Below are positions 1-64,000 of a stretch of DNA of 64,000 bases, piece by piece; within the stretch, counting starts at the first letter, position 1, and the number at the start of each line of letters is the position of its first letter. The position numbers and the translations under genes are program-made. The stretch is from contig NZ_FOOW01000001.1 in NCBI RefSeq assembly GCF_900113305.1, forward strand, positions 124,001 to 188,000, written 5' to 3'. A model generated the notes under the pieces. That model was not told the DNA's origin. It ran no database searches and saw only the letters and a program-made list of their open reading frames with translations. Source of the DNA: Prevotella sp. KH2C16 (GTDB taxonomy: Bacteria; Bacteroidota; Bacteroidia; Bacteroidales; Bacteroidaceae).

Positions 1-1131
1 GACCCCGAGCTCTATGTGCGCTGGATGCAGTTCGGAGCCTTCAGTCCCATCCTGCGCACGCACTCTACCAAGCAGGCCGCACTCAAGAAAGAACCTTGGG
101 TTTTTGACAATGAGCACTTCGAAATGCTGCGCAATATCGTGCTGCAACGCTACCGCATGGCGCCTTATGTGTACACCATGGCCCGCAAGACCCACGACGA
201 GGGACTCTCGCTCTGCCGCCCGATGTACTATGACTACCCTGAAAGCCAGGAGGCCTACGACAACAAGGACGAGTATATGTTCGGAGACCAGATGCTGGTC
301 TATCCCATTACTGCTCCCGCCAAGGACGGAATCTCGGAGAAACAGGTATGGCTCCCCGCCGGAAACGACTGGTTTGAGACCGCTACGGGCACGCTCCTCA
401 AGGGCGGGCAGGCTGTTTCCCGCACCTTCCAGTTAGACGAGATGCCGGTTTATGTCAAGGCCGGTTCCGTGATTCCCGAGTACGGCGAGGTGAAGAACCT
501 GCGCCGCAACGACAATTCCATCACCGTAAGCGTGTTCCCGGGACAGCGTGGCGAGTTCTGCATGTATGAGGATAACGGCAACGACAAGGACTATGAGAAC
601 AATTATGCTACGACCCTGCTCTCCTCGGAGCGGGTCGACAATAGGCTGACCGTGAAGATCGGTGCTCGCAAAGGCAACTATAAGGACATGCCGGCACGGC
701 GCCAGTTCAAGGTGAAAGTGGTGGCCTCGGCCATTCCCGAGCAGGTTAGCGTGAACGGGACAGAAGCCAAATATGAGTACGACGGCGAGAATCTGGCTCT
801 CATCATCGATGTGCCGCAGACCGACTGTGCCGTGGAGAAGACCATCACCATTACTTATCCCAAGGATGCCGTCGATGTTTCCGACGGCCTGCAGGGGCAG
901 ATGAAGCATGTGCGCAACGGCATCGTGATGCTGAAATACAACAATGCGGGCATCGTGCTCAACGAGGAACTGGGCACCATGGGGTCGCTCGGTGAGGCCT
1001 TGCAGTACTTTTCCGACCGCTTCAACGAGCTCGTGAATACCTTCAAGGCCAACTATCGCAATCTGCCTGAAATCCTCAAGGCCAACAAAGTTGACGATGC
1101 GGCCATGGCCAGATTCCTTCACCAGAAGTAA
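1..1131 (+). CDS. GH31 family alpha-glycosidase, C-terminal part (5' end outside window)
   Basis: The reading frame is open from base 1 to the TAA at 1129-1131, so the gene begins upstream of the window. The first residues (RWMQFGAFSPILRTHST) match the conserved stretch late in the GH31 barrel, and the remaining 370 or so residues fit the beta-sandwich domains that close these enzymes (proximal and DUF5110-like). GH31 enzymes hydrolyse alpha-glucosides or alpha-xylosides, usually in the periplasm in Bacteroidota. The catalytic nucleophile and acid lie largely outside the visible part, so substrate cannot be judged. The gene converges on the next one with an 8-bp gap. The tail after about residue 285 carries a long helix-rich segment not typical of the family core. 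Family call is firm; specificity is open. Confidence 0.85.
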   Translation, partial: DPELYVRWMQFGAFSPILRTHSTKQAALKKEPWVFDNEHFEMLRNIVLQRYRMAPYVYTMARKTHDEGLSLCRPMYYDYPESQEAYDNKDEYMFGDQMLVYPITAPAKDGISEKQVWLPAGNDWFETATGTLLKGGQAVSRTFQLDEMPVYVKAGSVIPEYGEVKNLRRNDNSITVSVFPGQRGEFCMYEDNGNDKDYENNYATTLLSSERVDNRLTVKIGARKGNYKDMPARRQFKVKVVASAIPEQVSVNGTEAKYEYDGENLALIIDVPQTDCAVEKTITITYPKDAVDVSDGLQGQMKHVRNGIVMLKYNNAGIVLNEELGTMGSLGEALQYFSDRFNELVNTFKANYRNLPEILKANKVDDAAMARFLHQK

Positions 1132-1139
1132 ATCACCGG

Positions 1140-1688
1140 CTACAGCCGTCCGTACAGCAGGAAAGAGAGCAGGATGAGCAATGCTATCAGGCCGACCGCA
1201 GCCAGCAGCAGCGAGATACCCAGATTCTTGCGGTCGGTCTTGTCGGCATGGCGGTCGAAGAGATTCCTGCCGCTCCAGCCGTCAATTTCATCCATCAGCC
1301 TGCGGTCGGAACAGGCATACAGCCCCATATCGGTCTTATAAAGGCTGCCGTCCAGCAGGGTAACGACCAGCATTTTGTGCACGGCCGTGTGGGTAGCGAC
1401 CGACGACAGTCCCCTCTGATAGGTGCATGACGCCACCTTCTCCCATCTTATCTTGCGATGCCATTCGGCTACTTCCATGCCTTCCCGGTCGAGAATCATG
1501 TAGTCCTTGCCGCCAACGAAATAAGGCAGGATGGTAAAGAAAGCTATTCCCACGGCTATCAGGCCGCAGGCAATCCATCCTCCACCCGTGTTACGAAAGC
1601 ACAGCGTGAGCACACCTGACAGCAGGATGAGCATCGTGCCGATATAGACTGCCGTGCGGCTTTGCCTGATGAGTAGTCGGTTTCTCAT
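1140..1688 (-). CDS. small membrane protein with PH-like middle, unknown function
   Basis: The 182-residue product has two hydrophobic segments near the N-terminus (about residues 13-30 and 38-56), a soluble middle of about 95 residues and a hydrophobic C-terminal segment (about 155-178). The layout resembles membrane proteins with a bacterial PH-like domain between helices, but no diagnostic motif is visible. It starts at ATG 1686-1688, downstream of the sugar porter on the same strand, and ends 8 bp from the convergent GH31 gene. A hairpin at 1747-1790 separates it from the porter, so it may be transcribed separately or by read-through. Function not recognised. Confidence 0.6.
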   Translation of the reverse strand: MRNRLLIRQSRTAVYIGTMLILLSGVLTLCFRNTGGGWIACGLIAVGIAFFTILPYFVGGKDYMILDREGMEVAEWHRKIRWEKVASCTYQRGLSSVATHTAVHKMLVVTLLDGSLYKTDMGLYACSDRRLMDEIDGWSGRNLFDRHADKTDRKNLGISLLLAAVGLIALLILLSFLLYGRL

Positions 1689-1746
1689 GCTGCTGCGTGA
1701 TAAAAGGCTTGATAAAAATAATATAGAGACATCTCACCCTGCAAGC

Positions 1747-1790
1747 CGGGCGAAGCGAGAGCAAGGCAATTCCTTCTTCCGTTTCGCCCG
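1747..1790 (-). terminator. hairpin after the sugar porter gene
   Basis: CGGGCGAA at 1747-1754 pairs with TTCGCCCG at 1783-1790 (8 bp, 28-base loop). It lies 16 bases downstream of the porter stop codon on the minus strand. There is no clear T-run, so a role in 3'-end formation is only inferred. Confidence 0.35.
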
Positions 1791-1806
1791 ATTGGCCAGC
1801 AGACGA

Positions 1807-3273
1807 TTATTTTCTCCAGAGATGCGTCATGTCTTCCAGCGTCTTGCCCTTCGTCTCGGGGACGAGTCTCCACACGAAGAGAGCGGCCACGACGCAGATG
1901 CAACCATACAGACCATAGGTAAACCAGTGGCCGAAATCGTCGCCCGGAGCCAAGTGCATATTGAACATCGGCACGAAAGTGGAGCTCACGATGAAGTTGA
2001 AAATCCACTGGAAGGCCACGGCGATGGCCACGGCGGCACCCCGGATGGTGTTCGGGAATATCTCGGCGATGAGCACCCAGGTGATGGGCCCCCACGAGAA
2101 CATGAAGCTCGCGCTGTAGACCATGATGGAAATCATGCACACCATGGACAGCGCGGGGTTGCCGAAAGTGAGCGCCACGCCGAAGGCACCGATAGCCATG
2201 CCGATGGAACCCCAGATGAGCAGCGGCTTGCGACCCAGCTTCTCCACCGTGAAAATGGCAATGAGCGTAAAGGTAAGGTTGATTACTCCCATCAGCACCG
2301 TCTGCACCATGGGGTTGTCCATGCCCATGTCGCCGAAGATGCGAGGCGCATAATAGAGCACAGCGTTGATGCCGATGGCCTGCTGGAAGACGCTCAGCAT
2401 GATGCCGATGAAGATGCACATGAAGCCGTAGGAGAACAGCCGCTCGGTCTTCACGCTGATGGTCTCCTTGATTTCGGCAAGGATTTCCCGTGCCACGGCC
2501 GTCCCGTTGATGCGGGAAAGGATGCTGAGTGCCTTCTCGTCCTGGCCACTCATCACGAGGTAACGAGGCGTCTCGGGCACGAAACAGATGAGGATGGCAA
2601 ACAATCCGGCGGGCACCATCTCGCTTCCGAACATATAGCGCCACCCCGTGGAGACGGTCCAGGGGTCGCTGCCAGGCATCACCTGCGCCACGCCCTGTCC
2701 TATCGACTCGATGACAGGATTGGTGTGCTCGCCTAAGATGAGGAAGTTGACGAAGTAGACGATGAGCTGACCGCCGATAATGGCAAACTGGTTCCAGCTC
2801 ACCAGCATGCCGCGGATGTTGGAGGGAGCCACCTCGCCGATATACATCGGGCAGATGGCCGACGCCATGCCGACACCGATGCCACCGAGAACACGATAGA
2901 GATTGAAGACCAGAAGCAACCGGAAACTGGCCTCGCCCTCGGGCAGCACATAGCTTTCAGGCGTCATGGAGCCCCATGCGGAGAAGAAGAAACACAGACC
3001 GGCGAAGACGAGCGACCGCTTGCGACCGAACTTTCCGGCGAAGAGACCCGACAAGGCACTCCCGATGATGCAGCCGATGAGGGCACTCGAAGAGGTAAAT
3101 CCATGCATGAACTCTGAATACTGGAAGTCCTTGGCGCCCAGAAAGAAGGCCTGGAGCCCCTTCTCCGCTCCCGAGATAACGGCCGTGTCATAGCCGAAGA
3201 GCAAGCCTCCGAGCACGGCGACCAGCACGATAGAAAACAAGTAGGCTCTGCTACCGTTCTGTGTTTGTTCCAT
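1807..3273 (-). CDS. sugar porter family MFS transporter (XylE-like sugar:H+ symporter)
   Basis: A 488-residue, twelve-helix inner-membrane transporter of the MFS sugar porter family. Visible signatures include GYDTAVISGAEKG in helix 1, two PET signatures (VPETPRY mid-protein and VPETKGKT at the end) and GRK loops (KFGRKRS, KLGRKPLL) in each half. Such proteins import monosaccharides with protons. The frame stays open 159 bases further upstream, but the ATG at 3271-3273 (MEQTQNGS) gives the normal N-terminus, and a TAnnTTTG promoter box at 3330-3337 lies inside that extension. Placement beside two GH92 enzymes and a GH31 suggests it takes up a sugar they release. The sugar itself cannot be read from sequence. 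Confidence 0.88.
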   Translation of the reverse strand: MEQTQNGSRAYLFSIVLVAVLGGLLFGYDTAVISGAEKGLQAFFLGAKDFQYSEFMHGFTSSSALIGCIIGSALSGLFAGKFGRKRSLVFAGLCFFFSAWGSMTPESYVLPEGEASFRLLLVFNLYRVLGGIGVGMASAICPMYIGEVAPSNIRGMLVSWNQFAIIGGQLIVYFVNFLILGEHTNPVIESIGQGVAQVMPGSDPWTVSTGWRYMFGSEMVPAGLFAILICFVPETPRYLVMSGQDEKALSILSRINGTAVAREILAEIKETISVKTERLFSYGFMCIFIGIMLSVFQQAIGINAVLYYAPRIFGDMGMDNPMVQTVLMGVINLTFTLIAIFTVEKLGRKPLLIWGSIGMAIGAFGVALTFGNPALSMVCMISIMVYSASFMFSWGPITWVLIAEIFPNTIRGAAVAIAVAFQWIFNFIVSSTFVPMFNMHLAPGDDFGHWFTYGLYGCICVVAALFVWRLVPETKGKTLEDMTHLWRK

Positions 3274-3329
3274 ATAATTGGTTTGTTTAAGTTTATAATC
3301 GTTAGGTTCTGATGTCCTTACAGACGATG

Positions 3330-3360
3330 CAAAGATAACAAAAAACGATAAAAAACAAAA
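3330..3360 (-). promoter_or_regulatory. promoter of the sugar porter gene
   Basis: On the minus strand, TATCTTTG at 3337-3330 matches the Bacteroidota -7 box TAnnTTTG, and TTTTG at 3360-3356 lies 18 bp upstream as a -33 element. Transcription would begin near 3326, giving a leader of about 53 bases. Confidence 0.55.
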
Positions 3361-3535
3361 AGGAATTCCGGAAATAAAAACCAAAAAGAGGGCAAAGAGA
3401 CATCCTTTTGCCCGGCTATGGATTGTTTCCAACTTTCCGGAAACGCTATTCTCGGCTGATGAAAGCCGCCATTACGAAATGTGGGAAGGGCTAAGAGCAT
3501 TGGTGCAAGCGGTTTAAAGGATTGTCGCAAGCCGC

Positions 3536-3607
3536 TGAAACATGTTGTTTCAGTCATTGAAACACGGTGTTTCAGCCGTTGAAACAATTTGTTTCAACTA
3601 CTGAAAC
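3536..3607. repeat. 22-bp palindromic array, TGAAAC type (array A1)
   Basis: Seven hexamers alternate between TGAAAC and GTTTCA at exact 11-bp steps (3536, 3547, 3558, 3569, 3580, 3591, 3602), separated by 5-base spacers (atgtt, gtcat, acggt, gccgt, aattt, actac). The words are perfectly conserved and most spacers differ. The rest of the 507-bp gap (3274-3780) holds the porter promoter, this array and a hairpin at 3706-3747; no gene is supported in it. A sister copy sits at 29747-29807 with the same gtcat and gccgt spacers. Confidence 0.9.
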
Positions 3608-3705
3608 TATTTCGGAAGGGCACTACTATTTCTCCTGAATATTACGATTGCGATCGAAAGAGGCCACATCCACGGCAAGCGGGAGCAACGGACGGCAGAC
3701 AGCGA

Positions 3706-3747
3706 GAAGGCGAAGAGATCGGCCTTGCGCCACATCCCTTCGCCTTC
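3706..3747 (-). terminator. hairpin downstream of GH92
   Basis: GAAGGCGAAG at 3706-3715 pairs perfectly with CTTCGCCTTC at 3738-3747 (10 bp, 22-base loop), 33 bases past the GH92 stop on the minus strand. No strong T-run follows. Confidence 0.4.
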
Positions 3748-3780
3748 TGCATCATCGGGTTCCTCACCGAAGACACTCCT

Positions 3781-6084
3781 TTACCGCCTCTTGGCTTTCC
3801 CCGCAGCCTTCTGCAGCGTCTTCGAGAATGAGTAAGGCGCACTTCCCGGTGCCGTTCCGCGCAACTTGTCGGGTGTGGCGGAGAGGCTGTAGCGGATGTC
3901 GGCACCCTTTACGAGGTCGGCATGCGTGAGGAAGTTCTTGTCATAGGAAGCCCCGTCGACGGTCATCGAGTGGATGTATCGGTTAGCTTCCGACAAGTTC
4001 TCCGCGTCAAGATTCACCTTTCGGCCGTTCTCGAGATGGAGAGTTACATGGCGGAAATAGGGCGTTCCGAGCACATACTCGTTGCTGCCCGGGCACACGG
4101 GATAGAACCCCATGGCCGAGAACACATACCAAGCCGAGGTCTGGCCGTTGTCTTCGTCGCCGCAATAGCCGTCGGGCATGGCGCTGTAGAGCCTGTCCAT
4201 CACCTCCCGAATCCAGTATTGCGCCTTCCAGGGCTGGCCGCTGTAGTCATAGAGATATATCATGTGCTGGATGGGCTGGTTGCCGTGGGCGTAGTTGCCC
4301 ATGTTCATGATCTGCATCTCGCGTATCTCGTGGATGACCCCGCCATAATAGCTGTCGTCGAAGACTGGGGGCACCACGAAGACGGAGTCCATCATGCGAT
4401 TGAAGGTCTCGTTGCCTCCCATGAGATCGATGAGCCCCTGCGGGTCGTGGAACACGCACCATGTCCAGTGCCAGCTGTTGCCCTCGGTGAAGGCATCGCC
4501 CCACTTGTAGGGACTGAACGGGCTCTGGAACTTGCCGTTCTTCAGGCGGCCCCGCATCATGTTGACGCTCTTGTCGAACACATTCCGATAGTTCAGGGCA
4601 CGCCGGGCGAAGGGTTTTAGCTCTTTGGCCGACTTGCCGAGCGCCTTTCCGAACTCGTAGATGCACCAGTCGTCGTAGGCATACTCGAGGGTGCGGGCCA
4701 CATTCTCCTTGATGTTCACATCATAGGGCACATAGCCGAGCTTGTTGTAATAGTCCACGCCGGCACGCCCCGTGGACATAATCTGCGGATGGGCGGCATT
4801 GGCCCCGTGGACCACGGCCTCCCAGAGAGTCTCTATGTCGGCCTTGCTGCGCACTCCCTTCAGGTAGGCATCGGCCACCACGGAGGCCGAGTTGTTGCCT
4901 ACCATGCAGTCGCGATGTCCCGGCGAGGCCCACTCCGGGAGGAATCCGCTCTCACGGTAAGCGTTGGCAAGCCCGTTCTGCATCTTCTCCCCCATGGAGG
5001 GATAGACCAGGTTCACGAGCGGGAAGAGGCTCCGGAAGGTATCCCAGAAGCCTGTATCGGTGAACATATAGCCCGGAAGCACCTGGCCGTTGTAAGGGCT
5101 GTAGTGCACGGTCTGCCCCCCCGCGGTAACCTCATAGAAGCTGCGCGGGAAGAGCACGGCACGATACAGGCAGCTGTAGAAGGTGCGCAGGTGGTCGATG
5201 TTGTCGTCTTTCACCTCGATGCGACCCAGCGTCTCGTTCCAGCGTTGCCGCCCACGGTCCTTCACCTCGTCGAAAGTCAGGGAGCCCAGCTCCGTCAGGT
5301 TCTGCTCTGCCTGCTCGTAGCTGATGAACGAAGAGGCCACGCGCACATGCACCTGCTCGCCCCTCCGGGTCTTGAATCCTACGATTCCGCCGGCATGCTC
5401 GTTACCCGTTTCCAGACTGCGGCGGTTGATGACGCTGTCGTTGACGGTGGCCGTATAGGTAAACGGCTTGTCGAAGACCAGTACGAAGTAGTTCTTGAAG
5501 TTGTCGGGCACGCCTCCGTGGTTGAAGGTCGTGTACCCGATGATCTTGTTTTCCTCGGGAATGATCTTCACATAGGAGCCGTGATGGTAGGCGTCGAGCA
5601 CGAGATAGGAATGCTCGCTCTCGGGATAGGTAATCCGGAAGATGGCCGCACGGTCGGTGGGAGCCACCTCGGTAACCACATCATAGTCGGCCAGATAGAC
5701 CTTATAATAATAAGGTGTGGCCACTTCTGCCTTGTGCGAGAACCAACTCTCGCGCCTATCCTCGTCGAAGACAGGCGCCCCCGTCTCCGGCATCAGCGAG
5801 AACACGCCGTAGTCGTTGATCCAGGGACTCGGCTGATGGGTCTGCTTGAAACCTCTTATCTTGTTGGCCGAGTAGGTGTATTGCCAGCCGTCGCCGTTCT
5901 TTCCGGTCTGCGGAACCCAGAAGTTCATGCCCCAGGGCATGGCAATGGCGGGATAGGTATTGCCCGTGGACAGGGCAAACTTGGAGTCTGAACCTACCAA
6001 CGTGCTCACATAGTCGACAGGGTCGGTGGCTGCTCCTGCACCCAACGCGAGGAACAGCAGCGATGCTGCTAATATTCTTTTCAT
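3781..6084 (-). CDS. GH92 family alpha-mannosidase (second of two)
   Basis: A 767-residue exported enzyme with a signal peptide (about residues 1-19). GH92 enzymes are calcium-dependent, inverting exo-alpha-mannosidases acting on N-glycan or mannan branches. The family layout is complete: an N-terminal beta-sandwich to about residue 275, then an (alpha/alpha)6 barrel with DTGFWDTFR near 343-351, the acid region TEGNSW with Glu534, and the base region GDEDNGQTSAW near 642-652. The acid is Glu, so this is not the mannosyl-phosphate subtype known to carry Gln there. It is the last gene of an operon, 9 bp after the glutaminase-like gene. Linkage preference cannot be told. Confidence 0.92.
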   Translation of the reverse strand: MKRILAASLLFLALGAGAATDPVDYVSTLVGSDSKFALSTGNTYPAIAMPWGMNFWVPQTGKNGDGWQYTYSANKIRGFKQTHQPSPWINDYGVFSLMPETGAPVFDEDRRESWFSHKAEVATPYYYKVYLADYDVVTEVAPTDRAAIFRITYPESEHSYLVLDAYHHGSYVKIIPEENKIIGYTTFNHGGVPDNFKNYFVLVFDKPFTYTATVNDSVINRRSLETGNEHAGGIVGFKTRRGEQVHVRVASSFISYEQAEQNLTELGSLTFDEVKDRGRQRWNETLGRIEVKDDNIDHLRTFYSCLYRAVLFPRSFYEVTAGGQTVHYSPYNGQVLPGYMFTDTGFWDTFRSLFPLVNLVYPSMGEKMQNGLANAYRESGFLPEWASPGHRDCMVGNNSASVVADAYLKGVRSKADIETLWEAVVHGANAAHPQIMSTGRAGVDYYNKLGYVPYDVNIKENVARTLEYAYDDWCIYEFGKALGKSAKELKPFARRALNYRNVFDKSVNMMRGRLKNGKFQSPFSPYKWGDAFTEGNSWHWTWCVFHDPQGLIDLMGGNETFNRMMDSVFVVPPVFDDSYYGGVIHEIREMQIMNMGNYAHGNQPIQHMIYLYDYSGQPWKAQYWIREVMDRLYSAMPDGYCGDEDNGQTSAWYVFSAMGFYPVCPGSNEYVLGTPYFRHVTLHLENGRKVNLDAENLSEANRYIHSMTVDGASYDKNFLTHADLVKGADIRYSLSATPDKLRGTAPGSAPYSFSKTLQKAAGKAKRR

Positions 6085-6093
6085 ATTTATCGG

Positions 6094-8613
6094 TTATTTA
6101 CTCTTTGCCAATTCGCGGTCCATGAGCACCTTCATCCAGTAACCGCCGACCACGGAGCGAGCCTTGAAGCCCACCCACTGGCCGCTGGTGGTATAACTCC
6201 AGTCGCTCAAGGGAACGCGTGAGGAAGTCTCGTTGATATAGTTATATACAGGTTCCATGAACTTGAGGAAGTCCTTGTTGTCCTTTGTCATGGCAGCCAC
6301 CCACATCACCCAGTCGGTCTTGGTGTAGTCCTTGCGGTTGTCAAGGGGCACTCCGTAGCGGTTCTGCTGCTTCAGATAGAAGGGGAGCTCGCGCTTCATG
6401 ACGCTGCCGGGGAACACCTTCGTGCCCCACAGCTTATCCCACACCATGTTGTATTTCAGGCTCCAGGTGTTGTCGCGGTCGAACGCCAGCCGGTAATGAT
6501 CGCCCTCGCGAGCGTCTTTTTCCCATTTCGAAGCCATCTCCCGGGCCTTGGCAAGATATTTGTCATAGGCTTTCAGGTCGCCCCTTAGCCTGCACATCCC
6601 AGCGTATCCCACAACTCCCATGATGGCTTTCACGGAGAGATTGCAGTTGTGCGCCCAATGACCCGCAAAGTCGTCGGTGCAGAGCTGGTTGGTAGGATCC
6701 TGCCCGTTCTCGACGAGATAGTCGGCCCAAGTGGTAATGACATCCCAGTAAGGGTCTACATATCGGGTGCTGCCCTCCAGGCGGCAGAGCTCGGCAGCGA
6801 GAATAATCATGTTGCCGCTCTCCTCCAAAGGCATGTCGCCGCCATAGACCTGACCGTTGGCAATGGGATAGGTTCCGAGGTCGTGAGCGGCGAAAGGCTT
6901 GTTCCAGCGGCCGCTTTTCGAATACTCGAAGATGCTCGTCATCATTCCCTTCAGCAAGTCTGGATTATAGAGCAGGAAGAGCGGAGCCGAGGGATAGGTC
7001 AGATCCACAGTGTTCACGCAGCCGTTGGAGTTGTTCTCCTTGCAGAAATAGAGCAGGTTTCCCGCCTTGTCCATGAAGAGCTTGTGGGCTGCCAGCACCT
7101 GACGGTAACAGCCGGAGAGTATCTCGGCATAGTGGGCGTTGCCAGCCTTCAGCCCGTCGTCATAGATTCGCTTGTCAAGAGCCTTGGCCTTGGCCATAAT
7201 ATCTGCATACTGCGTTCGGAACTTATCGAACGCATCGAAGATGGAAACCTTGCCCCCATGCGTCCAGTAGGCCTTATAACGCTCGAACATATATTCCATG
7301 TCATAGACCTCGTCGTAGCCCACCATCGTATAGCTCGCTGCCCGGGCGGTCGTTCCGAAGTCGTGCTCATAGGCCAGTATCGGCATCGTAGAGGCCTTGT
7401 AGTTGCGAATCAGGCGACTCCCGACGGCCTGCGCAGAGCCCGAGATTAGAAGATTTCTGATTTCCGACTGGCTGCCCAGCGTGAGTTTGCCATTCAGACC
7501 GCAGAGATAGAAATACCCCCAGTCGCAGGAAATGTTGTCCCCGGCCTTGGCAAGATAGGGTTGCTCTATGGTTCCCGTCTTGAGATACTCCACTCCATGC
7601 TCCGTGATAAGACTGCTCTCGGTGGGCTGGTCGTTCTTGTTGAGCACCATTTGCGGCGTCGTTGTGATAAAGAGCTGAGCCTGATGAGCCTTTCCGTCGT
7701 TAGACCGAACCTGATAGGAAATGTAGTTAATGGGGGTGGAAACCATGTCGAGGTCGTCTATGAGCATCGGGGCCGTGAACACGAGGTCAAGGTCCAAGCC
7801 GCCGCAACGGAAGGTGTAGTAAGTACTCGTGGCCATAACATCACATCCCAACTGACGAGCTTTTTGCTCTTGATACCCCTTAGGGGCAATATCCTTCGCG
7901 AAGCCTACATCCGCCATGGCACCTCCCTTGCCGTTATGGCAATGGAAAGCGATCATGTTCCCGCCCTCTTTGAGAAGTGATTTCTGCTGTTCACTAAGCC
8001 TCTTGCTCACCCCCATACCGTAGTGAGAAGACGACTTTGCAAGCAGTTTGCCGTTGGCGTAGACCTCCATGTCATCGTCGAAAGAGAGTATGAGATAGAG
8101 TTCTTCCCTCAAGTCTTCCTCCTTGAAGTTAACGACACGGCGAACCCAGATGTCGGAATCATAGTCTTTCCAGAGGGTGCGCACCCCGGTATTGCCCTCG
8201 CTGCCAAAGGCTCCCTTCCCTTCTTTCCAACCCTGGGCATTGAAATCCACGGCAGTCCAGTTGTCCGCCGGCCTCTCACGAGTGTAAAGCGCATCATAAT
8301 CTTCCTCGTCTCCGGCGGGAACGAGCGTCTCAAGAATCTCCCGAGGCTCCCCGCCCATGAAGCGATAGTTTACCCCGTCTACACGCAGGATTCCATTCAA
8401 CGGCTTCTTATAGCGTGCCCAGTGCTGCGTGAAACCGTCGTAAAGATGATCGAACGGCGACCAGATAGACAGGTAAGGGTCGTTCATGAGTATCGGATTC
8501 GAGGGTAGGCGCAGCGCCGATTCCCTATAAGGCTCAAAGAAATCGTCATTCTGAGCATTCGCCGTGAAGGCAAGCGTCAGGCCAATCAGTAAGGTTGCAA
8601 GTTTCTTCATCAT
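6094..8613 (-). CDS. secreted DUF4965/DUF1793 glutaminase-like protein
   Basis: An 839-residue exported protein with a signal peptide cleaved near residue 20 (TANAQ). It matches the DUF4964-DUF5127-DUF4965-DUF1793 family, often labelled glutaminase A: an N-terminal beta-rich half to about residue 330 and a helical barrel with KENNSNGCVNTVDLTYPSAP and TDDFAGHWAHNCNLSVKA. Many family members lie in glycan loci beside GH92 genes, and the helical half is glycosidase-like, so the glutaminase label may mislead. It sits between two GH92 genes (gaps of 32 and 9 bp), which supports action on the same substrate. Start is the first of two ATGs at 8613 and 8610. Confidence 0.8.
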   Translation of the reverse strand: MMKKLATLLIGLTLAFTANAQNDDFFEPYRESALRLPSNPILMNDPYLSIWSPFDHLYDGFTQHWARYKKPLNGILRVDGVNYRFMGGEPREILETLVPAGDEEDYDALYTRERPADNWTAVDFNAQGWKEGKGAFGSEGNTGVRTLWKDYDSDIWVRRVVNFKEEDLREELYLILSFDDDMEVYANGKLLAKSSSHYGMGVSKRLSEQQKSLLKEGGNMIAFHCHNGKGGAMADVGFAKDIAPKGYQEQKARQLGCDVMATSTYYTFRCGGLDLDLVFTAPMLIDDLDMVSTPINYISYQVRSNDGKAHQAQLFITTTPQMVLNKNDQPTESSLITEHGVEYLKTGTIEQPYLAKAGDNISCDWGYFYLCGLNGKLTLGSQSEIRNLLISGSAQAVGSRLIRNYKASTMPILAYEHDFGTTARAASYTMVGYDEVYDMEYMFERYKAYWTHGGKVSIFDAFDKFRTQYADIMAKAKALDKRIYDDGLKAGNAHYAEILSGCYRQVLAAHKLFMDKAGNLLYFCKENNSNGCVNTVDLTYPSAPLFLLYNPDLLKGMMTSIFEYSKSGRWNKPFAAHDLGTYPIANGQVYGGDMPLEESGNMIILAAELCRLEGSTRYVDPYWDVITTWADYLVENGQDPTNQLCTDDFAGHWAHNCNLSVKAIMGVVGYAGMCRLRGDLKAYDKYLAKAREMASKWEKDAREGDHYRLAFDRDNTWSLKYNMVWDKLWGTKVFPGSVMKRELPFYLKQQNRYGVPLDNRKDYTKTDWVMWVAAMTKDNKDFLKFMEPVYNYINETSSRVPLSDWSYTTSGQWVGFKARSVVGGYWMKVLMDRELAKSK

Positions 8614-8645
8614 ATCAATTATGGATAAATTATTAAAGTTCTCTC

Positions 8646-10904
8646 TTATTTCAAGACAAATTTCAGCAACTTGCCTTTTGTAAGTTCATCGTGAGAAATA
8701 CGATATTTGCCAAGCTTCTTGCCCCCAAGCGTCATGCTCTGGATGAGATGCGAGTCTTTCGCCGGATGCACCGCCTCGATGACAATGTCGCCCTCTGGAT
8801 AATAACGCTTGTCAAGATGCAGGGTAACTCGGTCGAAGACAGGAGCCGTGAGCGAATAGTAAGGACTGCCTGGGCAGTCGGGATAGAAGCCCATCATGGT
8901 GAAGAGAGCCCATGTCGACATCGTTCCGCAGTCGTCGTTGCCGGGAATGCCGTCGGGCTTGTCGGTAAAGTTTTTCATCAGTTGTCTGTAGGTTTGCTCC
9001 TGCGTGCGCCATTCCTCGCCCTTAAAGTAATTGAAAAGATAAGGATAGGCTATGTCGGGCTCGTTGGCAGGGTCATAAAAGCCTTTGTCAAAAACCATCT
9101 GAAGTTTGTCCACAAAAGCCTTGCCGCCACCCATTAGCTTTGCCAGACCCGGGATATCGTGCGGTACATAGAAGGTGTAGTTCCATGCGGAGCCTTCATG
9201 GAAGCCAGGCGCATTGCTGAAGTCAGCACCGTCTTCCGGATTGAAAGGCGAGAGCCAGGAGCCGTCGGCCTTCTTCGGACGGAGCGTTCCATCGGCCTTG
9301 GAGTAATAATTCTTGTAGCCCAAGCTGCGCTTCAGAAAAAGCCTTGCATCGCCCCTATGCCCCAATGCCGAGGCGAGATTTGACAAAGCGTGGTCGGCAA
9401 TATAGTATTCCAGCGCATGGGAGACGCTGTTATCGCCGGAGTTATCCTGTGCATAAGCCCCCATAGGAACATAGCCTTTCTGGATATAGCCGTCGATATC
9501 AGGGCGCATCAGGTTGTCCTTGCCGGGCAAGGTGGCACTCTTGCGGAATGCCTCATAGGCCGTTTTAATATCGAAATCGCGCAATCCTTTCAGGTAAGTG
9601 TCTGTAATGACGGGAATGGCAGGGTCGCCCTCCATCGTCCAGGTCTCCCTCCCATAAAGCTCCCACTTGGGCATCCAACCCCATTCCTTGTACATTTCAA
9701 TCATGGAGCGGACCATGTCAAGCTGCCGTTCGGGATAGAGCAAGGTCTCCAACTGATGCACATTGCGATAAGTATCCCACAGGGAATAGACCGTATAGCG
9801 GTTACCCGAGTTAACGCCGTTTGTCGCACTCTCCATCTTAGGATACTCGCCGTTGACATCCTGGAGTACATTGGGATGAATCTGACTATGGTAAAGGGCC
9901 GTATAGAATATCTTTTTCTGAGCCTCGCTACCCCCTTCGACAGTAACCACACTCAAGGTTTTCTCCCACTCCTGACGGGCTTCCGCGCACACCTTGTCGA
10001 AGTTGAAGCCCTGTTGTTCCTTCTCCAGATTCTCCCGGGCATTGGCCGTAGAGACAAAGCTGACGCCTATCTGTACCTCCAACTGCTCGCCTTCCTCGGC
10101 ATCGTAGCTGAAATAATAGCCAATCTCGTTACCGGCAAGTTCCCGGCCATAGTTCTTATAGAGCTTGTATTTGCCGTTGTCGTGGTCCCACTCGGCAGCC
10201 ACGCCGGCAAGTTTAGGCTGCTTCTTCCAGAACCCGGCTTCCTTGGGAGCCTTGTTGACACGCATCACGAAGTACATGGGAAACACAGCCTGCGAGTTAT
10301 AGCAGAAAGTACCCACCAGACGAGTTCCCTCTATCTCTGTCAACGAGACACGCTTGATGGAACCGCCCACCTCATTGGTAAGTCCGTTACCAACATTCAT
10401 CAGCAGATGCGCTTCTCCTTTCCGGAAAGTGAAGCGCTCAATGCTGGAGCGCATAGCGGCCGTAACCTCACAGCGGATGCCATACTTCGTAAGCTCATTG
10501 CTGTAATATCCCGGCGAAGCCTTCTCGTTCTTATACTCAGAACCATAGTTGTGATAGTCGACATCCAACTTACCACTTGTAGGCATCAACAGGAGCGTTC
10601 CCAACTCCGGGCACCCCACTCCGCTCAAGGTTACATGGGCAAATCCCGTGAAATACTTGTTCTCATAGAGATAGGGCGTTGACCACCAACGGGAATCCTT
10701 ATCGTAGACATTCAAATCTGAGCCCATTACATTGAACGGCACGACCGACATCATGGAATGCGGGCGGATAGCCCCGGGAGTACAAACGCTGAAATTAGTG
10801 GTCCCGATGAAAGGGTCTACATAATCGACAACGCTTTTCTGGGCACTCGCACTAAATGTGCATGAAAGGAAAACTGCCGACAGTAAGGATTGCTTAAGTT
10901 TCAT
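8646..10904 (-). CDS. GH92 family alpha-mannosidase (first of two)
   Basis: A 752-residue exported enzyme with a signal peptide ending near ASAQ (residue 22). Conserved GH92 parts are GVGCPELGT (about 95-103), SLWDTYRNVH (374-383), the acid motif HEGSAWNYTFYVPHD with Glu570, and GNDDCGTMSTW (655-665) with the base aspartates. It differs markedly from the neighbouring GH92 (for example GNDDCG against GDEDNG), so the two are not a recent duplication and probably cut different mannose linkages. First gene of a three-gene operon, with a well-formed promoter 25-56 bases upstream. Confidence 0.93.
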   Translation of the reverse strand: MKLKQSLLSAVFLSCTFSASAQKSVVDYVDPFIGTTNFSVCTPGAIRPHSMMSVVPFNVMGSDLNVYDKDSRWWSTPYLYENKYFTGFAHVTLSGVGCPELGTLLLMPTSGKLDVDYHNYGSEYKNEKASPGYYSNELTKYGIRCEVTAAMRSSIERFTFRKGEAHLLMNVGNGLTNEVGGSIKRVSLTEIEGTRLVGTFCYNSQAVFPMYFVMRVNKAPKEAGFWKKQPKLAGVAAEWDHDNGKYKLYKNYGRELAGNEIGYYFSYDAEEGEQLEVQIGVSFVSTANARENLEKEQQGFNFDKVCAEARQEWEKTLSVVTVEGGSEAQKKIFYTALYHSQIHPNVLQDVNGEYPKMESATNGVNSGNRYTVYSLWDTYRNVHQLETLLYPERQLDMVRSMIEMYKEWGWMPKWELYGRETWTMEGDPAIPVITDTYLKGLRDFDIKTAYEAFRKSATLPGKDNLMRPDIDGYIQKGYVPMGAYAQDNSGDNSVSHALEYYIADHALSNLASALGHRGDARLFLKRSLGYKNYYSKADGTLRPKKADGSWLSPFNPEDGADFSNAPGFHEGSAWNYTFYVPHDIPGLAKLMGGGKAFVDKLQMVFDKGFYDPANEPDIAYPYLFNYFKGEEWRTQEQTYRQLMKNFTDKPDGIPGNDDCGTMSTWALFTMMGFYPDCPGSPYYSLTAPVFDRVTLHLDKRYYPEGDIVIEAVHPAKDSHLIQSMTLGGKKLGKYRISHDELTKGKLLKFVLK

Positions 10905-10928
10905 GATTCAGGATTTTGTAATTTGCTA

Positions 10929-10960
10929 CAAATTTACAATAAATTTCCAAGAACGCAAAA
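10929..10960 (-). promoter_or_regulatory. promoter of the GH92 operon
   Basis: On the minus strand, TTTTG at 10960-10956 is followed after 19 bp by TAAATTTG at 10936-10929, matching the Bacteroidota -33/-7 pattern. Transcription would start about 20 bases before the ATG at 10904. Confidence 0.6.
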
Positions 10961-11040
10961 CGAGAGGATAAAAATAAGGACAGAAACCAGCAAGTATAAG
11001 AAAAGCCGGAATCCGCCTCATATATACAGAGGTGTCAGAT

Positions 11041-13338
11041 TTATTTGATTATAATCCTGCGAGCCGTGCCATCGGCATACCTCACGATATTAAGTCCCCT
11101 CTGCAAGGTCCTCCTCTTCGTGCCATTAATGGAATAGACGGCCACAATGGCCTGAGAAACATTCACCATAGGAGTCTCGATTCCTGTGGTTACAGGGACA
11201 TAGGCCAGGGCAAGTATTGCCGGATGGCCCTTTTCCGAGCCTCGTGTGAACCTGACGCTCTCAATAGTCTTGTTCGCATCCGTGGGGACACTCTGTTCTA
11301 TTATTTGAAAATTGGCATTACCCTGAAGTTCACCGGCATCCACATTCGCCCATCCCACATGCGTCGTGGCCATCCTATGAAGATGATTCACGATGGCATG
11401 GCTGTCGGCCGTGTCCCAATTGTTAAAGTGTATGCTGCCGATACCGGTAGTACCGTCGGTGTAATTAACGGTTACAGATACCGTATTATCCCCGTCGGCA
11501 CTTAAGCCTGCAAAATAGAGACAAGAGCTCTGCACGGGAGAAGAAAACAGCAAAATTCCTTCGTTAACGGCACATTCATTGCTTGCATCAGCTCCCTTGA
11601 GGACAAGGGCGTTGTTTATCGTAGCCGTCTTTGAGACATTCAATTTGTAGCTGGCATGCGGGCTCGCCAGATTCCCCTCTTCATCACAAACATATCCGTC
11701 GGAAAGACTGCTGCTTGCCCCTTTGGCATAATAGACGAAGCCTGCCGTGTCGAAGCCCATGTTCCTTGCCTCGGCATCGTGTGTGGTCGTATTCATGATA
11801 TTCGAAACATCCTCACAGATTACATCACAATTAAAACCGCTCTTAATATCAGCGGGGAGTGCCGTAGATGGCTGGTCGCCCTGCCCGCCAGTATCGCCGC
11901 CATCAGGATTGGAACCAAGCCATCCCGCATCAACAAAGGACAGACGGGTCTTGACATAGTCATGGAGGGCTTCCTTTTGGGCAGCCAGGTTCTCGAAATG
12001 ATTACTCCATGCCTGATTGTCGCGGTCAGCAGCCCCATTTGCAGTAAGCACCGTTTGCAAGGAATCGAGCTTAGCGGTGATGAAAGCCTCGGAATAATTG
12101 CCCATACGAACCTCTGCCCAGCGCCTCTTCAGTTGCTTGACATAAGCCTCATCGTTCATCAACTTATACCAGAAAAACGGGATAAGCTGATTATCCCTGA
12201 CATACATCACATCGTTGGCCGTATAGCGCCAGATGCCATCAGCCTCCGGTGAATAGTAGCCCTCGTTGCCATAGGCGATGTTAAAGTCCCAGAGAGCAGT
12301 CTTCCACTTTGCGTTATCGCCGAGCTTAGCGGCATGGGAGTCGCTGTATTTATAAAGTGGCGAGCTCAGGCGATACCCGTCGATGTTGTTGGAAACCTCG
12401 ACGGCAATCTCCTGATCGATAAACGACGGCACATCAATATACTGCCGATATCCGGTAGCCTGATCCTTGTAATTGACAGAGGAAAATGCATCTTCCATGG
12501 CGTTGATGGCATCCTGTATGGCTTTTTCCGTACCTGCAGGAAGCTCTGCGAAGTCCTCATATTCCGGTTCCTTATACTGATAAGTGATCTTCCTGCCGTA
12601 GATTTCCGTCCCGTCGCTCTTCGCGGGAGGATATTTCGACTGGTAGTAGTGATCTTCGTCGTCGCGGTCTATCTCCACATGAAAGTCTCCCGACATATCC
12701 TCAGGCGTTACATCATTCAGATTCAGGCGACCGGAGCCCTTGGTGGCACGCTCCGACATGATATAAATGCCATAGTAGATGCCGTCGACGATTACCTCAC
12801 AATACTTCATGTGAGGCGCAAAGGTATGGCTCCCACGAGCCATGGCCATCGTGAGAACATCGCGCATATAGCTCTTGTCTTGCCAAGGTGCCAAGAGTGC
12901 CCAGTCATTGTCCTTCTCCATGCCCATGATCTTCACCTTTTCTTTTTTTGCATCCACACCGTTGGCGACAACATCGCTCGCCTTCAGCGGACGGATGGAG
13001 AAAGGTTTCTTCCTTGAGTTGTAGAACGACGAATTGCCGCGATACTTGATGGAGACATATCCTTCGTAATCCACTTTTTGGCCGGTGTGGACCAGCGTAT
13101 CACGATAGTTGTGCCCGTCGCCATTATCTATGATTTTCATCGTTGCTAGTGTCTTGCTGTCGCGACGGATGGTCTGTCCTTTCACATTGATGAACACAAG
13201 GGGAAGATTCGTCTGCGTAAAGGTTACCTTCTTAGCAGGGGCGAAGTTGTCAGAAGCCCACTCGCGGCCATCCCACTGCGCAAAAGAAGACATAGCGGCG
13301 AGACACCCCGCAAAGGTAAGGAGTAGATGTCTAAGCAT
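11041..13338 (-). CDS. secreted CotH-kinase-like protein with type IX sorting tail
   Basis: A 765-residue protein with a signal peptide ending near residue 21 (SSFAQ). Residues about 90-480 match the CotH kinase fold: SIKYRGNSS near 96-104, KVKIMGMEKDNDWALLAPW, YYGIYIMSER near 188-196 and WDFNIAYGN near 350-358, the last resembling the metal-binding motif of these atypical protein kinases. A Gly/Asp-rich linker (about 477-490) leads to a beta-rich domain and a C-terminal sequence (about 715-765, ending GLNIVRYADGTARRIIIK) typical of Prevotella type IX cargo. It is therefore probably surface-exposed or released. CotH proteins are common beside SusCD loci, but the target here is unknown. Confidence 0.8.
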   Translation of the reverse strand: MLRHLLLTFAGCLAAMSSFAQWDGREWASDNFAPAKKVTFTQTNLPLVFINVKGQTIRRDSKTLATMKIIDNGDGHNYRDTLVHTGQKVDYEGYVSIKYRGNSSFYNSRKKPFSIRPLKASDVVANGVDAKKEKVKIMGMEKDNDWALLAPWQDKSYMRDVLTMAMARGSHTFAPHMKYCEVIVDGIYYGIYIMSERATKGSGRLNLNDVTPEDMSGDFHVEIDRDDEDHYYQSKYPPAKSDGTEIYGRKITYQYKEPEYEDFAELPAGTEKAIQDAINAMEDAFSSVNYKDQATGYRQYIDVPSFIDQEIAVEVSNNIDGYRLSSPLYKYSDSHAAKLGDNAKWKTALWDFNIAYGNEGYYSPEADGIWRYTANDVMYVRDNQLIPFFWYKLMNDEAYVKQLKRRWAEVRMGNYSEAFITAKLDSLQTVLTANGAADRDNQAWSNHFENLAAQKEALHDYVKTRLSFVDAGWLGSNPDGGDTGGQGDQPSTALPADIKSGFNCDVICEDVSNIMNTTTHDAEARNMGFDTAGFVYYAKGASSSLSDGYVCDEEGNLASPHASYKLNVSKTATINNALVLKGADASNECAVNEGILLFSSPVQSSCLYFAGLSADGDNTVSVTVNYTDGTTGIGSIHFNNWDTADSHAIVNHLHRMATTHVGWANVDAGELQGNANFQIIEQSVPTDANKTIESVRFTRGSEKGHPAILALAYVPVTTGIETPMVNVSQAIVAVYSINGTKRRTLQRGLNIVRYADGTARRIIIK

Positions 13339-13480
13339 AGGCTTTATTCAAATTTTGTCCGATCTCAATCATATAACATTTCGGAATATAAAAAACCACC
13401 CTTCTTTTCAGGAAATTCCGCGAAAAGGGAAGTAAAGGTCTGAAATACCCCAAGTCTGTTCCTTGGATTTTTTTATCCTA

Positions 13481-13511
13481 CAAAAATAGAGATTTTTTCC
13501 CTTTCCGGCAA
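13481..13511 (-). promoter_or_regulatory. possible promoter of the CotH-like gene
   Basis: On the minus strand, TATTTTTG at 13488-13481 fits TAnnTTTG and TTG at 13511-13509 lies 20 bp upstream. It would leave a leader of roughly 140 bases, so a nearer promoter is not excluded. Confidence 0.35.
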
Positions 13512-13578
13512 GCATTCCTACAGAAAATTGAGAAAGAGGTGAAAATCAGCCTTTTACATTACAGCTAAAAACCCAAAA

Positions 13579-13663
13579 GTAAAAGGCGGCCTTTTACGCT
13601 CCTTTTAGCCGTTAGAAGCTCTCCTTTTAGCCGTTAAAAGGCGACCTTTTAACGGCCTTTTAC
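13579..13663. repeat. 11-bp-grid array, TAAAAGG type (array B)
   Basis: Eight octamers start exactly every 11 bp from 13579 to 13656: GTAAAAGG, CCTTTTAC, CCTTTTAG, TTAGAAGC, CCTTTTAG, TTAAAAGG, CCTTTTAA, CCTTTTAC, with triplet spacers cgg, gct, ccg, tct, ccg, cga, cgg. An extra CCTTTTAC lies off-register at 13550. The 408-bp gap (13339-13746) otherwise holds only the possible CotH promoter; no gene is seen. The array lies past the 3' end of the phosphoesterase gene. Confidence 0.9.
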
Positions 13664-13746
13664 AAAACCGCCGTACAACTACCTTGAAAGCCTTTGCCGA
13701 GAAGGGCTTTTTCAACCATGGCATTTAGCCTTACGAAAGGTTGCCC

Positions 13747-15243
13747 TTAGTCATAAACGAACACTCGTTGTCCCCTTGCCTCGAGCCCGTATCTATCACT
13801 TGCCTGCACTTCTATGCGGTGGACTCCCTTGCGGGCAGAGTCGGGAAGAGGAAGCACCCATAGCTGAGGCGAAGGATTCCTGCGCATCGGATTGACGCGG
13901 TTATACCTCGTGGGGTATGATTTCAGAAGGTTCATTTCGCGTATCCGCGCCACATTAGGGTCGATGAAATCGGCCTTTTTTGCCAATTGCCACTCACCTC
14001 CGTCAATGCGGCATCTCACCTCGGTAGAGTCGCAGCCGCCCCAAACGGTCAGCAGGGCCTGATAAGATTCCATGTCTCTTAAGTCCCGAAGGTGGGTATC
14101 AAGGGTGTCGATACCTGTAATGTGGATATTCATCTGCCTGCTCTCGTCGAGCCCTATGCCCTTACAGCGCAGCTTATAGGAATTGCCCTCAAAGTCAAGA
14201 ACAAAGTAGTTGCGAGGCGTTCCGCCCTGCTGAAGAGCCGAGGGCACGCCCTCCCAGTCTTTTTCTCCTACCCACCAGAACCCGCAGGTGGCACCGGCTC
14301 CGAGCTCATGGACATGAATTCCGGGCTTTCCATAGAAGAAGCGCATCACGCGGTGGAGATGTCCCGTAATGGCAAGCACCTCTTCCCTGCCTTTCAGAAT
14401 GTCGAGAAGAGCATTGCGATTCTTCGTGATGGCCAGAGGAATATGCATGCTCAGGCAGATAAGGTTACCCTTGGGAACCAGGCTGACATCGTTTTTCACA
14501 AACTCCAGTTGCTCCTCCGTCAGCTCTCCGTGATAGCCTCTGGCTCCGTCGCCATAGACATTGTTGAGGACAATGAAGTGCACCTTCCCCTCGTTGAAGG
14601 CATAGACATCGGAGCCGAAAATCGTGTTATAAGTCTTTGTCTGGCCTCGGCGGACACTGTCGGCATCACGGTCGTGATTTCCGATGACCGTCCAGCTTTG
14701 CGACGGCAACAGTTCCATCATTTCCTTCAGTTTAGACTGGAGAGGGAGGTTGTTGTTCACCAGGTCGCCAAGGAAGAGATTTACATCAGCCGAATCCGTA
14801 TCGAGAAGTTCCGGCCACAAGGTTTTTGCAGCATAGTCGAGTTCCTGATAGTTGCCCACCTGCACATCGCCGATAGCATTCAAGCGGAAGTTCCGTTTCA
14901 CGGCCTTGGACTTCAATCCGAAATCACAGCCATCCTTCATTTTCTTTAAACTGACGACGAAACTGCTGTTTACCACCTTGCCGGCCGACATGGTATAGTC
15001 AGAAGGCAAGATGGGGAAGACACCGAATCCGTCGGCAAGGCGGATTCTGTACTTTCCCTTTCCGTTTGTCATCACGATATCCCTGCCGTTTGAGACGGGT
15101 ATATTGGCTATTCCTCTCTCATGACGGTCTCTCTGCCCGTTGCGGTTAGAATCCAGATACACATAGCCTTCGACTGTCTGCTGGGCTTCAGCACCGACTG
15201 TCGAGAGCAAGGAAAACAATATTAAGACAGCAATCCTACTCAT
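13747..15243 (-). CDS. calcineurin-like metallophosphoesterase, exported
   Basis: A 498-residue protein with a signal peptide (about 1-20, ending AEAQ). An N-terminal beta domain (about 22-100, with YLDSNRNGQRD, MetallophosN-like) precedes the dimetal phosphoesterase core with GDVQ (Asp126), GDLV (Asp160), GNHD (189-191) and GHLH near 294; a C-terminal beta domain (about 340-498) resembles MetallophosC. It should hydrolyse a phosphoester in the periplasm or at the surface. It is the last gene of the SusCD operon, overlapping the upstream lipoprotein gene by 8 bp. That placement hints at a phosphate-bearing substrate. It could equally serve phosphate scavenging. Confidence 0.88.
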   Translation of the reverse strand: MSRIAVLILFSLLSTVGAEAQQTVEGYVYLDSNRNGQRDRHERGIANIPVSNGRDIVMTNGKGKYRIRLADGFGVFPILPSDYTMSAGKVVNSSFVVSLKKMKDGCDFGLKSKAVKRNFRLNAIGDVQVGNYQELDYAAKTLWPELLDTDSADVNLFLGDLVNNNLPLQSKLKEMMELLPSQSWTVIGNHDRDADSVRRGQTKTYNTIFGSDVYAFNEGKVHFIVLNNVYGDGARGYHGELTEEQLEFVKNDVSLVPKGNLICLSMHIPLAITKNRNALLDILKGREEVLAITGHLHRVMRFFYGKPGIHVHELGAGATCGFWWVGEKDWEGVPSALQQGGTPRNYFVLDFEGNSYKLRCKGIGLDESRQMNIHITGIDTLDTHLRDLRDMESYQALLTVWGGCDSTEVRCRIDGGEWQLAKKADFIDPNVARIREMNLLKSYPTRYNRVNPMRRNPSPQLWVLPLPDSARKGVHRIEVQASDRYGLEARGQRVFVYD

Positions 15244-16756
15244 ACTTGAAGATACGGACTTTACTACTGTCGTCAGTAAAGGTTACATAGCCCACTCCTG
15301 TCTTTGCAAAGCCGATACTTAGACCCGTAGCAGAGATATCGGCAATCTTCACGGGAGAGCTCCATTGCTGGGTTTCCTGATCAAGATACATGAAATAAGG
15401 ATACCCCTGATCGGCCAAATTGTTATAGACAATATAAGGTGTGCCGTCGTTGGTAACGGCAAGGGCTACCTCGGTATGACGGTCGGGAGCGAAGCCGAGG
15501 GGCAATACATTTCCGCCGAGAGTCAGCCAGCTGTCAGTCGTGGAATCGTAGTATTTCATACGAATGGCCGCTGCCCCGGAGGCATCGTCCAATGTCCAGA
15601 TATACGGAGTCTCGTCTGGAGCCACATAGACACCGATTGTAGAGATGTTATTAAAATTAGGAGTATTGCCGGGCTCAAGATAGTTGAGTATCATGGCCGT
15701 CCATTCACCGTTTTCATACTTCAGGACATTGTACCCGCAATTGACGCCGCTTACCATGCCCCGATTGATGCTGATGACATAGGCAGCCTTGCTACCGCCT
15801 GCCACATTCGACATATACACAAGGTTGGTGAGCATAGACGGGGTCTGGCTCGTCCAGCCACCGTCCTTGTAGTTAGAAACCACGAGGGTGCGGCGGACAT
15901 AGTCTGACTTGGTACTGTTATTCACCTGGGCACCTACTATCTCGCCGTTAGCAAGGACGGCAATACCCAGATAGTTGGACTGGGCGTTCAATACACCTGC
16001 CGAGCCGCCCGTAAACTGCCATGTGCCGTTCGTGAAGTCCTGAACGGTGAGCGCACCGCTGGTGGATGCCGTATTGTCAGAATAGCCGACAAACGGAACT
16101 CCGTCTGCGTTCAGGTCCATATCGAAGTAAGAGCTGCTGATCTTGTTGCCGAATGGCCCACTGCCCACATATTCCCAGCCATTGTCGGTCAGCTTTATCA
16201 CGACTGGGCGATAATCGTTGTCAGTACGAACCTTGAACCCTACATACGGCTCATGGGTCTGCGGATTGATCTTCATGACCGGATCGCCAAAGACCGTCAA
16301 GTCTGCGAAAGCCGGAGCTTCAAGCCATTTCATGTTTGTGCCCTTGGTTACGGTTACGGCATAGCGCACATTCAGGCTGCCTTTAGACACAATATAATCA
16401 ACGGGAATCTTGAAATTATTAGCAGTAGACTGGCTGGTCTGCTCCACTCCGTTCACTTTTACTACCGCGCCGTCGGATGTAGTGAAGCGCGCGATGAGAC
16501 TTGACTTGTCAACCGTAGAAGGTAAAGGAACATCCACTGACACCGTAGAGGTACCAGAGACTATGCGTCCGGAAAGGTCGACGACATGGTCGCTTGAAAG
16601 GAATTCCGGATTGTCCTCTTCATAGAAACCAAAGGAAAGAATCTTCGGGGCATCCACATCCTGATAAAGGAAATTCGTACTGTCGGAACATGCCGTGAAG
16701 ACCAAAGCCGTCAGGGCAAGTACAACAAAGCTGTATAATGATTTCATCGTCTTCAT
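15236..16756 (-). CDS. SusCD-linked surface lipoprotein with propeller-like repeats
   Basis: A 506-residue lipoprotein with lipobox Cys23 (VFTAC) from the chosen ATG at 16754-16756; the 6-base longer TTG start would overlap the preceding gene. Residues about 35-140 look like an immunoglobulin-like or DUF5018-like spacer domain. From about 145 on, a spaced motif recurs (HEPYVGFKV, GVPFVGYSD, ETPYIWTLD, GTPYIVYNN, GVGYVTFTD), which is what beta-propeller blades look like. Its place after SusC, SusD and a DUF1735-like gene fits a surface glycan-binding protein of the SusE/SusF kind. Ligand and exact family are not recognised. Confidence 0.65.
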   Translation of the reverse strand: MKTMKSLYSFVVLALTALVFTACSDSTNFLYQDVDAPKILSFGFYEEDNPEFLSSDHVVDLSGRIVSGTSTVSVDVPLPSTVDKSSLIARFTTSDGAVVKVNGVEQTSQSTANNFKIPVDYIVSKGSLNVRYAVTVTKGTNMKWLEAPAFADLTVFGDPVMKINPQTHEPYVGFKVRTDNDYRPVVIKLTDNGWEYVGSGPFGNKISSSYFDMDLNADGVPFVGYSDNTASTSGALTVQDFTNGTWQFTGGSAGVLNAQSNYLGIAVLANGEIVGAQVNNSTKSDYVRRTLVVSNYKDGGWTSQTPSMLTNLVYMSNVAGGSKAAYVISINRGMVSGVNCGYNVLKYENGEWTAMILNYLEPGNTPNFNNISTIGVYVAPDETPYIWTLDDASGAAAIRMKYYDSTTDSWLTLGGNVLPLGFAPDRHTEVALAVTNDGTPYIVYNNLADQGYPYFMYLDQETQQWSSPVKIADISATGLSIGFAKTGVGYVTFTDDSSKVRIFKYE

Positions 16757-16758
16757 AA

Positions 16759-17223
16759 TCAATTCTTCTTTTCTATTACTAATGACTTTCTATACCCAGA
16801 CTTTCCGGGAAGACCAAGGGTAAAATCCTTACTATTGGAGGTAAGGGTGATGGTCAGCGTGTTGTCCTTGCTTTCGTCTACCGGATGCGACATCCACCGG
16901 ATACGGACAGGCATGTCGTAGACACCCGGCTCGAACACAAGTGAGTTGCCCGTAGTTACGAGCTCATAGTCTACTCCTTCCTCAAGTCCATCGCCAACGG
17001 TAATCTGATAATTAACTGTCAGAGGCGTTTCTAAAGGGCGGGAACTGACCAATACCATATAGGTATTGATGTTGTTCACATTCGACAATACCGTTATAGA
17101 AGAAGCTCCGGTCTCAGTGGCAATGCTGACAAACGGATTGTCATATCCATCAAACTCCTCCTTATTGCAACTTACCAGAGTGGCAAGCACCAAACATAAA
17201 AACAATATTCTTTTCATTTCCAT
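16759..17223 (-). CDS. small DUF1735/DUF4843-like lipoprotein
   Basis: A 154-residue lipoprotein with lipobox Cys19 (ATLVSC) and a single beta-rich domain. SITVLSNVNNINTYMVLVSSRPLETPLTVNYQI and the later VFEPGVYDMPVRI match the Calx-beta-like fold found in DUF1735 and DUF4843 proteins encoded right after SusD. Such proteins are outer-surface accessory factors thought to help glycan binding. It overlaps SusD by one base and ends two bases before the next gene's start, so it is translationally linked to both. An alternative ATG lies two codons in. Confidence 0.7.
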   Translation of the reverse strand: MEMKRILFLCLVLATLVSCNKEEFDGYDNPFVSIATETGASSITVLSNVNNINTYMVLVSSRPLETPLTVNYQITVGDGLEEGVDYELVTTGNSLVFEPGVYDMPVRIRWMSHPVDESKDNTLTITLTSNSKDFTLGLPGKSGYRKSLVIEKKN

Positions 17224-18632
17224 TAGTCGTTATTGGGGTTAGGAACCATGTTGTCGTTGGCATTCAGCTCATACCGCGGAATCGGGAGAATGAAGAGGTC
17301 GCTCGGATACGCAATCTTTTGAACCGTGGAAGTGGTGCTCTTTTCACGAACGAGGTCCTGCTTCCACCGAGTGATGTCGAAGAAGTTATGACCTTCGAAG
17401 CAAAGTTCCTTCACACGCTCAGTACGGATGAGGTTGATGAGGTTGGCATCCGTATATCCGGCAAGCACCTTCTGTGCCTTCTCACCGCCGACAGCCCGCT
17501 CCACGATTGCCTCGATATAAGAACGGGCATCGCTATAGCGTCCGAGATTCCAAGCTGCTTCTGCGGCATTCAGATACATCTCTGAAAGACGGAAGACGAT
17601 AGGGTCTTCGCGACGATCTTGATTGTCGGGGATAGTGGTTGCGGTATATTTCACGCATCTTTTAACCCCACCTTGCTGCAAAAGTTGCAATCGGATGTCA
17701 TCCGTATCATAGAGAGAGATTAGCGTGTCGGCGGGCATACACTCCGTGGTATAAAACCCCTTGAGCTTACCACTCATGTCGTGCCCATTCAGACGGAAGA
17801 TTGCCTCACCGGGCGTATTTAGGTCTAAATACATACTAATATAGTCTGTGCCTTGGGCAAGGGGCTTGTTGGCAATCGCCCGCTTTGCATAGTCGAAGGC
17901 ATTCTGCCAGTCTTCCATATAGAGATATACACGGGAGAACATGGCATTTACCGCCTGAAGAGAACCATAGAAGCGATTGGCTGCGACCTCATCGGTCAGC
18001 AGGCCTGACGCTTGGTTCAGATCAGAGAACACTTGATTGTAGACTTCCTTCACCGTAGCCCGCGCAGGATTGTCATTAGGCCCTGGGGTCTTGGTCAATA
18101 CGGGGACGCCCAGATGCGACGCGTCGGCAGTAGAGTTATAAGGCTGCGCAAATACCCTTACGAGGTCGAAGTGGCAAAAAGCCCGAAGGAGCAATGCCTG
18201 CCCGAGAATCTTCTTACACTTGTCGGCCTCCGTAGGATAGGCAGCCTCCACGCTCGGCGCATATTGAATGATGTTATTGGCATTCACCTGAGCCTCGTTA
18301 ATACGAGACCAAATGTAATAAGCCGTGGTAGCATTCTCGGGATCAGGGGTAAAGTTATACTGCTCAAGCATGGAAGAGCCCGACGGCAGGCTGACGGAAC
18401 TCATGTTGCCCGCTACTTCGGGATATTTGGAGAACTCTCCGTCGTAATAAGCATAGAACTTGTTGTAAGCACCCACAAGACCCGCCTGCAGTCCTCTCGG
18501 GTCTGAGAGGAACGAGGGGATGGTGGTCCTACCCTTCTGCTCGACGCTAAGGAAGTCGCTACATCCTGTCAGGGCTATCGTAAGGAAAGCTAATAAGCTA
18601 TATTGTATGATATTCTTTTTCATTTTCATCAT
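17223..18632 (-). CDS. susD: SusD/RagB family outer-membrane lipoprotein
   Basis: A 469-residue lipoprotein with lipobox Cys24 (IALTGC). SusD proteins form the lid of the SusC transporter and bind the glycan at the surface. Visible family traits are the N-terminal SDFLSVEQKG, the TPR-like helices with LGQALLLRAFCHFDLVRVFAQPY, RLSEMYLNAAEAAWNLGRY, and near the end RTERVKELCFEGHNFFDITRW plus a closing IPRYELNANDNMVPNPNND. It starts 3 bases after SusC and overlaps the next gene by one base. Symbol denotes family, not the starch system itself. Confidence 0.93.
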   Translation of the reverse strand: MMKMKKNIIQYSLLAFLTIALTGCSDFLSVEQKGRTTIPSFLSDPRGLQAGLVGAYNKFYAYYDGEFSKYPEVAGNMSSVSLPSGSSMLEQYNFTPDPENATTAYYIWSRINEAQVNANNIIQYAPSVEAAYPTEADKCKKILGQALLLRAFCHFDLVRVFAQPYNSTADASHLGVPVLTKTPGPNDNPARATVKEVYNQVFSDLNQASGLLTDEVAANRFYGSLQAVNAMFSRVYLYMEDWQNAFDYAKRAIANKPLAQGTDYISMYLDLNTPGEAIFRLNGHDMSGKLKGFYTTECMPADTLISLYDTDDIRLQLLQQGGVKRCVKYTATTIPDNQDRREDPIVFRLSEMYLNAAEAAWNLGRYSDARSYIEAIVERAVGGEKAQKVLAGYTDANLINLIRTERVKELCFEGHNFFDITRWKQDLVREKSTTSTVQKIAYPSDLFILPIPRYELNANDNMVPNPNND

Positions 18633-18635
18633 CGT

Positions 18636-21600
18636 TTAGAATCCAACATTCAATGACAAGGTGAAAGTGCGCTCCAAGGGATAGCCGCTCATCACTGTCT
18701 TATAAGAGTTGCGGTTACTGCCCGCATAAGGGGAATATGCAAAGAGATTATCTCCTATCAGAGATACATCGGCACTCGTGAGCCCCCATTTTCTAACCCA
18801 GTCTCTGGGAATCTGGTAACCCAGCACGATATTCTGAAGGCGCACCAAATCCTTTTTGTAAAGGAAGCGGGTAGACTGACGGGAAGAACCCGTACTCACG
18901 CCTGAAATGGGTTTAGGGTTTAAGGCTATATCGCCGGGAGCTTTCCAATAATCCTGTTGCTCAATAGCCTGGTTGTTGCTGATGACACTATAGCCGTCGC
19001 TATTGCCGATTGAGGCAAAAGAGCTATAGGTGTATCCCCCAAACTGATAGTTCAGGAGAACTCGGAGAGAGAATCCCTTATAGGTCAGAGTATTGACAAG
19101 ACCACCCGTAACGGTAGAGTTTGACTTCTTGCCCCTGACACGATTATTGGCACTATCGTAGGTCTTCGTGATGTCTCCATTGGCATCATACCACAACGGA
19201 CTGCCGTCATAAGGGTCGACGCCGGCCCACTGAACAAGATAATAAGTACGGATATCTTCGCCCTCTATCCACGAGATGCCATCGGTAAAGTTCACCTGTG
19301 TGCCACGATAAGACTTCTTCAACTTATTAGAGTTACGGGCAAGGTTGAAATCTGTCGTCCATGTAAAGTCTCCCTCTTCCTTGGCAATGAAGTTGCGGGT
19401 CGTCATATTGATTTCAAAACCCCGGTTCTGGATTTCACCCACATTGCGATAGACACGGGTATCACCCGTGGTGAGCGAAACCGGCAACTGACTCAGCAGA
19501 TCCTTCGTAAGGTTGTTATACCACTCAAACTCGAAGTCAATCCGGTTAAAGGCAGCAATCCGGAAACCCAGGTTCGTCATGTAAGTGGTCTCCCAGCTGA
19601 GCTTGCTATTAGGCGATTGGCCTTGTGCACCGCCACTCTCACCGTTATAAGCATAGCTGTCGCCATAGGAATAAGTACCCATAGATTCCTGAGATCCGAT
19701 GCGGGAGTTTCCATTGGCACCGTAGCTGGCCTTAAACTTCAACACTTTCATCCATGGAATGTTAAACCATTTCTCGTTATGGATATTCCAAGAAGCGCCC
19801 ACCGACGCGAAGTTTGCCCAACGCACATCGGTGCCGAACTGGGAGTTGCCGTCCTTACGGCCGTTCACCGTCAGATAATACCGATGGTCGAAGGAATAGC
19901 TCAACTGGCCGAGGAAAGATACCTTACGGCTCTTGCTGCTTGAGTTATACCCTTGTCGGAGGGAAGCCTGGCTTACATCCTGAATATGATCGTTGATGAA
20001 GCCAGACCCTGTTACATACATGGTCGTATAGTTGCGGGAGTCTGCCTCAAAGCCGAATACGCCGCCCACGGTATGCTTTCCGAAAGTGTTGTTATAGTTC
20101 AGACGGTGAATGGTGGCCCAGTTCACGATATCTGCTGACGAACGGCGCGCATACCCGACAGGATCCCCAGCCGTGTCCATACCCGTCCAGTTCTTCTGGG
20201 AATCATAGGTTTGCTCCAGCGTACTCTGATAGTCATAAGCAAACTGTCCGGTATATTTCAGCCCCTTCATGATGTCGTAGGATAATTGGAAGTTCGTGTG
20301 GAGATACCATGCTTTCTGGTTATTGATATTCTGGTCGCGTTCCAAGACGGAATTGGAGAGGAACTTCTGCCTTGCGTAGATGGGATTTCCATCGGCATCG
20401 ATACCGCTTACGATCTTATTATAAAGACGATAGGTGCCGTCGGCATTGTAAGGACTATAGATGGGCAGCAGTTCATAATACTCCCTTCCAAGTGCAAACA
20501 GGTCGTTGTCATTGTAGGAGGCCGAAAGTTCTACGGTCAGTTTCAGCTTCTTTAACAGCTGGAAACCGAGGTTCGAACGCAGAGACAGGCGCTGCTGCTC
20601 GTTGCCCTTGACGGTTCCCTTATTATGATAATACTGTCCGGAGACATAATAATCAGACTTTTCAGAGCCTCCGTCCAGCGACACATTTGTGAGGAATGTC
20701 GTCCCGGTTCCGTAAAAGACATCTCGCCAATTGGTATCAGTGGTGGAATAGGAGTTCATGTCATTATCTTGATAGGGGAAGGTACGCATGTCAAGTCCGG
20801 CATTCTGGTAGGCCTGTCTTGCCAAATCCATCCACTGGGCGGCATTCATCACCTTAGGAGCCGTGCTCTCGTCAATGTTTGCAACACCATACTGCACATT
20901 GGCATGAATGTCGGTTTTGCCCTTCTTGCCTTTCTTGGTGGTAACGAGAATCACACCGTTGGCTCCGTCAGCACCATAGATAGAGGTGGCGGTCGCATCC
21001 TTCAATACGGTGATCGACTCGATATCGTCAGGGTTCAAGAAAGAAAGCGGACTCACCGTATAGCTCGTTCCCGGCATCATGTTCGTACGGTCGCCGGTGT
21101 ACATAGGTGTCCCGTCGACAACCCAAAGCGGTTCATTGGATGCATTCAGAGAAGCCTCTCCACGCACACGGACATTGAAGCGAGTGCGCGGAGAACCCGG
21201 ATCTTCTGTGTTTGGGGTAATCTTGACACCTGGTATCAGGCCGTCGAGCATGACATCCAGGCGTTGCTGGGGAAGTCCTTTCAACTGGTCGGAATTCACC
21301 TGGTAGGCACTCCCCACCAAGTCCGAACGCTTCTGAGCCGTACCGTAAGCCCCCACTACGACGACATCCTGCAACTGATTGGCATCTTCCTCAAGCGTCG
21401 CGTTTGCCACATTGCCACTGACCTGAACGGTCTGAGGTTTCATCCCAACATAGGTAATCACCAAGATGCGCGATGCCCCAGACTTCAACCGCAGGGTGTA
21501 ATGACCGTCAATATCGGTAATCGACTTGTTTTCCGTTCCTTTCTGCTGAACGGTAGCACCAATAAGAGGCTCTCCGTCAGCGTCTGTAACGACTCCGGTA

Positions 21601-21719
21601 ACTATATCCTCTTGAGCTTGCTCCACTGCCTTCGAATCATTCATGACATCCATACTTACTGGATAGGCATGACCTGCCATAAATGTGAAAGCCAACATTA
21701 GACTGATTAGAATTCTCAT
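18636..21719 (-). CDS. susC: SusC/RagA family TonB-linked outer-membrane transporter
   Basis: A 1027-residue outer-membrane importer energised by TonB. After the signal peptide (about 1-18) come a carboxypeptidase-like beta domain (about 38-115, with ITDIDGHYTLRL), the motif QLQDVVVVGAYG, a plug (about 125-240, with VRVRGEAS, PLWVVDGTP and VLKDATATSIYGADGANGVILVTTKKG) and a 22-strand barrel ending in LSLNVGF. No N-terminal STN signalling domain is present, so it is not coupled to an ECF sigma/anti-sigma pair. The ATG at 21717-21719 is chosen because a longer TTG start would lie inside the promoter -7 box. First gene of the operon. Confidence 0.95.
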   Translation of the reverse strand: MRILISLMLAFTFMAGHAYPVSMDVMNDSKAVEQAQEDIVTGVVTDADGEPLIGATVQQKGTENKSITDIDGHYTLRLKSGASRILVITYVGMKPQTVQVSGNVANATLEEDANQLQDVVVVGAYGTAQKRSDLVGSAYQVNSDQLKGLPQQRLDVMLDGLIPGVKITPNTEDPGSPRTRFNVRVRGEASLNASNEPLWVVDGTPMYTGDRTNMMPGTSYTVSPLSFLNPDDIESITVLKDATATSIYGADGANGVILVTTKKGKKGKTDIHANVQYGVANIDESTAPKVMNAAQWMDLARQAYQNAGLDMRTFPYQDNDMNSYSTTDTNWRDVFYGTGTTFLTNVSLDGGSEKSDYYVSGQYYHNKGTVKGNEQQRLSLRSNLGFQLLKKLKLTVELSASYNDNDLFALGREYYELLPIYSPYNADGTYRLYNKIVSGIDADGNPIYARQKFLSNSVLERDQNINNQKAWYLHTNFQLSYDIMKGLKYTGQFAYDYQSTLEQTYDSQKNWTGMDTAGDPVGYARRSSADIVNWATIHRLNYNNTFGKHTVGGVFGFEADSRNYTTMYVTGSGFINDHIQDVSQASLRQGYNSSSKSRKVSFLGQLSYSFDHRYYLTVNGRKDGNSQFGTDVRWANFASVGASWNIHNEKWFNIPWMKVLKFKASYGANGNSRIGSQESMGTYSYGDSYAYNGESGGAQGQSPNSKLSWETTYMTNLGFRIAAFNRIDFEFEWYNNLTKDLLSQLPVSLTTGDTRVYRNVGEIQNRGFEINMTTRNFIAKEEGDFTWTTDFNLARNSNKLKKSYRGTQVNFTDGISWIEGEDIRTYYLVQWAGVDPYDGSPLWYDANGDITKTYDSANNRVRGKKSNSTVTGGLVNTLTYKGFSLRVLLNYQFGGYTYSSFASIGNSDGYSVISNNQAIEQQDYWKAPGDIALNPKPISGVSTGSSRQSTRFLYKKDLVRLQNIVLGYQIPRDWVRKWGLTSADVSLIGDNLFAYSPYAGSNRNSYKTVMSGYPLERTFTLSLNVGF

Positions 21720-21740
21720 AAATGCAAATAATTTATGGTG

Positions 21741-21748
21741 CAAAGATA
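21741..21748 (-). promoter_or_regulatory. -7 box of the SusCD operon promoter
   Basis: TATCTTTG on the minus strand (21748-21741), 21 bases before the SusC ATG. No clear TTG is seen at -33, which may point to dependence on an activator. Confidence 0.55.
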
Positions 21749-21871
21749 TTAAATTTTAATTAAAACTAACATTAGAATTGTAAATTAGTACATATTTTCG
21801 TAATTATAATCGTCTATCTTGATTTGAGTCAACCCTACAAGGGGACTTCTTTTCAGTCTTAGTTTAAAATA

Positions 21872-21903
21872 TTTGCAGGTTCTGGAGAAAAAATGTATCT
21901 TTG
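21872..21903 (+). promoter_or_regulatory. ruvB operon promoter
   Basis: TTTG at 21872-21875, a 20-bp spacer, then TATCTTTG at 21896-21903, a full match to the Bacteroidota housekeeping pattern. Transcription would start near 21907, leaving a leader of about 19 bases before the ruvB ATG at 21926. Confidence 0.65.
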
Positions 21904-21925
21904 CAGAGGATTAAAAAATAGATGA

Positions 21926-22987
21926 ATGTCCGACGAATTTGACATAAGAGACGAGCAGCTCTCCAAGGCCGAAAAGGAGTTTGAAAACGCCCTACGCCCG
22001 TTGAAGTTCAACGATTTCAGCGGCCAGAAAAAGGTGGTGGAGAACCTTGAGGTTTTTGTGGAAGCAGCCAAATACCGTGGCGAGCCGCTCGACCATACCC
22101 TCCTGCACGGTCCTCCAGGACTTGGGAAAACCACGCTGAGCAACATCATTGCCAACGAACTGGGCGTAGGCATCAAGATTACAAGCGGCCCGGTACTCGA
22201 CAAGCCGGGCGACCTTGCCGGCATCCTTACCTCGCTGGAGCCCAACGATGTACTGTTCATCGACGAGATTCACCGCCTCTCGCCCGTCGTAGAGGAATAT
22301 CTCTATTCGGCGATGGAAGACTACCGCATCGACATCATGATCGACAAGGGACCCTCGGCCCGCTCCATACAGATAGACCTGAACCCCTTCACGCTCGTCG
22401 GAGCCACCACGCGGGGCGGACTGCTGACGGCTCCCTTGCGAGCTCGCTTCGGCATCAACCTCCACCTGGAATACTATGAGCCCGACACGCTGCAGCGCAT
22501 CATCAGGCGAAGCGCGAGCATCCTGCAGGTGCCCATCGACGACGATGCCGCCGTGGAGATATCCCGCCGGTCGCGCGGAACGCCCCGCATCGCGAACGCC
22601 TTGCTGCGCCGGGTCCGCGATTTTGCGCAGGTGAAGGGCAACGGACGCATCACCAACGATATTGCCAAGGTGGCCCTGAAGGCCCTGAACATCGACCAGT
22701 ACGGCCTTGACGAAATAGACAACAAGATTCTCCTCACCATCATCGACAAGTTCCGGGGAGGCCCCGTAGGACTTTCCACCATCGCGACCGCCATCGGCGA
22801 GGATACCGGAACCGTGGAAGAGGTCTACGAGCCGTTCCTCATCATGGAGGGATTCATCAAGCGCACGCCCCGCGGACGCATGGCCACGAAGCTCGCCTAC
22901 GACCATCTCGGCCGCAATCCCTATAGTGGCAACATCCTGGAGCCGCAGCTTTTTCTAAACCGCAAGACCAAAGACAACGAGATATGA
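21926..22987 (+). CDS. ruvB: Holliday junction branch migration ATPase RuvB
   Basis: A 353-residue AAA+ helicase that drives branch migration of Holliday junctions as a hexamer with RuvA. Walker [11 protein letters not shown], Walker [12 protein letters not shown], sensor 1 VGATTRGG with TAPLRARFG, and the C-terminal winged helix with [15 protein letters not shown] are all present and in order. Length is normal. It overlaps coaD by four bases (ATGA), so the two are translationally coupled. Confidence 0.97.
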
Positions 22988-23436
22988 GAACAGGTATTTT
23001 CGTGGGAAGCTTCAATCCCTTCACCGTGGGGCACGACGACATTGCGCGGCGGGCCCTGGCTCTCTGCGACCGGCTGGTCATCGGCGTGACGGCCGACAAT
23101 GTGCGCAAGCCTGACCTCAAGCCTGCCGAAGAGCGCATCCGGGCGATACGCGAGCTCTATGCCGACGAGCCCCGCATAGAGGTGAAACCGTTTTCCGGCC
23201 TCGCCGTTACCTTCGCAAAGGCAGAAAACGCCCATTTCATCGTGAAAGGAGTGCGCAACACCAGCGACTTCGAATACGAACGCGAGCAGGCCTTCGCCAA
23301 CCGTTTCCTCTCGGGAATCGAGACCATTCTGCTCTTTGCCGACCCTCAGTTTTCCACCATTTCATCGACCATGATTCGCGAAATGGAGCACTTCGGCGCC
23401 GACATCAGCAAATTCATACCCCATAAAAAGCCATAA
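22984..23436 (+). CDS. coaD: pantetheine-phosphate adenylyltransferase CoaD
   Basis: A 150-residue nucleotidyltransferase that makes dephospho-CoA from 4'-phosphopantetheine and ATP, the fourth step of CoA synthesis. The nucleotide-binding motif [17 protein letters not shown] carries the TxGH signature near residues 15-18, and the ISSTMIRE motif sits near the C-terminus (about residue 134). [12 protein letters not shown] is also typical. Middle gene of ruvB-coaD-ybeY, with a 2-bp gap to ybeY. Confidence 0.96.
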
Positions 23437-23438
23437 TC

Positions 23439-23864
23439 ATGATTACTTATAACACCGACGGCGTCAGGATGCCGAGGATGAAGAAGCGTGAAATCACGAG
23501 GTGGATCAAGGCCGTAGCCGAGTCTTATGGCCGCAAGGTGGGAGAGATAGGCTATCTGTTTGTCAGCGACGAGAAAATCCTGGAGTGCAACCGCGAGTAT
23601 CTGGGGCATGATTACTATACCGACATCATCACCTTCGACTACGACGAGGGCGACCGGATAAACGGCGACATCTTGATAAGCCTCGACACCGTGAGCACCA
23701 ATGCCGAGAAGTTCGGCAAGCCCTACGACGAGGAACTGCACCGCGTCATCATCCACGGAATACTCCATCTCTGCGGCATCAACGACAAGGGACCGGGCGA
23801 GCGGGAGATTATGGAAGCCAATGAAGACAAGGCACTTGCGCTCCTGCGGGAGATGCAAGGATAG
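23439..23864 (+). CDS. ybeY: endoribonuclease YbeY
   Basis: A 141-residue metalloprotein required for 16S rRNA 3'-end maturation and ribosome quality control. The zinc motif reads HGILHLCGINDKG: His106 and His110 are in place, but the third ligand position, normally His, is Asp116. I believe this is usual in Bacteroidota YbeY and still able to bind zinc, so the enzyme is probably active. Last gene of its operon; array C begins 44 bases after the stop. Confidence 0.94.
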   Translation: MITYNTDGVRMPRMKKREITRWIKAVAESYGRKVGEIGYLFVSDEKILECNREYLGHDYYTDIITFDYDEGDRINGDILISLDTVSTNAEKFGKPYDEELHRVIIHGILHLCGINDKGPGEREIMEANEDKALALLREMQG

Positions 23865-23907
23865 GCCTTCCCGGCTGCCCTTTCAGCCCCCGGAAACCTC
23901 CGCAAAA

Positions 23908-23992
23908 GTAAAAGGCCGTTAGAAGCCCGCCTTTTAGCCGTTAGAAGCCAGGCTTTTAGCCGTTAAAAGGCGAGCTTCTAACGGCTAAAAGA
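23908..23992. repeat. 11-bp-grid array, TAAAAGG type (array C)
   Basis: Eight octamers start exactly every 11 bp from 23908 to 23985: GTAAAAGG, TTAGAAGC, CCTTTTAG, TTAGAAGC, GCTTTTAG, TTAAAAGG, GCTTCTAA, CTAAAAGA, with spacers ccg, ccg, ccg, cag, ccg, cga, cgg. It sits in the convergent gap (23865-24214) after ybeY; the rest of that gap holds only the terminator at 24166-24206. Confidence 0.9.
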
Positions 23993-24165
23993 AAAACCGG
24001 TGCCCAGCTACCGAAAACATCGCAGGGATTGCCTGAAAATCAGACAAGGATTCCAAGCGTCGCCCCGTATACCGCCCTGCCAGACTCAGCCCCTCGATAC
24101 CACCGGGCGGAACGGCCTCACCGCCGTGATATATCAAATGAGATAACGCAGACCGAGCCTCCTAT

Positions 24166-24206
24166 AAAAGAATAGAGGACATCCCTGTTGAATGCCCTCT
24201 ATTCTT
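24166..24206 (-). terminator. intrinsic terminator of the 1208-residue protein/peptide operon
   Basis: AAGAATAGAGG at 24168-24178 pairs with CCTCTATTCTT at 24196-24206 (11 bp, extended by 3 bp across a mismatch). On the minus strand the hairpin runs into TTTTATAG, a T-rich tail, 9 bases beyond the small peptide's stop codon. Confidence 0.75.
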
Positions 24207-24214
24207 GACTTTAG

Positions 24215-24385
24215 TTATTTCCACACTCCCACGGGCTGAGGAATGTCCTCCTCTTCCGAATTCTCTTCCTCCTCTAAGAGAAGGCCGGGCTTTGCGTCGG
24301 CATGGTCATAGCTATGGCCTGCCAGTAAGTTTTCCACTTCAGTCTGTACTGTCTCTACAACCGGCTTTATATACTTTTTCTTCAT
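24215..24385 (-). CDS. 56-residue leader-like small peptide of the MKK-YIKP...LLAG type
   Basis: A short gene translated as 56 residues beginning MKKKYIKPVVETVQTE, then NLLAGHSYDHADAK, an acidic run of Glu (about 38-46) and PQPVGVWK at the end. Small Bacteroidales proteins with a KxYIKP start and an L-L-A-G motif near residue 20 are frequent and usually unnamed; this fits that pattern by eye. It has a clear Shine-Dalgarno (AGGAG, 8 bases before ATG), rare in this phylum. It lies 17 bp after the 1208-residue secreted protein on the same strand and ahead of a good terminator, so it is probably the second gene of that operon. Function unknown. Confidence 0.7.
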   Translation of the reverse strand: MKKKYIKPVVETVQTEVENLLAGHSYDHADAKPGLLLEEEENSEEEDIPQPVGVWK

Positions 24386-24402
24386 AATTCGGTCTCCTGT
24401 CT

Positions 24403-27400
24403 TTACCTGACGATGATTTTCACTCCGTTAATAACATATAATCCTGCTGGCACCGAGAGCGTCCGTGTCTCGTCGGCCTTCAACGAGAGCCTGTCCACGC
24501 ATACGCCACTCACTGCGGTTACCATTACTTTTGTGTCGACAGCTGCCGAAAGGGTGATATTACCATTACCCGCACTTATCATCAAGTCTGCTTTTCGGGT
24601 CATATCCGTAATACCGGTAGCCTCGCCGTTCTCACCATATTCCACATAGAAGCCCCTCATTGCCTTGGCTCCGGAAGAAGTCGTGTACTTATAATAGCCA
24701 CGGAATGGATATATGTACACATTCGGATGGTTATCGTCCAGCTCCGTCGAGTTCACGAACATATTATTCGAGAAATAGAAGAGCCGATCCGTCTTTGGCA
24801 GTTTCTTGCCCGAATAAGAGCCATAGTTCTGGAAAGCGTACGAATTGCCGCCTACCATTCCTGCTGCTTGTTCGCCCGAGAAAGTATAGTCTGCGCCCAT
24901 CAAAGCCGGCGTAGCAATCACATCAGAACCATACTGGGTGGCAACGAAAGAGATATTTGCATCCTCCGGAGCCGTCTCTATTCCTACCATGTAAGGCACA
25001 TTTGCCTCTGTATGACTTTCCGTAACAGGAGAGAAATATCCTGTGAACTCCGTCGTCGTCCCATTGTCCTTCATAGAAAGGGCATCCTCGGCCGTCATCT
25101 TGTTCACCGTAAATGAGCAAAGTCCGTCCCTGTTGGTGTGCACTCCACCCTGTAACTCAAGCGTAAATGGCAACATGATCGTTGCACTGGCCACCTTGCC
25201 GTTCTTCGGAATGGTAATCTCACGGGTATAAGTTGCATAGTTCTCTGCCGGAACCGTAATCTTATACGGCGCATAGAACGGCTGCCGGTCGGTAATCACG
25301 ATGTTCTTGCAGGCACGATAGTCGCCGCTGAGGGTCTTCTGGATATAGTTGTCCTCGTTGAAACTTGACCGGACGGGGAAATAGATCAGGCAGTTAGGAT
25401 TGAGCAGGGCCTTCATCTCGTCCATCTCGGCCTTTTCCGGAATATGGACCGAATAGAGATTGGTGTAGTCGAGATAAAGCACTTGCATGCCCGTAGGCCT
25501 TGCGTCGGGATTGCCCTCCGGGGCTTCTGCCGTCAGGGCTTCTATCAACGCCTGGCGCATCATCGGCACGGTGAGGTAAGCGCTCTCGCTCGGAATCTCC
25601 TCGCCCGTAACGGCATCCAAGGCCTTGAACACGCCGCCGTACATCGGCAGTTCGGCATCGGCGCCGTCCTTGTTGTAGCAAGTGGTGTCGTAGAGCTTGG
25701 TCAGCACGCACTTTGCCACATAGTCCTTGGTCTCCAGCTTCAGGTCCATCAGGTAGTAGGCGTAGTAGCGATGCTCCCACGCCGTGGTGGGCGCGATGTT
25801 CCAGCGGGTCTCGTCGGCCGTGAAGAGGTAGCAGGGCTTCTCCTCGTCTACAGCGAGCACGATATCAGACGAGAAACTACCGCCCTGCTCCAAATAGAGG
25901 GCCTCGGAATAAGGATACTCCTCCAATGTCGTAGTGCCGCCGGAGGTGTTGTTCGGGTCGAGCTCATCGATGTTGCTGTACTTGAACGGCTTGTCGCCGC
26001 ACATGTTGCTATGAATCTTGTCGGCAGCCGGTTCGTTACCGGTCGTGAGATATTGATGTCCGTCGTATTGATTATAATAAGGTGACTTCACGAAGAAGTA
26101 GCGGGCATGATGCGGGTCTTCATTACCATAGGTTTCATCACCATACTTGCTCATCAGGTTCTCGAAGGTGAAGCGGCACTTCTGCTCGCCACCGCCGAAG
26201 AAGTCCTGCGGCACATAGAAGATGAACTTTCCGCCTGATACCTGGAAGTCGTTGCTCGTGAACTGCTGCATCAAGGTAGGACCGTTCTCTGCCAATGAGT
26301 GGCACACAATATCAATGGAGTTGACAAAAGGATTGAGGGCTTCGAGGGTAAGCTCGAAGGTGATGAGGGCTTTAGCCCCCTCCGCCAGTCCTTCTACCGA
26401 GAACTTGATGGCATCGTTGTTCAGACCGGTCAATACTACTTCGCCATCGTCACCTGCCCCGACGCTTACCGTCTGGCTCACATTGTCCTTGTCGGTCTTG
26501 TATATCTTCAAGGTGTAGGGCGAAGGCGTGAAGGCCGGGTTCTGCACAGAGCCTGTTCCCGTGGCCGCCGTCCAGCTGGCAGCATTGTTGCTTGAGTTGG
26601 TTATCTGGGCATGGGTATTATTACTATGAACTACAAAACCATTACCATACTTGATGTTACCTCCGCTGATGGTAAAGGTCGTAGCCTGATTAGGATCGGT
26701 CGTACCATAGATATAATACCGAGTATTGTATCCCGTTCCACTCTGAGATACATACAAATAGTTATCCCCGCTATAAATCTTACCGGTACTGGCCGCGTTG
26801 CCGTTCAGCTTCCACAGCACGGGGCTGGTGCCCCAGGTACCGTCTGTCTTCAGGTAGTAAGTCGTATTATTATAAGACCTATGTGTGATGTAGAACCCTC
26901 CCAAATCACCGTTATAGGTTACCGTGCCGGCTTCAGCCGCCGTACCATAGTGATAATGAATCTTCGCCCCCGTGATGCGGTAGCCCAACGGGATGTCGGT
27001 GCCGTCTTGCGAGGTGGTGGATGTAGGCGTCTCTATATAATAGGTGTTGTTACCCAAGGCATAATAAAGGTCGTCGCCGTTTTTCAGAGCCTGGATGGAA
27101 CCGCTGCCGGGGGCAGCCGGAAGTTTCTTGTCAGCCGTCACGGCATCCTCCTGATAGAGCCAGTTACTGGCCGTAAGTTCCTTCACATCGCGGAAGTCAT
27201 AACTATAGAAGGTTACGCCGTTCTTTGTGTGAGGCTCTATTTTACCCAAGTCGAGCTTGCTGGTCGGGAAGGCAGATCCAACCATGTTCACGCCCTCGCT
27301 GATGATGTTGGCAGGCTTGCCAGGAGTAACATCAGCCTGGAAAGCACCCTCGGCCGTAAAGTAAAGCTCGCACGACTTCAGCGTAACGCCATAGAAACCT

Positions 27401-28029
27401 TCCTCTGTGTGATGCAACAGGAAGTAGAGGTTGTTGCCCATGTCGGTCTCGGTCTTGCTGGTGCGCTCAATCACATATTCTTTCGCATCGTTCTGTGCTG
27501 GCATATAGTCAGTCTTCATCTTATAATTATTAAAGTTGAAGTCGCTGCCTGTCTCGTAGAAAGTCTTGCTTCTATTGGCCACCGTAATTCCACCAACAGG
27601 CTTCCCGTTCACATTGTTCAGCAGTACGATGCGATAACCTGTGAAGCGATAGCCCTTGGGCAAGGAAATACCCACATGCAATTCCGTTGTCAGAGGAGCT
27701 CCCGACATGAGTACATAGAGATTCTGGCTGGTATCCAGGATGATGTCGCCCGCAGGATCTTTCAGTACTCCGCTCTCCGTAATGAGGTCCTTGTCCGACA
27801 CGGTGAGCGTCAGGGGCAGCTGGTTGTGCCGCCAGAGCGAACTCCATCCGTTCTGGAATCCTATCTCACCTTCATAGGTAAGGCCGGCCACAAGTTTTCC
27901 GGAGGAAGGACTAATCGTTACATTCTGCGCCTGCGCAGGCATGCAGAACACAGCCAGAAGCATGGCCACCACTATAGGGAGCAGCCTGCTTCCCATTCTT
28001 TCAATAGGTAATTGTCTCATTGGTTTCAT
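24403..28029 (-). CDS. very large secreted protein with type IX-like sorting tail, unknown function
   Basis: A 1208-residue protein with a long signal peptide (hydrophobic core about 15-31, cleavage near PAQAQ at 35). Most of it is beta-rich and Thr/Asn/Tyr-rich, with stretches such as VTYNGDLGGFYITHRSYNN and SGDNYLYVSQSGTGYNTRYYIYG that look like repeated surface modules. The last 60 or so residues (DTKVMVTAVSGVCVDRL to AGLYVINGVKIIVR) resemble a type A type IX secretion sorting domain, so it should be on the surface or released. I recognise no catalytic motif. It is preceded by a leader of about 265 bases and followed by the 56-residue peptide gene. Confidence 0.7.
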   Translation of the reverse strand: MKPMRQLPIERMGSRLLPIVVAMLLAVFCMPAQAQNVTISPSSGKLVAGLTYEGEIGFQNGWSSLWRHNQLPLTLTVSDKDLITESGVLKDPAGDIILDTSQNLYVLMSGAPLTTELHVGISLPKGYRFTGYRIVLLNNVNGKPVGGITVANRSKTFYETGSDFNFNNYKMKTDYMPAQNDAKEYVIERTSKTETDMGNNLYFLLHHTEEGFYGVTLKSCELYFTAEGAFQADVTPGKPANIISEGVNMVGSAFPTSKLDLGKIEPHTKNGVTFYSYDFRDVKELTASNWLYQEDAVTADKKLPAAPGSGSIQALKNGDDLYYALGNNTYYIETPTSTTSQDGTDIPLGYRITGAKIHYHYGTAAEAGTVTYNGDLGGFYITHRSYNNTTYYLKTDGTWGTSPVLWKLNGNAASTGKIYSGDNYLYVSQSGTGYNTRYYIYGTTDPNQATTFTISGGNIKYGNGFVVHSNNTHAQITNSSNNAASWTAATGTGSVQNPAFTPSPYTLKIYKTDKDNVSQTVSVGAGDDGEVVLTGLNNDAIKFSVEGLAEGAKALITFELTLEALNPFVNSIDIVCHSLAENGPTLMQQFTSNDFQVSGGKFIFYVPQDFFGGGEQKCRFTFENLMSKYGDETYGNEDPHHARYFFVKSPYYNQYDGHQYLTTGNEPAADKIHSNMCGDKPFKYSNIDELDPNNTSGGTTTLEEYPYSEALYLEQGGSFSSDIVLAVDEEKPCYLFTADETRWNIAPTTAWEHRYYAYYLMDLKLETKDYVAKCVLTKLYDTTCYNKDGADAELPMYGGVFKALDAVTGEEIPSESAYLTVPMMRQALIEALTAEAPEGNPDARPTGMQVLYLDYTNLYSVHIPEKAEMDEMKALLNPNCLIYFPVRSSFNEDNYIQKTLSGDYRACKNIVITDRQPFYAPYKITVPAENYATYTREITIPKNGKVASATIMLPFTLELQGGVHTNRDGLCSFTVNKMTAEDALSMKDNGTTTEFTGYFSPVTESHTEANVPYMVGIETAPEDANISFVATQYGSDVIATPALMGADYTFSGEQAAGMVGGNSYAFQNYGSYSGKKLPKTDRLFYFSNNMFVNSTELDDNHPNVYIYPFRGYYKYTTSSGAKAMRGFYVEYGENGEATGITDMTRKADLMISAGNGNITLSAAVDTKVMVTAVSGVCVDRLSLKADETRTLSVPAGLYVINGVKIIVR

Positions 28030-28296
28030 GTGATTTATTTAAAAATTATGCTTTCTTTTAAAGCGGTAAGCATTTTTACATCTCATCCTCTGACTTTACG
28101 CCTTCCCTTTGAGATTGTTTGCATCGGACATTGTATCCCGCTATCCGATCTTATTTATCTTTTACAAGCGATTGCAATAAGGTATTCCGGCAGTATTTTC
28201 CGGCATCAGGACTCAAACTTTCCGAGTGATTTCAAGGCGTATTCTCTTCTTTTCCTGAACTCACCTATTTATTCACGCTTTTCCTTTTAGTAGTGG

Positions 28297-28304
28297 CAAA
28301 GGTA
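28297..28304 (-). promoter_or_regulatory. -7 box for the 1208-residue protein gene
   Basis: TACCTTTG on the minus strand (28304-28297). It implies a leader of about 265 bases to the ATG at 28029. No clear -33 TTG is seen. The rest of the 529-bp divergent gap (28030-28558) is AT-rich with no gene; a possible -7 box for the AraC gene (TATCTTTA) is at 28529-28536. Confidence 0.45.
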
Positions 28305-28558
28305 TCAAAAAACAACCTTTAATAATTGGATTATCATAAAAAAGACGAACATCATTTTTGTAAAAACAACAAAAACGCGCACAATTTTTGAGCTTGTTTT
28401 TGGATTTTTGAGCTCTCAAACGGCACCCCTCCTTAAAATCTTAGGTATTAAAAGCTTTAATAACCAGCCAATTATAAATTTATTAGAAAAAACATTTTAG
28501 TAAAATAGAAAATACCAAGAGTTTTTCGTATCTTTACCCGGGAATACAAAAAAACAAA

Positions 28559-29692
28559 ATGAAGGGAAGCATTTTTCTTGAATATTTAATGGTCGTGGCC
28601 TTAGTCCTGTATCTCTTTATGGGAGTAAACCTCATTCTGGCAAAGACTCCCAAGCGCGACCTCTACGCCCCCTACAGAAATTCAAAGCTACTCGTAGGCA
28701 TCGCTTTTCTCCTGATAGGGCTGATGCTGAGTGGCCTATGGCTGGCCCGGGCGGCCAGATGGGCAGAGAACGCAATCCTCGCCATTGACCTCGTGAGCCA
28801 CTATGCCGTCTACATCCTGCTCACCGTTGCCTCCATCAACCTTTTCAAACACGATTATCTGAACAGGGCAAGCGTCAGAAGGCTGGCTATGGGGTTCGCC
28901 GCCATCACCGCCATCTCCGCACTCTCTCTCCTCATTACGCCGAACAGTCAATGGACGGTGCAGGCAGCCGGAACGGCATGGCTTTTCGGCTACATGATAT
29001 GGTTTATCGCCTATTTCCACAAAATCATCCGGCAAGTCAGGGCCAAGATGGCCAACTATCATAACCGGGCACTCACGCACTACATACGATGGGTCATCCG
29101 CAGCGTGATGCTGTGGGTGATCTTCGGCCTCGCCAGCACTTTCGTCCCCTTTGCCCCGACATGGGTTCAGATTGCATTCCGCATCTATGGAATAGCCGTC
29201 AACTGTTACATCTATGCTTCCTTCCGGAATTATCTGATGCATTACGAAGCCGTGGAACTGGACATCCGCGAAATGGAGAGGCGGCACTACAACAAGCATA
29301 GACCGCCGAAATCACAGGCGGAGGAGACCAGAGACCAGATGATAGAACAGGGCATACAGGTGTGGCTGCGGATGAACGGCTTCACCCAGACGGGGGTTAC
29401 CGTCGAGCAGCTGGCCCTGCAGATAGGCACCAACCGAAGCTATCTCTCCTATTACATCAATCGCACCTACGGCACGAAGTTCAGCGACTGGCTGAACCAG
29501 CTGCGCCTGAAGCATGCCAAGAACATGCTCCGCGCCGACAAGAGCCTCAGTATGGAAGAGGTGGCCCTGCGTTCCGGATTCTCGTCAGGCTCGTATTTCA
29601 CCAAGATATTCGTCAAGAGCACGGGCAAACCGCCCATGAAATGGAGAGAACAGAATACCAGACCTCACACCGGAGGCGACAAACAAGAATAG
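28559..29692 (+). CDS. membrane-anchored AraC-family transcriptional regulator
   Basis: A 377-residue protein. The N-terminal 225 residues contain about six or seven hydrophobic helices (for example 8-28, 43-62, 75-95, 108-126, 138-152, 178-196). After a charged linker (about 235-260), residues 262-365 are an AraC-type double helix-turn-helix: LALQIGTNRSYLSYYINRTYG, then MEEVALRSGFSSGSYFTKIFVKSTGKPPMKWRE. Such proteins probably sense a signal at the inner membrane and bind DNA directly. It is divergent from the 1208-residue protein gene, a natural candidate target. It ends at a hairpin containing its stop codon. Confidence 0.85.
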   Translation: MKGSIFLEYLMVVALVLYLFMGVNLILAKTPKRDLYAPYRNSKLLVGIAFLLIGLMLSGLWLARAARWAENAILAIDLVSHYAVYILLTVASINLFKHDYLNRASVRRLAMGFAAITAISALSLLITPNSQWTVQAAGTAWLFGYMIWFIAYFHKIIRQVRAKMANYHNRALTHYIRWVIRSVMLWVIFGLASTFVPFAPTWVQIAFRIYGIAVNCYIYASFRNYLMHYEAVELDIREMERRHYNKHRPPKSQAEETRDQMIEQGIQVWLRMNGFTQTGVTVEQLALQIGTNRSYLSYYINRTYGTKFSDWLNQLRLKHAKNMLRADKSLSMEEVALRSGFSSGSYFTKIFVKSTGKPPMKWREQNTRPHTGGDKQE

Positions 29693-29712
29693 CACCCGCG
29701 GCCAGGTGCTAT
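29689..29712 (+). terminator. hairpin over the stop codon of the AraC-family gene
   Basis: ATAGCACC at 29689-29696 pairs perfectly with GGTGCTAT at 29705-29712 (8 bp, 8-base loop), and the TAG stop at 29690-29692 lies in the left arm. No T-run follows, so it may protect the 3' end rather than terminate by itself. Confidence 0.4.
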
Positions 29713-29746
29713 CCTATCAGTATCCTTCTGGATTTGTGCCAGCCGC

Positions 29747-29807
29747 TGAACCGCCGTGTTTCAGTCATTGAAACACTGTGTTTCTGCCGTTGAAACAAAC
29801 TGTTTCT
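29747..29807. repeat. 22-bp palindromic array, TGAAAC type (array A2)
   Basis: Hexamers at exact 11-bp steps from 29747: TGAACC, GTTTCA, TGAAAC, GTTTCT, TGAAAC, GTTTCT, with 5-base spacers gccgt, gtcat, actgt, gccgt, aaact. It shares the flank AGCCGCTGAA and the spacers gtcat and gccgt with array A1, so both derive from one element, but three hexamers carry substitutions. It lies in the convergent gap between the AraC-family gene and the S41 protease. Confidence 0.88.
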
Positions 29808-29843
29808 GCCGCCGACACACGCAAGGCCGGCCGACAGCCAGCC

Positions 29844-31442
29844 TTACCGTATTAGCTGCACGGCCTTCTGAACGATGCGATTCTCCTCATTCATGATAGA
29901 GAAATACTCCGACATATCCCATAGGTCGCGGGCTATCAGAGCCTTCAACTGCAGCTTCAGATAAGGCAGCGTGCGCTGCAGTTCGGCGTCGTCCTTGGGC
30001 TTGACACCCTGCTTCTCACCCTCACGCAGCACCTCGTCGACGAGGCTCCGGGGAACTTCAAACCGAGCCTTAAAATCTGCGAAGGCCGGATTTTGCGCCT
30101 TCAGCACACGGCGGTGCCTGTCCACATACTTGAGGTTGGCGTTGAGCACGATGCCCTTGGCCACCAACTGACGGTGCAGGGGGGTGAACTGCGCGGTGTC
30201 GAGCGGCACGAAGAAGTCGGGCATGATGCCGCCTCCGCCATACACGGCACGATGGCGGCGCAGGGTGTAATACTTCAGGCTGTCGGCGAAGTGTATGCTG
30301 TCGGCGCTGTAAAGCTCGCCGTGCTTATAGCGCTGATCCAGCTCAAGGGCATAGTCCTTCATGTCGCCCTTCACATAAGGCTTCTGTATGCAGCGGCCGG
30401 AAGGCGTGAAATAATGGGCTATGGTGAGGCGCATCATCGAGCCGTCCTTGAACTCGATGGGGCGCTGCACGAGTCCCTTGCCGAACGAGCGGCGGCCTAC
30501 CACCTGCCCGCGATCCTGGTCCTGGATGGCTCCCGTTACTATTTCGGCGGCCGAGGCGCTAAACTCATTGATCAAGACCATCACCTTTCCCTCGAGCAGA
30601 TGACCGTTGCCCTGAGCCCGGGACTCCTGCTTCGGCACGGAGCGTCCCTGCGTATAGACAATCAGGTCGCCCTTGTGGAGGAATTCGTTGGCCACCTGTA
30701 CGGCAGCCTGGAGATAGCCCCCGCCGTTCTCCTGAAGGTCGAGGATGAGGTCGCGCATGCCCTCCCGCTGCAAAGCCTTCACCGCCTCCATGAACTCGTC
30801 GTAGGTGGTAAGGCCGAAGCTGCCGATGCGGATATATCCCACTTGCGGCCGAATCATGTAGTAGCCGTCGACGGTCTTCACGGGAATCTTGTCGCGCACC
30901 ACCTGGAAAGTAAGCCTCTCGCCGATGCCGCGGCGCACCACGCCCAGCCTTACCCGCGTTCCCTTGGGGCCGCGGAGCCGCCTCATGATTTCCTCCTTGC
31001 TCATCTTGACGCCCGCAATCAGCGTGTCGTCGACCGTAACGATGCGGTCGCCGGCCATGATGCCCACCTTCTCGGAGGGACCTTTCAAGACGGGCTGGAT
31101 GACGAGCAGCGTATCCTCCACGAGGTTGAACTGAACGCCGATGCCGTCGAAGGAGCCGTTGAGCGACTCCGTCATCTCCTTGGTCTCCTTGGCGGTGGAG
31201 TAAGACGAGTGAGGGTCGAGCTTCTCGAGCATTCCCCGGATGGCATCCTCCACGAGCTTGTCCTCGTCAACGGAGTCGACATAGAGGTTCTTCACGGCCA
31301 TCTCCGCTATCTGCAGCTTGTGGATGGGGCTGTTGGAATTGAAGTCCAGGCGCAACTGGGCGTTCAAGGGTAAAAGGGTGAAAAGGCAGAAGGGCAGAAA
31401 GAATACGGCTCTTTTCACGCCCCGACTATTTGTTTTGTTCAT
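29844..31442 (-). CDS. S41 family C-terminal processing peptidase
   Basis: A 532-residue periplasmic serine protease of the CtpA/Prc family. Signal peptide about 1-28 (ending PLNAQ); N-terminal helical part with LVEDAIRGMLEKLDPHSSY; PDZ domain about 95-185; protease core with LILDLQENGGGYL, the catalytic Ser in NEFSASAAE (about 295-297) and Lys322 in RRSFGKGLVQ. A longer start exists in frame, but the ATG at 31440-31442 places the signal peptide correctly and leaves a 32-bp gap to parE. Substrates are not evident from sequence. Confidence 0.92.
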   Translation of the reverse strand: MNKTNSRGVKRAVFFLPFCLFTLLPLNAQLRLDFNSNSPIHKLQIAEMAVKNLYVDSVDEDKLVEDAIRGMLEKLDPHSSYSTAKETKEMTESLNGSFDGIGVQFNLVEDTLLVIQPVLKGPSEKVGIMAGDRIVTVDDTLIAGVKMSKEEIMRRLRGPKGTRVRLGVVRRGIGERLTFQVVRDKIPVKTVDGYYMIRPQVGYIRIGSFGLTTYDEFMEAVKALQREGMRDLILDLQENGGGYLQAAVQVANEFLHKGDLIVYTQGRSVPKQESRAQGNGHLLEGKVMVLINEFSASAAEIVTGAIQDQDRGQVVGRRSFGKGLVQRPIEFKDGSMMRLTIAHYFTPSGRCIQKPYVKGDMKDYALELDQRYKHGELYSADSIHFADSLKYYTLRRHRAVYGGGGIMPDFFVPLDTAQFTPLHRQLVAKGIVLNANLKYVDRHRRVLKAQNPAFADFKARFEVPRSLVDEVLREGEKQGVKPKDDAELQRTLPYLKLQLKALIARDLWDMSEYFSIMNEENRIVQKAVQLIR

Positions 31443-31474
31443 TCTCTTTCGTATTATTGCACCATAAATTCCTG

Positions 31475-33469
31475 TCATTCCAGAGGCCTGCTGTCTTCCT
31501 CGGGGATGTCTTCCTCGATGACGAGGTTGTCGATGATGAAGTTCTGACGCTCCATCGTGTTCTTGCCCATGTAGTATTCCAGCAGCTTTGCCACCTGGTC
31601 GGTCTTGTGCAGCGTTACCTGCTCGAGCCGCATCTCGGGGCCGATGAAATGGGCAAATTCCTCCGGGCTGATTTCTCCCAGCCCCTTGAATCGGGTGATT
31701 TCAGGGTCGGGAGCAAGGTCGCGGATGGCTTCCTGCCGCTCTTCCTCGCTGTAGCAATAGCGAGTAATGAAGTCGGTCTTCTTCTCATTCTTGCCCAAAC
31801 GCGCGTCGGCCTCCGTTATCACGCGCTTATTCTTAATCTTCGTGCGGCGGTTGCGAACACGGAAGAGCGGTGTCTGGAGCACATAGACATGCCCCTTCTT
31901 GATGAGTTCCGGGAAGAACTGAAGGAAGAAAGTAATGGTAAGCAGGCGGATGTGCATGCCGTCGACATCGGCATCAGTAGCCACGATTACCTTATTATAA
32001 CGCAGGTTGTCGAGGCCGTCCTCTATGTCGAGCGCCGCTTGCAGGAGGTTGAACTCCTCGTTCTCGTAGACCACCTTCTTGGTCAGGCCAAAGCTGTTGA
32101 GGGGCTTTCCGCGGAGCGAGAACACGGCCTGCGTGTTCACATCACGGCTCTTGGTGATGCTTCCGCTCGCCGAGTCGCCCTCAGTAATGAAGATGGAGGA
32201 CTCCTCCTTGCGGTCGTTCTTCGAGTCGCAGTAGTGGATACGGCAGTCGCGCAGCTTCCGGTTGTGCAGGTTGGCCTTCTTGGCACGCTCGCGGGCAAGC
32301 TTCGTAACGCCCGCCATCGCCTTGCGCTCGTGCTCGCTCTCCTTGATTTTGTTCTCTATGATCTCGGCTATGTCGCTGTTGATATGCAGGTAGTTGTCCA
32401 CCTCCTTCTTGATGAAGTCGCCCACATACTTGTTGATGGAGTCGCCGCCGGGGGCCATCTGGGTGGAGCCCAGCTTGATCTTGGTCTGGCTTTCGAAGAC
32501 GGGCTCCTCCACATTCACGGCAATGGCCGCCACGATTCCGTTCCGGATATCGGTGTATTCATAGTTCTTATTAAAGAATTCCTTGATTGTCCGGGCTATA
32601 TGTTCCTTGAAAGCACTCTGATGGGTGCCGCCCTGCGTGGTGTGCTGACCGTTCACGAAGGAGTGGTATTCTTCCCCGTACTGATTGGTATGGGTAAAGG
32701 CTATCTCGATGTCCTCGCCCTTCATGTGGATAATCGGATAGAGCCCGTCTACCGTCATGTTGTCGGTGAGCAGGTCTTCCAGCCCGTTGCGGCTGCGTAT
32801 GCGACGGCCGTTATACATGATGGTGAGGCCTGAGTTCAGGTAAGTATAGTTGCGGAGCATGGTCTCCACGATGTCATCGTGGAACTCATAGTTCTTGAAC
32901 AGCGTGCCGTCCGGCTCAAAGAAGATGTAGGTGCCATTCTCGTCGGCTGACTTGGCGGTGGTGTCTCCTTTCTTGATACCCCGCTCAAAGGCAAGCTCGC
33001 GAACCTTTCCGTCACGGAAAGACTTCACCTCGAAGCGGGAGCTCAGGGCGTTTACGGCCTTCACGCCGACGCCATTCAGCCCGACGCTCTTCTTGAAAGC
33101 CTTGGAGTCATACTTGCCTCCGGTGTTCAACACGCTCACGGCCTCGACGAGCTTTCCCTGCGGAATGCCGCGCCCATAGTCGCGGACGCTGACACGGAGG
33201 TTGTCGATGATGTCGACTTCGATGCGGTCGCCGGAATTCATCTTGAACTCGTCGATGGAGTTGTCGATGACCTCCTTGAGAAGCACATAGATGCCGTCTT
33301 CGGGCAGACTGCCGTCGCCGAGGCGACCGATGTACATACCCGGACGGGTGCGCACATGCTCCATATCCGAGAGGTGGCGGATGTTGTCGTCGGTATAGGC
33401 AACCACTTCCTCCGGCTTCTGCCCCCCTACAGGGTTCTTGACTTCTTGACTATCTAAAACTTCTGGCAT
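31475..33469 (-). CDS. parE: DNA topoisomerase IV subunit B (type IIA topoisomerase ATPase subunit)
   Basis: A 664-residue GyrB/ParE-type subunit. GHKL ATPase motifs include [10 protein letters not shown] (about 66-75), DYGRGIPQG and [13 protein letters not shown]; the transducer follows; the TOPRIM domain has [11 protein letters not shown] and [15 protein letters not shown], and the C-terminus has [16 protein letters not shown]. It decatenates or relaxes DNA with a ParC-type partner, which is not in this window. GyrB is normally distinct and elsewhere; assignment as ParE rests on the TDADVDG TOPRIM context and typical Bacteroidota order, so the GyrB alternative is less likely but not excluded. 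The S41 protease lies 32 bp downstream and may be cotranscribed. Confidence 0.88.
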
Positions 33470-33521
33470 ATCTAATGTTCTGTTTTCTTCTTAGTTAAAC
33501 ACTTCCCGTGGGCATCAGAGG

Positions 33522-34670
33522 CTACAGCGACTTCCTATAGCACTTCCTGCGCTTATGGAGCTGAGTCTCCAGGGCACCCCACATGCTCTTCACATTCTCG
33601 TTGGCCTCCATCTCCACCTGCGTCTCTCCCCACTCGATGCCATAGTGGATGTAACGGGGAATGAGGTCGCTGAAGAGAAGCGCGTTGGCTCCTTTGGCCC
33701 GGTAATCAGGGTCTACACCGATCAGGAGGCAGTCTACGATATTGGTCTTATGGAACTTGATAGCCCTGATGAGATGCCACCACCCGAACGGGAGCAGCCT
33801 CCCCCTGCGGCATTTCTGCAAGGCATGGGAGAGCGAGGGTATCGTTATCCCGACCCCGACCAGCTTGTTGCCGGCACTCTCGTCCTCGACCAGCGTGATA
33901 AAGTCAAGGTCGGCAAAGGCCAGATACATGTCGACATACTGGTCAATCTGCCTGTCGGTAAGCTCGGAATATCCGTAGAGGTCCTTATAAGTCAGATTGA
34001 TGAGGTTGAAAATCTTCTTTCCGTAGCCATCCTCGCCACATATCTCACTCTTCTTGAGCTTCTTGATGCGCAGGTTGTAACGGCTTTGAATCATCTCGGC
34101 AATCTTGGCATACTTCTCCGGAACGCTTTTCGGCACGATGAGCTTGTATTCCACATAGGTGTTGTCGACCGTGAATCCGTCGAGGGCCTCTATATGCTCG
34201 GGATAATAAGGGTAGTTGTAGATGGTGGCCATCGTGCCCAACTGGTCGAAACCTTCCGTAAGCATGCCTTCCGGATCCATGTCGGTGAACCCCAAGGGAC
34301 CCACTATATCCGTCATTCCCTTTGAACGCCCATAGTCCTCCACCGCACTCAAAAGAGCCTTCGACACCTCCCGATCGTCGACGAAGTCTATCCATCCGAA
34401 GCGCACATCCTTGCGGTTCCAACGCTCGTTGGCCTTATGATTGATGATGGCGGCCACGCGCCCTACCGGCCTTCCGCCCCTGTAAGCCAGATAATACTCA
34501 GCCTCGCAGAAGTCGAAAGCCGCGTTGTGCTCCTTACTTAGGGTATTGAAGTCGTCGCTGAACAGGGTCGGCGTATCATACTTGTCGCCCTTATACAAAT
34601 CGTAATGGAAATCAATGAAAGTGGTCAGGTCTTTCTTTGTCTCTATCTTCTTAATCTCGACTGATGACAT
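33522..34670 (-). CDS. GNAT-like conserved protein
   Basis: A 382-residue cytoplasmic protein widespread in Bacteroidota. The first half contains a GNAT-like stretch (YYLAYRGGRPVGRVAAIINHKANE, about 62-85, then FGWIDFVDDREVSKALLSAVEDYGRSKG), where YLA..GGRPVGR.A matches strands leading to the acetyl-CoA loop. The C-terminal part (VDCLLIGVDPDYRAKGANALLF, EMEANENVKSMWGALE) also looks like a degenerate acetyltransferase half, suggesting a tandem GNAT fold. Substrate unknown. It lies 52 bp upstream of parE. Confidence 0.65.
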   Translation of the reverse strand: MSSVEIKKIETKKDLTTFIDFHYDLYKGDKYDTPTLFSDDFNTLSKEHNAAFDFCEAEYYLAYRGGRPVGRVAAIINHKANERWNRKDVRFGWIDFVDDREVSKALLSAVEDYGRSKGMTDIVGPLGFTDMDPEGMLTEGFDQLGTMATIYNYPYYPEHIEALDGFTVDNTYVEYKLIVPKSVPEKYAKIAEMIQSRYNLRIKKLKKSEICGEDGYGKKIFNLINLTYKDLYGYSELTDRQIDQYVDMYLAFADLDFITLVEDESAGNKLVGVGITIPSLSHALQKCRRGRLLPFGWWHLIRAIKFHKTNIVDCLLIGVDPDYRAKGANALLFSDLIPRYIHYGIEWGETQVEMEANENVKSMWGALETQLHKRRKCYRKSL

Positions 34671-34783
34671 TGTCTTACTTTTTTAGTGAAGAGGCGTTTC
34701 CTCCAAGCCGCTTGACGGCTAAAGCCCTCTCGTTAGCTACATAAAACATGCAAAAATACTAATAATAAAGGACATTTCCAAAT

Positions 34784-35968
34784 TTAGCATGCTTTTTTGC
34801 ATATAATTAAGGTGTGGCTGCCGTCTTGCAGCGTCGTGCCGAAGAGATAGACATCTCCGCCATCACGAAGCTTAAGCCTCCGGCGCAGCGCAGCCGCACT
34901 CATCGGAAAGTTTCTTACGCTTATATTGGCTTTGGAAACGGTTTTCAGATGCTGGCGGACGGCTTTCTTGTTGAGCGGTGAAATCGCCGAAATCTGAAAC
35001 ACACGACCGATGGAATCGTCGATTTTCTCTTCTGAGACGAAGAGATGGGAGCCGGGGGCCAGCATCTTCCATCCCCTGGCCTCGGAGAGAGCACCGAAAC
35101 AACCCGCCTTCTGTATGGACGCATTGGGCTCGCAGAGATACATCCCCGTTCTTAAATCACCCTCCAGATAGGAAACTGGCACAGGTTCTGCCCCACAACG
35201 GAATGCCGCGCCATCGTTCACGCAGGTGAGCGTCAGGGGCTCGGATTGCTCCCGGGAAAGCACAAGAAGGAGTTCCTTGCACTCATTGGACACGGAGACG
35301 ATGTGAATCTGCCTTACATACTGAAGTTCCTTCACGGCCTCGTGCCAGTCGAACATCGGCGAGAGCTTGACCATCACATACCGCGCCTTCTCTACCAGCA
35401 AATCTTTCAGGCCCGACACATCGGGCGTGCAGTCCTTTATGGCATAGGTCTTGCCCCCGTGCTCATCCCTGCGGGCAGGGTCAATATAAATAAGGTCTAC
35501 GGGCTGCATTTGCCTCAGATAGTCAACTCCGTCCTGGCAATGCACCCCGAAACCGCCCGCCGCAAGAACCGCAAAGTTGTGGCGGGCAATGTCGCACAGG
35601 TCAGGCTGCCGCTCCACATAGTCAACCGCCTTGAACTGATGCCCTATATAATAGCAGTCGACGCCAAATCCGCCCGTGAGATCGGCCATGCTGCGCAGTC
35701 CGGGAACCAGCCGGCGAGCCAGCTGTGCCTTATAGATTGCCGTAGCCTCGGAGCTGCACTGCTCCATCGAGAGACGGGAAGGATAACAGACGGCGGCATT
35801 CTGTGCCAATGCGGGGAGCTTCCGGCAGGCCTGCTGCCAACCCCTGATCTGGTCGAGGGCCACCGGGAAATCCACCTCGGGAAACTTGTCGCCGAGGAAA
35901 GCCAGACGACGCACATCGTCCGTGCGGTGCTGCCTGACGAATTCGAGCGTGGCCTCGTTGAGCCGCAT
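34784..35968 (-). CDS. class I SAM-dependent methyltransferase with THUMP-like tail
   Basis: A 394-residue protein. Motif I MADLTGGFGVDCYYIG (about 97-112) binds S-adenosylmethionine, an acidic VERQPD follows, and motif IV is DLIYIDPARRDEHGGKTY. The C-terminal region (about 300-394, ending in LFGTTLQDGSHTLIICKK) matches the THUMP-like domain label used for these proteins in Bacteroidota. Nucleic-acid methylation, probably rRNA or tRNA, is inferred from the DPAR motif. It overlaps the glycerophosphodiesterase gene by three bases (ATGA type), so it is translated after it. Confidence 0.78.
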   Translation of the reverse strand: MRLNEATLEFVRQHRTDDVRRLAFLGDKFPEVDFPVALDQIRGWQQACRKLPALAQNAAVCYPSRLSMEQCSSEATAIYKAQLARRLVPGLRSMADLTGGFGVDCYYIGHQFKAVDYVERQPDLCDIARHNFAVLAAGGFGVHCQDGVDYLRQMQPVDLIYIDPARRDEHGGKTYAIKDCTPDVSGLKDLLVEKARYVMVKLSPMFDWHEAVKELQYVRQIHIVSVSNECKELLLVLSREQSEPLTLTCVNDGAAFRCGAEPVPVSYLEGDLRTGMYLCEPNASIQKAGCFGALSEARGWKMLAPGSHLFVSEEKIDDSIGRVFQISAISPLNKKAVRQHLKTVSKANISVRNFPMSAAALRRRLKLRDGGDVYLFGTTLQDGSHTLIICKKAC

Positions 35969-36768
35969 CAGTCGGCAGATGTAGTGGCTGCACTGGCCGC
36001 CTTCAGCGTGAGCATACAGGTTACCGGCTCGTCGGTAGTGATATAGTCAACCCCCAACTTGCGCATTTCCTCCATCGCAGAGACCTTGTTGACGGTCCAG
36101 ACATTCACGGTCATGCCCAGCCGTCTGGACTCCGCAAGCCAATGTCGCGTGGCCGGGCGGCGGAATACATTCTTCTCAAAGTCCACGCCCGTACACCCCT
36201 CCGAAAAAAGACGGCACGGCGTATACTCCCAACCCAGATAAGCCACCTTGGCCTGAGGGTCAGTCTGGGCAACGGCCACACACGCATCCAGATTGAAGGA
36301 GATGTATTCCACCTTGGCCTCTACCCCATATCGCCTTACTTCAGCCACCGTAAGGCGGGCAGCCTCACGGTTACGCTCGGGGGTGGAGTGTTTCTTTATC
36401 TCGATGATAAGTTTCGTCGGCCCCTGATATTCCCGCATCATCTGCAGGAAGTCTTTCAGTTCGGGCATTTTCTCACCATTCTTCAGGGTGAGCTCCTTGC
36501 ACTGTTCATAGCTTGCCTTCTCAATCTCTACCCCGTCGAAAGTGGCATCGTGGTTCACCATGATGTGTCCGTCGGCCGTCAGCCAGACATCGGTTTCAGA
36601 ACCGTAGATATTCAAGTCGAGGGCATACTGCAGGGAGGCGCGCGAGTTCTGGGCCGCCCCCTCATGCTTCCAATAGCCGCGATGGGCAATCACCTGCTGT
36701 GCACAGAGCATATGAACGGCAATCAGAGGCAATAGAAAAGTGAGAAATGTTCGTTTCATGATCTTCAT
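35968..36768 (-). CDS. glycerophosphodiester phosphodiesterase
   Basis: A 266-residue exported enzyme that splits glycerophosphodiesters into glycerol-3-phosphate and an alcohol. Signal peptide about 1-23. Catalytic and metal motifs: IAHRGYW with the active His, GSETDVWLTADGHIMVNHD (Glu-Thr-Asp and second His), IIEIKKH, and VWTVNK near the end. The open frame continues upstream to an internal ATG at 36867, but a promoter box at 36782-36789 and the signal peptide support the ATG at 36766-36768. Confidence 0.9.
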   Translation of the reverse strand: MKIMKRTFLTFLLPLIAVHMLCAQQVIAHRGYWKHEGAAQNSRASLQYALDLNIYGSETDVWLTADGHIMVNHDATFDGVEIEKASYEQCKELTLKNGEKMPELKDFLQMMREYQGPTKLIIEIKKHSTPERNREAARLTVAEVRRYGVEAKVEYISFNLDACVAVAQTDPQAKVAYLGWEYTPCRLFSEGCTGVDFEKNVFRRPATRHWLAESRRLGMTVNVWTVNKVSAMEEMRKLGVDYITTDEPVTCMLTLKAASAATTSAD

Positions 36769-36781
36769 TATTAATTCCCTG

Positions 36782-36789
36782 CAAAGATA
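36782..36789 (-). promoter_or_regulatory. -7 box for the glycerophosphodiesterase operon
   Basis: TATCTTTG on the minus strand, 14 bases from the start codon, followed by C as in most boxes of this window. No convincing -33 TTG. Confidence 0.5.
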
Positions 36790-36974
36790 AGGAAAAAGAT
36801 TGATTACGGCATGGTTTTCCAAATAAAATAAAAGGAATGCAGACGATTCGCGGCACCTGCGGTTCACGGCATCCTGATTTGGAAAGGATGAAGATGTTAT
36901 ATCTTTTCACAATTCACGGATTATGCAGTTTTCTCACATTACCGCATATTATGCAAAAAACGAGCCTCCGACTT

Positions 36975-37059
36975 GTAAAAGGCGGCCTTTTGCAACTCTT
37001 CTAACGGCCTTTTAGCTTGTAAAAGACGGCTAAAAGCAGAGTAAAAAGCCGCTTCCTGT
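36975..37059. repeat. 11-bp-grid array, TAAAAGG type (array D)
   Basis: Octamers every 11 bp from 36975 to 37052: GTAAAAGG, CCTTTTGC, TCTTCTAA, CCTTTTAG, GTAAAAGA, CTAAAAGC, GTAAAAAG, CTTCCTGT, with spacers cgg, aac, cgg, ctt, cgg, aga, ccg. It is more diverged than arrays B and C but keeps exact register. The remainder of the 532-bp gap (36769-37300) has the upstream promoter box and otherwise nothing recognised. Confidence 0.85.
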
Positions 37060-37300
37060 TTTACGAAACTGTATATTTTACGCTGAAAACAGAAAAACAA
37101 GTACTTAACAAATGTTAATCATGGGGTTTTAACGAGCCACAAGCTCATAAATCCGACTGCACCTGTAACTCCTCATCCGCGTGTCGAAACGCCGCCTGAG
37201 AAGATTTGAATATTTATGCATTTCCAGCACACAAGGATGTCCGAAAAACTTCACATGCTCTCAGAAATCGGCCTGAACAAGCAAGGAGAGACGAAAAGAC

Positions 37301-38179
37301 CTATCGCATGACATCCTGCCAATAACAGAACCGGAAGCTTTTGCGGGTCTGCTTGTCGCCTTTCGTGAGGGTAAGGGCAGGCTTGTCCTCATTGGAATCG
37401 TCGCTGAAGGTGATGGTTTCCTCGCCGTCTGTAAACTCGAAGAGCCTGGTCCGGAGAGTGCCTTCCACATCGAGCTTTCCCTTAAGCACCTTGACGGGAA
37501 GCGCATTGGCGGCACTTCCCTTCGGATAAACGCAAAGGCGAAACTCGTCATCGCCATCGGCATAGTGCGCGTCTACACGGTAAACGAGCCCCTCGCCACG
37601 CGTAATGAGGCAGGTGTAAGGAGTCCAATCACCGCCCTGCAGCGACGGATGGAGCAACGAGAGGTCTCTGCGCACGGCTTCATAAAGGGCTTTCTCGCCT
37701 TCGGCCGACAAGCGGTTTACACTGATGAGTCCGCCCTCATCTGCCCAGAGGGAACCACTATCGAACATCCAGCCTCGCCAGCCCATCTCTTTCCAGGCAG
37801 AGAGAGGACTCTGGCTCACCGTGCGGATAAAGGGGGAATCGAACAGAAGATGGAAATCACGGCGCATAGCGCGCTGGTCGGTAATGTCCTTCAGCGGATA
37901 AGGCATGCGCAGAGGATAGTGCACATGCCTGGAAAGAAGGGCGGCATCGGCCGTGGCAATGGCCTGGTGAACCAAGGCCACCTCGCGCGGAACTCCTGCC
38001 TCGACGGTGTCGCTGACGGCTTCGGGCACCGGGGCTGACGCCACACGCCGTGCCACTTGTCTGCCATGCGCGGATTCTGAGACGGCGGAAACCGACCTGC
38101 CAGGCCCCTTTGGGGCACATGCCGACAAGAAAAGAGTCAGCAAGAGACCCAGAAACAGATTCAAACCGTGTATCTTCAC
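37301..38179 (-). CDS. lipoprotein of unknown function
   Basis: A 292-residue predicted lipoprotein with lipobox Cys21 (LFLSAC). The start is GTG at 38177-38179; a stop codon 18 bases upstream rules out a much longer form. After a Ser/Ala/Val-rich linker (to about 65) comes a region with LSRHVHYPLRMPYPLKDITDQRAMRRDF (about 80-108), which resembles the NTF2-like or DUF-type domains of periplasmic lipoproteins, and then a beta-rich C-terminal half with YRVDAHYADGDDEFRLCVYPKG. I do not recognise a family. It stands alone with gaps on both sides. Confidence 0.65.
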   Translation of the reverse strand: MKIHGLNLFLGLLLTLFLSACAPKGPGRSVSAVSESAHGRQVARRVASAPVPEAVSDTVEAGVPREVALVHQAIATADAALLSRHVHYPLRMPYPLKDITDQRAMRRDFHLLFDSPFIRTVSQSPLSAWKEMGWRGWMFDSGSLWADEGGLISVNRLSAEGEKALYEAVRRDLSLLHPSLQGGDWTPYTCLITRGEGLVYRVDAHYADGDDEFRLCVYPKGSAANALPVKVLKGKLDVEGTLRTRLFEFTDGEETITFSDDSNEDKPALTLTKGDKQTRKSFRFCYWQDVMR

Positions 38180-38268
38180 TTTGCTTTCAATTACTTACCT
38201 TTATATATAAAGACCTTTTCAAAATCCTACCGCGGGGGCAAAACGCCTTGTCAGCGACGGGGAAAACA

Positions 38269-38317
38269 AGAAATCCCGCTCGCTGCCCTCCCCCGAGGGA
38301 AAGGCAACTGCGGGATT
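38269..38317 (-). terminator. terminator of the frdCAB operon
   Basis: AATCCCGC at 38272-38279 pairs with GCGGGATT at 38310-38317; the loop holds a smaller CCCTC/GAGGG stem. On the minus strand the hairpin is followed by TTCTTGTTTTCC. It begins 32 bases after the frdB stop. Confidence 0.65.
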
Positions 38318-38348
38318 AAAATATCACATCAGGTTCCAAGAACCGGCA

Positions 38349-39107
38349 TTAATCGGCAAGCTTCGCCTTCAGATACTCGCGGTTGAGGCGGGCAATGTTG
38401 GCGATAGACTCGTTCTTAGGGCATACCGCCTCGCAGGCGCGAGTGTTGGTGCAGTTGCCAAATCCGAGTTCTTCCATCTTGTCAATCATGGCCTTGGCAC
38501 GCTTGGCAGCCTCCGGGCGACCCTGTGGAAGCAGGGCGAGCTGGCTCACCTTAGAGCTCAGGAAGAGCATGGCAGAACCGTTCTTGCAAGCTGCCACGCA
38601 GGCTCCGCAGCCAATACAGGTGGCGCAGTCCATGGCTTCGTCGGCATTCTCCTTGGGTATGAGGATGGCATTGGCATCCTGTGCCTGCCCCGTGCGGATG
38701 GTGTTGTAACCGCCGGCAGCGATAATCTTGTCGAACGCCGAGCGGTCTACCATGCAGTCTTTGATGACCGGGAACGCAGCCGAACGCCAAGGCTCGACGG
38801 TGATGGTGTCGCCGTCGCTGAAGCGGCGCATATAGAGCTGGCAGGTGGTAGCTCCCCGCTCGGTCTTCCCGTGAGGAGTGCCGTTGATGTAAAGGGAGCA
38901 CATGCCGCAGATACCCTCACGGCAGTCGTGATCGAAAACGAAGGGTTCTTCGCCGGCCTCAATGAGTTCCTCGTTGAGGATATCGAGCATTTCGAGGAAG
39001 GATGTGTCGTCTGGAATATCCTTCATCTCGTGTGTATCAAAGTGGCCTTTATCCTTCGGCCCGTTCTGACGCCAATATTTGATTGTAAAACTAATATTCT
39101 TTGCCAT
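38349..39107 (-). CDS. frdB: fumarate reductase/succinate dehydrogenase iron-sulfur subunit
   Basis: A 252-residue subunit that passes electrons between the quinone site and the flavin. The 2Fe-2S ligands lie in CREGICGMC (Cys62, 67, 70) and probably Cys89; the ferredoxin-like half has [15 protein letters not shown] and the third cluster region [15 protein letters not shown]. Last gene of frdC-frdA-frdB, 5 bp after frdA. In anaerobic Bacteroidota this complex mainly reduces fumarate with menaquinol, giving succinate; the sdhB name would be equally acceptable. Confidence 0.95.
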
Positions 39108-39112
39108 AGTCG

Positions 39113-41092
39113 TTAATTCTTATAATTTCGTGTTTGTACCTTGATTGCCTCATACTCGAGAGGTTCCTTGAGGAGCTCGGGAGCGGTAACATCATCGCCC
39201 TGATACTTCCAGCAACCTACATAGAAGTAGTTTTCGTCATCGCGGGCAGCCTCGCCCTCGGGAGTCTGGTGCTCCTCACGGAAGTGTCCGCCGCAGCTCT
39301 CGTTGCGGGAGAGGGCATCGTAAGCCACCAGTTCACCCATCAGGAGGAAGTCGCGCAGATGGATAGCCTTGTCGAGCTCTATATTCAGCCCTTCCTTCTT
39401 GCCCGGCACGAAGAGGTTGGTATCGAACTCCTTGCGCAACTTGGCAATGAGCTTCAGGCCTTCCTCAAGACCTTCCTTGGTACGACCCATGCCCACATGC
39501 TCCCACATGATGTGGCCAAGCTCCTTGTGGATGGAGTCTACGGAGCGCTTGCCCTGAATGCCCATCAGGCGGTCGATTTCGGCCTGTACGCCCTTCTCTG
39601 CCTCCTCAAACTCGGGGGCATCGGTAGGAACCTTCGGCCAGACAGCCTGGTCGGCCAGGTAGTTCTGTATGGTATAGGGCAACACGAAGTAACCGTCGGC
39701 CAAGCCCTGCATCAATGCAGACGCACCCAGACGGTTGGCACCATGGTCGGAGAAGTTGCACTCGCCGATGGCGAAGAGCCCGGTGATGGAAGTCATCAGC
39801 TCATAGTCAACCCAGATACCGCCCATCGTATAGTGGATGGCAGGGAATATCATCATCGGCTTATAATACTTCACGCCGTTAATCTCATTGGCAAGATCGC
39901 CGGGGAAGACATCCGTAATCTCCTCATACATCTCGAAAAGGTTGCCATAACGCTGCATGATCTCGTCGAGACCGAGGCGATTAATAGACTCGGAGAAGTC
40001 GAGGAACACGGCAAGACCGGTGTTGTTGACACCAAAGCCCTTGTCGCAGCGCTCCTTGGCGGCGCGAGAAGCGACATCACGGGGAACAAGGTTTCCGAAG
40101 GCTGGATAGCGACGCTCCAGATAGTAGTCGCGGTCTTCCTCGGGAATCTCCCATCCCTGGAGGGTTCCGGCCTGCAACTTCTTGGCGTCCTCAAGCTTCT
40201 TGGGCACCCAGATGCGGCCGTCGTTACGCAGCGACTCCGACATCAGGGTCAGCTTAGACTGCTTGTCGCCGTGAACGGGGATACAGGTCGGATGGATCTG
40301 TACATAGCAGGGATTTGCAAAGTAGGCGCCCTTGCGATAAGCCTGGATGGCTGCCGTACAGTTACAACCCATGGCATTGGTGGAAAGGAAATAGGCGTTG
40401 CCGTAACCACCGGTAGCAAGAACCACTGCGTTGGCAGAGAAACGCTCGAGCTTACCGGTAACGAGATTCTTGGCAATGATGCCGCGGGCACGACCCTCGA
40501 CGATAACCACATCCTCCATCTCATAGCGGGTGTAGAGCTTTACCTTGCCGGCATGTACCTGGCACATCAGCGAAGAATAGGCTCCGAGCAGCAACTGCTG
40601 ACCGGTCTGCCCCTTGGCATAGAATGTGCGGGAAACCTGTGCTCCACCGAAAGAGCGGTTGGCCAGCATCCCACCATACTCGCGGGCGAAAGGAACGCCC
40701 TGAGCTACGCACTGGTCGATGATGTTGTTGCTTACCTCAGCCAAGCGATATACATTCGCCTCACGGGCGCGATAGTCGCCACCTTTCACCGTGTCATAGA
40801 ACAAACGATAAACGGAGTCGCCGTCGTTCTGGTAGTTCTTGGCCGCATTGATACCTCCCTGCGCAGCAATGGAATGCGCACGACGGGGAGAATCCTGAAT
40901 GCAGAAGTTGAGAACATTGAACCCCATCTCGCCAAGCGTGGATGCGGCACTTGCACCGGCAAGACCTGTACCCACAACGATAACATCGAGCTTCAGCTTG
41001 TTTTTCGGGTTCACCAGGCGCTGGTGAGCTTTATAGTTAGTCCATTTCTCGGCCACCGGCCCTTCTGGAATCTTTGAATCTATTTTTGACAT
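39113..41092 (-). CDS. frdA: fumarate reductase/succinate dehydrogenase flavoprotein subunit
   Basis: A 659-residue flavoprotein holding the fumarate/succinate site. The dinucleotide motif [19 protein letters not shown] (about 39-57) and the covalent FAD attachment His73 in [11 protein letters not shown] are clear; [22 protein letters not shown] and the C-terminal helical domain follow. Length fits the larger epsilonproteobacterial/Bacteroidota type that pairs with a single cytochrome b subunit. It faces the periplasm-free, cytoplasmic side. Gap of 37 bp from frdC. Confidence 0.96.
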
Positions 41093-41129
41093 AATGTTCT
41101 GAATTGTAAATTATGAATTGAATTGCGAA

Positions 41130-41813
41130 TTAAGCACAGCACATACTTGGTGCGAAGCCCAGCCAGAATGAGAGCACAAGGAGTGCGAAAACACCCATCA
41201 GAAGTGATACATAGACAATCCCAATAACCTGCCAACGCCTGAACCAAATCTTCCCGTTGACACCCAAGGTCTGCATGGCACTCCAGAAACCATGTGAGAG
41301 ATGGAACCAAATAGCCACTATCCAAAGGAGGTAGAGGATTGAGAATACGGGATTGGAGAATGTGTCCTGAATCCAGGCAAAGCCGTCAGACGGGTCGTGA
41401 GCGACCTGAATCTCGGCAAGCTCTGCAAACATCATATGCCCCCAGAAGTTATAGAGGTGCAGGACGAGCCCAATCAGGATAATCAGTCCGAGCACCAGCA
41501 TGTTCTGTGAGGCCCAGCTCACTTTCTCATAAGTAGCCGTAACCGCATAACGGGAATTGCCACGGGCACGACGGTTCTGGGCTGTCAAGATGAATGCAAA
41601 CACGATGTGGCACACAGCCAAGAACGCAAGGGCAAGCGTGCCCGCTACCGCATACCAATTTGAACCCAAGAACTTGCAAATCACATTGTAAGCATCTCCC
41701 GAAAAGAATGCCACAACATTCATGCAACAGTGGAATGTCAGGAAGAGAATGAGGCAAATGCCAGTTACGGACATCACCACTTTTCTACCAATAGGTGAAT
41801 TTAATAACCACAT
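41130..41813 (-). CDS. frdC: fumarate reductase/succinate dehydrogenase cytochrome b subunit
   Basis: A 227-residue membrane anchor with five hydrophobic helices (about 13-35, 52-75, 98-120, 150-172, 190-215) and His residues (for example in FLTFHCCMNV, LAVCHIVFA, LVLHLYNFWGHMMF, WFHLSHGFWS) that fit a di-haem type B anchor. It handles menaquinol and holds frdA and frdB at the membrane. First gene of frdCAB. Confidence 0.93.
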   Translation of the reverse strand: MWLLNSPIGRKVVMSVTGICLILFLTFHCCMNVVAFFSGDAYNVICKFLGSNWYAVAGTLALAFLAVCHIVFAFILTAQNRRARGNSRYAVTATYEKVSWASQNMLVLGLIILIGLVLHLYNFWGHMMFAELAEIQVAHDPSDGFAWIQDTFSNPVFSILYLLWIVAIWFHLSHGFWSAMQTLGVNGKIWFRRWQVIGIVYVSLLMGVFALLVLSFWLGFAPSMCCA

Positions 41814-41915
41814 AAATGATTGATTTTTAATTATTTAATTGTTAGAACTAATATCTATTTTATCTTACAAAATCATAGTCTTGCAAATCCAATTCATAGT
41901 CCAGTATCCCCATCC

Positions 41916-41945
41916 TTAGGTATACGCATGGGGATTCTTGTGGTG
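41916..41945 (-). promoter_or_regulatory. stem-loop at the predicted 5' end of the frdCAB mRNA
   Basis: ATCCCCAT (41916-41923) and ATGGGGAT (41938-41945) form a perfect 8-bp stem with a 14-base loop. It directly adjoins the frd -7 box, so the transcript would begin within or at the edge of the stem. Such structures often stabilise mRNAs; a regulatory site is the alternative. Confidence 0.45.
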
Positions 41946-41976
41946 CAAAAATACTATATTTTAATGATAAATCAAA
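41946..41976 (-). promoter_or_regulatory. frdCAB promoter
   Basis: On the minus strand, TTTG at 41976-41973, a 19-bp spacer and TATTTTTG at 41953-41946. Transcription would start near 41942, giving a leader of about 130 bases. Confidence 0.55.
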
Positions 41977-42007
41977 GCAAAAAGCATAAAAATCAATTTT
42001 TATTTCT

Positions 42008-42015
42008 TACTTTTG
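42008..42015 (+). promoter_or_regulatory. -7 box of the mnmG promoter
   Basis: TACTTTTG followed by C, 18 bases before the mnmG ATG. It lies about 55 bp from the divergent frd -7 box, so the two promoter regions overlap. Confidence 0.5.
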
Positions 42016-42033
42016 CATAAAATACAACTTAGG

Positions 42034-43905
42034 ATGAATCTCAAATATGATGTCATAGTGATTGGTGGCGGCCATGCCGGTTGTGAAGCTGCAGCAGCGT
42101 CAGCCAATATGGGAGCTAAGACCTGCCTCATCACAATGGACATGAACAAGATAGGGCAGATGAGCTGCAACCCAGCAGTAGGCGGCATAGCGAAGGGACA
42201 GATTGTAAGGGAAATAGATGCGTTAGGCGGGCAAATGGGGTTAGTGGCAGATGCCACGGCCATTCAGTTCCGCATGCTAAACCGCGGAAAAGGTCCGGCA
42301 GTCTGGTCTCCTCGCGCACAGTGCGACCGCGAAAAATATATTTGGAAGTGGCGACAAGTGCTCGACGCCACCCCCAACCTTGACATCTGGCAAGACCAGG
42401 CAGAGGAGCTGCTCGTAAAGAATAGTGAAGCCATAGGCGTAAGAACCATATGGGGAGCCGAATTCCATGCGAAAAGCATCGTCGTTACGGCAGGAACATT
42501 CCTCAACGGGCTGATGCATGTTGGACGCCACCAATATCCCGGCGGACGATGCGCGGAGCCCTCGGTCTTACACTTCAGCGAAAGTATTTCCCGCTGGGGG
42601 ATTCATTCTCACAGGATGAAGACCGGTACTCCCGTGCGTATAGACAGACGATCTGTGCACTTTGAAGACATGGAAGAACAGCCGGGAGAAAACGATTTTC
42701 ACCAGTTCAGTTACATGGGCGGGCATCAAAGACTGAAGCAATTGCCCTGCTGGACATGCTACACGAATGCTGAAGTTCACGAAACATTAAGGAGTGGGCT
42801 TGCAGATTCGCCGCTTTTCAATGGGCAGATTCAAAGCACAGGACCAAGATATTGTCCATCCATTGAGACAAAGCTTGTTACTTTCCCTGACAAAGATCAA
42901 CACCCCCTGTTCTTGGAACCTGAAGGTGAAGATACTAACGAAATGTACTTGAACGGTTTTTCCTCCAGTATGCCCATGGATATCCAGTTGGATGCCATCC
43001 ACAAAATTCCCGCACTCCGAGATGCTAAAATATACCGACCAGGCTATGCTATAGAATATGATTATTTCGATCCGACCTTGCTCAAACAATCATTAGAATC
43101 TAAAATTCTGAAAGGCTTGTTCCTTGCCGGCCAAGTAAACGGAACTACTGGCTATGAAGAAGCGGGCGGGCAAGGACTGGTAGCAGGCATCAATGCGGCT
43201 ATCCACTGTGCAGGGGGCACTCCTTTTGTCATGCAAAGAGACCAAAGTTACATAGGCGTTCTCATCGATGACCTTACGACTAAGGGCGTGGACGAGCCCT
43301 ATCGAATGTTTACATCAAGGGCTGAATATCGTATCTTGCTCCGCCAAGACGATGCAGACGCACGGCTTACAGAAAAGGCCTATGAATTAGGCATCGCCAA
43401 ACGCGACCGCTACGACTGGTGGATACAGAAGAAAGAAGATGGCAACAGACTATTAGATTATTGCGAAAACACATCGGCAAAGCCAACCGAAATCAACTCT
43501 GCACTTGTTTCTTTAGGTACCACTCCACTAAGAATGGGATGCAAACTTGCAGATTTAATTGGAAGACCTCAGCTCTCAATTAACTCATTAAAGTCAATCT
43601 TCCCAGACTTAAAAAGCCAAATAGAGAGTCTTCCTAACCGCAACGAAGAGATAGCCGAGGCGGTAGAAATAAAGATTAAGTATAAAGGTTACATTGAGCG
43701 CGAGAAGATTATTGCCGACAAGATGCACCGCCTTGAGAACATAAAGATTAAAGGTAGGTTTGATTATAATGAACTTCATGAAATCTCGACAGAGGGGCGC
43801 CAGAAGCTTGAGAGGATAGATCCGGAGACCCTTGCCCAGGCGAGCCGCATCCCGGGGGTATCCCCCAGCGACATCAATGTTCTCCTAATACTATTAGGAA
43901 GATAA
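42034..43905 (+). CDS. mnmG: tRNA uridine-5-carboxymethylaminomethyl modification enzyme MnmG (GidA)
   Basis: A 623-residue FAD enzyme that, with MnmE, builds the cmnm5U modification at the wobble position of certain tRNAs. FAD motif VIGGGHAGCEAAAASANMG at the N-terminus, the conserved CYTNAEVHETLRSG, GYEEAGGQGLVAGINAA and FTSRAEYRILLRQDDADARLTEKAYELG, then the C-terminal helical tRNA-binding domain ending ASRIPGVSPSDINVLLILLGR. The ATG at 42034 is used rather than the in-frame upstream one because it fits the family N-terminus and has AGG just before it. The 3' half is more AT-rich than the 5' half. Confidence 0.97.
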   Translation: MNLKYDVIVIGGGHAGCEAAAASANMGAKTCLITMDMNKIGQMSCNPAVGGIAKGQIVREIDALGGQMGLVADATAIQFRMLNRGKGPAVWSPRAQCDREKYIWKWRQVLDATPNLDIWQDQAEELLVKNSEAIGVRTIWGAEFHAKSIVVTAGTFLNGLMHVGRHQYPGGRCAEPSVLHFSESISRWGIHSHRMKTGTPVRIDRRSVHFEDMEEQPGENDFHQFSYMGGHQRLKQLPCWTCYTNAEVHETLRSGLADSPLFNGQIQSTGPRYCPSIETKLVTFPDKDQHPLFLEPEGEDTNEMYLNGFSSSMPMDIQLDAIHKIPALRDAKIYRPGYAIEYDYFDPTLLKQSLESKILKGLFLAGQVNGTTGYEEAGGQGLVAGINAAIHCAGGTPFVMQRDQSYIGVLIDDLTTKGVDEPYRMFTSRAEYRILLRQDDADARLTEKAYELGIAKRDRYDWWIQKKEDGNRLLDYCENTSAKPTEINSALVSLGTTPLRMGCKLADLIGRPQLSINSLKSIFPDLKSQIESLPNRNEEIAEAVEIKIKYKGYIEREKIIADKMHRLENIKIKGRFDYNELHEISTEGRQKLERIDPETLAQASRIPGVSPSDINVLLILLGR

Positions 43906-43921
43906 TGTTTCATGTGAAACA
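43906..43921. other. parS-like 16-bp palindrome, site 1
   Basis: TGTTTCATGTGAAACA directly follows the mnmG stop codon. It differs by one base from the classical parS consensus TGTTTCACGTGAAACA bound by ParB/Spo0J. A plain transcription hairpin is the alternative, but the loop would be only two bases. Confidence 0.55.
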
Positions 43922-43954
43922 TATAAAAAAGAGTAATATAAAAACATATAGAAG

Positions 43955-44485
43955 ATGAACAAAAAGATTTTGTTAGACAACCTACGCAGCATCCAAGACT
44001 GGCCTATCAAGGGAGTAAATTTTAGAGATGTTACCACAATGTTCAAAAGCTCCGATTGCCTGAAAGAAATCTGCGATGAAATGTTTGAACTTTACAAAGA
44101 CAAAGGTATCACTAAAATCGTCGGCATCGAGAGCCGAGGTTTCGTAATGTCTTCAGCCCTTGCTATCCGCCTCGGTGCCGGTGTAGTTCTTTGCCGAAAA
44201 CCCGGGAAATTACCGTGTGAAACTGTACAAGAAAGCTACGCAAAAGAATATGGCATCGACACAATAGAGATACACAAAGATGCTATCGATGAAAACGATG
44301 TGATTTTACTCCATGACGACCTGCTTGCAACCGGCGGGACCATGAAGGCCGCATGCAACCTCGTAAAGAAATTCCATCCAAAGAGAATCTATGCCAACTT
44401 CTTAATAGAGCTGGAGTCCGAATTTCCACAAGCAAGAGACACCTTTGATAAAGATGTAGAGATAACTTCCTTATTGCAATTCTGA
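43955..44485 (+). CDS. apt: adenine phosphoribosyltransferase
   Basis: A 176-residue purine salvage enzyme converting adenine and PRPP into AMP. The PRPP loop VILLHDDLLATGGTMKAACNLV (about 110-131), GIESRGFVMSSALAIRLGAG and VLCRKPGKLPCET are all typical. Length matches the family. It is flanked on both sides by the parS-like palindromes and sits in the conserved cluster with mnmG and uvrC. Confidence 0.96.
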   Translation: MNKKILLDNLRSIQDWPIKGVNFRDVTTMFKSSDCLKEICDEMFELYKDKGITKIVGIESRGFVMSSALAIRLGAGVVLCRKPGKLPCETVQESYAKEYGIDTIEIHKDAIDENDVILLHDDLLATGGTMKAACNLVKKFHPKRIYANFLIELESEFPQARDTFDKDVEITSLLQF

Positions 44486-44584
44486 GCAACAGAGAGGCAT
44501 ATGGGAAAGAAATAGAACCATCGGACGCAACACTTTCTGCAATCAATGCTAACATCCGATGCCTTTCCAAAAAGCCCTTTCAAT

Positions 44585-44600
44585 TGTTTCACATGAAACA
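44585..44600. other. parS-like 16-bp palindrome, site 2
   Basis: TGTTTCACATGAAACA in the apt-uvrC gap, 42 bases before uvrC. It is the exact reverse complement of site 1, 679 bp away, and also one base from the parS consensus. The remaining part of this 156-bp gap shows nothing else. Confidence 0.55.
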
Positions 44601-44641
44601 TCAGGCGGCAAAACACCCTTTAAAAGAGCATCTTAGAAAGA

Positions 44642-46495
44642 ATGACAAGAGAAGAAAACGAACAGCGTTTAGAGCATTGCAAGAACAAAGTCCTTGCCAT
44701 GCCAGAGACTCCTGGCTGCTATAAATTCCATGACAAAGAAGGCGCTATTATATATGTAGGTAAAGCCAAGAACTTGAAACGCCGTGTTTCTTCCTATTTC
44801 CACAAAGAGGTTGACCGCTACAAGACAAAGGTTCTTGTGTCTAAAATATGGGATATCACCTATAGCTACGCAAATACAGAGGAGGATGCATTGCTCATGG
44901 AGAACAGCATGATCAAGCAATACAACCCCCGATACAATGTTTTATTGAAAGACGGAAAGACCTATCCTTCCATTTGCATTACCAAAGAGCTATATCCGAG
45001 GATATTCAATACGCGCACAATCAACAAAAAATACGGCACCTTTTATGGTCCCTACAGTAAGATTTCGAGCATGTACAACATCCTTGAAATCATCAGGAAG
45101 GTATTCAAACCCAGGACCTGCAGGCTGCCGTTGACACCAGAAAGCATCAGAGAGGGCAGGTTCAAGCCCTGTCTGGAATACCACATCGGCAACTGTCTGG
45201 GGCCTTGCATCAACCGGCAGAGCTATGATGACTATCAGGAAAACATCCGCCAGGCCCGTGAAGTGTTGAAAGGAAACACCCGCGACATGCTGAAATACCT
45301 CACGGAGAAGATGATGGAGAAGGCTGAAGAGTTGAAATTCGAGGAGGCCGAGATACTGAAGCAGCGCCATATCATGCTCGAAAACTTCGTTGCCAAGAGC
45401 GAAGTAGTGAGCTATACCATCAAAGATGTCGATGTATTCAGCATTGAAGACGACGATTTAGAGAAGAATGCCTTCATCAACTACATGCATGTGAGAAACG
45501 GAGCTATCAACCAGAGTTTCACCTACGAATACAAGCGCAAGCTCAAAGAGAGCGACGAGGAGCTGCTGATGCTGGCAATTCCAGAGATCAGGAGCCGCTT
45601 CGAGAGCACCTGCAAGGAGGTGATCGTGCCCTTTGAAATGAGCTGGAACCTCAAGGACGCGGAGTTTTTTGTACCCGAGAGAGGCGATAAAAAACACCTT
45701 CTCGAGCTCTCCCAGATGAACGCAAAGCAATATAAGTTCGACCGCCTGAAGCAAGCTGAGAAGCTGAATCCCGAACAGAAGCAAACCCGCTTGATGAAAG
45801 AACTCCAGGAAAAGCTGAAACTCCCCAAGCTGCCTTATCACATCGAGTGCTTCGACAATTCAAATATCAGCGGCACAGATGCCGTAGCGGGATGCGTTGT
45901 CTACAAGGCAATGAAGCCCTCAAGGAAAGATTACCGGCGATACATCATCAAGACCGTCGAAGGTCCGGACGACTACGCCTCCATGCAAGAGGTAGTGCGC
46001 CGCAGATATTCAAGGATGATTGAGGAAGGTACAAGCCTCCCCGACCTCATCATTACCGATGGCGGAAAGGGGCAGATGGAAGTTGTCAGAGAGGTTGTGG
46101 AAGACGAACTGCAATTAAAAATATCCATAGCAGGCCTCGCAAAGAACGACCGCCACCGCACCAACGAGCTGCTTTACGGCTTCCCCCCACAGGTAATAGG
46201 CCTGAAAACAGACTCCGAACTCTTCCATGTACTTACCCGCATTCAGGATGATGTGCACAACTATGCCATTGAATACCATCGGAATAAGCGGTCGAAGCAC
46301 GCCCTCCACAGCAAGTTGGACGACATCAAGGGGATAGGCCCGAAGACACAAGCCCTGCTGATGAAGAATTTTAAGAGTGTAAACCGCATTAAACTTGCTG
46401 ATTATCAGACTCTTAATGATTTGTTAGGAGCGGCAAAGGGAAAGATCGTTTACGACCATTTCCATCCTACAGGCAAACAGGGAGAGGATGTTTGA
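44642..46495 (+). CDS. uvrC: UvrABC excinuclease subunit C
   Basis: A 617-residue dual-incision nuclease of nucleotide excision repair. GIY-YIG domain at the start (GCYKFHDKEGAIIYVGKAKNLKRRVSSYF), cysteine-bearing linker (RPCLEYHIGNCLGPC-like at about 178-190), UVR motif around 205-240, the RNase H-like 5' nuclease domain (HIECFDNSNISGTDAVAG and LIITDGGKGQ) and C-terminal helix-hairpin-helix motifs (DDIKGIGPKTQALL). Complete and of normal length. Confidence 0.97.
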   Translation: MTREENEQRLEHCKNKVLAMPETPGCYKFHDKEGAIIYVGKAKNLKRRVSSYFHKEVDRYKTKVLVSKIWDITYSYANTEEDALLMENSMIKQYNPRYNVLLKDGKTYPSICITKELYPRIFNTRTINKKYGTFYGPYSKISSMYNILEIIRKVFKPRTCRLPLTPESIREGRFKPCLEYHIGNCLGPCINRQSYDDYQENIRQAREVLKGNTRDMLKYLTEKMMEKAEELKFEEAEILKQRHIMLENFVAKSEVVSYTIKDVDVFSIEDDDLEKNAFINYMHVRNGAINQSFTYEYKRKLKESDEELLMLAIPEIRSRFESTCKEVIVPFEMSWNLKDAEFFVPERGDKKHLLELSQMNAKQYKFDRLKQAEKLNPEQKQTRLMKELQEKLKLPKLPYHIECFDNSNISGTDAVAGCVVYKAMKPSRKDYRRYIIKTVEGPDDYASMQEVVRRRYSRMIEEGTSLPDLIITDGGKGQMEVVREVVEDELQLKISIAGLAKNDRHRTNELLYGFPPQVIGLKTDSELFHVLTRIQDDVHNYAIEYHRNKRSKHALHSKLDDIKGIGPKTQALLMKNFKSVNRIKLADYQTLNDLLGAAKGKIVYDHFHPTGKQGEDV

Positions 46496-46560
46496 GAATT
46501 TCCCTATCTTATTGATAATGAGCAGATAAATCATCGGAACCCACTTTTTTGAAAGCTAAA

Positions 46561-46592
46561 TTTGGTTTTGTTAGAAATAATCAATATCTTTG
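46561..46592 (+). promoter_or_regulatory. dtd promoter with near-zero leader
   Basis: TTTG at 46561-46564, a 20-bp spacer, TATCTTTG at 46585-46592, and the dtd ATG at 46597. With the usual start 3-5 bases past the box, transcription would begin at or next to the ATG. Confidence 0.6.
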
Positions 46593-46596
46593 CAAT

Positions 46597-47049
46597 ATGA
46601 GAGTTGTCGTCCAAAGAGTCAGCCATGCTTCCGTAACCATAGGCGGAAAGATGAAGTCAAGCATCAAAAAAGGTCTTTTGATACTCATAGGAATTGAGGA
46701 ATCCGATACCTCAGAGGATGCAGACTGGCTTGCCAGAAAGGTTGCCAACCTCCGCATCTTAGACGATGCGAACAGCGTAATGAACCGCTCCGTCATGGAT
46801 ATTGATGGTGAAATCCTCGTTATCAGCCAGTTCACGCTCTTTGCAAGCTACAAGAAAGGAAATCGTCCATCATGGCTCCGTGCGGGCTCTCACGAGCATT
46901 CCATCCCCCTCTACGAGCATTTCTGCGAGCAGTTGAGTGCCACCTTGGGCAAGGAAGTTGGCCGGGGCGAGTTCGGGGCAGACATGCAGGTAGAACTCCT
47001 TAACGACGGCCCGGTAACCATTTGCATGGACACGCATCAGAAAGAATAA
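46597..47049 (+). CDS. dtd: D-aminoacyl-tRNA deacylase
   Basis: A 150-residue proofreading enzyme that removes D-amino acids and glycine from mischarged tRNAs. The catalytic SQFTLFASYKKGNRPS region and the Gly-cisPro motif GPVTICMDT near the C-terminus are both present. The longer frame start at 46549 would add 16 unrelated residues upstream of the family-typical MRVVVQRVSHASV and lies before the promoter box, so 46597 is used. Confidence 0.95.
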   Translation: MRVVVQRVSHASVTIGGKMKSSIKKGLLILIGIEESDTSEDADWLARKVANLRILDDANSVMNRSVMDIDGEILVISQFTLFASYKKGNRPSWLRAGSHEHSIPLYEHFCEQLSATLGKEVGRGEFGADMQVELLNDGPVTICMDTHQKE

Positions 47050-47098
47050 GGAATATGGGAAGAGCGATGAACTCCTACTCGTTTAAACAGGAAGAAAC

Positions 47099-47425
47099 AT
47101 GACGATAAAAGAAGCACAGGAGGCCGTAGACATGTGGGTGAAGACCTACGGCGTGAGATATTTCTCGGAACTCACCAATATGGCCTGCCTCACCGAGGAG
47201 GTGGGCGAACTTGCGCGCGTGATAGCCCGCAGATATGGCGACCAGAGCTTCAAGGAGGGCGAGAAGCCCAACCTCGGAGAAGAAATGGCCGATGTCCTAT
47301 GGGTATTAATGTGCCTGGCCAACCAGACAGGGGTAGACCTTACGGAAGAGCTCACCAAGAGCTTTGAGAAGAAAACCCGCCGCGACGCCCACCGCCATCT
47401 GGAAAATCCCAAACTGAAAGCATAA
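47099..47425 (+). CDS. MazG-like nucleotide pyrophosphohydrolase
   Basis: A 108-residue all-alpha NTP pyrophosphohydrolase. The metal motifs EEVGELARVIARR (E-E-x-x-E, about 33-45) and GEEMADVLWVLMCLANQ (E-x-x-D) are intact. Such small MazG-like proteins hydrolyse (d)NTPs, probably damaged or non-canonical ones. It lies between dtd (49 bp) and deoC (26 bp) on the same strand, with AGGA ten bases before the ATG. Confidence 0.88.
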   Translation: MTIKEAQEAVDMWVKTYGVRYFSELTNMACLTEEVGELARVIARRYGDQSFKEGEKPNLGEEMADVLWVLMCLANQTGVDLTEELTKSFEKKTRRDAHRHLENPKLKA

Positions 47426-47451
47426 CCAAGAACGATAAAACACAAGCAGAA

Positions 47452-48399
47452 ATGAGTAACATTAAAGACAGCGTTCTCAACGACAACGAGAACCAGAAAC
47501 AGAACAAGCCGCTGGAATCCAGCAAGGTAGAACAAGCCCTTAAGCTATACGACTTCAATATCAGCGACAACGAGGTAAAGGCCGCAGTACAGAAAATCAT
47601 CAAAGAGAAGGTCCCTGCCAATGACACTCTTGATGTGAAGAAGTTCCTTCTGGGCAGCGTGGAGCTCACCTCGCTGAACACGACCGATACCGAGGAAAAG
47701 ATCCTCGGCATGGTGGAGAAGGTGAACCGGTATGCGCATGAGTTCGCAGAGCTCCCCCATGTGGCAGCCGTGGTCTGCTATCCCAACTTCACCAAGCTCG
47801 TCAGCCAGAGCCTGGAGGTAGACGGAGTGGAAATCACCAATGTCAGCGGCAGCTTCCCCTCGTCGCAGACCTTCATGGAGGTCAAGGTCGCAGAGACTGC
47901 CCTTTCCTTGAGGGACGGCGCTACGGAGATTGACATCGTCCTCCCCGTGGGCAAGTTCTTCTCCGAAGACTATGAGGGCATTGCCGACGACATAGCGGAA
48001 CTGAAGCAGGTGTGCGGCGACCACACCATGAAAGTCATCCTCGAGACCGGCGATCTGGGCTCTTGTGCCAACATCAAGAAGGCAGCCATCCTCTCCATGT
48101 ATTCCGGCGCAGACTATGTGAAGACCTCCACAGGCAAGGAGAAGATAAGCGCGACGCCCGAGGCAGTCTATGTAATGTGCCAGGCCATCAAGGAATACTA
48201 CGACCAGACAGGCATCGTCATCGGCCTGAAACCTGCCGGAGGCATCAATACGGTGCGGGATGCCGTAACCTATTACACCATCGTCCAGGAGGTTTTGGGC
48301 GAGAAATGGCTCACCAACAAGCTGTTCCGCCTGGGCACATCCCGCCTCACCAACATGCTCATGAGCGAGGTTCTGGGCAAGGAAATCAAGTTCTTCTAA
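47452..48399 (+). CDS. deoC: deoxyribose-phosphate aldolase
   Basis: A 315-residue aldolase splitting 2-deoxyribose-5-phosphate into glyceraldehyde-3-phosphate and acetaldehyde in deoxynucleoside breakdown. The Schiff-base Lys lies in YVKTSTGKEK, the second Lys in GLKPAGGINT, and EIDIVLPVG is typical. About 60 residues longer at the N-terminus than the enterobacterial enzyme, as is common in Bacteroidota. A strong terminator follows. Confidence 0.95.
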   Translation: MSNIKDSVLNDNENQKQNKPLESSKVEQALKLYDFNISDNEVKAAVQKIIKEKVPANDTLDVKKFLLGSVELTSLNTTDTEEKILGMVEKVNRYAHEFAELPHVAAVVCYPNFTKLVSQSLEVDGVEITNVSGSFPSSQTFMEVKVAETALSLRDGATEIDIVLPVGKFFSEDYEGIADDIAELKQVCGDHTMKVILETGDLGSCANIKKAAILSMYSGADYVKTSTGKEKISATPEAVYVMCQAIKEYYDQTGIVIGLKPAGGINTVRDAVTYYTIVQEVLGEKWLTNKLFRLGTSRLTNMLMSEVLGKEIKFF

Positions 48400-48415
48400 A
48401 TCGTAGTAACCAATG

Positions 48416-48452
48416 AGAAGTGGGAACAACGCATCTGTTGTTCCCACTTCTT
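48416..48452 (+). terminator. strong bidirectional terminator after deoC
   Basis: AGAAGTGGGAACAAC at 48416-48430 pairs perfectly with its complement at 48437-48451 (15 bp) around the loop GCATCT; TTGTTATCTT follows. The best intrinsic hairpin in the window. Confidence 0.8.
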
Positions 48453-48467
48453 GTTATCTTCTGCCCG

Positions 48468-48530
48468 ACAAAATCGGCGATTTTGTGCGACGATTTCGGC
48501 GATTTTGTCCTTCAAAATCGCCGAGATTAT
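48468..48530. repeat. 11-bp-grid array, ACAAAATC type (array F)
   Basis: Octamers every 11 bp from 48468: ACAAAATC, GATTTTGT, ACGATTTC, GATTTTGT, TCAAAATC, GAGATTAT with spacers ggc, gcg, ggc, cct, gcc. It lies 16 bases past the deoC terminator, in the convergent gap before the polyprenyl synthase gene; the rest of the gap (to 48604) is blank. Confidence 0.85.
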
Positions 48531-48604
48531 CATTCTGTCAGCCACCTTTTAAATTCACCCCTGTGCCTTTCTGTTCTCCATGGTACGGCACTCCCCGCCC
48601 CGCG

Positions 48605-49582
48605 TCAGACATTCCGCTCGATCACAAAGTCCAGATAGGCCTCAAGGGCACGCTTGATGGCCGGGTCGGAAACCTTTCTGTCGATGAACTGCCGGCACTC
48701 CCCGTGGAAATCCCACATGCGTCTGTCGGCATATTCAATGCCTCCGTTCTCTTTCGTGAAGGCCACCAAACGGGCGATTTCATCGCTCGTTATCTCCCTG
48801 CTCTTCACCTTCTGTGCCAGCCGGAACATTTCCTCGTCGCCCGTGGAATTGAGCGCATAGATGACGGGCAGGGTCAGCTTGCCCTCAGCCATGTCGTTCC
48901 CAGTGGGCTTGCCGATTTCCTTCGAGTCATAATAGTCGAAGATGTCGTCGCGAATCTGGAAGATAATCCCCAGGTTCTGGCCGAATTTCTTGGCCTGCTG
49001 CACATCCTCCTCCGATGCGCCCGACGCCTCGGCGCCGATGGCGGAACAAGCCTCGAAGAGCGCGGCGGTCTTTCCCTTGATGATGTTATAGTACACCTCT
49101 TCCGATATTTCCTGGTTCTGAATATTGGAAAGTTGCAGGATTTCACCGTCCGAGAGCGTCCTGCCCAGCTGGGCAAGGTATCTAACGATGCGCTCCCTGT
49201 GGGTATAAGACACATACAGCAGTGCCGTTGAGAGGATGTAGTCGCCCACCAATACGCTCACCTTGTTGTCATATACGGCGTTCACCGAGGCCTGGCCGCG
49301 GCGTTCCTCACTCTCGTCCACCACATCGTCGTGCACCAGACTGGCCGTATGAAGCAGCTCCAGCCCTACTGCAGCATGCTGGGTAACCTCGGTAACCGCA
49401 CCGAAATTCTTCGCCATCAGCAGTATCAGCATGGGGCGCATGCGCTTTCCGCCGCGCTGGCGGATGTGGTCAAGCACCTGGGCAAGCATCCCGTCGCTAT
49501 GGTCGAGAGAGCGGTTGAAAAGGTCGATGAAATCGGATAATTCTGAAGAAATCGGTTGTTTGATGAGCGGTAGATAATCCAT
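48605..49582 (-). CDS. polyprenyl (probably octaprenyl-type) diphosphate synthase
   Basis: A 325-residue trans-prenyltransferase. The first Asp-rich motif reads LVHDDVVDES, the second IFQIRDDIFDYY, with GGKRMRPMLILL and GKTAALFEACSAIGA also typical. It extends allylic diphosphates with isopentenyl diphosphate, most likely for the menaquinone side chain that fumarate reductase needs. Chain length is set by residues before the first motif and cannot be stated. Transcribed divergently from polA. Confidence 0.9.
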   Translation of the reverse strand: MDYLPLIKQPISSELSDFIDLFNRSLDHSDGMLAQVLDHIRQRGGKRMRPMLILLMAKNFGAVTEVTQHAAVGLELLHTASLVHDDVVDESEERRGQASVNAVYDNKVSVLVGDYILSTALLYVSYTHRERIVRYLAQLGRTLSDGEILQLSNIQNQEISEEVYYNIIKGKTAALFEACSAIGAEASGASEEDVQQAKKFGQNLGIIFQIRDDIFDYYDSKEIGKPTGNDMAEGKLTLPVIYALNSTGDEEMFRLAQKVKSREITSDEIARLVAFTKENGGIEYADRRMWDFHGECRQFIDRKVSDPAIKRALEAYLDFVIERNV

Positions 49583-49670
49583 CTGATACTGAATTTTGAT
49601 ACAAATTTAGTGATTTTATCAGTAAATGTTGCAAAAAATTAGTAATTTTACACGAGAAATACTATTTATT

Positions 49671-52433
49671 ATGGAGAAACTTTTCCTTTTGGATGCCTAC
49701 GCATTGATATATCGGTCGTATTACGCTTTCATCAAAAACCCCCGTATCAACTCCAAGGGGCAGAACACATCGGCCGTAATGGGATTCCTCAACACGCTCA
49801 ACGAGGTGATCACCAAGGAGCAACCCACCCACATAGGAGTGGCTTTCGACCACGGAAAGACCTTCCGCAACGAGGTTTTTCCTGCCTATAAGGCGCAGCG
49901 CGAGGAGATGCCGGAGGATATCAAGGCCAGCGTTCCCATCATCAAGGATATCCTCGAGGCCTACCATATCCCCATTCTGCAGGTCGACGGGTTCGAGGCC
50001 GACGATGTCATCGGCACCCTTGCCACCCAGGCAGGCCGTCAGGGCGTGGAGACCTACATGCTCACGCCCGACAAGGACTATGGTCAACTCGTGGCCGACA
50101 ATGTCTATATGTTCCGCCCGAGGCATGGCGGCGGTTACGATAAAATCGGCAAAAATGAAATCAGCGACAAGTATGGCATCAGTTCGCCGGAACAGGTCAT
50201 CGACCTGCTGGCCCTCATGGGCGACTCGGCCGACAACTTTCCGGGCTGCCCCGGGGTCGGCGAGAAGACCGCGGTGAAGCTCATCAACGAGTTCGGAAGC
50301 GTAGACGGTCTCCTCCATCACACCGACCAGCTGAAGGGGAAGATGCGCGAAAAGGTGGAGGCAGCCGTCGACGACATCAAGATGTCTTACTTCCTCGCCA
50401 CCATCCGCACCGATGTGCCCGTCAACTTAAATCTCGAAGAACTGAAACTCGTGGCACCCGACGAGGAAAAACTCGACTCCATCTTCACCGAACTGGAGTT
50501 TAAGAGCCTGAAGAGCAAGATTCTTAATAAAACTGAAAATAAGCCAAAAACCGATAATCCACAGCTCGATTTATTTGCGGAAATCACGCCCGAGAGGTCG
50601 GCCGAGCCTGAAAATGCGCTAAAAAACAGCTTTAAAACCATTAAAACCGAATATCAATTGGTTGAGAATGAGGCTCTTATGCTTGAAATTTGTGATTTTT
50701 TCAGGACAAAAGAAATTCTCAGTTTAGATACGGAAACCACTTCCACCAATCCCGTCGACGCAGAATTGGTGGGGTTGAGCTTCTCCGTGGAGGAAAACAA
50801 GGCCTTCTATGTCCCGGTTCCAAGCAATCGTGAAGAAGCCCAAAGAATTGTGAATATATTTAAAAAGGTGTATGAGGACGAGACTATCCTTAAGGTCGGG
50901 CAGAACATCAAGTATGATTACGAGGTGCTGATGAACTATGGCGTGCGCATCCGAGGCAGGATGTTCGACACCATGCTGGCACACTATGTGCTCCAACCAG
51001 AGCTTCATCACAACATGGACTACATGGCCGAGACCCTCCTTGACTATCAGACGGTGCACATCGAAGAACTCATCGGCCCGAAAGGCAAGAACCAGAAGAA
51101 CATGCGCGACCTGCCGCCGGCTGAAATCTGCGACTATGCCTGCGAGGACGCCGACATCACCCTGAAGCTGAAGAATGTGCTCGAACCGCAGCTGAGGGCA
51201 GCCGGAGCCGACGATTTATTCTGGAATATAGAGATGCCGTTGGTGCCCGTACTGGCCGAAATGGAGATGAACGGCGTGAGGATAGACACCGATTCGCTGA
51301 AGGAAACATCAAGAATTTTCACAGAGCGAATGAACCGATATGAGGAGGACATCTATCAGTTGGCGGGCGAGCGGTTCAACATCTCGAGCCCCAAACAGGT
51401 GGGCGACATTCTTTTCGACAAGATGAAGATCGTGGAGAAGCCGAAGAAGACCAAGACGGGGCAATATGTTACCTCCGAGGAAGTGCTCCAGCAACTCAAG
51501 TCGAAAGCACCTATCGTGGAGCAAATACTGAACTATAGGGGCATGAAGAAGCTTTTGAGCACTTATGTTGACGCCCTTCCGAAACTCATCAACCCGCGAA
51601 CCGGACACATCCATACCAGCTTCAACCAGGCACTCACCGCCACCGGACGCCTGAGTTCGTCGGATCCCAACCTGCAGAACATACCCGTGCGCACCGAGGA
51701 CGGAAAAGAAATCCGCCGCTGCTTCATACCCGAACAAGGATGTAAGTTCTTTTCAGCAGACTATTCCCAGATTGAACTGCGCATCATGGCACATCTTTCC
51801 GAAGACGAAAACATGATGGAAGCCTTCCGTTCCGGCTTCGACATCCACCGCGCGACGGCAGCCAAAATCTGGCACGAGGATATGAATGCGGTGTCCGACA
51901 GCCAGCGCAAGAAGGCCAAGCAGGCCAATTTCGGCATCATATACGGCATCACCACCTACGGTCTTGCCCAGCGCATGGAGATTCCGAACGGGGAAGCGCG
52001 GCAGCTCATAGACGACTATTTCAAGACTTTCCCCAAGGTGAAGGACTACATGGAGCGCGCCAAGGAGACGGCGAGGGAAAAGGGTTATGCCGAAACTCTC
52101 TTCGGACGGCGACGCTATCTGCCCGACATCAACTCGCAGAACGCAACCGTGCGCGGATTTGCCGAGCGCAACGCCATCAACGCGCCAATACAAGGCTCCG
52201 AGGCCGACATCATCAAGGTGGCCATGATCCGTATCTACGAGCGTTTCCGGAAAGAGGGCATCCGCTCGAAGATGATACTCCAGGTGCATGACGAACTCAA
52301 CTTCTCGGTCTACCCCGAGGAGCAGGAGCGGGTGGAGCGCATCGTGCTCGAGGAGATGCAGAACGCCTGCAAGCTGCGCGTGCCGTTGGTGGCAGACGCC
52401 GGATGGGGCACCAACTGGCTGGAGGCGCACTAA
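49671..52433 (+). CDS. polA: DNA polymerase I
   Basis: A 920-residue repair polymerase with all three domains. 5' nuclease about 1-290 (LFLLDAYALIYRSYYAF, VDGFEADDVIGTLA, LMGDSADNFPGCPGVGEKTA); 3'-5' exonuclease about 335-520 with intact DTETT; polymerase about 540-920 with motif A DYSQIELRIMAHLSEDE (near 696), the O-helix KKAKQANFGIIYGI and motif C LQVHDELNF. The ATG at 49671 is chosen over an upstream in-frame one since MEKLFLLDAYAL is the family N-terminus. The linker near 50500-50710 is AT-rich and less conserved. Confidence 0.96.
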   Translation: MEKLFLLDAYALIYRSYYAFIKNPRINSKGQNTSAVMGFLNTLNEVITKEQPTHIGVAFDHGKTFRNEVFPAYKAQREEMPEDIKASVPIIKDILEAYHIPILQVDGFEADDVIGTLATQAGRQGVETYMLTPDKDYGQLVADNVYMFRPRHGGGYDKIGKNEISDKYGISSPEQVIDLLALMGDSADNFPGCPGVGEKTAVKLINEFGSVDGLLHHTDQLKGKMREKVEAAVDDIKMSYFLATIRTDVPVNLNLEELKLVAPDEEKLDSIFTELEFKSLKSKILNKTENKPKTDNPQLDLFAEITPERSAEPENALKNSFKTIKTEYQLVENEALMLEICDFFRTKEILSLDTETTSTNPVDAELVGLSFSVEENKAFYVPVPSNREEAQRIVNIFKKVYEDETILKVGQNIKYDYEVLMNYGVRIRGRMFDTMLAHYVLQPELHHNMDYMAETLLDYQTVHIEELIGPKGKNQKNMRDLPPAEICDYACEDADITLKLKNVLEPQLRAAGADDLFWNIEMPLVPVLAEMEMNGVRIDTDSLKETSRIFTERMNRYEEDIYQLAGERFNISSPKQVGDILFDKMKIVEKPKKTKTGQYVTSEEVLQQLKSKAPIVEQILNYRGMKKLLSTYVDALPKLINPRTGHIHTSFNQALTATGRLSSSDPNLQNIPVRTEDGKEIRRCFIPEQGCKFFSADYSQIELRIMAHLSEDENMMEAFRSGFDIHRATAAKIWHEDMNAVSDSQRKKAKQANFGIIYGITTYGLAQRMEIPNGEARQLIDDYFKTFPKVKDYMERAKETAREKGYAETLFGRRRYLPDINSQNATVRGFAERNAINAPIQGSEADIIKVAMIRIYERFRKEGIRSKMILQVHDELNFSVYPEEQERVERIVLEEMQNACKLRVPLVADAGWGTNWLEAH

Positions 52434-52540
52434 GAAGCCTCTACCCTGCCCTTCCCGGAAGGGAGGGAGCAAGACTGCATACGGGGCTGAAAAACTAACA
52501 AGAAAAGAAACGAAAAAGACCAGCAAACAACCCAACCATC

Positions 52541-53395
52541 ATGAAACTCTTCACCCTTATCGTAAATTTCATTTACGGGAACCGAACCTATCAGATTTCC
52601 GCGAACAGCATCCGCGAGGCCCTGCACCAGCTTTTCGATACCCGCGAGATGGAGGGCGTGGGGCCGAAAGCCCTCCGCCAGCTGCATGCAGACATTGACT
52701 CCGAGCTCTGGAAGCCCTCGCCCTACATGGATATGACCAATACATGGGTCTGCCAATACCGAGTGAACAATGAAGACATGTATATAAACATCGTCAAGAC
52801 CGACGAGCAACAAGACCCCGACGAGCCGTCAGAACACCTCGAATACAGCGACGGCTTCTACACGGCCGAGCAGGGACACCGCATCATGGAGCATTGCAGC
52901 CGGCTGGAGGAAAAGGACGACTGGAAAGCGCTCAAGCGCTACGCCACAAAGATGAGCAAGCTCTACCCCAGAGAATACTACCTGATGACCAAGGTCGCCA
53001 AGTGCTGCTACTTCCTTGAAGAGCCGGAGGAAATGCTGCAATGGGCACGCAAGGCCTACGAGGAATGGAGTGAGGATCCCTACACATCGTTCTGGTTAGC
53101 TCTCGCACTCTACGAGAACGGTCGCTGGCAGGAGGCCATCCGGCACAGCGACACGATACTCTACTGGGACTTCCGAAACCTTGCCTACGGCCGTTACGGC
53201 GAGGATGCCGACTATGCCAGACAGCTCATAGACGACTGCAAAGCCATCAAAGGCCTCTCGCTCTTGGCACTCAATCAGGCGGGCGGAACGGCTCTGTTGC
53301 GTGAATACCTTGCCCACGCGAAGGCCTCGGCATCCTATTTCAAGAAGTCGTGGGTAAGATCCAGACTCAAAGAAGCAAGCCTGAAGGAAAACTAA
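52541..53395 (+). CDS. conserved cytoplasmic protein with TPR-like helices
   Basis: A 284-residue protein without signal peptide. Residues about 1-90 form an alpha/beta part; from about 105 helices follow with TPR-like spacing, for example DWKALKRYATKMSKLYPREYYLM, EEMLQWARKAYEEWSEDPYTSFWLALALYENGRWQEAIRHSDTIL. The last shows the W-L-G-Y-A-P-like pattern loosely. No catalytic motif is seen. It follows polA by 107 bp, a gap with a CTTCCCGGAAG hairpin, and probably has its own promoter. Function unknown. Confidence 0.65.
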   Translation: MKLFTLIVNFIYGNRTYQISANSIREALHQLFDTREMEGVGPKALRQLHADIDSELWKPSPYMDMTNTWVCQYRVNNEDMYINIVKTDEQQDPDEPSEHLEYSDGFYTAEQGHRIMEHCSRLEEKDDWKALKRYATKMSKLYPREYYLMTKVAKCCYFLEEPEEMLQWARKAYEEWSEDPYTSFWLALALYENGRWQEAIRHSDTILYWDFRNLAYGRYGEDADYARQLIDDCKAIKGLSLLALNQAGGTALLREYLAHAKASASYFKKSWVRSRLKEASLKEN

Positions 53396-53423
53396 AGGCC
53401 GCCGAAAGAAAAGAAAAATCGGT

Positions 53424-53497
53424 TATTTTATACCGTAAAACAAGTGATTTTATAAGGTAAAATAAGTTATTTTGCCTTGTAAAATGAGTGATTTTAC
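53424..53497. repeat. 11-bp-grid array, GTAAAAT type (array E)
   Basis: Octamers every 11 bp from 53424: TATTTTAT, GTAAAACA, GATTTTAT, GTAAAATA, TATTTTGC, GTAAAATG, GATTTTAC, with spacers acc, agt, aag, agt, ctt, agt. Alternation of orientation is perfect. The spacers are less GC-rich than in the other arrays. Confidence 0.88.
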
Positions 53498-53546
53498 TTT
53501 TGCGTTGGTTACTTTTTACGCATACAAAGGCCATCTATTAGAATAC

Positions 53547-53583
53547 GAAAAGCCGCCGGCAGCATCTCTGTCGGCGGCTTTTC
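53547..53583. terminator. bidirectional terminator between convergent genes
   Basis: GAAAAGCCGCCG at 53547-53558 pairs perfectly with CGGCGGCTTTTC at 53572-53583 (12 bp, 13-base loop), with an A-run on the left and a T-run on the right, so it can end transcription from both sides. It lies 3 bases past the CDF stop codon. Confidence 0.8.
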
Positions 53584-53586
53584 GCC

Positions 53587-54474
53587 TTATGCGGGGTTCA
53601 CCTGAATGTTTACTTGGGTATGCTCGCCGAGCTCTGCCTTCAGCCTCTGCTCGATGCGCTGCGTGTGCACATAGGTATCGGCAAGCGTCAGTCCGGGCGG
53701 CATGGCTATGCACAGGTCTATCGCGATGTCGTTTCCTATCTTGCGAGTCTTGAGCTGCAGCACGCCCGCCACCTGTTCCTCGGCCTCCACTACCCTTCTC
53801 GCTGCCTCTTTCTGTGCCTCCGGAATGGCATGCTCCGTCAGTTCCCCTACGGCCTGACTGACAAGTTTGTAGGCCATGCGGATGATGATGAGCCCCATGA
53901 CGATGGCCGCTATCGGGTCGAGAACGGCCCACCGGGGCCCTAAGAGGATGGCTCCCGCAATGCCGAGCGTGGTGCAGATGGACGACAGGGCGTCGCTGCG
54001 GTGGTGCCACGCATTGGCTATCACGGCGTCGGAATTCCACCGCTCCCCCACCCTGTGCATAAAGCGGAACACCCATTCCTTCATCAGCACGCTCATTATC
54101 GCTACCACGAGGGCTATCAGGCGGGGCTGTCCGAGCGGCCGGCCGGCTATGGCATCCATCACCTTCTCTATCGACTCGTAGCAGATGGCAATGCCTATGC
54201 CAAGGAGAATCAGGCCTATGATGCCCGTGGCCAGCGTCTCATATTTGCCGTATCCATAGTCGTGATTCCTGTCTTTGGGACGGCTTCCGAGCTTCACGAA
54301 CAAGATGACGATGAGGTCGCTCAGGCAGTCGGCCAGGGAATGCACGGCATCGGCTATCATCGCCGACGACTTGCCGAAGAAGCCGGCGACGAACTTCAGC
54401 AGCATGAGCGCTACATTCACGCCGCTTCCTGCTATCGAGACTCTGTAAATATCGGTTTTTCTGTTTCTTGTCAT
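53587..54474 (-). CDS. cation diffusion facilitator family transporter
   Basis: A 295-residue inner-membrane exporter of divalent metals (zinc, iron, manganese type) driven by protons. Six hydrophobic helices lie within residues 10-200. The metal sites show as MIADAVHSLADCLSD in helix 2 and NAWHHRSDALSSICTT in helix 5; the C-terminal cytoplasmic domain (about 205-290) has the usual alpha/beta pattern. Metal preference is not clear. A single-gene unit. Confidence 0.93.
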   Translation of the reverse strand: MTRNRKTDIYRVSIAGSGVNVALMLLKFVAGFFGKSSAMIADAVHSLADCLSDLIVILFVKLGSRPKDRNHDYGYGKYETLATGIIGLILLGIGIAICYESIEKVMDAIAGRPLGQPRLIALVVAIMSVLMKEWVFRFMHRVGERWNSDAVIANAWHHRSDALSSICTTLGIAGAILLGPRWAVLDPIAAIVMGLIIIRMAYKLVSQAVGELTEHAIPEAQKEAARRVVEAEEQVAGVLQLKTRKIGNDIAIDLCIAMPPGLTLADTYVHTQRIEQRLKAELGEHTQVNIQVNPA

Positions 54475-54600
54475 AATCGGTGTCTGCCGGATGGGGAATC
54501 CTTGATTAGAGAGTACAAAATTAATAAATTAATTTGAGACAAAACGCTCCCGCGGGGCATTTTATCATTTCCATACATCCTGTTTCTCAAAATATTTCAC

Positions 54601-54608
54601 TATCTTTG
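54601..54608 (+). promoter_or_regulatory. -7 box of the ychF promoter
   Basis: TATCTTTG followed by CAGC, 29 bases before the ychF ATG. The -33 region has only a weak TTTC. Confidence 0.5.
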
Positions 54609-54637
54609 CAGCCGTATATACAAAATTCAGATTCTAA

Positions 54638-55741
54638 ATGGCATTAAAATGTGGTATCGTGGGACTCCCGAATGTGGGGAAATCCACGCTTTTCAACTGT
54701 CTTTCGAGTGCCAAAGCACAGGCAGCCAACTTTCCTTTCTGCACGATAGAGCCCAACTTAGGCGTCATTACCGTTCCTGACGACCGCCTGACGAAGCTCG
54801 CCGAGATAGTGCACCCGGGCCGGATAGTGCCCGCTACCTGCGAGATCGTCGACATCGCAGGCCTCGTAAAGGGAGCTTCCAAGGGCGAGGGACTGGGCAA
54901 CAAGTTTCTCGGCAACATCCGCGAGTGCGATGCCATCATCCATGTCGTGCGCTGTTTCGACGACGACAATGTGGTGCGTGAGGGCGGCTCTGCCGTCAAT
55001 CCCGTGTCGGACAAGGAAATCATCGATACCGAACTGCAGCTGAAAGACCTCGAGACCATCGAGGGACAGCTGGCCAAGCAGCAGAAGATGGCTGCCGCGG
55101 GCAGCAAGGAGGCCAAGGTGATGGTCAGCGTACTGGAGGCTTTCAAGGCTGCGCTGGAACAGGGTCGGAACGCCCGCAGCGTGGAGTTTGAGAGCAAGGA
55201 GGAGCAGCAGGCCGCCCACGACCTGTTTCTGCTGACCACGAAGCCCGTGCTCTATGTCTGCAATGTGGATGAGGCGAGTGCCAAGATGGGCAACGATTAC
55301 AGTCGCCAAATCGAGCAGATTGCCGCCGAAGAGGGAGCTGAAGCCATGGTGATAGCCGCCAAGACCGAGGAAGACATTGCCTCGCTGGAGACCTATGAGG
55401 ACAAGAAGATGTTCCTCGACGAGCTCGGACTGGAGGAAAGCGGCGTCAACCGCCTCATCAAGAAGGCCTACCATCTGCTCAACTTGCAGACTTTCATCAC
55501 CGCCGGAGAGATGGAGGTGAAGGCCTGGACCTATCACAAGGGCTGGAAGGCACCGCAGTGCGCGGGCGTCATCCATACCGATTTCGAGAAGGGATTCATC
55601 CGTGCCGAGGTCATCAAGTATGCCGACTACCTGCAATACGGTTCCGAAACTGCCGTGCGCGAGGCCGGAAAGCTCCATGTGGAGGGCAAGGACTATGTGG
55701 TGGAAGACGGCGATATCATGCACTTCAGGTTTAATGTTTAG
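54638..55741 (+). CDS. ychF: redox-responsive ATPase YchF (Obg family)
   Basis: A 367-residue P-loop protein. G1 GLPNVGKSTLFN, G3 DIAGLVKGASKGEGLGNKFL, the NVDE motif replacing the usual NKxD (the family's switch from GTP to ATP) and the C-terminal TGS domain (about 280-365, with FITAGEMEVKAWT and DYVVEDGDIMHFRFNV). Universal and linked to ribosomes and stress response. Followed by a large inverted repeat. Confidence 0.96.
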   Translation: MALKCGIVGLPNVGKSTLFNCLSSAKAQAANFPFCTIEPNLGVITVPDDRLTKLAEIVHPGRIVPATCEIVDIAGLVKGASKGEGLGNKFLGNIRECDAIIHVVRCFDDDNVVREGGSAVNPVSDKEIIDTELQLKDLETIEGQLAKQQKMAAAGSKEAKVMVSVLEAFKAALEQGRNARSVEFESKEEQQAAHDLFLLTTKPVLYVCNVDEASAKMGNDYSRQIEQIAAEEGAEAMVIAAKTEEDIASLETYEDKKMFLDELGLEESGVNRLIKKAYHLLNLQTFITAGEMEVKAWTYHKGWKAPQCAGVIHTDFEKGFIRAEVIKYADYLQYGSETAVREAGKLHVEGKDYVVEDGDIMHFRFNV

Positions 55742-55755
55742 GCATAGAAACCCAT

Positions 55756-55857
55756 CCAAGCCTTCCCAAAGGGAAGGATATGAAAAAGAAAACAATACTT
55801 AAAACAGACCGATACCAACTCATGTTATCAAACATCCTTCCCTTTGGGAAGGCTTGG
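55756..55857. repeat. 24-bp perfect inverted repeat with palindromic arms
   Basis: Arms at 55756-55779 and 55834-55857 are exact reverse complements over 24 bp around a 54-base centre. Each arm is itself a palindrome at its core (CTTCCCAAAGGGAAG), so both short hairpins and a long one are possible. It fills most of the ychF-lgt gap. It resembles a miniature mobile or REP-like element; no target duplication was identified. Confidence 0.75.
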
Positions 55858-55875
55858 TTAGGTCCTCAATGAATT

Positions 55876-56733
55876 ATGAATATACTATCTTTCATCCTTT
55901 GGAACCCTGACCCCGTCATCGGGCACTTGGGATTTATCACGCTCAGGTGGTATGCCACCTGCTGGATTATCGGCCTCTTGCTCGGCACGGTGCTCATGCA
56001 CAAGCTCTACAAGCAGCAGAATATCCCCGAAGAAAAGTTCGACCCGCTCTTCTTCTACATATTTTTCGGAGTGCTCATAGGGGCAAGACTGGGACATTGC
56101 CTCTTCTACGACCCGGCCTATTTCCTCGGCTCCTGGGATCATTTCATCGAAATGCTCATCCCCTTCCACCATATGCCCGACGGCTCGTGGAAGCTCACGG
56201 GCTATGAGGGGCTGGCCAGCCACGGCGGCGTCATCGGCATGCTCGTGGCCATCTGGCTGTACTGCCGGTCGACGAAGGTGTCCGGCTGGGTGGTTCTCGA
56301 CAACATGGGCATCTGCTCAGGCATAACGGCTGCCTTCATCCGGCTGGGTAATTTGATGAATTCAGAGATTATCGGCAAGGTTACGGATGTGCCCTGGGCG
56401 TTCATATTCGAGCGTGTGGATCAGAGTCCGCGCCACCCCGGGCAGCTCTATGAGTCGCTCGCCTACCTCTGCTTCTTCCTCCTCATCCTCTTCATCTATA
56501 GGAAGAAAGGGCCTAAGAGCGTGGGAACGGGCTTCTATTTCGGGCTTTGCCTGACCCTCATTTTCACCTTCCGCTTCTTCATCGAGTATACAAAGGAGAT
56601 TCAAGTAGCCTTCGAGGCCGGGCTCCCCATGGACATGGGACAGATCTTGAGCCTGCCACTGATCGCCATCGGCGTGGCCTGTCTGGTAGGCGGAAAATGG
56701 ATGCGGAAACTCGGGGCAAAGCCCAGAGGATAG
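55876..56733 (+). CDS. lgt: prolipoprotein diacylglyceryl transferase
   Basis: A 285-residue inner-membrane enzyme that adds diacylglycerol to the lipobox Cys of preprolipoproteins, the first lipoprotein maturation step. Seven hydrophobic helices; the signature SHGGVIGMLVAIWLYCR and IRLGNLMNSEIIGKVTDVPWAFIF with RHPGQLYESLAYL carry the essential His and Arg residues. It serves the many lipoproteins encoded in this window, including SusD. Confidence 0.95.
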   Translation: MNILSFILWNPDPVIGHLGFITLRWYATCWIIGLLLGTVLMHKLYKQQNIPEEKFDPLFFYIFFGVLIGARLGHCLFYDPAYFLGSWDHFIEMLIPFHHMPDGSWKLTGYEGLASHGGVIGMLVAIWLYCRSTKVSGWVVLDNMGICSGITAAFIRLGNLMNSEIIGKVTDVPWAFIFERVDQSPRHPGQLYESLAYLCFFLLILFIYRKKGPKSVGTGFYFGLCLTLIFTFRFFIEYTKEIQVAFEAGLPMDMGQILSLPLIAIGVACLVGGKWMRKLGAKPRG

Positions 56734-56741
56734 ATAAAAAC

Positions 56742-56814
56742 AAATACTGAAGGGGAAACAGGCAATGGGACATCCTGCAAAGTGGGGTTCCCGCCTATTT
56801 TCCCTTCAGTATTT
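56742..56814. terminator. shared terminator between lgt and mutS
   Basis: AAATACTGAAGGG at 56742-56754 pairs with CCCTTCAGTATTT at 56802-56814, extended by about 4 bp with one mismatch. The right arm lies within the last codons of mutS, so part of the minus-strand signal is coding. Confidence 0.6.
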
Positions 56815-59458
56815 TCTTAATGTCATTCAACTTGTTGAGAGCCTCGACAGGCGTCAGATTGTTCACATCAAGGCTCAATATCTCGTCGCGAATCTGGCTC
56901 AAGACCGGGTCGTCGAGCTGGAAGAAGCTCAGTTGCATGCCCTCCCTACTCTCCTCGAGATGCTTGATGTTCGGCTTGCCGGCACTTCCCACGCTCGCAT
57001 TATCGGCCTCAAGCTGCTTCAGAATTACATTCGCGCGCTTCACGATGCTCTTCGGCATGCCCGCAATATCGGCCACATGGATACCGAAAGAGTGCTCCGA
57101 GCCCCCGCGCTCCAGCTTGCGGAGGAAGATAACCTTGCCGTCTACCTCCTTTACACTTACATTATAATTCTTAATACGCGAGAAATTCTTCTCCATCTCG
57201 TTCAGCTCGTGATAGTGCGTGGCGAAGAGCGTGCGTGCCCGAGCTTTCGGCTGTTCGTGCAGATACTCAACGATAGCCCAGGCAATGCTTATCCCGTCGT
57301 AGGTAGAAGTTCCTCTCCCCAACTCGTCGAAGAGAACCAACGATTTCGGGGTAACATTGTTCAGGATGTTGGAAGCCTCCGTCATCTCGACCATGAAAGT
57401 AGATTCGCCGAGCGAAATATTATCCGACGCCCCCACTCGAGTAAATATTTTGTCCACCAGACCGATTCTCGCGCTCTCTGCGGGCACGAAGCATCCTATC
57501 TGGGCAAGTAGCACGATGAGTGCCGTCTGGCGCAGCAGAGCGCTCTTTCCGGCCATGTTCGGACCGGTAATCATCATAATCTGTTGCTTCTCCGTGTCGA
57601 GATAGATGTCATTGGGCACATACCGCTCTCCTATCGGCAACTGCATCTCGATAACCGGGTGGCGACCCTGCCTGATGTCGATGACCTCGTCATCGCTTTC
57701 TACCACCGGTCTTACATAGCCATTTTCCTCGGCAGTCTTCGCGAAGGAGAGCAGGCAATCGAGGCGCGCCAGTAGGTTGGCGTTGATCTGTATCTGGGGA
57801 ATAAACTCCTGCATGGCGGCTATGAGTTCGCTGAAGAGCTGCGCCTCGAGCGCCAGAATCTTCTCGTCGGCTCCCAGAATCTTCTCTTCATACTCCTTCA
57901 ATTCCTGCGTAATGTAGCGTTCGGCCTGTGCCAGAGTCTGCTTGCGAACCCACTCCTGCGGCACTTTATCCTTGAAAGTGTTGCGCACTTCGAGGTAATA
58001 GCCGAAGACATTGTTATACCCCACCTTCAGGCTTGATATGCCCGTGGCCTCGATTTCGCGCTCCTGAATCTCAAGTAGATAGTCCTTTCCGTTGCGCGAG
58101 ATGCGCCGGAGGTCGTCCAGCTCGCTGCTATAGCCGTCGGCAATCACATCCCCCTTGTTCACCAACTGTGGCGGATCGGGTTGGATTTCCTGCTTTATGC
58201 GCTCCCTCAAAGACTCGCAAAGGTTCATCTGCTCCCCCATTCGCTTCAGCGTTTCATTCTTCGCATACAGGCAGGAGCTCTTGATCGGCTCGATGGCAGC
58301 CAAGGCATTCTTGAGCTGAACCACCTCACGGGGCGACACCCTGCCGACGGCCACCTTCGAGATGATGCGCTCCAGGTCGCCGATACGGTGCAACTGCTCG
58401 TCGATGAGCTGGCGGAACTCGGGCTCCTTAAAGAAGAATTCCACCACATCCAGCCGCTGGTTGACGGGTTTCTCGTCTTTCAGGGGGAACACAATCCAGC
58501 GTTTCAGCAGGCGTCCACCCATCGGCGTGGTGGTCCGGTCTATGACATTGAGCAGCGACGCGCCGTCTTCCTGCATGGGGGCAAGCAGCTCCAGCGAGCG
58601 TATGGTGAAGTTGTCGAGGCGCACATAGCGTTCCTCCTCAATGCGGGAGAGCGTAGTGATATGGTTGATATTCGTGTGCTGGGTAATCTCCAGATACTGC
58701 ATGATGGCCCCTGAGGCGATGATTCCGCTTCTCAGATGTTCCACGCCGAAGCCTTTCAGGTTCTTCGTACCGAAGTGTTTGAGCAGCTTCTGGCGTGCCG
58801 TCTGCTCCGTAAACACCCAGTCGTCGAGCTCAAAGACACAATAGCGAGTACCGAAAAACTTCTCGAACTCTGCCTTCCGGGCGCGGTCATAGAGCACTTC
58901 CTTGGGTCCGAAGTTGCCCAGCAGCTTCTCCACATAGTCGTATGTGCCCTCTCCTACAAGGAATTCGCCCGTGGAAATGTCGAGGAACGACACGCCGCAA
59001 GCCCCTTTTCCAAAGTTCACGGAAGCCAGGAAGTTGTTCTCCTTGTAGTTGAGCACATTGTCGCTCATGGCTACGCCGGGCGTAACGAGCTCTGTGATGC
59101 CCCGCTTCACCATCTTGTCCATCTCCGTGAGACCTTTCTTTCCCTTGATCATCTCACGCTTCTTCTTCGGGTCTTCCAGCTGGTCGCAGATGGCCACGCG
59201 CTTTCCCGCACGGATGAGTTTGGGCAGATAGGTGTCGAGGGCATGATGGGGGAATCCTGCCATTTCGGCTCCCGAGGCGGCTCCGTTGTTCCTTTTCGTG
59301 AGCGTAATGCCAAGTATCCTGGAGGCTTCTACCGCATCTTCGCAGTAGGTCTCATAGAAATCCCCGCAGCGGAAGAGCAGCAAAGCCTCGGGATGCTTGT
59401 TCTTGAAGCTGAAGAACTGCTTCATCATAGGAGTCATTCCCTTGTCGTCTTTTGCCAT
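56795..59458 (-). CDS. mutS: DNA mismatch repair protein MutS
   Basis: An 887-residue mismatch sensor. The mispair-binding Phe-x-Glu lies in RCGDFYETY (Phe34, Glu36); connector, lever and clamp regions follow; the ATPase has Walker [15 protein letters not shown], Walker [17 protein letters not shown] and the closing [11 protein letters not shown]. The ATG at 59456-59458 is chosen over a TTG three bases upstream. MutL is not in this window. Confidence 0.97.
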
Positions 59459-59479
59459 CAAACTAATCTTTTAGAGCCA

Positions 59480-59511
59480 CAAAGATACTGAATTCCGGCG
59501 GAAAATCCAAA
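59480..59511 (-). promoter_or_regulatory. mutS promoter
   Basis: On the minus strand, TTTG at 59511-59508, a 20-bp spacer and TATCTTTG at 59487-59480. The leader would be about 18-20 bases. Confidence 0.6.
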
Positions 59512-59525
59512 CAGCCCGTGTGATT

Positions 59526-60812
59526 TTATTCCTGATAGGCCGCCAGTTTCTTCAGGTAATAGTCCTTGAAGTCCTGCCAATGATAATAGGGGGCACGGTC
59601 GGTGGAGAAGGGGAGAGTTACCTCGTTCTCGTTGTCGAGCACCTTCACGAGGATGTCGTTGCGGTCGGCCTTGCTGCGATAGAAGATGAACTGCAGGTTG
59701 GCTCCCATCGGCACGATCTTGTAATCGCGGAACCCTGAGCTGGCAAGGGCTTCCAGATTGTCTACTGGCTTGTCCAGTCCGTTGATGCCGAGAAGGCAGG
59801 TGAGCGGATAGACCATGCTGTCGTGCCCGTAGCGGAGCGTCGCTCCCGGATGGTCGAAAGCCATGCAGGAGTCAGCTTCCTCGATGATTCTCCTCAGCAG
59901 GTTGCGCTGCTTGTAGGGTCGCTTGCCGTCCGTCAGCTTGTCAGGGCCGCCATAGAGATACCATTCCGCATTGTCCAGCAGCCAGTGATGGTAGACTTCG
60001 TCCTCGTCGAAGATATCGAAGAGATCGATGTCCTTGCGCAGTTCCAGGCTCTGCATGTTGGAGGCAATGGCAAAGAGCTGGTTCGAAAGCTTCGTCGCGT
60101 TCAGCTCATTCTGCCAGTAATTCTTGTCGTTGAAGAGCAGTTTCATGGTATGTTCGTGGCGGTCGTGCCGCTTGCAGAACTCCTCATAGGCCTTGTCGGC
60201 TCCCCGGCTCTTGGAAAGCGAGTCGAGTTTCTTGTCGCTCATATTCATATAATACATGTCGGCATAGCTCGCATCGTGGCTGATCTGCAGTTCCGGATTC
60301 AACCTCAAGAGAGCCTGAAGGGCGTTCTCCATGCTCAGGATACAGCGGATGACGATGGTGCTGTTGGCCTTGATGTCGGTTTTCCCTGCAAAGACCTCCG
60401 GAAAGTTGCGGTACATACGCGTGGCAATCTCCTGATGTTGCCGTGCTCCGAGCCGGCTCAGCTCGCCATCGCGACCGTTGGCGGCCTTCGTTACGAGAGC
60501 CACCTTGGCGAGCACCTCCTTGCCCTTGGCAGTCAGCTTGCCGGCCTTGTCGGCCCTCTCCAGCGTGGCAAGGGCACCTGCATAGGCCTGCTTGCCGATC
60601 AACCAGCGGGAGCCGTGGCGGCCGTAGTGGCTGATATAAAAGGGTGCATAGCCTTGCGGGGTGGGGGAGTAGACCTGCTGTTTAGGGCCGGGATAGGCCA
60701 GATAGCAGCCTCCCGAGCGCAGCCTGTTCTCCTTGATTTCCTTTTTCGCGTCCTGGGCCTGTGCTCCGCAGGCCACAAGTAATGTGGTCAATAAAACGAT
60801 AAGATGCTTCAT
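59526..60812 (-). CDS. histidine-type (acid) phosphatase, exported
   Basis: A 428-residue exported phosphatase with a signal peptide (about 1-20, ending AQAQ). The active-site motif HYGRHGSRW carries the catalytic His, and the later RYGHDSMVYPL provides the His-Asp proton donor. This is the histidine acid phosphatase/phytase/MINPP branch, which releases phosphate from sugar or inositol phosphates in the periplasm. The upstream frame start is a TTG inside the promoter box, so ATG 60810-60812 is used. Confidence 0.88.
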   Translation of the reverse strand: MKHLIVLLTTLLVACGAQAQDAKKEIKENRLRSGGCYLAYPGPKQQVYSPTPQGYAPFYISHYGRHGSRWLIGKQAYAGALATLERADKAGKLTAKGKEVLAKVALVTKAANGRDGELSRLGARQHQEIATRMYRNFPEVFAGKTDIKANSTIVIRCILSMENALQALLRLNPELQISHDASYADMYYMNMSDKKLDSLSKSRGADKAYEEFCKRHDRHEHTMKLLFNDKNYWQNELNATKLSNQLFAIASNMQSLELRKDIDLFDIFDEDEVYHHWLLDNAEWYLYGGPDKLTDGKRPYKQRNLLRRIIEEADSCMAFDHPGATLRYGHDSMVYPLTCLLGINGLDKPVDNLEALASSGFRDYKIVPMGANLQFIFYRSKADRNDILVKVLDNENEVTLPFSTDRAPYYHWQDFKDYYLKKLAAYQE

Positions 60813-60836
60813 GTCGAAAAGATTATTTGTTTCCAG

Positions 60837-60868
60837 CAAAAGTAATCAAAATATTTGGAATGGACAAA
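60837..60868 (-). promoter_or_regulatory. promoter of the histidine phosphatase gene
   Basis: On the minus strand, TTTG at 60868-60865, 20-bp spacer, TACTTTTG at 60844-60837. Confidence 0.55.
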
Positions 60869-60884
60869 GATTGCCGGCCGAAAA

Positions 60885-60947
60885 GCTAAATGCCGTCTTC
60901 TATGCGACAAATTCGGCGATTTTGTCAGACGGTAAGCGGCCTTTAGC
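60885..60947 (-). repeat. mixed 11-bp-grid array and terminator-like hairpin (array G)
   Basis: Octamers every 11 bp from 60885: GCTAAATG, TCTTCTAT, ACAAATTC, GATTTTGT, ACGGTAAG, CCTTTAGC with spacers ccg, gcg, ggc, cag, cgg. The outer words belong to the TAAAAGG type and the central pair to the ACAAAATC type. The outer words pair (AGCTAAA at 60884-60890 with TTTAGCT at 60942-60948), and on the minus strand the structure runs into TTTT, so it probably ends the C1 peptidase transcript. Confidence 0.8.
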
Positions 60948-60984
60948 TCTTCAAGGAGGCTTGTCTGCCCTGCCAACCGGCGGC

Positions 60985-62019
60985 TCATCGCAGCACTTCT
61001 CGGCTCATGAAGGCAGCAATGGTCTTCTTCCTCACATAGTTGAAAGACAGGTACATAAAGCCACGATACGGGTTGTCGGTGCCCCAGGAGTTCTTCGCGA
61101 TGAAGTATTTATTGCCCTCCCTGTCGTGGGCGATGCCCACCAAGGCCATCGTGTGGTCGTCGGTGGTCTGGATATGGTCGAATGCCGACTGGCGCTCCTC
61201 CTGCGTGCACGGTGTTCTCTCGTTGTCCAGTCGGGCAATTCCCTTGGCAAACGAGAATCCCTCTTCCGATGTATCACCCTCCCAGCAGACGGCATGGCCG
61301 CTGCGCAAGGCTTTCTCCATATAGCCCATCAGGTCGTCGATGGGAAGGTTGAGATAGGTGTCATACATCTTGTTGTCGGGCGTCTCCAGTACAAAAGACT
61401 CTCCGAAAGGATGATGCAAGAAGCTCGTCAATGCCACATACTCACCTTCACGGCACACGCTATGCCCGAATTCGAGCGGGCTATACTGTGCTCCGAGCAT
61501 GAAGACCATGTGCGGCTGATAGTCTATTTCCTGGTCGAGCATATCACCCATGCCGCGGCGGAAATCGCCGAAATCATGAGTTGTCGCCGACAACTGCCGC
61601 AACTTGCGGCACAGGACATTGTAGTTTACGCCTTTCCGTGCATGATAAGAGTCATACGGCATGGCTCCGTAGAGACTAAGCAGACGGAGCGCCGTCGAGC
61701 CCATGCCCCTCAAGTCTATCCCCTGAGACCCGTGCGAGAGATAGCTCTGACAAGCCTGATACTCCAGATACTTACGGGCCAGAAAGTCGATAGACAAGTT
61801 CACGGAGTCGCCCAGACCTATATGTTCACTCTCGATGGTGGCCAGCATGGCGTATATCCAGCACAGCGAACTGCGCCCCTGATTCTTCACGGGCGTGGTC
61901 TTGAGTCTCACCTCATCCACGAAATCAGCTATCCCGCCCGGCATCTTGCCCGACCTCGAGCATCCGGCGAGCAGCAATGTCGCCAGCAACAATGATAGAT
62001 AAATCTGCGATTTCTTCAT
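60985..62019 (-). CDS. C1-family (papain-like) cysteine peptidase lipoprotein
   Basis: A 344-residue lipoprotein with lipobox Cys20 (LLLAGC). Papain-fold catalytic residues are all visible: Gln47 and Cys53 in VKNQGRSSLCWIYA, His289 in DHTMALVGIA, Asn310 in AKNSWG. It resembles the C1B bleomycin hydrolase-like peptidases of Bacteroidota more than papain itself and lacks an obvious propeptide. It probably degrades peptides in the periplasm or on the outer membrane. ATG 62017-62019 is used because the earlier in-frame start is TTG. Confidence 0.88.
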   Translation of the reverse strand: MKKSQIYLSLLLATLLLAGCSRSGKMPGGIADFVDEVRLKTTPVKNQGRSSLCWIYAMLATIESEHIGLGDSVNLSIDFLARKYLEYQACQSYLSHGSQGIDLRGMGSTALRLLSLYGAMPYDSYHARKGVNYNVLCRKLRQLSATTHDFGDFRRGMGDMLDQEIDYQPHMVFMLGAQYSPLEFGHSVCREGEYVALTSFLHHPFGESFVLETPDNKMYDTYLNLPIDDLMGYMEKALRSGHAVCWEGDTSEEGFSFAKGIARLDNERTPCTQEERQSAFDHIQTTDDHTMALVGIAHDREGNKYFIAKNSWGTDNPYRGFMYLSFNYVRKKTIAAFMSREVLR

Positions 62020-62030
62020 AATCAACGGGA

Positions 62031-62038
62031 CAAAGATA
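62031..62038 (-). promoter_or_regulatory. -7 box of the C1 peptidase promoter
   Basis: TATCTTTG on the minus strand, with the ATG only 11 bases downstream of it, giving a leader of about 8 bases. Confidence 0.5.
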
Positions 62039-62166
62039 ACAAAAAAGAAGAAAAACGGAAAGGATAAGGGGATGAAAAGTGAACGGGCATTCCCTCAACA
62101 ATCATGATTTATCTTATAAAAGATAACCTTTTACCTTTTTATAATTCAACTTATTTTGTTTTTTCG

Positions 62167-62174
62167 TACCTTTG
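62167..62174 (+). promoter_or_regulatory. -7 box of the U32 gene promoter
   Basis: TACCTTTG ending four bases before the ATG at 62179. The predicted start of transcription falls on or next to the start codon. No clear -33 element. Confidence 0.5.
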
Positions 62175-62178
62175 CAGC

Positions 62179-63438
62179 ATGAACGAGAATATCCAAGATT
62201 TTGAGATTATGGCTCCCGTGGGCTCAAGGGAGAGCCTCGCGGCAGCCATTCAGGCGGGTGCTAACTCTGTCTACTTCGGCATCGGACAGCTCAACATGCG
62301 GTCGCACTCGGCGAATCACTTCACCATCGACGACCTGCACGACATCGCGCAGACCTGCCAGGAACATGGCATCAAGACCTATCTCACCGTCAACACCATC
62401 ATCTACGACAACGACATAGAGACCATGCGGCAGATTGTCGACGCGGCGAAGGCGGCCCGCATCTCGGCCGTCATTGCCTCGGATGTGGCCGTTATGACCT
62501 ATTGTAACAGGGTAGGGGTGGAGGTTCACCTCTCCACTCAGCTCAATATCACCAACATCGAGGCGCTGAAGTTCTATGCGCAGTTTGCCGATGTGGTGGT
62601 ACTTGCCCGTGAACTGAACATGGATCAGGTGGCAGCCATCTACCGGCAGATACAGGATCAGCAGATAAAAGGCCCCAAGGGAGACCTCGTGCGCATAGAG
62701 ATGTTCTGCCACGGAGCCCTCTGCATGGCCGTCTCTGGGAAGTGTTACATGAGCCTTCACAATGCCAATCGCAGTGCCAACCGCGGTGAATGCGTGCAGA
62801 TTTGCAGGCGTTCCTATACCGTAACCGACAACGAAACGGGCAACCAACTGGAGATAGACAACAAGTATATCATGAGCCCGAAGGACCTGAAGACCGTCCG
62901 TTTCATCGACCGCATGATGCAAAGCGGCGTGCGAGTATTCAAAATCGAGGGGCGTGCCCGCGGCCCGGAGTATGTCTACACCGTGGTTTCCTGCTACAAG
63001 GAGGCCATCCGCAGCGTGCTCGAAGGCACCTTTACCGAGGAGAAGAAAGACCAATGGGACGAGCGATTGGCCACTGTCTTCAACCGGGGATTCTGGGACG
63101 GCTACTATCAGGGGCAGACCCTGGGCGAATGGAACAAGCACTACGGCTCCGTGGCCACGGAGAAAAAGGTGCTCATCGGCAAGGTCATCAAGTACTTCTC
63201 CAAGCTGGGCGTGGCCGAGATAGCCGTCGAGGCCGCCCCGTTCAGCAAGGGCGACAAGCTCTTGATAACGGGAAACACCACGGGCGTGATGTATCTCGAC
63301 GCCGACGAGATACGCTATGAGCTCCACCCTGTGGACACGGCGGAGCAGGGATGGCGGGTCTCCATCCCCGTAAGCGGCAAGGTAAGACCTAACGACAAGT
63401 TGTTTAAGTTAGTAAAACAAGCCCATGAAAACGATTAA
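62179..63438 (+). CDS. U32 family protein (TrhP/YegQ-like, tRNA hydroxylation type)
   Basis: A 419-residue protein labelled peptidase U32. The N-terminal TIM-like barrel starts MAPVGSRESLAAAIQAGANSVYFG, the signature ELNMDQVAAIY precedes a cysteine cluster (Cys177, 182, 189, 205, 209) in CHGALCMAVSGKC and NRGECVQICRR, and FKIEGRARGPEYVYTVV follows. In characterised relatives (TrhP, UbiU/UbiV) such cysteines hold an iron-sulfur cluster and the role is RNA or quinone hydroxylation rather than proteolysis; that role here is inferred. It overlaps sufE by 14 bp, which fits a cluster-dependent protein. Start from the family N-terminus. Confidence 0.85.
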   Translation: MNENIQDFEIMAPVGSRESLAAAIQAGANSVYFGIGQLNMRSHSANHFTIDDLHDIAQTCQEHGIKTYLTVNTIIYDNDIETMRQIVDAAKAARISAVIASDVAVMTYCNRVGVEVHLSTQLNITNIEALKFYAQFADVVVLARELNMDQVAAIYRQIQDQQIKGPKGDLVRIEMFCHGALCMAVSGKCYMSLHNANRSANRGECVQICRRSYTVTDNETGNQLEIDNKYIMSPKDLKTVRFIDRMMQSGVRVFKIEGRARGPEYVYTVVSCYKEAIRSVLEGTFTEEKKDQWDERLATVFNRGFWDGYYQGQTLGEWNKHYGSVATEKKVLIGKVIKYFSKLGVAEIAVEAAPFSKGDKLLITGNTTGVMYLDADEIRYELHPVDTAEQGWRVSIPVSGKVRPNDKLFKLVKQAHEND

Positions 63439-63853
63439 CGAACTACAAGACGAGGTCATCGAGGAGTTCTCTGACTTCGACGACTGGATGGATAAATACC
63501 AGATGCTCATCGACCTCGGCAACGACCTTGATGTGCTCGACGAGAAGTATAAGACCGAGCAGAACCTCATAGACGGCTGTCAAAGCCGCGTATGGGTGCA
63601 ATGCGACTACGAGGGGGGGCGGCTCCGGCTCACCGCAGACAGCGACGCCCTCATCGTGAAAGGCATCATCGCCCTGCTCATACAGGTGCTTAGCGGCCAC
63701 ACGCCGACGGAGATTCTCGGCGCCGATCTCTACTTCATCGACCGGATAGGACTGCGGGAACACCTGAGCCCGACCCGTTCCAACGGACTCCTTGCCATGG
63801 TAAAGCGCATCAAGGGCTATGCCCTGGCCTACCAGAACAAGGAAAACAGCTAA
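63425..63853 (+). CDS. sufE: SufE-like sulfur acceptor
   Basis: A 142-residue protein that takes persulfide sulfur from the SufS cysteine desulfurase for iron-sulfur cluster assembly. The acceptor Cys52 lies in the loop DGCQSRVW, and LSGHTPTEI and GLREHLSPTRSNGLLAM are typical of the family. It overlaps the U32 gene, so the two are translationally coupled. SufS is not in the window. Confidence 0.93.
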   Translation: MKTINELQDEVIEEFSDFDDWMDKYQMLIDLGNDLDVLDEKYKTEQNLIDGCQSRVWVQCDYEGGRLRLTADSDALIVKGIIALLIQVLSGHTPTEILGADLYFIDRIGLREHLSPTRSNGLLAMVKRIKGYALAYQNKENS

Positions 63854-63863
63854 GACCGGAAAG

Positions 63864-64000
63864 ATGAAACGATTGTTTAATATCCTCATTGTGTTCGCAT
63901 TGACCCTGCCCATACAGGCACAGGAAACCGACAGCCTCGTCGCCGCATGCCTCAACCAGAGCGACTGGTTTCGCCTGCAAGAGGTGTACCGCACCGATAG
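63864..64000 (+). CDS. start of an exported protein (3' end outside window)
   Basis: An ATG at 63864, 10 bases after the sufE stop, opens a frame that stays open to the window end. The visible 45 residues begin with a signal peptide (MKRLFNILIVFALTLPIQAQ) and continue ETDSLVAACLNQSDWFRLQEVY. Likely in the same operon. Too short to assign. Confidence 0.65.
   Translation, partial: MKRLFNILIVFALTLPIQAQETDSLVAACLNQSDWFRLQEVYRTD

Follow-up and report, generated by a model that had tools for sequence, protein, structure and literature searches.

The window analyzed here, a stretch of 64,000 nucleotides of the Prevotella sp. KH2C16 genome, carries between its genes a series of arrays in which short words recur on an 11-bp grid. 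Eight such arrays with four different words had been reported in the initial annotation, and when these stretches were compared with an 11-bp ruler, the grid and the four words were found at the positions that follow. A W1 array (TGAAAC/GTTTCA words, RYNRY spacers, seven half-sites) lies at 3533..3609, downstream of the minus-strand GH92 gene 3781-6084, and another with eight grid positions occupies 29733..29820, in the convergent gap between an AraC-type gene (28559-29692, plus strand) and an S41 peptidase gene (29844-31478, minus strand). Words of the W2 type (TAAAAG/CTTTTA) are set on the 11-bp grid at 13579..13663, with the orientation ><<><><<, downstream of the minus-strand phosphoesterase gene 13747-15243; at 23908..23992, with the orientation >><><><>, between a plus-strand gene ending at 23864 and a minus-strand gene with its 3′ end at 24403; and at 36975..37059, with the orientation ><<<>>>, downstream of a minus-strand gene with its 3′ end at 37301. 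The 56-residue ORF at 24215-24385, beside the second of these W2 arrays, is doubtful as a real gene. A 66-bp W3 array (ACAAAATCG S CGATTTTGT units) at 48466..48531 and a W4 array (TAAAATAA/TTATTTTA, eight grid positions) at 53411..53498 both lie in convergent gaps, the former directly after a strong terminator-like hairpin (~48420-48450, arms GGGAACAAC/GTTGTTCCC) that immediately follows the stop codon at 48399 and is likely an ordinary terminator. The eighth stretch, at 60885..60947, holds mixed, degenerate words; adjoining it (window ~60919-60987), genome G398 of the relative Prevotella sp. oral taxon 376 has ~15 kb of extra DNA. Four of the eight stretches are in convergent and four in tandem gaps. 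A search of the window for Rfam families returned none at gathering thresholds.

The significance of each array was assessed against 1000 dinucleotide shuffles using two scores, the number of dyad pairs and the self-identity at lag 22. The arrays starting at 3536, 23908, 29747, 48468 and 53424 (starts as initially annotated) yielded p<0.001 on both scores, and the array at 13579 yielded p = 0.002 for dyad pairs and p<0.001 for lag 22. The array at 36975 stood out at lag 22 (p = 0.02; p = 0.27 for dyad pairs), and the stretch at 60885-60947, whose signal was not significant on either score (p = 0.39 and p = 0.12, respectively), is at best a degenerate mix of words. Seven of the eight claimed arrays, then, exceed their shuffled versions by one or both scores; the claim of an eighth was not upheld.

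The same architecture recurs throughout the genome, of which 1.24 Mb out of 3.22 Mb (39%) was sampled. Ninety-seven arrays were found in total, including six of the eight in the window, those at 36975 and 60885 falling below the scan threshold. An autocorrelation at 11 and 22 bp had been proposed as a check, and lag 22 did stand out: when 464 kb were scanned for clusters in which 34 or more of 48 bases are identical at lag k, 21 clusters were found at lag 22 and three at lag 44, while the remaining lags between 5 and 60 had zero or one apiece. An order-3 Markov copy contained no clusters. At a slightly lower threshold, the 1.24 Mb yielded 86 clusters at lag 22, 14 at lag 44 and one to three at the others. 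The symmetry of the arrays detected in this manner was analyzed by column permutation, revealing 88 of 95 lag-22 arrays to be dihedral (p<0.01) versus none of six at other lags (k = 20, 21, 23, 24, 26 and 30 pooled). The lag-22 scan preselects the 22-bp period ahead of this symmetry test; a second, word-free test does not, and consisted of searching for four successive base-centered dyads of six pairs each, with at least 20 of the 24 pairs formed and at least four in each dyad. On the 1.24 Mb, it returned 62 arrays with dyads 11 bp apart, none at spacings of 8, 9, 10, 12, 13, 14, 15 or 16 bp and no bond-centered ones; at a looser threshold, 74 arrays were found at spacing 11 against 15 at the eight other spacings combined. 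The signal was absent from dinucleotide shuffles and the register was kept in a related genome (see below), the two points on which the initial annotation had said that its claim could fall.

The usual unit is 22 bp long and contains two base-centered dyads 11 bp apart, such that a 6-bp word is followed by a 5-bp spacer, the reverse word and another 5-bp spacer. Grouping of the 97 arrays by a dihedral circular model produced about six word families, namely W3 (ACAAAATCG-S-CGATTTTGT, 39 arrays), W5 (TTACAM-RYNRY-KTGTAA, 29), W1 (GTTTCA-RYNRY-TGAAAC, 12), W2 (CTTTTA/TAAAAG, nine, plus two in a residual cluster), W4 (TAAAATAA/TTATTTTA, three) and W6 (TTACCA/TGGTAA, three); four families thus have 9-39 members each. 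Half-sites number six in 54 of the 97 arrays and eight in 23, and 34 of the 39 W3 arrays have six (66 bp). One of the two spacer types conforms to RYNRY in 95% of cases in W5 and W6 taken together (n = 101) and in all cases in W1 (n = 33) and W2 (n = 19). The words had been described as mostly alternating in orientation with a full period of 22 bp. This holds for W1 and for W5/W6: of the pairs of words 11 bp apart, all 52 in W1 and 204 of 207 in W5/W6 were oppositely oriented. The W2 family, to which the window arrays at 13579, 23908 and 36975 belong, departs from alternation while sharing the 11-bp grid: only 73 of 116 exact pairs were opposite and 43 had the same orientation, and in 29 W2 chains (22 from this genome and seven from the relative, one mismatch allowed) 67 adjacent words had the same and 99 alternating orientation. 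In W2, the 11-bp phase is therefore kept and the orientation is nearly free.

With genes called by our own script, 36 of the 97 arrays were found in convergent, 50 in tandem and ten in divergent gaps, and one in coding sequence. Relative to the gaps of at least 90 bp available, occupancy was highest between convergent genes (36/72), followed by tandem (50/267) and divergent (10/102) gaps. Arrays follow stop codons at a median distance of 61 bp, and 40 of the 50 arrays in tandem gaps are closer to the upstream stop than to the downstream start. At a looser threshold, six of the 17 arrays of G398 were in convergent and 11 in tandem gaps. The polarity of W3 in tandem gaps was opposite to that of the genes in 16 cases and the same in seven (p = 0.09).

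Phased A-tracts giving intrinsically curved DNA had been put forward to account for the grid. Curvature was calculated with approximate wedge values for the dinucleotides, using column-permuted arrays as controls; on these values, W1, W4 and W3 arrays were curved (mean z of 3.4, 2.6 and 2.0), W5 arrays less so (1.5) and W2 and W6 arrays hardly at all (0.6 and 0.55), and out of six arrays from relatives compared to shuffles, five fell within ~1.2 sd and one (L140) lay ~3 sd above. A-tracts are missing from the W5 and W6 words (TTACAM, TTACCA) and from several words of relatives. The proposal thus applies to part of the families, and phased A-tracts are not the common denominator of arrays whose curvature is so uneven; given the weak values of W2, W6 and five of the six relatives' arrays, curvature was rejected as the unifying property. 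A broader version of this explanation, in which the arrays are bendable or curved DNA read by shape only, as strong sites of wrapping by gyrase or as the tips of supercoiled loops, and the words are irrelevant, appears unlikely. The 11/22-bp period fits the ~11-bp periodicity of bacterial DNA that is commonly tied to negative supercoiling (PMC4132750), three families exceed their permuted controls in curvature, and convergent gaps are favored. Most arrays, however, stay with a single well-defined word out of a small set, something that shape by itself would not require, and the near-strict alternation of W1 and W5/W6 is unneeded for bending; furthermore, core periodic motifs of genomes are argued not to be bending motifs (PMC7537859). 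Bacterial ~11-bp periodicity, which in E. coli is reported to be concentrated in intergenic regions (PMC516772), is a statistical dinucleotide bias, whereas the Prevotella arrays are discrete and near-exact.

It had also been suggested that the alternating words could form chains of small hairpins in RNA, and the location of arrays after stop codons is in keeping with an RNA-level element, in which transcribed 3′ arrays would fold, either as chains of 6-bp hairpins or as one long hairpin, and terminate transcription or protect mRNA ends. Passages of PMC3733652 argue that REP repeats act as RNA elsewhere. Folding energies were indeed below those of shuffles (mean z of -2.7 to -5.6 depending on the family), but palindromic sequence alone suffices to account for them. 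No excess complementarity was found between adjacent half-sites of W5, W1 and W2, the W3 rows having been set aside for combining two registers, and the arms of RYNRY spacers avoid pairing: they were fully complementary in 43 of 101 W5/W6 spacers against 55% expected, in three of 33 W1 spacers against 25% and in three of 19 W2 spacers against 50% (binomial p of 0.016, 0.042 and 0.004, respectively, with spacers treated as independent). Selection on the transcript should make G-U mismatches outnumber A-C ones on the sense strand; the two were equal in tandem gaps, at 61:57 in spacers and 35:33 in words, so that RNA-hairpin selection is not supported, and the nearly free orientation of W2 words does not favor it either. 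Around the centers of the 58 arrays outside W3, complementarity was at background beyond ~44 bp, ruling out a global long hairpin centered on the array. With adjacent complementarity, spacer-arm pairing and the sense-strand mismatches all unsupportive, the proposed hairpin chains were abandoned, and an RNA-level element in general strikes us as distinctly unlikely.

What speaks for some link of the arrays to termination is that gene ends with an array have terminator-like hairpins more often than those lacking one (0.61 versus 0.47 in convergent and 0.38 versus 0.20 in tandem gaps, with 0.08 in divergent gaps). Among 122 array-facing ends, a hairpin followed by a T-run was located between stop codon and array in 27, within the array in 31, beyond it in 24 and straddling its border in three, and was missing in 53, these classes being overlapping. 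The hairpins that separate stop codons from arrays indicate that a good part of the arrays lies beyond the likely transcript end. We provisionally read the arrays as functioning at the DNA level.

Among named relatives, Prevotella sp. oral taxon 376 (locus L090, genome G398) is the closest. Its S41 peptidase is 94% identical, and of the 37 syntenic blocks 1 kb or more in length, 34 are 80-90% identical at the DNA level. On contig C15, 16 of 37 arrays could be aligned using anchors on both sides; the 21 others were excluded on account of long insertions in the gap (two) or missing anchors (19). Fourteen of the 16 aligned arrays had no internal indel, one was longer by a 22-bp unit in the relative and one had collapsed, and none of the 16 gaps presented a clean empty site. 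In the window, the W1 array at 3533..3609 differs from its counterpart at 15 of 77 bases without internal indel; the W2 array at 13579..13663 has an identical orientation string at the matching place, with 66 bp aligned without indel; and the W2 array at 36975..37059 keeps its register. The W1 array at 29733..29820 is shorter in the relative, leaving a 44-bp gap in the alignment, and the W3 array at 48466..48531 shows no internal indel, the relative having 22 extra bp alongside that appear W3-like by eye. Changes of array length between the two genomes amount to 22 or 44 bp, and the flanks of four aligned arrays hold gaps of 22, 22, 43 and 44 bp. In 12 arrays, leaving out two word-swapped and two indel-bearing ones, words had a substitution frequency of 0.118 (456 sites), spacer arms of 0.178 (304 sites), dyad centers of 0.224 (76) and aligned flanks of 0.336 (2310). 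The two word-swapped arrays changed their word in place. That at 53411..53498 has a different word in the relative over the same 88 bp, changed in all half-sites without any indel (36 of 88 bases), and the array at C15 216513 has TTACCA words opposite TTACAA-type words (24 of 66 bases). At C15 322535-322600, a 66-bp W3 core appeared by eye to be inverted relative to the gap in Prevotella sp. oral taxon 376, its flanks being in place. At C15 242701-242777, inside an ORF according to our gene caller, three near-perfect 22-bp direct units carry an A/G difference from G398 that is repeated in every unit.

Half-sites were slightly less alike within arrays than when dealt at random within their family (0.708 versus 0.722 in W5, 0.722 versus 0.736 in W1, 0.786 versus 0.803 in W3 and 0.580 versus 0.596 in W2). 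Simple slippage predicts the opposite and is thus argued against, and the word looks to be held genome-wide rather than by local duplication, which suggests a trans-acting agent, whether a recognizer or genome-wide gene conversion. Two observations qualify this picture. Half-sites of W3 arrays were more alike in the same slot (0.847) than in different slots (0.795), and W3 copies therefore look related by descent. In addition, the arrays at window 53411 and C15 242701 have changed in all units together, so that local homogenization does occur, and these two coordinated differences count against a purely trans explanation. That the arrays are non-functional or selfish dispersed repeats, i.e. 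MITE-like palindromes spread by some enzyme and made uniform by gene conversion, finds support in these differences, in the inverted W3 core and in the 40 copies within 1.24 Mb of W3, an ordered 66-bp element with slot-specific variants, but is the least probable of the explanations weighed here, in that only one of 16 aligned orthologous gaps lacked a full array (with 21 further arrays not alignable), indels were few and substitution low next to faster-changing flanks, copying leaves a shared grid with species-specific words unexplained, and no match to the Y1 (RAYT-type) transposase family PF01797 was found in the whole genome at E≤0.001, a control search finding it in five of 14 genomes.

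The arrays extend to other Prevotella. Under the strict word-free test, 400 kb of G398 yielded 15 arrays at spacing 11 and none at other spacings, and a set comprising eight same-genus genomes (100 kb each) and 79 loci of Prevotellaceae yielded 22 at spacing 11 against two at all others, the 22 being spread over 16 of the 87 sources. At the looser threshold, the ratio in this set decreased to 50 at spacing 11 against 30 elsewhere, which counts against our preferred explanation (see below). The words differ from species to species, examples being GTCCAA/TTGGAC, TTCCC/GGGAA, GTCCCA/TGGGAC, CAACGG/CCGTTG, CAAATT/AATTTG and CAGTTG/TAACTG. The earlier suggestion that spacing is conserved over sequence was borne out in that the 22-bp grid accommodates different words within one genome, across two orthologous gaps and in other species. 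Dihedral lag-22 arrays (p<0.01) accounted for 23 of 28 in G398, 21 of 38 in the eight genomes, 19 of 49 in the 79 loci and six of nine in seven genomes of other genera (400 kb in total), against 0/0, 2/10, 4/45 and 0/3, respectively, at the pooled lags of 20, 21, 23, 24, 26 and 30. In Prevotella sp. KH2C16, G398, the eight genomes and the 79 loci combined, 144 arrays were base-centered and seven bond-centered; the six from other genera, which come from three of the seven genomes, were all bond-centered, suggesting that period and palindromy, not parity or word, are kept across genera of the family. The strict base-centered test found no arrays in the seven other genera and its bond-centered version was near background (two at spacing 11, one at 9 and one at 10), and the case for grid arrays in these genera is thin. 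Applied to 100 kb of E. coli DNA, the lag scan returned a single cluster, at lag 18, and the word-free test no arrays. Using crude ORF calls, the 22 strict arrays of the more distant relatives were assigned to convergent (five), tandem (seven) and divergent (four) gaps, to ORFs (five) and to a sequence edge (one), and gap occupancy was 5/116, 6/348 and 4/163 for convergent, tandem and divergent gaps, respectively; a gene-end bias in these relatives is weak at best. The architecture is real and constrained, is widespread in Prevotella and perhaps reaches beyond the genus.

Helically phased half-sites along which a protein polymerizes are found in iteron and centromere arrays (parC, tubC) and in phased operators. 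Iteron and centromere arrays number few per replicon and use one word; here, 97 arrays with several words are present in 39% of a genome. In line with the initial annotation, which knew of no named element with this architecture, no description of such 22-bp grid arrays was recognized in the open-access literature searched, although two known repeats are reminiscent of them. REP sequences are described in passages of PMC3733652 as short palindromes, often in opposite orientation, present in many copies downstream of coding regions and mostly between convergent and same-direction genes, and the Prevotella arrays share with REP/BIME elements the location between such genes, near 3′ ends. The REP/BIME unit is a palindrome of 20-40 bp with variable spacing; unlike it, the Prevotella arrays have a fixed 11-bp dyad spacing within a 22-bp dihedral repeat, use about six words per genome and have other words in other species. 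They also lack the G-U bias that would correspond to the frequent G-T pairing cited for REP stems in the same source, and identity with RAYT/REP systems was rejected since the genome has no Y1 transposase match. PINSR, a 188-bp intergenic repeat of Prevotella intermedia judged non-coding, is present in 177 and 184 copies in two strains, which share about three quarters of the positions (PMC4755523). It resembles the arrays in being intergenic, in many copies and in a Prevotella, and could be related; its published description is nonetheless that of a single 188-bp sequence restricted to one clade, and a 22-bp period goes unmentioned in the section on it.

Our preferred explanation, to which we give a probability of roughly 0.4, is that the arrays are phased arrays of protein sites that work at the DNA level where genes end, with a role resembling that of BIMEs. 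They would constitute ordered rows of putative binding sites on duplex DNA, located for the most part directly after genes. Two facing 6-bp half-sites would make up each 22-bp unit, with successive proteins sitting on one face of an underwound helix (11 bp per turn). The spacing may be dictated by contacts between neighboring proteins, which could bridge, bend or wrap 66-90 bp of DNA. The observations cover the grid, its symmetry, the word families, their retention in a close relative, the placement of the arrays in this genome and the equal mismatch counts on the sense strand; what we infer is that proteins bind, that each word family has its own protein or paralogue, and that the role of the arrays would be topological. 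Their job at the ends of transcription units would likely be to hold or bend DNA between converging genes, or to fix a site for gyrase or a nucleoid protein; similar roles have been proposed for BIME/REP arrays. Against this explanation, unrelated proteins would hardly be expected to read their various words at one and the same 22-bp period, and the terminator-like score is higher, not lower, at array-bearing ends. Two words are combined in a few arrays, among them C18 70348 and C19 27832, which also counts against it, as do the gene-end bias in the more distant relatives, weak at best, the near-background outcome of the word-free test in the seven other genera and the two arrays changed in all units together.

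More speculatively, and on balance doubtful, Prevotella and its relatives within the family may maintain, across the whole chromosome, a grid element made of 22-bp dihedral arrays at gene ends. Its geometry would be conserved and its word rewritten, even in place and simultaneously in every unit, with a fast-changing family of DNA-binding proteins polymerizing on one face of underwound DNA and setting topological boundaries between transcription units. If so, many transcription-unit ends would be marked by an element defined by its geometry, of a kind missed by ordinary motif and repeat searches, and a gene-end element would be added to those of one of the major bacterial groups of gut and mouth. 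The arrays would further offer a natural system in which helical phase, supercoiling and DNA-binding specificity evolve jointly, the orthologous word swaps being ready-made experiments.

Periods other than 22 bp were also noted among the 79 Prevotellaceae loci, where lags 14 and 21 were over-represented, hinting at a 7-bp base period; two of the 28 lag-21 arrays were palindromic. Finally, tandem arrays of 22-bp or 11-bp units that are not palindromic were observed at L261-L265 (G450, G423) and L226-L230 (G122), the stretch in G423 beginning with a perfect 11-bp tandem and G122 having purine-rich 22-bp arrays.
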